Virus record (IMG/VR): IMGVR_UViG_3300027708_000350
Coordinates: 1-20,043 of that record
Reading direction: 5' to 3' (one strand)
Length of the DNA: 20,043 nucleotides
DNA from: a virus
Below, piece after piece: positions 1 through 20,043 of this stretch (position 1 is the first letter of the stretch; the number at the start of each line of letters is the position of its first letter). A program made the translations under genes and the position numbers. Under the pieces are notes generated by a model. The model did not search any database and had not been told where the DNA came from. It saw only the letters and a program-made list of their open reading frames with translations.

Positions 1-760
1 CCGATACAGCAGCAGATGCTGCTGATGTAGAAGCAGCAGTTGCTGAACCAAGAATAGAGTCTACATAATTTTTAGGTGTAGCAGATGATGTAGACATACC
101 CGCAGATGAAAGACCAGTAATAACTGGAGTTCCATTAATAGTTGGACTAGTTATAGTCTTATTAGTTAAAGTTTGTGCAGCATCAATAATGCTTACAGTG
201 CCTGATGTATTAGGTAAAGTAATTGTATTATCTTGAGTAGGGTCTATTACTGTAAGCAATGTTTCAAAGGCATCAGCAGTTGCGCCTTCAAAAGTAATAC
301 CTGCATCATTTTCAAGAGTAGAAGTAAGTGTGGGTGCAACAAGAGTTTTGTTATAAAGAGTTTGAGAATCTTGAGTTCCTACTACAGATGATGTAGCAGC
401 AATACCGTGCACTCCTACTGCAGTTTCAATATGTGTATTAGACTCACGAAGGTCACGACCAATAACCATGTGTCGAACAATGGCACCAGCAGAGTGGTCT
501 TGTGCAGATGAACCATCTATAGCACGAACAATGTTTAAGTTATATCCTGATACAGGATTACCCGATGCCGAGTATACGTCCAGTACTTCTTCAAGTGCTG
601 TATCTGGGTCAATAACAATTGTAAAGGTTTCACCTGCACCAATTGTCACACCGCCTAGCAATGTTGTTGTAGATACAACAGATATGGTAGTAGCCCCTGA
701 GGTAACAGAACCTGTTAAAGTTGTTTGTTGGGAACGGGATGTGTATTTTCTAGTTGTCAT
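1..760 (-). CDS. Tail fibre / receptor-binding structural protein, N-terminal part (runs off the left edge)
   Basis: The frame is open from an ATG at 760 to the window edge, giving about 253 codons with no stop, so the C-terminus is missing. Residues about 9-95 form a Ser/Thr/Val-rich beta module ending in a DHSAGAIV-like segment, a module common in phage fibres and baseplate proteins. After it come typical fibre phrases such as TLTNKTITSPTINGT (about residue 195 onward) and then an Ala/Ser/Thr coiled-coil-type repeat (SATAASTSAASAAVS) at the cut end. Such proteins form trimeric fibres that contact the host surface; that role is known for the family and inferred here. It starts 8 bases after the adaptor gene stops, with an AGGT element 7 bases before the ATG. 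The receptor-binding tip would lie outside the window. Confidence 0.8.
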   Translation of the reverse strand, partial: MTTRKYTSRSQQTTLTGSVTSGATTISVVSTTTLLGGVTIGAGETFTIVIDPDTALEEVLDVYSASGNPVSGYNLNIVRAIDGSSAQDHSAGAIVRHMVIGRDLRESNTHIETAVGVHGIAATSSVVGTQDSQTLYNKTLVAPTLTSTLENDAGITFEGATADAFETLLTVIDPTQDNTITLPNTSGTVSIIDAAQTLTNKTITSPTINGTPVITGLSSAGMSTSSATPKNYVDSILGSATAASTSAASAAVS

Positions 761-768
761 CTATATAC

Positions 769-1662
769 CTATCGGCTGTAGTGGACGCGGGTTGGGAATT
801 GAATTTTTTGCTTCAATGACTCTTCTTCAAGGCGTTGTTGATACAATGCTTGTAAACCTTTAGTTACATTTGTACCAGTTCCGTAAGGACGCTTGGTATC
901 AAATTCATCTGCTGCTGCTCCAGTAATAGAAATACGAGCAGGGTCAATATAGGAAGATAAACGCCATGCTGCACCGTAGATAATTACATCTCGCATAGAC
1001 GTAGGTAAACCAGTTACAGTTTCAAAATCATCTGTAAGATTAGTCATAGATACAGGTAGGTGTGCATACACCATGTTGATAGTACGACCAGGCAGTACGT
1101 TGTCATAGATAGAAACGGTACGTCCTGTTGGAAATGATGGAGCATAAGCAATTGGGTCCCAACGCCATTGGCGTATAGGTAGCCATTCTTTAGTTGGTCC
1201 AACTGATTGCCATGCCATAGATAAAATTTGAATTGCTTCTTGCGGAAGTGGGTAAGTAGTACGTGATGCAAGGAATGATGCAGTAGTAGAACCCACGGCA
1301 AATACCTTTGGGTATACTGCTTGAACCGTATCATTAATAGCACGCTTAATTGCTACGCGTGGATAGGTAGGAGTAATAATTACTTTAGTATTTACGTCAT
1401 GTGCTTCAGCAGTAGTGCTGTTATACCCGCGACCAAAAGGCGCAATGGTAATAGTGTTAGCCTGACGGTCATATGAATCTACCCACATCATTTCATTATC
1501 AATTTCAATGATGCCCTTACCAATGTTTTCAGTAGATGCAACTGAAATAAGCAAAGCACCGCTAGTAACAGCGGCAGTTAAATAAGTAGCACGGTCTTGA
1601 CGATAAGTAAAACCACTAAGGTCTAACTGTACGTCATTTATAATATCAATTAGTTGTGTCAT
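769..1662 (-). CDS. Probable neck/head-tail adaptor protein with an inserted beta module
   Basis: A 297-aa protein. Its short N-terminal helix (LIDIINDVQLDLSGF) and later segments such as AIKRAINDTVQAVYP, IRQWRWDPIAYAPSFPTG and DVIIYGAAWRLSSY resemble podovirus tail-tubular-A/gp11-like or head-tail adaptor proteins, which ring the portal exit and link the capsid to the tail. Between the N-terminal helix and the rest, residues about 26-98 are a beta-rich module with IEIDNEMMWV and RGYNSTTAEAHD signatures; the tail fibre next door has a related module. The ATG at 1662 overlaps the previous stop as TAATG, with AGGTGG just upstream, and the gene ends in TAG. Its place between the small-gene cassette and the fibre supports a connector role. 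The exact family is uncertain because the resemblance is by eye. Confidence 0.62.
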   Translation of the reverse strand: MTQLIDIINDVQLDLSGFTYRQDRATYLTAAVTSGALLISVASTENIGKGIIEIDNEMMWVDSYDRQANTITIAPFGRGYNSTTAEAHDVNTKVIITPTYPRVAIKRAINDTVQAVYPKVFAVGSTTASFLASRTTYPLPQEAIQILSMAWQSVGPTKEWLPIRQWRWDPIAYAPSFPTGRTVSIYDNVLPGRTINMVYAHLPVSMTNLTDDFETVTGLPTSMRDVIIYGAAWRLSSYIDPARISITGAAADEFDTKRPYGTGTNVTKGLQALYQQRLEEESLKQKIQFPTRVHYSR

Positions 1663-1943
1663 TAAGAAGCCACCTGTCGTAGTGCGGTTACAGCGTCTAG
1701 TCCTGTAGTACCTGCAAGGGCATTACAAATTCCAGTTACGGCTTTGTATAGTTTTGGGTCAGTAGTTCCATACTTATAATTAAGTGCGCCTTGTACTGCC
1801 ATAGGTGTAGTTAGCCCAGCCCATTTACTAGCAGCACCTTGTTCATCAAGGTATGCTGACTTTGCTGGATAAGAACTTCCACCGTTAGCAAGACGATTAA
1901 GTTCGTCAACTAACGTGCTTCCTGCTCTACCATATATAGCCAT
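1662..1943 (-). CDS. Small phage protein (93 aa), unknown function, internally duplicated
   Basis: I chose the start at 1943 (MAIYGRAGS) rather than the ATG at 1949. It overlaps the previous stop as TAATG, the arrangement used throughout this operon, and has AAGGTG a suitable distance upstream. The protein is Ala/Gly/Leu-rich and likely helical. It contains two similar segments, WAGLTTPMAVQGALN near residue 41 and LAGTTGLDAVTALRQ near residue 76, so it looks like an internal duplication. Similar short MAIYGRAGS-type proteins occur between capsid and tail genes in actinobacterial and uncultured phages; I recall no established function. It ends by TAATG overlap with the adaptor gene, suggesting coupled translation and a virion or assembly role. 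Confidence 0.75.
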   Translation of the reverse strand: MAIYGRAGSTLVDELNRLANGGSSYPAKSAYLDEQGAASKWAGLTTPMAVQGALNYKYGTTDPKLYKAVTGICNALAGTTGLDAVTALRQVAS

Positions 1944-2200
1944 TACCACTTCACCTTATCTGCCCAGTATGCGGCACTCATCTTGCCTTTAGCAATGTTC
2001 TTAGCATGACGGGCTTTAAATGAAGCCTGACGTGCTGTAGGTTTATGGTCACCTAGTACACCCTGTTGACCAAAGCGAATAGTTTTAACCGTGCTGCCTT
2101 CTTTTGCCACAACTACATGTGACTTAGTTGGATGACTTGGTGTGCGCTTAGGTTTATTAAAACCTGCCACTCCTGCTCGCTTTAGTCTTGGGTCTAACAT
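1943..2200 (-). CDS. Small basic phage protein (85 aa), conserved in uncultured phages
   Basis: An 85-aa basic protein beginning MLDPRLKRAGVAGFNKPKRT. It has a HPTKSHVVVAKEG segment, an IRFGQQGV segment, and a C-terminal block FKARHAKNIAKGKMSAAYWA. I recognise this pattern as a small protein seen in many marine and freshwater phages and some prophages, always of unknown function. Its Lys/Arg/His richness and the aromatic C-terminus (YWADKVKW) would suit nucleic-acid or capsid-surface contact, but that is inference. It starts directly after the stop of the 53-aa gene (TAAATG, no gap) and its stop overlaps the next start as TAATG, so it is a core member of the cassette. Confidence 0.78.
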   Translation of the reverse strand: MLDPRLKRAGVAGFNKPKRTPSHPTKSHVVVAKEGSTVKTIRFGQQGVLGDHKPTARQASFKARHAKNIAKGKMSAAYWADKVKW

Positions 2201-2362
2201 TTATTTTCCTTTAACCTTTTTCAGATTTGGGTTTGCTTTTTTAGCAGCAGGGCTAGCCTTGCGTGCACCAGCAGCAAGGATTGCTCCTGCTGATTTTTTA
2301 GATATACCTTGTTTCTTAGCAATAGATTTTTGTGCTGCTTTAAAACCCATATGCTCAGTCAT
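2201..2362 (-). CDS. Very small Lys/Ala-rich phage protein (53 aa)
   Basis: A 53-codon gene that fills the only gap between its neighbours. Its ATG at 2362 overlaps the stop of the 69-aa gene (TAATG) and its TAA is followed at once by the ATG of the 85-aa gene. The protein starts MTEHMGFKAAQKSIAKKQGI, has an AGAILAAGARKAS centre, and ends ANPNLKKVKGK. This GFKAA...KKQGIS...ANPNLKKVKG pattern is familiar from tiny conserved phage proteins of unknown function. It is strongly basic and probably forms two helices. A DNA- or RNA-contacting role is possible but not shown. The exact fit between neighbours and the conserved look make it a real gene despite its size. Confidence 0.8.
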   Translation of the reverse strand: MTEHMGFKAAQKSIAKKQGISKKSAGAILAAGARKASPAAKKANPNLKKVKGK

Positions 2363-2571
2363 TAGTTTGTGTTTCCGTTATTGTAAGAATTTTTACCGTA
2401 TGCTTTACGAGCAGCCATATCAGTGCCTGTTGCTATACGACTAGGAGTAGGCATTGGTTTTGCTGCTACTTTGCTTTTCATATTTTCAACAGGTTTTACT
2501 GCAGGATGAGCAGTACTTGACTTACGCACCATAGGTGTTGGAATGTTGCCTGTAGGTATTCTACCTGGCAT
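2362..2571 (-). CDS. Small basic, Pro/Met/Lys-rich protein (69 aa), unknown function
   Basis: A 69-aa protein beginning MPGRIPTGNIPTPMVRK, with further short-motif repeats (KPVENMKSKVAAKPMPTPS) and an Asn/Gly-rich tail. It is basic, low in hydrophobic residues and probably disordered; no domain is recognised. The start lies 2 bases after the stop of the 78-aa gene, and the stop overlaps the start of the 53-aa gene (TAATG). Similar disordered small proteins sit in this cassette, so it is likely a virion-associated or assembly peptide, which is inference from position only. Confidence 0.68.
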   Translation of the reverse strand: MPGRIPTGNIPTPMVRKSSTAHPAVKPVENMKSKVAAKPMPTPSRIATGTDMAARKAYGKNSYNNGNTN

Positions 2572-2573
2572 AA

Positions 2574-2810
2574 TTAAATCTTACGTCCGCCACCAGTTGG
2601 TTGGGTATAGATACCTTGTACCAATTGTGATGGACCATTAGCAGTTGAGCCTGATGCTGAACGTGGAGGTACTTCGTTAGCAACTCCTGGTCCAACTCCG
2701 CCGTAAAAGTCTGAGCCAGCAGACGAGAAGTCTGTAGCCTTGCTGCGTTGCTTTGCTGGAATAACCATACCAGCAGCCACAACATTTGAGTTCATATATT
2801 CGTTAGCCAT
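2574..2810 (-). CDS. Small Gly/Ser-rich protein (78 aa), unknown function
   Basis: A 78-aa protein (MANEYMNSNVVAAGMVIPAK...) with a Gly/Pro/Ser-rich centre containing DFYGGVGPG and VPPRSASGS, ending PTGGGRKI. It has no membrane segment and no recognised domain. The ATG at 2810 follows the TAA of the 50-aa gene with no gap, which fixes the start. A second minus-strand frame (2561-2785) overlaps most of it, but its Gln/Leu/His-rich translation looks like a shadow. Its composition suggests a flexible virion or assembly peptide. Confidence 0.68.
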   Translation of the reverse strand: MANEYMNSNVVAAGMVIPAKQRSKATDFSSAGSDFYGGVGPGVANEVPPRSASGSTANGPSQLVQGIYTQPTGGGRKI

Positions 2811-2963
2811 TTACATTACCTTGTTTCTTTGTGATGGGGGTGGTGGTACGTCAAAGCCTTTGATGATGTCTGCGCTCTGACCTTCAGCAACGCGTACACC
2901 AGCCTTGATTGTTACTCTCATTTGATTTCCATTTGCATCTGTACATCCGCATTCAACGCACAT
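2811..2963 (-). CDS. Very small CxxCxC protein (50 aa), possible metal-binding peptide
   Basis: A 50-codon gene found by reading the gap between 2811 and 2964. It starts at an ATG one base after the stop of the 65-aa gene, and its TAA at 2811-2813 directly abuts the ATG of the 78-aa gene. The protein begins MCVECGCTDANGNQ, with Cys at residues 2, 5 and 7. It continues with a basic/beta stretch (MRVTIKAGVRVAEGQS) and ends with a Pro run (FDVPPPPSQRN). The Cys cluster could bind zinc or another metal but lacks an obvious second knuckle, so it may need a partner or a dimer. Perfect packing and a protein-like composition support it; the function is unknown. Confidence 0.78.
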   Translation of the reverse strand: MCVECGCTDANGNQMRVTIKAGVRVAEGQSADIIKGFDVPPPPSQRNKVM

Positions 2964-2964
2964 G

Positions 2965-3162
2965 TTACTTGCCTTTCTTTTTCATAATCTTATTCTTTAG
3001 AGCCATATCCATTTTTGCATCTGCTTTAGCAGATGGCTTCTTCTTATCCATAACAGCGTCAGCCTTCTTAAAGGCTGTCTTTTGAAATGGCTTCATGCCC
3101 TTCATTACTTTTGCGTCTTGCTTCATGTCTGCTTTAGCAGCAGATTTCTTTGCCATTGCCAT
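2965..3162 (-). CDS. Lys/Met-rich basic protein (65 aa), possible DNA-condensing virion peptide
   Basis: A 65-aa protein with 21 Lys and 9 Met and no Cys or Trp. It has irregular repeats of the form KADMKxDAK, KADAVMDKK and KADAKMDMALKNKIM, and ends KKKGK. The composition resembles histone-H1-like or condensing tails. Such small Lys-rich proteins near capsid genes are common in uncultured phages and lack an assigned role. The start at 3162 overlaps the previous stop (TAATG), with GAGAGG about 8 bases upstream. Candidate jobs are neutralising packaged DNA or acting as a capsid-bound peptide. Both are inference; what is visible is the charge, the repeats and the location. Confidence 0.75.
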   Translation of the reverse strand: MAMAKKSAAKADMKQDAKVMKGMKPFQKTAFKKADAVMDKKKPSAKADAKMDMALKNKIMKKKGK

Positions 3163-3566
3163 TAGGCTATTCCTCTCAGTGGAGAACTTGCGTCATAGGC
3201 GACACCAGTTCTGTTGCTTACGTCTATCGATTTTTGTATCTGCTTGGTTGAAGTGCCATCGGGTTGGATACCTTGTGCTCTTGCTTGCTTATACAAATCT
3301 AGTTCTTTATCCCATTTTTTTTGAGTGGTTCCGCTAGCAATAATGTTGCCTGCTGCATCCCCTGTTGCTAGTTGAAGGCTCTTAGCCTTACAACCAAAAC
3401 ATGGTTTTGTTTCACAATTACTGTGGTCTATTGCCACTTCTTCTGTATCGTCTTTGAATGGCTGCTTACCAGTAGCATCGCAGCCAGTACAACCATAACG
3501 AGTAGCAATCGTTTCATACTTCTCATTCATTCCCCAGTCAAGTACTTTACTTACATGTGTGTGCAT
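3162..3566 (-). CDS. Zinc-ribbon-like small protein (134 aa)
   Basis: A 134-aa protein. Its N-terminal half carries paired Cys knuckles: C26-x2-C29 (GCTGCD), then H48-x2-C51 (DHSNC) and C56-x2-C59 (CFGC), enough ligands for one or two zinc sites. The C-terminal half is helical and basic (KKWDKELDLYKQARAQGIQP, then TKQIQKSIDVSNRTGVAYD). That second half is a phrase I associate with small conserved proteins next to capsid genes in actinobacterial and freshwater phages. No enzyme motif is seen. The start at 3566 overlaps the previous stop (TAATG) with TAAGGA upstream; an internal Met13 is an alternative. It may be a head-completion or DNA-contacting virion protein, but the function is not established. 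Confidence 0.75.
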   Translation of the reverse strand: MHTHVSKVLDWGMNEKYETIATRYGCTGCDATGKQPFKDDTEEVAIDHSNCETKPCFGCKAKSLQLATGDAAGNIIASGTTQKKWDKELDLYKQARAQGIQPDGTSTKQIQKSIDVSNRTGVAYDASSPLRGIA

Positions 3567-3826
3567 TACGCTGTCCTTACGTATTGTCCAAACCCTTGTG
3601 CAGTTAGGCTGTCGTATATTCCTTTATTGATTTCGTATTCATGTCCACCTAGGTAAAAAATATCTGCTGCTTTAATTACATCTTCAGTTGGGAATGTAGT
3701 GGTAGACCAAACACCTTGAATGTTCATTAGGCTTATGCCACGGGTTAAGCGATAACGGATAAACAAACGTCCTCCGCCTGCTGGACCGTACTCCTCGGTA
3801 GGAGGAGTTAAGTAGTACTTAGTCAT
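3566..3826 (-). CDS. Small conserved phage protein (86 aa) just after the capsid gene
   Basis: An 86-aa protein (MTKYYLTPPTEEYGPAGGGR...) with a beta-rich, aromatic make-up: RLFIRYRLTRGISLMNIQGVW, then IKAADIFYLGGHEYEINKGIYDSL. The phrase YYLTPPTxxxGPAGG...LFxRYxLxRG is familiar from proteins directly downstream of the capsid gene in actinobacterial phages. A head-decoration or head-completion role is plausible but unproven. The start is backed by GAGGAG a few bases upstream. It is the first gene after the 65-base gap that follows the capsid gene, and its stop overlaps the zinc-ribbon gene (TAATG). Confidence 0.75.
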   Translation of the reverse strand: MTKYYLTPPTEEYGPAGGGRLFIRYRLTRGISLMNIQGVWSTTTFPTEDVIKAADIFYLGGHEYEINKGIYDSLTAQGFGQYVRTA

Positions 3827-3853
3827 TGCGCTCCTCTAGTTGACTTACCGTAA

Positions 3854-3874
3854 GGCTGGGAACTTGCCCCAGCC
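3854..3874 (-). other. Stem-loop just downstream of the capsid gene
   Basis: A perfect 7-bp inverted repeat (GGCTGGG / CCCAGCC, 7-base loop) lies in the 65-base gap after the capsid stop. A weaker outer pairing is possible (TTGAC at about 3840-3844 with GTCAA near 3880). In the minus direction it is followed by TTACGG, not a T-run, so it is not a standard intrinsic terminator. It could stabilise the capsid mRNA's 3' end or be a partial terminator or processing site that lowers expression of the small genes. Confidence 0.5.
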
Positions 3875-3891
3875 CTACTGTCAATTAACTA

Positions 3892-5058
3892 TTAGTAGTT
3901 GATTGAAGAAGAAGTCTCTACACGGTAGAGTGCTTCATCACGGTAGATAGCGTGACCAAGTACGCCGTACCATCCAAGTGGACGGTGACGCATTAACTTG
4001 TCAACGACTGGTCCGATAACAACATGTGGCTCTTCAGCAACGGCTTCAGCAAGTGCTTGCTGTCCAGCGAAGTAGGTATTAAATACCTTTGTTTCATGTG
4101 TGAATGTTATGGATGCACCAGATGTAACTTGAGTTACAATCGCTGTATCAATTGTTACATTGAGACCAGAGATAGAAGTAACCTGAGCACCTGTTGGTAC
4201 GTTAGTTCCTGCTACAGCGTCAGATACCAAGATACCTGAAGAAGAAGTAACAGCAAGAACATATGTTCCTACGTTACCTGAAGCGGTAGTGGTTGTTGTA
4301 GATGTTGACTTAGCAGCACCAACATAATCGGTGTATAGACGTGGTGATTCAACATAGAATGCACCTTCGTATGTACCGATTTCTCCAGCCCAGATTGCAT
4401 CATTGGCTTGGTATTCGTGTGGCTGACGCCATGAACCCACACCAGTCTCAGCACGAAGGTCGTGTGAAACTTCAGGGTGGATACCTGCCCAGTAAAGTGA
4501 ACCCTTACGTGGGATAGCCTTGTTAGCACGCAACTTAGCAGTTGTCTTACGAGCAAGTGCTGAAGTGAATGTGTCTGATGAAGTCAGAGTTGCAGTTGAA
4601 GTACGTGTTCCGCCGTATAGTGCGTTAGCACCTGTGCGTAGTACGTTTTGTGCGACAGTATCAATTGAGTCTGCCATGTTGAATGCAATGATGTTAGCAA
4701 CGGCTGGGTCTACATCAGCAAGGCTGAAGAGTTCCAAGGCGCGGGTAACAAGAACCGCATTACCATACTCAGCAAGAGTAATGGTTGTGTATGTTGGTGT
4801 AGCAAGTGCTACAGCATCTGGGTCTGTCTGTTCTGTAAGAGTGTTAGTCTGTTGAGTTAAGTCAACGTAACGCTGCAAAACAACTGATGAACCAGGGATG
4901 CTTTGACGTGCAGGTGTCTTATCGGCAACTGAACGGATTAGTGGTTGTGCACGGAGTGCGAACTCGATTAGACGGTCATACGCCTTTTGTACGAGACCAG
5001 CACCACCTACGGTACCTCCGAGAGAGGACGAACCTGTGGTTGTATATGCATTAGCCAT
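3892..5058 (-). CDS. Major capsid protein, N4-gp56-family-like, with an insertion domain
   Basis: A 388-aa protein. Residues about 25-150 show features of the N4-gp56/P22-coat-like HK97-fold group: LIEFALRAQPLIRSVADKTP, SVVLQRYVDLTQQTNTLTE, TITLAEYGNAVLVTRALELF and IAFNMADSIDTVAQNVLRTG. Residues about 185-250 contain the loop region (YWAGIHPEVSHDLR, GSWRQPHEY, GEIGTYEGAFYVESPR). Residues about 251-323 are an unusual Thr/Ser/Gly/Val-rich beta insertion, after which the core resumes (NTYFAGQQALAEAV...KLMRHRPLGWYGVLGHAIYR). It follows the scaffold gene by 39 bases and has the best ribosome binding site in the window, as expected for the most abundant virion protein. It assembles the icosahedral head. 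Confidence 0.9.
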   Translation of the reverse strand: MANAYTTTGSSSLGGTVGGAGLVQKAYDRLIEFALRAQPLIRSVADKTPARQSIPGSSVVLQRYVDLTQQTNTLTEQTDPDAVALATPTYTTITLAEYGNAVLVTRALELFSLADVDPAVANIIAFNMADSIDTVAQNVLRTGANALYGGTRTSTATLTSSDTFTSALARKTTAKLRANKAIPRKGSLYWAGIHPEVSHDLRAETGVGSWRQPHEYQANDAIWAGEIGTYEGAFYVESPRLYTDYVGAAKSTSTTTTTASGNVGTYVLAVTSSSGILVSDAVAGTNVPTGAQVTSISGLNVTIDTAIVTQVTSGASITFTHETKVFNTYFAGQQALAEAVAEEPHVVIGPVVDKLMRHRPLGWYGVLGHAIYRDEALYRVETSSSINY

Positions 5059-5073
5059 TTATTGCACCTCCTT
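5059..5073 (-). promoter_or_regulatory. Strong ribosome binding site of the capsid gene
   Basis: The minus strand reads AAGGAGGTG (5065-5073), six bases before the capsid ATG. This is a near-perfect complement to the 16S anti-Shine-Dalgarno and clearly stronger than any other start in the window, where coupling or partial motifs are the rule. It fixes the start and fits high capsid expression. Confidence 0.9.
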
Positions 5074-5097
5074 ATGAGGGGTTAGATTTCGGTTGGT

Positions 5098-5580
5098 TTA
5101 AAAATTTCCCGACTGAATCATTGCGATAATTTCCTCGGCACTTGCTGCCTCGTTAAGTCTCATCAATGCATCTTCAGCACGGTCAGGCGTAACAGCCTGT
5201 TGAGTAACAATGTCCTGTTGTCGCAAAGCGGCACGGTCCAATGTTTGTTCAGGTTGTCCCTGGTTCTGCACTTGAAGCCCGAATACCTCAGCGTTATCGT
5301 CAAGCCAATCAGAGATTGATTCTTCGTTAGCATCTGCTGGTAGTTCATTAGCAATCATGCGTGCAGCCTTAGGGCTTACACCTTTGTTTTCTAGGACTCT
5401 CTTGATAATAGTTTCACGTTGTGCTTTAGTGATACCTTCAAGTTGTTCAGACATTTCTTTGATACGCTTTTCATCGGCGCGAGCCTTCTTGCGCAACTGC
5501 TTAATTAAGTCGTTGCCCTCAAGATTTCCCTGAGGTGTATCATTGTCGTCTTCATCGTCTTCCCAGTAGTTTGTTGCCAT
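5098..5580 (-). CDS. Capsid scaffolding protein
   Basis: A 160-aa acidic, helical protein. The N-terminus is very acidic (YWEDDEDDNDTP). Residues about 24-62 form a charged coiled-coil-like helix (LIKQLRKKARADEKRIKEMS). A middle segment (KGVSPKAARMIANELPADAN, then SISDWLDDNAEVFG) is typical of scaffold proteins of actinobacterial phages. The C-terminus is a short amphipathic helix (AEEIIAMIQSGNF) that could bind the coat protein. It sits immediately before the capsid gene, the classic scaffold position. It would template procapsid assembly and leave before or during packaging. No protease motif is seen, so it is probably not a protease-scaffold fusion. GGGAG lies about 10 bases before the ATG. 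Confidence 0.85.
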   Translation of the reverse strand: MATNYWEDDEDDNDTPQGNLEGNDLIKQLRKKARADEKRIKEMSEQLEGITKAQRETIIKRVLENKGVSPKAARMIANELPADANEESISDWLDDNAEVFGLQVQNQGQPEQTLDRAALRQQDIVTQQAVTPDRAEDALMRLNEAASAEEIIAMIQSGNF

Positions 5581-5705
5581 AGCAACCGTTCTCCCATTCG
5601 TTTAGTTGATTCGCAGACCACAACATAGTTTGGGGAAACTGTGTTGGCTTCTACTCCCAGTCTTGTACACCGCATGGGGCTGGTCGGTCCATGTCGGGAA
5701 TCTAT
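5581..5705 (-). other. 125-base non-coding gap with two stem-loops upstream of the scaffold gene
   Basis: This is the longest gap inside the operon. One 11-bp inverted repeat with a GGGG loop lies at 5621-5646 (CAACATAGTTT / AAACTGTGTTG, one imperfect pair: G-U on plus RNA, C-A on minus RNA). A second lies at 5670-5697 (CCGCATGG / CCATGTCGG, one bulge). Neither is followed by a T-run in the transcription direction, so no intrinsic terminator is claimed. No convincing -35/-10 pair was found. It could be a leader or processing element separating capsid genes from the large upstream genes. Confidence 0.5.
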
Positions 5706-6917
5706 TTAGAACTTACCTTGTACCGTTCTTGCACTAGCAAGGTTGCTTGCTTGTGGATTAAGACCTGCATCTCCACTAAATTGAGCACGCTCCATAGACG
5801 CTAGTTGTTTGCGCTTAAGCGCAGCATTAGCATCAGACTTTAAGAACTCTGCTTCTCCTGCCATCTGGTCATACTTAACACCCGATGGTCCATAAATATC
5901 ACTTAACTTACTAGCAGTAGGCAAAATAGAAGCAATGTTTCCAGCACCTGCTTGTGCTTGTGATTGTGTTATTCCATACGCAGTAAGGTCTTCCATATTT
6001 GCTTTGCCTGCGCTAAGTCCTTGTTCTTGGAATGCTGCACCAATTTGTCCTGTTGTTACTTTTTGTTGTAAAACAGGTAATGTATTAGTAGGGTCAAGGA
6101 AGTATGATACTAAGTCACCTTGTGAAATACCAGGGTAATATGTTTTAAGTTGTGCAAGAATTTGTGGGTCAGCATTCTGTACTTGGTCTACCGCTAAAGC
6201 AGCCCGTGTATTAACATCAGTTGCGGCTACGCCATTACCAATTAAATTAGCAAGTGTACTACGCGTACCAAGATTTTTAACACCATGTGCATTAAGGTAT
6301 TGGCTCATAGCATCTTCTTGCGCAATGTAATTAGATTCACTTAATGAATTAAGTCCAGCAGCAACACGCATTGTATTGCCATGGAAACGTGACTCATATG
6401 CAGGCAATGCACGTATACCCAATATAGTTTGATTAGGACCCATATTAGGGTTTAATAATGACTGTTGAATATAGTTTGTTATTTCATTTAATTCATTAGG
6501 AAGAAATCCATATGATTGCATAGTAGCAGTAATCAATGCAAAAGCATCCGCTTTATCTGCTGCTGCTGTAGAAGTAGAAGAAGATGTAGTTGTACTTGTG
6601 CTTCCATAACCCTTTACCCCAAGCGCAGTAAATGCTTGAGATACAGATTGCGTTATTGGGTCTGTTCCTTGATTAATTGCGTCTAATTGATTTGTTACAT
6701 CTGTATTTGCTGTAGTATTTTTAGTAGTGGCTGCGTTGTTTGCCGCAACAATAGGAGGCACAGTTGATTGAAGTTGTTTTACTTGTTTTGCTAAAGCATT
6801 AGCAGCCTGTTGTTGTGGTGATACTGCTGGAGGTTTAGTAGAAGAGGTAGTTGCAGCAGGTTTAGGTGTTGGAACTGCTCTAAGTCCAGATAGAACATTA
6901 TATCCTGTAGTTGCCAT
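5706..6917 (-). CDS. Uncharacterised virion-type protein (403 aa), probable internal/ejected protein
   Basis: I set the start at 6917 (MATTGYNVLSGLRAVPTPKP), where the ATG overlaps the previous stop as TAATG with AAGGTGG upstream. An ATG six codons earlier lies inside the preceding gene and adds only MGQGGL. Residues about 15-35 are Pro/Thr/Ser-rich. Residues about 36-150 are Ala/Gln/Thr-rich and low-complexity. The rest is mainly helical, with SRFHGNTMRVAAGLNSLSES, SQYLNAHGVKNLG and AALKRKQLASMERAQFSG. No enzymatic motif, signal peptide or membrane segment is visible. It is the last of three tandem genes with Pro/Thr N-termini between portal and scaffold. An internal-virion or ejection role is inferred from position and style only. 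Confidence 0.72.
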   Translation of the reverse strand: MATTGYNVLSGLRAVPTPKPAATTSSTKPPAVSPQQQAANALAKQVKQLQSTVPPIVAANNAATTKNTTANTDVTNQLDAINQGTDPITQSVSQAFTALGVKGYGSTSTTTSSSTSTAAADKADAFALITATMQSYGFLPNELNEITNYIQQSLLNPNMGPNQTILGIRALPAYESRFHGNTMRVAAGLNSLSESNYIAQEDAMSQYLNAHGVKNLGTRSTLANLIGNGVAATDVNTRAALAVDQVQNADPQILAQLKTYYPGISQGDLVSYFLDPTNTLPVLQQKVTTGQIGAAFQEQGLSAGKANMEDLTAYGITQSQAQAGAGNIASILPTASKLSDIYGPSGVKYDQMAGEAEFLKSDANAALKRKQLASMERAQFSGDAGLNPQASNLASARTVQGKF

Positions 6918-8383
6918 TAGCCCACCTTGCCCCATGTTTTAAGAATGGTATCTAATAATCCTGCTGCCATTTCATTAGCATTCTTTGTGGTCCGCCATGC
7001 AGGGTCTTGTCTTACTTGTGCAATGTAATCACTTAGTGATGGTAACTTATCACCACGTAAAGCAGTTTGAACTGTTGGGTCCATAACATTCACACTACCT
7101 GCTGGTAATTCTAATTCTGATTCTTTTGCTTTTTGATATTGAGAAGCAACATCTTTAACAGTTAAACCGCCCTTTTCAAGGAACGGTGCAAGACTACTAT
7201 AATGTGCTATAGCAAGTTGTCCTATGCCAGCAATCTGTGAATCTACAGAACCACCTTTGCTAAAGACTTTGTTTACTCTATCCACAACTTCATTGTGTGT
7301 CATAGGTATACCTTGTTCATTAGCGGCTTTAATAATTTTTGTATATGCTTGACCCATTAAACCACCTGCTTCTTGCAGTTTAGTTGAATCAACATTAAGA
7401 ATACCCGTGCTCTTAGCCTTAGCATCACCATGAGTGATTAAGTCTATTTGCATAGCCAAACGGTCTTCAGGTTTTAATTGTGCATAACTTATACTTTGTG
7501 TTTGAGTATCATTTGTTATAGGGTCTCTTGTTCCCTGACTAATACTAGTTCTTGCTAGTTCAGTAGCATGTAACTTAACCCAGTAAGCATGTGCTAGTGC
7601 CATATAGTTATTAACTAATGAAGGGTCACCTACGTGTGCACGTGTTGTTCCTTCAAATTCCTGCAATGCATCTGCTTCTGTAGTAAGACTACGTGTAGAA
7701 TCAGTAGAATGAGTAGGGTCTGTTGGTAATTGACGTGAACTAACATATGAATTAAAATCTAATAATGCAGCGGGTAGTACGGCTTTAGGGTCAGTTGCTA
7801 ATGCTTTGGCATTATTAATACCATTATAAAAGTTTGATACAGATAGTTCTTCAAGTGATTTTTTAACAGCCTGACCAAAGGCTACATCTATACCAGTTGT
7901 AGTTTTAAGAGAATCTCTAAATGCTTTATCACTTGGATATAATGCTTTAAGTTTTACTTTATAAGTTGGAAGTAATGATGGCGGTATCTGTGATATGGCT
8001 TCTTTAGCAGCAGCATCAGCATCTTGTGTAGTAAATCCTTTACCATCAGCACTAGGTGTAATGATAATTGATGTAGGTTGTGAACCTTTAACAGATGGAC
8101 CAGCAGATATATAAGGAGTTAGTTGAACTCCACCAGACATACCACCTTGATTATATGTTAATGTGCCATCAGTAAATTGTGACCACTGATTTGATGCACC
8201 CATAGTTACATCTTTAAGACCAGCAGTATCACCCGTAACAGGAGGTGCATCAGCAAATGGTTGCCCTGTTATAGATGGACGTGGTGTAGGCGTAGGTGTA
8301 GGCGTAGGTTTTTTGTTTGTTAATTTTTTGTTAGCAGCAATGGCTGCTTTCATGGCAGGAGTTGTAGGTTTAGGTGATGCCAT
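6917..8383 (-). CDS. Uncharacterised virion-type protein (488 aa) with a (PT)n N-terminal tract
   Basis: A 488-aa protein. Residues 1-40 are Lys/Ala/Pro/Thr-rich and include a PTPTPTPTPRPS run at about 27-38, encoded by a GTAGGY hexamer repeat. Next comes a Gly/Ser/Thr beta-like section (GASNQWSQFTDGTLTYNQGG, SGGVQLTPYISAGPS), then a long helical body with LYPSDKAFRDSLKTTTGIDV, ALAHAYWVKLHATELAR and KPEDRLAMQIDLITHGD. The C-terminus reads LLDTILKTWGKVG. No known domain is recognised. The start at 8383 overlaps the stop of the 1886-aa gene (TAATG) and lacks a clear Shine-Dalgarno, so it probably relies on translational coupling. It is a candidate partner of its giant upstream neighbour inside the capsid. 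Confidence 0.75.
   Translation of the reverse strand: MASPKPTTPAMKAAIAANKKLTNKKPTPTPTPTPRPSITGQPFADAPPVTGDTAGLKDVTMGASNQWSQFTDGTLTYNQGGMSGGVQLTPYISAGPSVKGSQPTSIIITPSADGKGFTTQDADAAAKEAISQIPPSLLPTYKVKLKALYPSDKAFRDSLKTTTGIDVAFGQAVKKSLEELSVSNFYNGINNAKALATDPKAVLPAALLDFNSYVSSRQLPTDPTHSTDSTRSLTTEADALQEFEGTTRAHVGDPSLVNNYMALAHAYWVKLHATELARTSISQGTRDPITNDTQTQSISYAQLKPEDRLAMQIDLITHGDAKAKSTGILNVDSTKLQEAGGLMGQAYTKIIKAANEQGIPMTHNEVVDRVNKVFSKGGSVDSQIAGIGQLAIAHYSSLAPFLEKGGLTVKDVASQYQKAKESELELPAGSVNVMDPTVQTALRGDKLPSLSDYIAQVRQDPAWRTTKNANEMAAGLLDTILKTWGKVG
8284..8308. repeat. Hexanucleotide microsatellite (GTAGGY)n in the 488-aa gene
   Basis: About four tandem GTAGGC/GTAGGT units on the plus strand encode the PTPTPTPT tract. 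Repeat length could change by slippage in steps of two residues without shifting the frame. Confidence 0.85.
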
Positions 8384-11300
8384 TATGGTTTACTCATCGC
8401 TACTGTAGTATCCTTTAGTAAGTTATCAATCAATGGTTTAATAAAACCTTGATATGCGCCAGTAAGAACATCGTTGCCTGTAGAAACCTTTTGCAAGTTA
8501 GCCAACCCTTCTTCCTTTACGCGTTGAACGGCAGCAAGACCACCTGGTTGTTGACGGATATTAGGGTCAGATAGAACTGTAAGCATTTGCTTTGTAAGTG
8601 CAGTCATAGACTGTAGTAAACCTAGTTGCCCTTCAGGGGCAACGTTAGTAAACCGTGGGTCGTTAGCCATTTGGTCTAATGAATTAAACCGTTGAGCATA
8701 TACTGAGCGTTGAGTTACAGTTGCTTCGCCTAATGTTTCACTTAAGTTAAAGTTCTGAGCCTTAAGGTCTGCTTTATCTGCTGCTGCTAACTTAATCTTT
8801 TCTGCACGATATGCTTCATTATTACGTTCAGGATTGTTAGGGTCAGTTAGTAATGCATTAAGGTTGCGGTCAATGTCATAGTATTGAGCACGTAGTTTAA
8901 CTGCAGATAAAGTCTCCATATATGTCTGGAGTCCTTTACCATTCATAACCCAAGGGTTACTGCCAGCAGGTATTAAGTCTGCTGCTTCCATAAATTTTTG
9001 TACCGCTGGGTCAAACTTACCTGTATGCGGAGCAAATACATATGCTACTTCAGGGTATGCAGCAATTAACTTCTGATTATTTGTTACCCAATTCTTTATA
9101 TCTTTGGTGTAATTAATAGCCATCTTAGCCGTATTGCTATTAGCATTAACAGTATAAACAAGTTTGTCAGGGTAACTACCAGCAAACAATGATACTGCTG
9201 TACCAGTAGGGTCTTCCAATTGGAAACCATACTTAGCATTGTTATCTAATACTGCACGAAGTATGTCATTGTACTCTTGACGGAAACTAATAATGCCAGT
9301 TCTGCGTAGTTCATCAGGTATTCCTAGGTCGGTTGTACCTAGTGGCAATGGAGAGATACTGTTATATCCTGCTTTAACTACCACTAAGTTCATACTTTGT
9401 AAACGTAAACGATAGTAATACTCTTGCACCTTTGCATCATTCTGCCAGTCTTCAGGCTTCATACGTGTCTGATTGTTAGACTGTAAGTATGCTGCTGCTT
9501 GCATAAATGATGTAGCAGCAATAGATGTTTGATGTTCAGGGTCATATGCTTGCCATGCGTTAAGCACAGACGTAGGAATAATACCACGTAACCATGTAGT
9601 GTTATCTGAACCTGGACCCATAATCCAATTGTCTAAGTTTTCAGATAATGAAAGCATACGCCCATCTTTATAGTGACGACCTACAGCACCTAGTAGTGCT
9701 TTAAGTCCTTCAACACTGGCTGCAATAGTAGCACCAGAGAATGATGGTATGCCTGTACCATCAGCATATGATGGGTTAAGCATAGATAATTTAAGTGTAT
9801 ATTGGTTAAAGTCTGGTTGTTTAAAGAACCCCGTGTTGCCTGTAACGGCTGCACCTACTGCACCAATTGGATTAGATAATGCTGCTAGTACTGGTGCTAT
9901 GCTAGATATAATAGTTCCATCATGTGGTAGCAATACATACACACCACCAGTAGTTGGGTCAGTATATGTTAAACCAGAACCACTCATGGCTTGGCTAGTA
10001 TGCCCTATGCGATAGATAACTTTGTCAGGATGTTCATATAACGAACGCACAAAACGGCGTGCATAGTCTTCAGTAGCACGATAGAACCGTCCTACTACAC
10101 GCATGTTCCATGCCATTTGAGTACGTACGTCAGGGTTATCTGCGTACTTCATAATCTCATTTATAGCATTGTCGCTTGCTTTATTACTAAAGTAAACTCT
10201 ACCTTGTAGTTTAGCAGATTCAATCTCTGCTATTGTTACATGTTCATCAGGTTTTTTACTACGTTGTAAATTATCAATTAAAGTATCAACATATGCTTTT
10301 TCATTAGAAGCCATAATCTTACGTTGTTGTAATACTTTAAGATGAAATGCATCGGCACGATAGATGTCAGTTAATTGTCTGTCCATCATTTCCCATGGAA
10401 CATTCTTATACTTAGTGTATAGTTCACTAGGCTTACGAGTAGTGCCTACAAGTTCATCAAAATTATATGAAGTCTTTAGTTCACCTTTAAGAGGATGTAG
10501 TTTAGTTAAGTCTTCAAACTCAGAGTATGCGGTTTTTTCAACAGCACCAGCATAACTAGTCTGTCGTGCCTGTATCTTTCCCCATTTAGCAATAGTAGCA
10601 GCAGATGGTGGCTTTAATCCAGCACCTACTGATTCACGGAATTGATTCCATTTTTCAGTCTTTGCTTCACGGGCAGCAATTTTTTCTTCAGCAGCCTGTG
10701 CTTTGTTTTTAATGAAAGAAACTAGTTGTTGGTTAAATTCATTACCGCTACCATGAACAACTGTGTATAATTCTTTAAGCGCATTGCGCAAAATAGATTC
10801 AGTTATCTCAGATTCAGATAAACCAGCCTTGCGTAAGGCTGTAGTCTGACGGACAAACCGAGCGTTAAAGGCTTTAACATTAGCATCTGCTTGTAATGAA
10901 GTAACATGCTTTGTTTTACTAACATCAAAAGATTTTGTTACCCAAGCACCACGTTCTTTACTCCACCCAAGGGTATTCATGGCTTCATTAATATAGGCTT
11001 CTGTTTCTTGACGGGTGCCTACACCATTATACTTAAAGAATAATTCACCAAAATCTAAAGACTTACCCCATGGGTTAGAATAAACATTCTTAGCCAGCAT
11101 TTTAAAGAACTGGTCATAGTGAACCATTGTGCGAGAAGAATTTAATAGTTGTAAATGTGGAGTTTCAGTAGCGTACTTACCTGTATCCTTAAGACCTTGT
11201 GCTTCAACAGCATCAGTAAGGTTACTAGCCCCGTACATTTCTTTAGTAATGCTTCCATCTACAAAAGTATCAGCAAATGTATTGGCAATCTTAGAACGAA

Positions 11301-14043
11301 CCATGCCTTCCATGGCAAGCGGGTTATGCAATAAAAAATCTGTAAGATATCCATGTTCTTCTGCTGTTAATTTGCCAGCATACTTAGCAATACAACGATA
11401 TATTACGCGTTCTGCAACGGTAGCACCATAGTATTCATCTGCATCTACCCACTCATTAGCAGGAATCATTTTACCGTTAGGTAATCTAAAGTCAGCCTCT
11501 AGTTGTACAGGCTCACCCATTTTTTTACGTTCTGCTGCAGGAATAAATTCAGCAGGATTTTCAATTTTTAAGTTTACTAACTTACCTAAGCGTGTGCGAC
11601 TTGCTTTCCCGCCAAGTGATAGCATACGAGCCTTAACAAGACCCATTGCTTTTTCATTACCAGTAACTGCAGTTACCGTATTGCTTAAACGGCGACCCTT
11701 GCCAGTAAAATAATCATAAATTGCTTGTGGTGATTGAACAGTTAAACCCATAGTTAACTCATCCATAGCGGCTCGTATGCCAAGTTTAGGAATTAACGTT
11801 AATGCAGCCCATGCTTTGTTAATTACGCGAGAAAATCCCCAGTTAGTTGCCCCACCAAGTGATAGGTAACGTGATAAACCGTGATACATACCTGTGTTAT
11901 CATAAACAAATTTATGTAATTCATCAAAATGAGGTAGTTCTACACCTTCGGTGGTATGTAATATCTGTGAAGCACCTTCAGTTGTGTGATAAAGATTAGG
12001 ATGAGCCATGTGCTCTGGTGTTTCAGGGTTAAATACTGGACCCATACCACGTGTAGGAGCATAACGATTTTCAATTATGGCTTTAGAAATGTCCATGCCT
12101 TTAGCGGTAGAGTTTAAACCAATTTTGTCATGGTATAACTTCTCCATACTAGCAAGCATATTCATGCGGTCTTCGGAATCAATACCTAAAAAACGCTCAG
12201 CCCAAAGGTTGGCGGTTGATTTATCGCCTACAATTAAACGTGCGTAGTCTCTAAACGCACCAATAGACTTTAATACTAATCCATCTTCTGTAAAAATCAT
12301 TGCTTGTGCTGGATGAATTGCCATTAAGTTTTTTGCTGCAGTAGAAAAACCTTTTTTTGCTATACCAAGTTGTTTAAGTACATTGTCTTGTGCAGGGTCT
12401 ACAAGACCTGGACCACGCTCAGGAGCGTTGGCAAAATAATTATCCCATTTAGCCCATGACTCACGTGCCTCGGCAGGCACAGACATGTAGTCTGCTCGTT
12501 TAATTGCATCAGCACCATTAAAAATTTCATGTACCCATTGACGCATACCGTCTGTAATCTTGCGAGTTGAGCGTTCTAGCATTACATGGTTTTCGCGATA
12601 GTAACGACCACTTAACATTTTACCTGAAATGATGTAGTTAGTATCTTCACCCATTTTGTAATATTTTTCTAGGGTAGCAAGGTCAGTAATATGTGATAAT
12701 TTTTCAGCGTCATTAAATGGACGTGCTGTCATCAACCGATTAAGCAATGGTGGATTAGCATACTCAGGAAAGTTTTGTTCAATGTGACTAAAAATTCTTT
12801 GTGCTAATGGTCCATCTTTAACTTCACGTGCCTCACGCAATGCATTAAGTACTGGCACAAATCGTGCTTGACGGTTAGCAAATGCTGGCACTTTAAATAT
12901 ATCTGATACGGCTTGTTCAACACCCATTGATGTAGATGTTTTAGTAAATTGTTCAGCCAGTTTTTCAGAAGAAAATAATGCTTTAGATGTACCACCAGTA
13001 AGCCATGTCACTGGGTCTATGGCTGTGCTATAAAGTGCATCAAGAGTTCCTGATGGAGATACTAATGCTTCTTTACCAAATGGATTAGGGTTTGTTGATA
13101 CCCACTTTTTACCATCTAATGACGCGCCAACATCTCCACCTAAACCTACAATTCCAGCAGGGTTAAGCAAGATTGGCATAACTGCACCCCACACACCACC
13201 ATCTTTAGGTGGGTGATTATTATTTGCCCAACGAGTAATGTCACGTCCAGGACTTATTTGTGCATCTTTATAATCATTAAATGCAGATTCAAATGCTTTA
13301 GCAGCAGGAGTTAATGTTCCTTTAAAACGTGCATCATTGCGGGTAGCATAATCGGAATAAGAACTAATGGCATTAGCCATATCATTATCTAATTGTCCAT
13401 GCTCGCGAATAATTTGACCAGGTGTCTTGCCATCAATTATACCTTTTGCTAACGCACTCATAGCATTACCATGTTGTGCGATTAATTTATTATTAGTTTC
13501 TGCTGTCCATTGATTATGACCATCCCAAATATCTGACCATGTTTTAGCAGTAGTTACATAATGAAATGCATCTTTAGCAGATTTTGCCGTAGGCAACATT
13601 GCATCTGCTGTTGGAAATAATGTATCTCCAAAATTTTTCAAAAAATTATATTGAAAATGAAGTGTTTGTTGGTAACCTTTAGCAACTGCACTTAATGTTT
13701 GCAATGGCGATTTAACTAAATCAATTGCACCATTTTTAAGAGATTGTAAAAAACTTGGATTGCTTTGTTGGTACCCAGCAGTAGGATTAATAAACTGTAA
13801 TGCACCTTTAACATCTGAGTCAAGGTTATGGTACTGGGCACGTGATGCACCAAGGTCATGATTAGCATTAAGTTTTTGGTCTAGGTTTACAACTTGTTGC
13901 AGGTTATTGAGGAACAACGCATTACTACCCGTAAATTGCCCAGCATTAACCGCAGCATATAATTGTGGGTTAGCATTGAGTAGCGTCTGGTTGGGCGCAC
14001 TTGGTGTAGGTGTGGGTGTAGGTAATGGCGTTGTGAATGACAT
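8383..14043 (-). CDS. Giant virion-type protein (1886 aa), probable internal/ejection protein
   Basis: This is the longest gene of the window, 28% of its length. Residues 5-16 are a Pro/Thr tract (PLPTPTPTPSAP). The body is mainly helical and charged. Hydrophobic patches lie at about 283-305 (VMPILLNPAGIVGLGG) and 1376-1402 (SSIAPVLAALSNPIGAVGAA); a Lys/Glu/Ala helix lies near 1110 (NKAQAAEEKIAAREAKTEKW). The region near 745-790 (ATNWGFSRVINKAWAALTLI and onward) is weakly hydrophobic. No polymerase, transglycosylase, peptidase or ADP-ribosyltransferase motif was recognised. Such size and make-up suit internal virion proteins that are ejected into the host and form a channel through the envelope. 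The position between portal and scaffold makes a tape-measure role less likely. Start and end use TAATG overlaps. Confidence 0.78.
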   Translation of the reverse strand: MSFTTPLPTPTPTPSAPNQTLLNANPQLYAAVNAGQFTGSNALFLNNLQQVVNLDQKLNANHDLGASRAQYHNLDSDVKGALQFINPTAGYQQSNPSFLQSLKNGAIDLVKSPLQTLSAVAKGYQQTLHFQYNFLKNFGDTLFPTADAMLPTAKSAKDAFHYVTTAKTWSDIWDGHNQWTAETNNKLIAQHGNAMSALAKGIIDGKTPGQIIREHGQLDNDMANAISSYSDYATRNDARFKGTLTPAAKAFESAFNDYKDAQISPGRDITRWANNNHPPKDGGVWGAVMPILLNPAGIVGLGGDVGASLDGKKWVSTNPNPFGKEALVSPSGTLDALYSTAIDPVTWLTGGTSKALFSSEKLAEQFTKTSTSMGVEQAVSDIFKVPAFANRQARFVPVLNALREAREVKDGPLAQRIFSHIEQNFPEYANPPLLNRLMTARPFNDAEKLSHITDLATLEKYYKMGEDTNYIISGKMLSGRYYRENHVMLERSTRKITDGMRQWVHEIFNGADAIKRADYMSVPAEARESWAKWDNYFANAPERGPGLVDPAQDNVLKQLGIAKKGFSTAAKNLMAIHPAQAMIFTEDGLVLKSIGAFRDYARLIVGDKSTANLWAERFLGIDSEDRMNMLASMEKLYHDKIGLNSTAKGMDISKAIIENRYAPTRGMGPVFNPETPEHMAHPNLYHTTEGASQILHTTEGVELPHFDELHKFVYDNTGMYHGLSRYLSLGGATNWGFSRVINKAWAALTLIPKLGIRAAMDELTMGLTVQSPQAIYDYFTGKGRRLSNTVTAVTGNEKAMGLVKARMLSLGGKASRTRLGKLVNLKIENPAEFIPAAERKKMGEPVQLEADFRLPNGKMIPANEWVDADEYYGATVAERVIYRCIAKYAGKLTAEEHGYLTDFLLHNPLAMEGMVRSKIANTFADTFVDGSITKEMYGASNLTDAVEAQGLKDTGKYATETPHLQLLNSSRTMVHYDQFFKMLAKNVYSNPWGKSLDFGELFFKYNGVGTRQETEAYINEAMNTLGWSKERGAWVTKSFDVSKTKHVTSLQADANVKAFNARFVRQTTALRKAGLSESEITESILRNALKELYTVVHGSGNEFNQQLVSFIKNKAQAAEEKIAAREAKTEKWNQFRESVGAGLKPPSAATIAKWGKIQARQTSYAGAVEKTAYSEFEDLTKLHPLKGELKTSYNFDELVGTTRKPSELYTKYKNVPWEMMDRQLTDIYRADAFHLKVLQQRKIMASNEKAYVDTLIDNLQRSKKPDEHVTIAEIESAKLQGRVYFSNKASDNAINEIMKYADNPDVRTQMAWNMRVVGRFYRATEDYARRFVRSLYEHPDKVIYRIGHTSQAMSGSGLTYTDPTTGGVYVLLPHDGTIISSIAPVLAALSNPIGAVGAAVTGNTGFFKQPDFNQYTLKLSMLNPSYADGTGIPSFSGATIAASVEGLKALLGAVGRHYKDGRMLSLSENLDNWIMGPGSDNTTWLRGIIPTSVLNAWQAYDPEHQTSIAATSFMQAAAYLQSNNQTRMKPEDWQNDAKVQEYYYRLRLQSMNLVVVKAGYNSISPLPLGTTDLGIPDELRRTGIISFRQEYNDILRAVLDNNAKYGFQLEDPTGTAVSLFAGSYPDKLVYTVNANSNTAKMAINYTKDIKNWVTNNQKLIAAYPEVAYVFAPHTGKFDPAVQKFMEAADLIPAGSNPWVMNGKGLQTYMETLSAVKLRAQYYDIDRNLNALLTDPNNPERNNEAYRAEKIKLAAADKADLKAQNFNLSETLGEATVTQRSVYAQRFNSLDQMANDPRFTNVAPEGQLGLLQSMTALTKQMLTVLSDPNIRQQPGGLAAVQRVKEEGLANLQKVSTGNDVLTGAYQGFIKPLIDNLLKDTTVAMSKP
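14004..14023. repeat. Short hexamer repeat at the start of the 1886-aa gene
   Basis: About three degenerate GTGTAGG/GTGTGGG units encode PTPTPTP near the N-terminus. It is the same codon pattern as the tract at 8284-8308 in the next gene, so the two N-termini share a repeat type. Confidence 0.75.
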
Positions 14044-14462
14044 TAGCCCTGCATAATCTTATTATAGACAGCCTCTAGTGAACCAGATGGGTCATTCTGC
14101 ATTGCTTGATAAACAACGTTAGCAGGTTGAACTGCAGTAGCCGCAGGTGTATTAGATAAATCTAATCCAGGACCTTCGCCCCAGTTAGCACCATGTGATT
14201 CAGGAAGACCTGAAGGCGGAGCCATAAGCGGAATAGAAGGCAAGCGTGTAGCAGCCATTGGGTTGCCAGCAAGAGGAGCAGATGTCTGTTGTGTCATGGT
14301 TGATTTGTTATTACCATATGCACCACCAGTATATGCTTGTGCTGGTTGTGTTAAACCTTCAACAGCACCACCGTCTGTACGTGCTGATAAAGCACCAGGA
14401 CCAGAGACAGGAGCAGGATTACTAGGTTGCTTATAGCCACCACTATTTGTATTACCAGCCAT
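14043..14462 (-). CDS. Low-complexity Gly/Pro/Ala/Ser-rich protein (139 aa), unknown function
   Basis: A 139-aa protein. Residues 1-110 are Gly/Pro/Ser/Ala/Thr/Asn-rich and probably disordered (SGPGALSARTDGG, YTGGAYGNNKST, LPSIPLMAPPSGLPESHG). Only the last 30 or so residues look helical (NVVYQAMQND, LEAVYNKIMQG). No domain is recognised. The ATG at 14462 overlaps the previous stop (TAATG) and has a strong GAGGAGGA upstream inside the end of the 77-aa gene. The stop overlaps the start of the giant gene (TAATG). A linker or capsid-internal peptide is possible, judged from position only. Confidence 0.68.
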   Translation of the reverse strand: MAGNTNSGGYKQPSNPAPVSGPGALSARTDGGAVEGLTQPAQAYTGGAYGNNKSTMTQQTSAPLAGNPMAATRLPSIPLMAPPSGLPESHGANWGEGPGLDLSNTPAATAVQPANVVYQAMQNDPSGSLEAVYNKIMQG

Positions 14463-14695
14463 TAGTCTTCCTCCTCATCTAAATATCTTTGTATGTCCGC
14501 TTCTGTTGGTTTCTTATATGAAACCCATTCAGGATATGATTCTGGTGATATTGCAATCCATAATGCATTATCATTTGAAAATCCTGCTTTACGTAAACCT
14601 CTATGAAATTCATGTAACCAAATACAATACTCGTCTAATTTGCTGTAAGTCTCATTGGCATCTGCTTTAGTTTTACTTTTGCGAGGCGTTGCCAT
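14462..14695 (-). CDS. Small helical protein (77 aa) downstream of the portal gene
   Basis: A 77-aa protein with a basic N-terminus (MATPRKSKTKADAN), a conserved-looking helical core (LDEYCIWLHEFHRGLRKAGF) and a Pro/Trp segment (SPESYPEWVSYKKP), ending in an acidic tail (YLDEEED). The LDEYCIWLHEF...LRKAGF pattern is familiar from small proteins beside portal genes in actinobacterial phages; no function is known to me. AAGGAG, made partly from the portal stop codon (TTTAAGGAG), lies 6 bases before the ATG at 14695 and fixes the start. It may bind the portal or terminase, which is inference. Confidence 0.75.
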   Translation of the reverse strand: MATPRKSKTKADANETYSKLDEYCIWLHEFHRGLRKAGFSNDNALWIAISPESYPEWVSYKKPTEADIQRYLDEEED

Positions 14696-14705
14696 GGCTT
14701 ACTCC

Positions 14706-16505
14706 TTAAACTACGCGGCGTTGTGAACTTATACGAGATGTTGCTTTAGTAGAACCTGTTCCACTTAAAGAAGAAAGAATAGTTTGTAGTTCTGGTTTTG
14801 CTTGTGCTGGTGGAACTTGCATCTGTTGTCCAGGTGGTAGTTCTCCTTGTTGTGGAGAGCCTCCTACTGGAGCACCAGGAGCGGCAGGGACGGGCTGCTC
14901 AACTGATTGTTGTGACCCAGCAGGAGGAACTTGGGATGCAAATATATCTTCAATTGCATCTTCAATTTGTTTTCCCTTTTGACGCGCTTTGATTACTTCC
15001 GCAATCTTACGTACCAAATCTGTGGGGTCTTTTCCTTGCATAGTCATCTGTGGGATGGCTTGTGTCATTGCTTGCAACGAACCAATAAGGGAGTTGCGTA
15101 ATTCTTCTACTTCAATTTTTTCTTGTTCTAAAGATACGTTCACATTAAATGGAAGTTCACGCATAGCCATGTCTTTAGAGATTAACTTACCACCTAATGC
15201 TTGCAGCATAAAGATAAGTCCTTGTGCTGGGTTAAGACCAGCCAACATTCCGTAGCGCACATCGGCTGAGTAATCACCCTTGATATCCTTAGAAGGGGTG
15301 TATGTCACCACATAAGGTGAACCAGCGTCAACGCCACGAATTGTTTTAGTTGAGTTAAACATCTTTTCATCAGTCTCAAAACAAAGACTGATAACATCAC
15401 GAAGTGCTGTAGAAAAGATTGCTTGCGCAGATTTAATCTGCGTATCAAATGCTCCAAGTAATGCTTGTACACCTTGTCCAGTGATGACACTTGCATTAAC
15501 ATTTCCAGTTCTAGATTCTGGATAGCGGGCGCCTACGCGCAGTTCTTCATTCAGTAATTGAGATTCAGTAAACGCGCCTTGAGGTAGAGACAATTCTACA
15601 CGGCGTACACCTTGTGGGTTAGCCGTACGAATAACAGCATCTCCACCAAGTTGTAGTTCCTGAACATCTTGAGGTAAAACGATTGGTGCTTGAACTGACT
15701 TCTCGGCTGCTTCCATTGCAAGTAATGCAAATCGGTTACGAAGCAACTGAATACCCAGTACATCATCAAACTGTCCACGTAGTTCTCCGTCTGGACCAGG
15801 ACGTTTTGCAATAACAACATTCATTTTACCAAGAGGATTCTTAGCGTGTGATAGTAGTAAGTTATTGCGTGATGGCAAAAACAAAACGGTTTGGTCTTTA
15901 TCATAATACCGAATCATTTCAATCATGCCATTGAGGTCTTGTTTGTAACCCAACTTGCCTAGCAATTGATATTCATGTTCAGGGAACATGGCTACCAATT
16001 CACCTAGTGTCATTGAGTAACGTTTAGCAAAAGCAACGCAGCGTCCATAGCGGTCAAATTCGGGATAAGCCCCGACAGGATTTTCTAAGCGGATGCGTGG
16101 TAATTGCTCCTCTTCATCCAGTTCAATAATGAACGGGAGGAAACCATAAGTAATATACATATCTGCGCCGTTATACATATTGACCTGAAGGTCAGATAGG
16201 CGGAAATAGTTTGAGGCAATAAGTGTGCGCTTATCTGCAAAAGTACGCGCACGGTCAGAAACTTGATTAGCAGCAGAACAGTTTACAGCAGGTAATGGTG
16301 CTATAACTTCTGCAAGGTCACGGGCAACAATGTCAATAAAGTTTGCAACTACGTTCTGGTCAATACCATCTGGAAAGAAGTTAGGGTAAACCTGTGAGAT
16401 TTTACCTTGACGTACCATCTGAACATCACCATTGCGTTGGTCACGACCATGCGCTCGGTAGCGTAGCGTTTGAACGCGTGCGCCAATTTGTTCCATACTT
16501 AACAT
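14706..16505 (-). CDS. Portal protein
   Basis: A 599-aa protein next to the terminase group. It has the portal layout: an N-terminal helical/wing part (PNFFPDGIDQNVVANFIDIV, RDLAEVIAPLPAVNCS), a central beta-rich part (FLPFIIELDEEEQLPRIRLE, GAYPEFDRYGRCVAFAKRY) and a clip/stem-like middle. A long helical section then carries EQEKIEVEELRNSLIGSLQA and LVRKIAEVIKARQKGKQIED. Residues about 524-570 are a Pro/Gln/Gly-rich tail, probably disordered. Portals form the dodecameric vertex through which DNA is packaged and the tail attaches. The ATG at 16505 overlaps the previous stop (TAATG); Met4 is an alternative start. The assignment rests on overall pattern, size and position rather than one diagnostic motif. 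Confidence 0.85.
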   Translation of the reverse strand: MLSMEQIGARVQTLRYRAHGRDQRNGDVQMVRQGKISQVYPNFFPDGIDQNVVANFIDIVARDLAEVIAPLPAVNCSAANQVSDRARTFADKRTLIASNYFRLSDLQVNMYNGADMYITYGFLPFIIELDEEEQLPRIRLENPVGAYPEFDRYGRCVAFAKRYSMTLGELVAMFPEHEYQLLGKLGYKQDLNGMIEMIRYYDKDQTVLFLPSRNNLLLSHAKNPLGKMNVVIAKRPGPDGELRGQFDDVLGIQLLRNRFALLAMEAAEKSVQAPIVLPQDVQELQLGGDAVIRTANPQGVRRVELSLPQGAFTESQLLNEELRVGARYPESRTGNVNASVITGQGVQALLGAFDTQIKSAQAIFSTALRDVISLCFETDEKMFNSTKTIRGVDAGSPYVVTYTPSKDIKGDYSADVRYGMLAGLNPAQGLIFMLQALGGKLISKDMAMRELPFNVNVSLEQEKIEVEELRNSLIGSLQAMTQAIPQMTMQGKDPTDLVRKIAEVIKARQKGKQIEDAIEDIFASQVPPAGSQQSVEQPVPAAPGAPVGGSPQQGELPPGQQMQVPPAQAKPELQTILSSLSGTGSTKATSRISSQRRVV

Positions 16506-17197
16506 TACTTACCGCCTACATCTGAGTGTCCACCCATATGTTGTCCACCAAGTCTATTGGAAGGATGGTCTGGAAATTTTTGAGTATTACCAACTTTTGA
16601 TACACCAGCATCTGGATTTACTTTTATTGGTTTAGGTTTACCAGCAACATTAGAACCTTTAGCCAAAGGTGCAGTTGCTTTAGGTAAAGATGGTTTAATA
16701 ACAGGACGTGGGTTAGTTGGTGTCCACGCACGCACTCCAGGTGCAACAGGTGGGCGTACACGTTGAGACCGAGGGATTACAGCAGGTTGAATTTTAGGAG
16801 CAACTAATGTTCCCTTATCCATTTGATTTTTAATAACAGTGCGTGTTCCTTGAGGAACAGTACCGCCACCAAATGCTTTATATGTAGCAGAAGCAAGACT
16901 TGGTTTTTTAATATCTGCTGTAGGTTTAACTACAGACTCACCACGTGGCTTAACAGCACCAGTAAGTTTTTCATTTGGTTTAACAGCAACAGGCTTATAA
17001 GCAGTTGTGGAAATAGTATTAGTTCTACCATTATCAGGTAGACGTGGCTTAGAAATGCCAGCAGCGCGTTGCGCTACTTCACGTGCATCAGCATCACTAA
17101 CACGATTAACGTTACGACCAGCAGCACCAGAGATGCCGCCAGAAGTACGTGCACCAGCAAATCCGCTTTCACCACCGCCAGGGCGTAATATAGCCAT
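16505..17197 (-). CDS. Basic Pro/Lys-rich low-complexity protein (230 aa) with a C-terminal GGQHMGGHSDV motif
   Basis: A 230-aa strongly basic, probably disordered protein. Its N-terminal 30 residues are Gly/Ala-rich (GGGESGFAGARTSGGISG). The middle has many KP and VKP steps (AYKPVAVKPNEKLTGAVKPR, PRPVIKPSLPKATAPLAK). The C-terminus has GKPKPIKVNPDAGVS followed by RLGGQHMGGHSDVGGK. The PIKV and GGxHMGGHSDV elements recur in the next upstream gene, so the two are partly paralogous. No known domain is seen. It starts 5 bases after the neighbour's stop with no Shine-Dalgarno, suggesting coupling. Lying between terminase and portal, it could bind DNA or the packaging motor; the His-rich motif might bind metal. 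Both are inference. Confidence 0.68.
   Translation of the reverse strand: MAILRPGGGESGFAGARTSGGISGAAGRNVNRVSDADAREVAQRAAGISKPRLPDNGRTNTISTTAYKPVAVKPNEKLTGAVKPRGESVVKPTADIKKPSLASATYKAFGGGTVPQGTRTVIKNQMDKGTLVAPKIQPAVIPRSQRVRPPVAPGVRAWTPTNPRPVIKPSLPKATAPLAKGSNVAGKPKPIKVNPDAGVSKVGNTQKFPDHPSNRLGGQHMGGHSDVGGK
16518..16552. repeat. Copy 1 of a 35-base repeat encoding the GGxHMGGHSDV motif
   Basis: The plus strand from ACATCTGAGTG to CCACCAAG matches the copy at 17279-17313 at 28 of 35 bases. Several differences are in third codon positions, so the protein motif is better kept than the DNA. Confidence 0.8.
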
Positions 17198-17202
17198 TTA
17201 AA

Positions 17203-17604
17203 TTATTTGTTCTTTGTAGAAGAAGGTTTAACAATAGGAGTCTTAACTGTAAAGCCACCTAGATTAATAGCAGTAGAAACATCTGAATGACCGCCCATAT
17301 GCGTTCCACCTAGAACGCCAGTACTTGAATGAACTTTAATAGGTTGAATTGGTGCTTTAGGATTATAGGTAGGATTACCATAATCATCTGTACCTTCTTT
17401 AGAGTTCCATTCATTATGACCCCAGTCATATTTTTGAGGTCCATTTCCCATAATTGAAGAATCAGTTGGACCCTTCATGCTTTTAGCAGGTGTAGGGTTT
17501 GGGTTAGAGTTAACTTTAACAACAGGTGCTTTACCCTTGCTTGCAACTTCTTTATTAATTTGTCCCATAGTCTTACCGCTTGGGTTTACTTTTTGAATTG
17601 CCAT
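17203..17604 (-). CDS. Low-complexity protein (133 aa) with a GGTHMGGHSDV motif
   Basis: I set the start at 17604 (MAIQKVNPSGKTMGQ), preceded by AGGATTAACC. An upstream ATG at 17634 would begin inside the terminase gene and add an unlikely MARHIRIGLT. The protein is Lys/Asn/Pro/Gly-rich (VVKVNSNPNPTPAKSMKGP), with an aromatic/acidic patch (KYDWGHNEWNSKEGTDDYGN). It then has PIQPIKVHSSTGVLGG, THMGGHSDV and a basic tail (VKTPIVKPSSTKNK). The PIKV and GGxHMGGHSDV elements match the C-terminus of the 230-aa neighbour. It is probably disordered with one conserved motif, and the function is unknown. Location right after the terminase suggests a packaging or virion-assembly link. Confidence 0.68.
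   Translation of the reverse strand: MAIQKVNPSGKTMGQINKEVASKGKAPVVKVNSNPNPTPAKSMKGPTDSSIMGNGPQKYDWGHNEWNSKEGTDDYGNPTYNPKAPIQPIKVHSSTGVLGGTHMGGHSDVSTAINLGGFTVKTPIVKPSSTKNK
17279..17313. repeat. Copy 2 of a 35-base repeat encoding the GGxHMGGHSDV motif
   Basis: Partner of 16518-16552, in the same orientation, 28 of 35 bases identical. It marks a partial duplication between the two neighbouring genes. Confidence 0.8.
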
Positions 17605-17612
17605 GGTTAATC

Positions 17613-19502
17613 CTATCCGTATATGTCTTGCCACTGGTCGTGGAAGGCTTCGTCTAAATTGATTGAGCCTCTACGTTCCATTTGAGAACGCGTAGCCCAG
17701 CGGTTGTTTACATATTGTGCAGTACGACTACTACTTTGCATTAGTTCGCGTACGCGAATAACAGCAAACCATAAAGCCATAACAGTATCTGTCTTACCTT
17801 TAGTCTCAGGTTTCCATGTTAATAGTTGCTGAGTTAATGCTTTAATTCCTTCAGAGCCTTCGGAAGAAGGTATCTCTAAGATATTGTTTTTCTGGAACTC
17901 TCCATCGCGTACCGTTCCAAACAGCGTGGACATTGATGCCACTCCGAATGTTGTGTCCCATTTGTTCTTGCCAGTAAAGTGAGCGTCAAGCCGTACGCCG
18001 TAACCAGCGAGCCAGTTTCGCAACTCGTCATCAAGAGAGTACGCTTTCTGGTGCGCGTTAATTTCCACGCGTAGTTCTTGAGGTTTATACTTTTGAACCA
18101 GTTCTTCAATTTGTAACCTAATCTTTTGAGGGGTAGGTTCAGACATGTTAATACAGTCAAGAACATAGATACGTCCATCCGCTCTGTTATAGGCAACAAC
18201 AACAAATGCTGCATTCCCTGCCATAGCAGGGTCAAATCCGATTACAGTGTGTGTCTCTACTTGCTGTGGGTGTCCCACGACTCCAGCCCGTAGTGGACCT
18301 CTTTTACGTGCCCCGTTGGTGCTTCCTTGCACAAGCATTGGTGGGAAGATAGAATCTTCTTGAATGTCTTCTTGTTGGTAGACAAGTGCCCAGGTTGATG
18401 GCGTAACTTCGCTTCTCCGTTTGAATAAGGCTTGACCATCCCACTTGGGGAAGAAGCCGTTTGCCTGAGGCGTGTCAGTATCGCCATCCCACGGTACGTC
18501 CGACTCTTTCCAAAGAGTAACCCAATCCTCTGGTTTTTCGGCGTATTCAAGTACCGCAGGCATTCCCATATAAGTAAAGGGGGTACGACCACCAGACCAA
18601 TGCTTAGGATTACGCAGTTCTTTATAAAGGTCGTTAGCCGCAATTCGTGTCCCAACTACTAGCAACTTACCATTCTTACCCAAACGGGTAATAACTTCTT
18701 TCTGTAACCAGTCCATCTGCTTTTCCCACTCATGGGCATTAGCAGTAGTTATACAGTCATCAAGAATAATCAAGTCGGCGCGTGCGCCGTAAATTTGTCC
18801 GCCCATACCCAGTGCTTGTAGCGTTGGGTCTTTCTCGCTTGAGTTACGAGCATCGCCCCCAAGGTAAACAGTATCGGTACGCCAAGTATCCGCATCCCCT
18901 TTCCAGCCGCCATCTGGACCATATGCGGTCTGCAGTTTAAGCCAGCGTGGATGGGACAGTCGTTGCTTGATTGCGTAGACGAACTCTCTCGCTTTATTCA
19001 AAGTCTTAGATACCACAATGATACGAACATTGGGATTGAGGGCAATTCGATAGGTGGAATAGTTCACCGTAATAACGGTGGACTTAGCATGCTCTGGAGG
19101 TACATTGACCAACAGTCGGTTATTCTCGCCAGGCTCGTATTTCATAGACGGGTGCAACCATGATGGTTCGCGCCCTTCCAATAGGTCAACCCAATCTTGA
19201 TGATGGGGAAAGACCGTCTGGTCTAGAAATGCTTTTGAGAAGTCTTTGAATGGCATGGATTCTTTCTCCACACCCATAGCATCAAAGGATTGCTTCTGTC
19301 CTTCAGTTTTGGCTTCCTCTAGGTTTGCCGCGAAGAGAGGGTCGCGATTCATCCACTGACGGATGGTATCTGGCTTCTTGTTTACTAGTGCCATTGCCGC
19401 TGGTATTGTTACCCCAGAGCGTATAGCGTTGAGCACTTGCTCTTTGGCTTGGGCTAGTCCCTTAACCAAATGATGCTCTGTGCCAGTTTTAAATCCAGCC
19501 AT
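17613..19502 (-). CDS. terL: Terminase large subunit with an N-terminal helix-turn-helix
   Basis: A 629-aa protein. Residues about 22-65 resemble a small-terminase-type helix-turn-helix (VLNAIRSGVTIPAAMALVNK, PDTIRQWMNRDPLFAANLEE). The ATPase follows: a Walker-A-like LLVNVPPEHAKST at 130-142, Walker B LIILDDC at 244-250, and a coupling motif VVGTR at 282-286. The RNase-H-like nuclease has GFDPA (Asp424), VEIN (Glu480) and TDTVMALWFA (Asp572), the expected acidic triad. It cuts concatemeric DNA and pumps it through the portal. It is the first gene of the minus-strand block, ends in TAG, and lies 8 bases before the next start. The Shine-Dalgarno is weak (GGGAC) and buried in a small hairpin. 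No separate small terminase is in the window. Confidence 0.95.
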   Translation of the reverse strand: MAGFKTGTEHHLVKGLAQAKEQVLNAIRSGVTIPAAMALVNKKPDTIRQWMNRDPLFAANLEEAKTEGQKQSFDAMGVEKESMPFKDFSKAFLDQTVFPHHQDWVDLLEGREPSWLHPSMKYEPGENNRLLVNVPPEHAKSTVITVNYSTYRIALNPNVRIIVVSKTLNKAREFVYAIKQRLSHPRWLKLQTAYGPDGGWKGDADTWRTDTVYLGGDARNSSEKDPTLQALGMGGQIYGARADLIILDDCITTANAHEWEKQMDWLQKEVITRLGKNGKLLVVGTRIAANDLYKELRNPKHWSGGRTPFTYMGMPAVLEYAEKPEDWVTLWKESDVPWDGDTDTPQANGFFPKWDGQALFKRRSEVTPSTWALVYQQEDIQEDSIFPPMLVQGSTNGARKRGPLRAGVVGHPQQVETHTVIGFDPAMAGNAAFVVVAYNRADGRIYVLDCINMSEPTPQKIRLQIEELVQKYKPQELRVEINAHQKAYSLDDELRNWLAGYGVRLDAHFTGKNKWDTTFGVASMSTLFGTVRDGEFQKNNILEIPSSEGSEGIKALTQQLLTWKPETKGKTDTVMALWFAVIRVRELMQSSSRTAQYVNNRWATRSQMERRGSINLDEAFHDQWQDIYG

Positions 19503-19546
19503 AGTTGTCCCAACTGATAGAACTGTCCCGTCTATAACAGACAGTT
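19503..19546 (-). promoter_or_regulatory. Two stem-loops in the terminase leader
   Basis: AGTTG-TCC-CAACT (19503-19515) directly abuts the terminase ATG and would trap its weak GGGAC ribosome site in a 5-bp stem. AACTGTC / GACAGTT (19521-19546, 12-base loop) lies just beyond. They could limit translation of the terminase, which is inference from structure only. Confidence 0.4.
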
Positions 19547-19549
19547 TGT

Positions 19550-19563
19550 ACAGTATATTGTAA
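19550..19563 (-). promoter_or_regulatory. Direct repeat copy A, -10-like element upstream of the terminase
   Basis: The minus strand reads TTACAATATACTGT, containing TATACT (5 of 6 matches to the bacterial -10). No good -35 lies 16-18 bases upstream. A start near 19545 would give a leader of about 40 bases holding both terminase hairpins. Copy B at 19877-19890 differs at one base of 14. Confidence 0.4.
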
Positions 19564-19651
19564 CAAGCGAAGAAGGCTCTAAAAGACTTCTGAGCAATAA
19601 TAAAACCTTACATCTATATTAATCCGTTCAAACAGGTAAAACGAACACTTT

Positions 19652-19665
19652 GTGACTGAAGTCAC
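19652..19665. promoter_or_regulatory. Palindrome GTGACT-GA-AGTCAC, possible operator
   Basis: A perfect 6-bp dyad with a 2-base centre lies in AT-rich DNA. On the minus strand it is upstream of a weak TTTACC / 16 bases / TATAGA promoter-like pair. A dimeric repressor site would look like this; no regulator gene is in the window to test it. Confidence 0.35.
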
Positions 19666-19757
19666 TAGATAGAATAGATTACTTAATAGTATATCTAATA
19701 TATCCCCCTGTAACTATACTGACAGAAATATATTGGTAGAGATACAATACAGTGTTC

Positions 19758-19784
19758 TGACCCCCATTAACATATAGGGGGTCA
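19758..19784. repeat. Inverted repeat TGACCCCC / GGGGGTCA
   Basis: A perfect 8-bp GC-rich stem with an 11-base AT-rich loop. No T-run follows on either strand, so it is not a typical terminator. It may be a protein-binding or packaging element. Confidence 0.65.
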
Positions 19785-19872
19785 AGTCTACCTAGTCTGA
19801 TAGTTACTACAGCAGGTAGACTGTACTGCGTGGACTGTAGGATAAGCAACAGTCTGCCCAGCCTCTAGGCAG
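19785..19872. repeat. Cluster of AGTCT/AGACT words and nested inverted repeats
   Basis: AGTCTACCT (19785-19793) pairs perfectly with AGGTAGACT (19814-19822). GACTGTA occurs directly at 19819-19825 and 19833-19839. GACTGT (19833) pairs with ACAGTC (19849-19854), and CTGCC (19854) with GGCAG (19868-19872). About five GTCTR/GACT-type words in 70 bases in both orientations look iteron-like. Possible roles are binding of the small-terminase-like domain, a replication initiator, or a regulator. Confidence 0.55.
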
Positions 19873-19876
19873 GGGC

Positions 19877-19890
19877 ACAGTATATTCTAA
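19877..19890 (-). promoter_or_regulatory. Direct repeat copy B, -10-like element
   Basis: The minus strand reads TTAGAATATACTGT, 13 of 14 bases identical to copy A 327 bases away. It lies just downstream (minus direction) of the terminator, where a fresh promoter for the late block would make sense. No clear -35 is seen, so a phage-specific or activator-dependent promoter is as likely as a host one. Confidence 0.4.
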
Positions 19891-19894
19891 AGCC

Positions 19895-19930
19895 TATAAA
19901 ATAAAAATAGTTAGGGCTGTCTGCCCTAAC
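19895..19930 (-). terminator. Intrinsic terminator, minus strand
   Basis: GTTAGGGC / GCCCTAAC forms a perfect 8-bp GC-containing stem with a 5-base loop (19910-19930). On the minus strand it is followed by TATTTTTATTTTATA. This is the standard hairpin plus U-tract. It would stop transcription entering from the right, separating it from the terminase-led block. On the plus strand no T-run follows. Confidence 0.72.
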
Positions 19931-19937
19931 AACCCGA

Positions 19938-19952
19938 TGACCTTGCAGGTCA
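19938..19952. repeat. Palindrome TGACCT-TGC-AGGTCA
   Basis: A perfect 6-bp dyad with a 3-base centre, 17 bases before the possible plus-strand start at 19969. It could be an operator for that gene. A further TGGCAG / CTGCCA stem lies at 19974-19992. Confidence 0.4.
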
Positions 19953-19968
19953 ATCGCTATCAGTTGCA

Positions 19969-20043
19969 ATGGCTGGCAGAAAATCACTGCCACCTGCGTG
20001 TGCTCACCCTATGCCTTGCCCTAAACGTAGAGCAGAATACGCT
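19969..20043 (+). CDS. Possible plus-strand gene start, cut by the right edge
   Basis: Twenty-five codons are open from an ATG to the edge (MAGRKSLPPACAHPMPCPKR...), with Cys-Ala-His-Pro and Cys-Pro-Lys-Arg that look like the start of a small Cys/His protein. No good Shine-Dalgarno precedes it (GCAGGTC is about 18 bases away), and a stem-loop lies inside it. Minus-strand frames here also end in stops at 19984, 20004 and 20021, so the DNA could instead hold the 3' end of a minus-strand gene finished by the nearby terminator. If real, it is divergent from all other genes. Confidence 0.33.
   Translation, partial: MAGRKSLPPACAHPMPCPKRRAEYA

Follow-up and report, generated by a model that had tools for sequence, protein, structure and literature searches.

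Our main result is that a giant-protein cassette, g139-P1-P2-P3, is co-inherited among related phages and swapped en bloc between a conserved portal gene on one side and a conserved scaffold gene on the other. The cassette lies in a 20,043-nucleotide IMG/VR virus record (IMGVR_UViG_3300027708_000350), a 20-kb fragment that was analysed whole and is referred to here as the window. In our judgement, it probably encodes an internal ejection (DNA-entry) set whose members are co-adapted and exchanged as a block, in a podovirus family with isolated members that infect actinobacteria, freshwater ones among them. The features under study are as follows:

14706-16505, minus strand: portal, conserved left flank (phrog_104; 75-100% identity for most of the 80 relatives listed)
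14043-14462, minus strand: g139, 139 aa, Pro/Gly-rich, left member of the exchanged cassette
8383-14043, minus strand: P1, the 1886-aa giant, whose profile matches 91 of the 101 giants at this place
13993-14034, minus strand: Pro/Thr tract at the P1 N-terminus (residues 4-17), seen from composition
8386-10440, minus strand: conserved C-terminal part of P1 (about residues 1202-1886), seen from the conservation profile, with the motif GRFYRATEDYARR at 1318-1330
6917-8383, minus strand: P2, 488 aa, a variable N-terminal slot followed by a conserved C-terminal domain
8276-8308, minus strand: Pro/Thr tract of P2 (residues 26-36) with a hexamer repeat, seen from composition and repeat
6926-7423, minus strand: C-terminal domain of P2 (residues 321-486), phrog_6654 type, common to Streptomyces phage gp12 (NlpC/P60) and gp13
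5706-6917, minus strand: P3, 403 aa if read from the ATG overlapping the stop of P2, a variable head followed by an all-helical core (phrog_8424, E 3.7e-60)
5760-6557, minus strand: conserved core of P3 (residues about 121-386), seen from conservation; model pLDDT 82.8
5098-5580, minus strand: scaffold, conserved right flank (phrog_7813, weak scaffold matches; 99% identical to the copy in locus L002)
3892-5058, minus strand: major capsid protein (MCP), conserved right flank (phrog_1357; identity up to 97% among the relatives listed)

The late genes of the window run along the minus strand in the order TerL, two small Pro/Gly-rich genes, portal, g77, g139, P1, P2, P3, scaffold, MCP, small genes and an adaptor-like gene. 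As stated in an initial annotation of this DNA, P1, P2 and P3 are consecutive, with the coordinates and sizes listed above, and the share of the window it assigned to them (about 42%) is 41.6% as measured. Confirmed, too, are their Pro/Thr-rich starts, where P and T together account for 14 (P1), 17 (P2) and 12 (P3) of 40 residues (fractions of 0.35, 0.43 and 0.30), and the GTAGGY-type hexamers of the first two genes, which come as three units in P1 (14006-14023, the middle one being GTGGGT) and four in P2 (8286-8309); P3 has no hexamer repeat. TAATG joints, also pointed out before, do connect the three genes but are unspecial, the same overlap being found at 8 of the 18 gene starts examined in the operon. 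There is no Pfam match for g139, and P1 falls into no family in Pfam, PHROG or NCBIfam and has no convincing sequence match in the PDB. Two small genes upstream of the portal (16505-17197 and 17203-17634) have a C-terminal GG(Q/T)HMGGHSDV motif in common, as if by partial copying. In the MCP, about 65 residues (around 252-316) match phrog_10467 and are absent from the capsids of locus L008 and of the Beephvirinae; this segment is probably an inserted surface domain.

Relatives were found by tblastn against 50,697 phage records, with P2 and P3 hitting 29 Streptomyces phages and P1 and P3 hitting OX376640 (Planktophila phage LanE43-AprE7, hereafter E7), and by profile searches of IMG/VR, which gave 289 confirmed stretches for P1 and 149 for P3 (the best 80 of each being listed). 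A host look-up in GTDB contigs returned no relative. The locus set of 312 (window added, L001 dropped) came to 224 after removal of overlaps and to 101 with portal plus scaffold or MCP, while phage F5 was left out as an overlap of E7 and analysed apart. The source contigs of L188 and L285 (79,356 and 76,622 bases) are about twice the length of the family's 39-kb genome and perhaps represent doubled assemblies. In every one of the 101 deduplicated loci, the portal and a downstream scaffold or MCP enclose a P3 and a giant that is 1200 aa or longer; P1 and P2 are adjacent in 107/107 and P2 and P3 in 145/145 cases examined. The order portal, small genes, giant, P2 type, P3 type, scaffold and MCP is common to E7 and the Beephvirinae, and two P2-family genes, as with gp12 and gp13 of the Streptomyces phages, occur in nine of the 101 loci. 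When P1 proteins are classed by single linkage at 35% identity, the window falls into class B. The profile of the P1 C-terminal part matches the giants of F5 and classes D/F (E 3.5e-15), which in turn match the gp10 pair of the Beephvirinae (E 2.7e-65), the direct profile match between P1 and the Beephvirinae giant being weaker (probability 81%, E 1.2e-5; 15% identity). Since they are linked through these profile matches, P1-type, F5/class D/F and Beephvirinae giants probably form one very old family.

En bloc replacement is seen in two isolates, the Planktophila phages E7 and F5, which infect one strain. In their description, one of two extremely variable regions is an 8-kb island that encodes three hypothetical proteins in E7 and four in F5 and is assigned no function (PMC10202952, Kavagutti 2023). 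The two phages are close to identical in TerL (99.7%), portal (96.6%), scaffold (98.7%) and MCP (99.0%). DNA similarity between them ends at E7 position 8372, 88 nt into g139, and returns at 16922, 10 nt before the P3 stop. Between these breakpoints, F5 has its own g139 (50%), a 1711-aa giant with no BLAST match to that of E7, its own P2 and its own P3 (26%). From the coordinates we infer that the published island is the g139-P1-P2-P3 cassette. This link, and the one to the Beephvirinae genes, are made in the present analysis and are new with respect to PMC10202952; our limited literature search found no paper assigning a function to the cassette. Between the portal and g139, E7 (locus L005, 7500-8036) also encodes a 178-aa protein that scores 25.5 bits with the Pfam proteasome subunit (cut-off 22.4), its F5 counterpart being 92% identical; the hosts are actinobacteria.

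Among the metagenomic relatives, too, g139-P1-P2-P3 behaves as one exchange unit. Complete copies of all seven genes were present in 29 of the 101 loci, which had been collected by searching with window proteins, a selection that can skew distances. For these 29, Mantel rho was 0.82 for g139-giant, 0.59 for giant-P2, 0.46 for giant-P3 and 0.72 for scaffold-MCP, as against 0.05 for giant-scaffold and 0.12 for P3-scaffold. Distances of g139 thus follow P1 far above those of the neighbouring portal (0.27). One may object that P1-P3 simply evolve fast in place, without any exchange, and ejection proteins do diverge faster than portals according to the available text of a 2022 review (PMC8954989). 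The trees, however, make this very improbable to us. On quick LG+G4 trees, which carry a long-branch warning for P2, P3 and MCP, classes B and C are each a single clade with P2 and with P3 (SH-aLRT 99-100), yet class B stands at separate places on the portal tree (5 changes for 5 rows; single clade rejected, AU p 0.0002) and on the MCP tree (7 changes for 12 rows; single clade rejected, AU p 2e-6). On the scaffold tree its 17 rows take 11 changes, of which starred branches force at least 6, and the AU test with this short protein does not reject a class B clade (p 0.135). The reverse test points the same way: the window's MCP group of seven, five of which have class A cassettes, is recovered on the MCP tree with modest support (77), and the P3 tree rejects such a clade (AU p 2e-64). 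Nor would evolution in place account for the abrupt breakpoints between E7 and F5.

Exchange of the cassette is further illustrated by loci L016 and L141, which are 94% identical in portal and 96% in scaffold as against 27% in P1, 18% in P2 and 34% in P3. Of 303 pairs with conserved flanks, 203 have giants below 45% identity and 32 have giants at 70% or more. In the 203 pairs (portal at least 80%, scaffold at least 65%, giant below 45%), which come from 42 loci and are non-independent, similarity returns just ahead of the P3 stop, by 2 nt in the median (quartiles -58 and +3). The left border is looser in the same pairs, similarity ending between the end of the portal and g139 at a median of 358 nt upstream of the g139 start. 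The exchanged block would hence have the P3 stop codon as its right border and a left border near g139. Single metagenomic loci may be chimeras; E7 and F5 are isolates. Exchange is partial and layered rather than free, because linkage between TerL and giant stays moderate, with rho at 0.51 when class E is left out (n=35) and at 0.30 within classes A and B (n=33), and because portal and giant agree in some subsets, namely those gathered with P3 (0.84, n=17) and with the portal (0.62, n=15) as query. For giant-scaffold, rho reaches 0.41 in the P3-query subset, and the query subsets thus differ in strength.

Judged from sequence, the N-terminal ends of P2 and P3 are hypervariable slots. Gp12 of phage Manuel has NlpC/P60 (Pfam, E 2.6e-29) ahead of the P2-type C-terminal domain, NlpC/P60 being found in one of 76 P2 proteins, and LysM is detected by Pfam in 6 of 78 P3 proteins. 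A LysM-like motif lies within the first 120 residues of 11 among 160 complete P3 proteins (classes A, B, C and F plus five unclassed loci) and of none among 101 giants, 149 P2, 107 portals, 122 MCP and 67 TerL. In the window's own P1-P3, PHROG and Pfam searches found no peptidoglycan hydrolase. LysM or Ala-rich heads can stand where others have P/T-rich sequence; within class B, for instance, the P3 head is LysM in L180 and P/T-rich in L268 and L285. A P3 relative of 867 aa (L142:7622-10225) has a long head, its conserved core lying at residues 584-861.

These slots bear on the proposal, made in the initial annotation, that the Pro/Thr heads shared by the three proteins serve as a common signal for targeting or packing. 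Indeed, the heads of P1-P3 are the three highest in P+T among the 19 genes compared (p about 0.018 for a consecutive top three by chance, in a test picked after the data were seen), and P2 heads with at least 25% P+T are found in 10 of 17 class B members versus 7 of 84 in other classes. Comparison of N-termini across relatives, named beforehand as a refuting test, nevertheless finds the tracts mostly missing: among relatives nonredundant at 80%, the first 40 residues contain at least 30% P+T in 0/44 P1, 5/75 P2 and 8/77 P3, and LysM or Ala-rich heads take the same place. We therefore reject the Pro/Thr head as a conserved signal and rate a common targeting or packing role as the least credible of the readings considered here. 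By profile-profile comparison, moreover, the bodies of P1, P2 and P3 are mutually unrelated (hhalign probability below 2%), and there is no support for their being diverged copies of each other. Because the heads are slots that in relatives can hold NlpC/P60 (P2) or LysM (P3), the P/T tract is best read as a linker filling in a variable slot, and the Pro/Thr heads as lineage-specific linkers rather than a family feature.

The wider suggestion that P1-P3 are an internal or ejected protein set fares better, although the common P/T signal that was part of it falls away. It gains indirect support from the fixed place between portal and scaffold, from NlpC/P60 and LysM in relatives and from inheritance as a block. 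The Streptomyces relatives of P2 and P3 are podoviruses; no tape measure match was found for P1-P3 and no tail-tube gene among the genes examined in the 20-kb fragment. The model of the P3 core is confident and all helical. It has no convincing match among PDB folds (best VIA Z 5.3 over 69 residues, serum albumin) and nine in BFVD at E 0.001 or below, four of which are named uncultured Caudovirales phage, one of the four being a LysM protein. The P1 C-terminal model is of low confidence, so its fold search is left uninterpreted. The maximum 19-residue hydropathy mean is 1.46 in the 101 giants versus 1.31 for portal and 1.40 for MCP, a comparison that length confounds.

In the mechanism we propose, P1, P2 and P3 would be packed in the head and exit ahead of or together with the DNA. 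P2 and P3 would work at the cell wall via exchangeable N-terminal modules, and P1, a largely helical giant, would help to build a path through the envelope. Two other roles have to be weighed. Firstly, P1-P3 might be internal head cargo that counters host defences after entry and is swapped for that reason; injected cargo is known from T4 internal proteins and DarA/DarB, and both the giant size and the fact that phages of one host replace the hypervariable block as a whole would fit. Polyvalent or DarB-type anti-defence head proteins, however, have recognisable enzymatic domains, and 23 giants searched at E 0.01 yielded no Pfam family, enzymatic or otherwise. What domains the set does contain (NlpC/P60, LysM) relate to the cell wall, and movement of the three genes together, with giant and P3 present in 101/101 loci, suggests an essential machine over optional cargo, which leaves the cargo reading unlikely. 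Secondly, the position between portal and scaffold would also suit non-ejected proteins of assembly or head morphogenesis, acting as a core, in head completion or as an internal scaffold. Unlike what shell-fitting proteins should do, P1-P3 are not tracked by capsid, scaffold and portal distances, and cell-wall domains on P2/P3 relatives argue against such a role as well; to our minds, it is rather more doubtful still than cargo.

As an ejection set, the cassette would move between related phages with portal, scaffold and capsid remaining in place, and it would be exchanged en bloc because its parts must fit each other. In the available text of PMC10883804, P22 with all three ejection genes from Sf6, L, CUS-3 or HK620 is a functional phage and P22 with Sf6 gene 16 or gene 20 alone is not viable. 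What drives the exchange may be host exclusion or a defence acting at injection. This driver is plausible because HK620 ejection proteins give P22 partial escape from SieA exclusion (PMC10883804, same text) and because SNIPE, a membrane nuclease, attacks phage DNA while it is being injected and is found in association with tape-measure proteins, as described in the accessible part of PMC13190303. If so, a hypervariable phage island described without a function gains a probable identity, that of a DNA-entry protein set, and the focus in phage-host conflict moves away from receptor binding and towards genome entry. More tentatively, and with odds we would put somewhat below even, the DNA-entry machine of these abundant aquatic actinophages, and not only their tail fibres, may be a rapidly exchanged arms-race module: a co-adapted giant-protein ejectosome that serves in hosts with a single membrane, shows no detectable kinship with the T7/P22 sets and is swapped as an 8-kb cassette between same-host phages, probably in escape from membrane-level exclusion or injection-stage defences. 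E7 and F5, with their near-identical remaining genomes and the same host strain, offer a natural pair for work on cassette function.

Among known systems, E7 is colinear with the window and 64% (TerL), 73% (portal) and 67% (MCP) identical to it. The Beephvirinae (Streptomyces podoviruses such as Manuel and FlowerPower; gp10, gp12-gp14) have homologous TerL, portal, P2, P3, scaffold and MCP in the window's gene order, P2 and P3 by way of phrog_6654 and phrog_8424, with giants linked through profiles and only remotely like P1. They differ in an extra 271-aa gene, a tRNA block between P3 and scaffold and two proteins of P2 type; one carries NlpC/P60 (Pfam), and the other (Manuel gp13) is called a 'glycosylase' in the record only, a sequence search finding no lysozyme-type fold. 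At 41-42% identity in portal and 44% in TerL, comparison of the 20-kb fragment suggests that the window phage lies outside the Beephvirinae.

With T7 (gp14/gp15/gp16) and P22 (gp7/gp20/gp16), the cassette has in common that its adjacent late genes are of unequal sizes, one being very large. A cell-wall enzyme can sit on different members of such sets; here, it is seen on Manuel gp12, and none was found in P1-P3 of the window. In contrast to the cassette, which lies upstream of scaffold and MCP, ejection genes of T7 and P22 occupy another genome place. The cassette also differs from these sets in its larger giant and actinobacterial hosts, and no sequence, profile or fold link (PHROG, PDB-sequence, Foldseek; the P1 model being poor) ties P1-P3 to the ejection proteins of T7, P22 or N4. 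The T7/P22 sets are themselves mosaic and fast-diverging (PMC8954989, available text) and exchangeable as a set (PMC10883804, available text). SU10 (Kuravirus) gp20-24 are a podoviral ejection set, too, with another genome place and other proteins as far as the available part of PMC9509320 goes, and the SU10 adaptor weakly resembles the window's adaptor-like gene. In its available part, the 2022 review lists ejection sets for phages of hosts grouped as Gram-negative and reports ejection-type proteins as not found in phi29-like podophages of Gram-positive hosts (PMC8954989). Set against this grouping, our data suggest that a large ejection set is in use among actinobacterial podoviruses as well.
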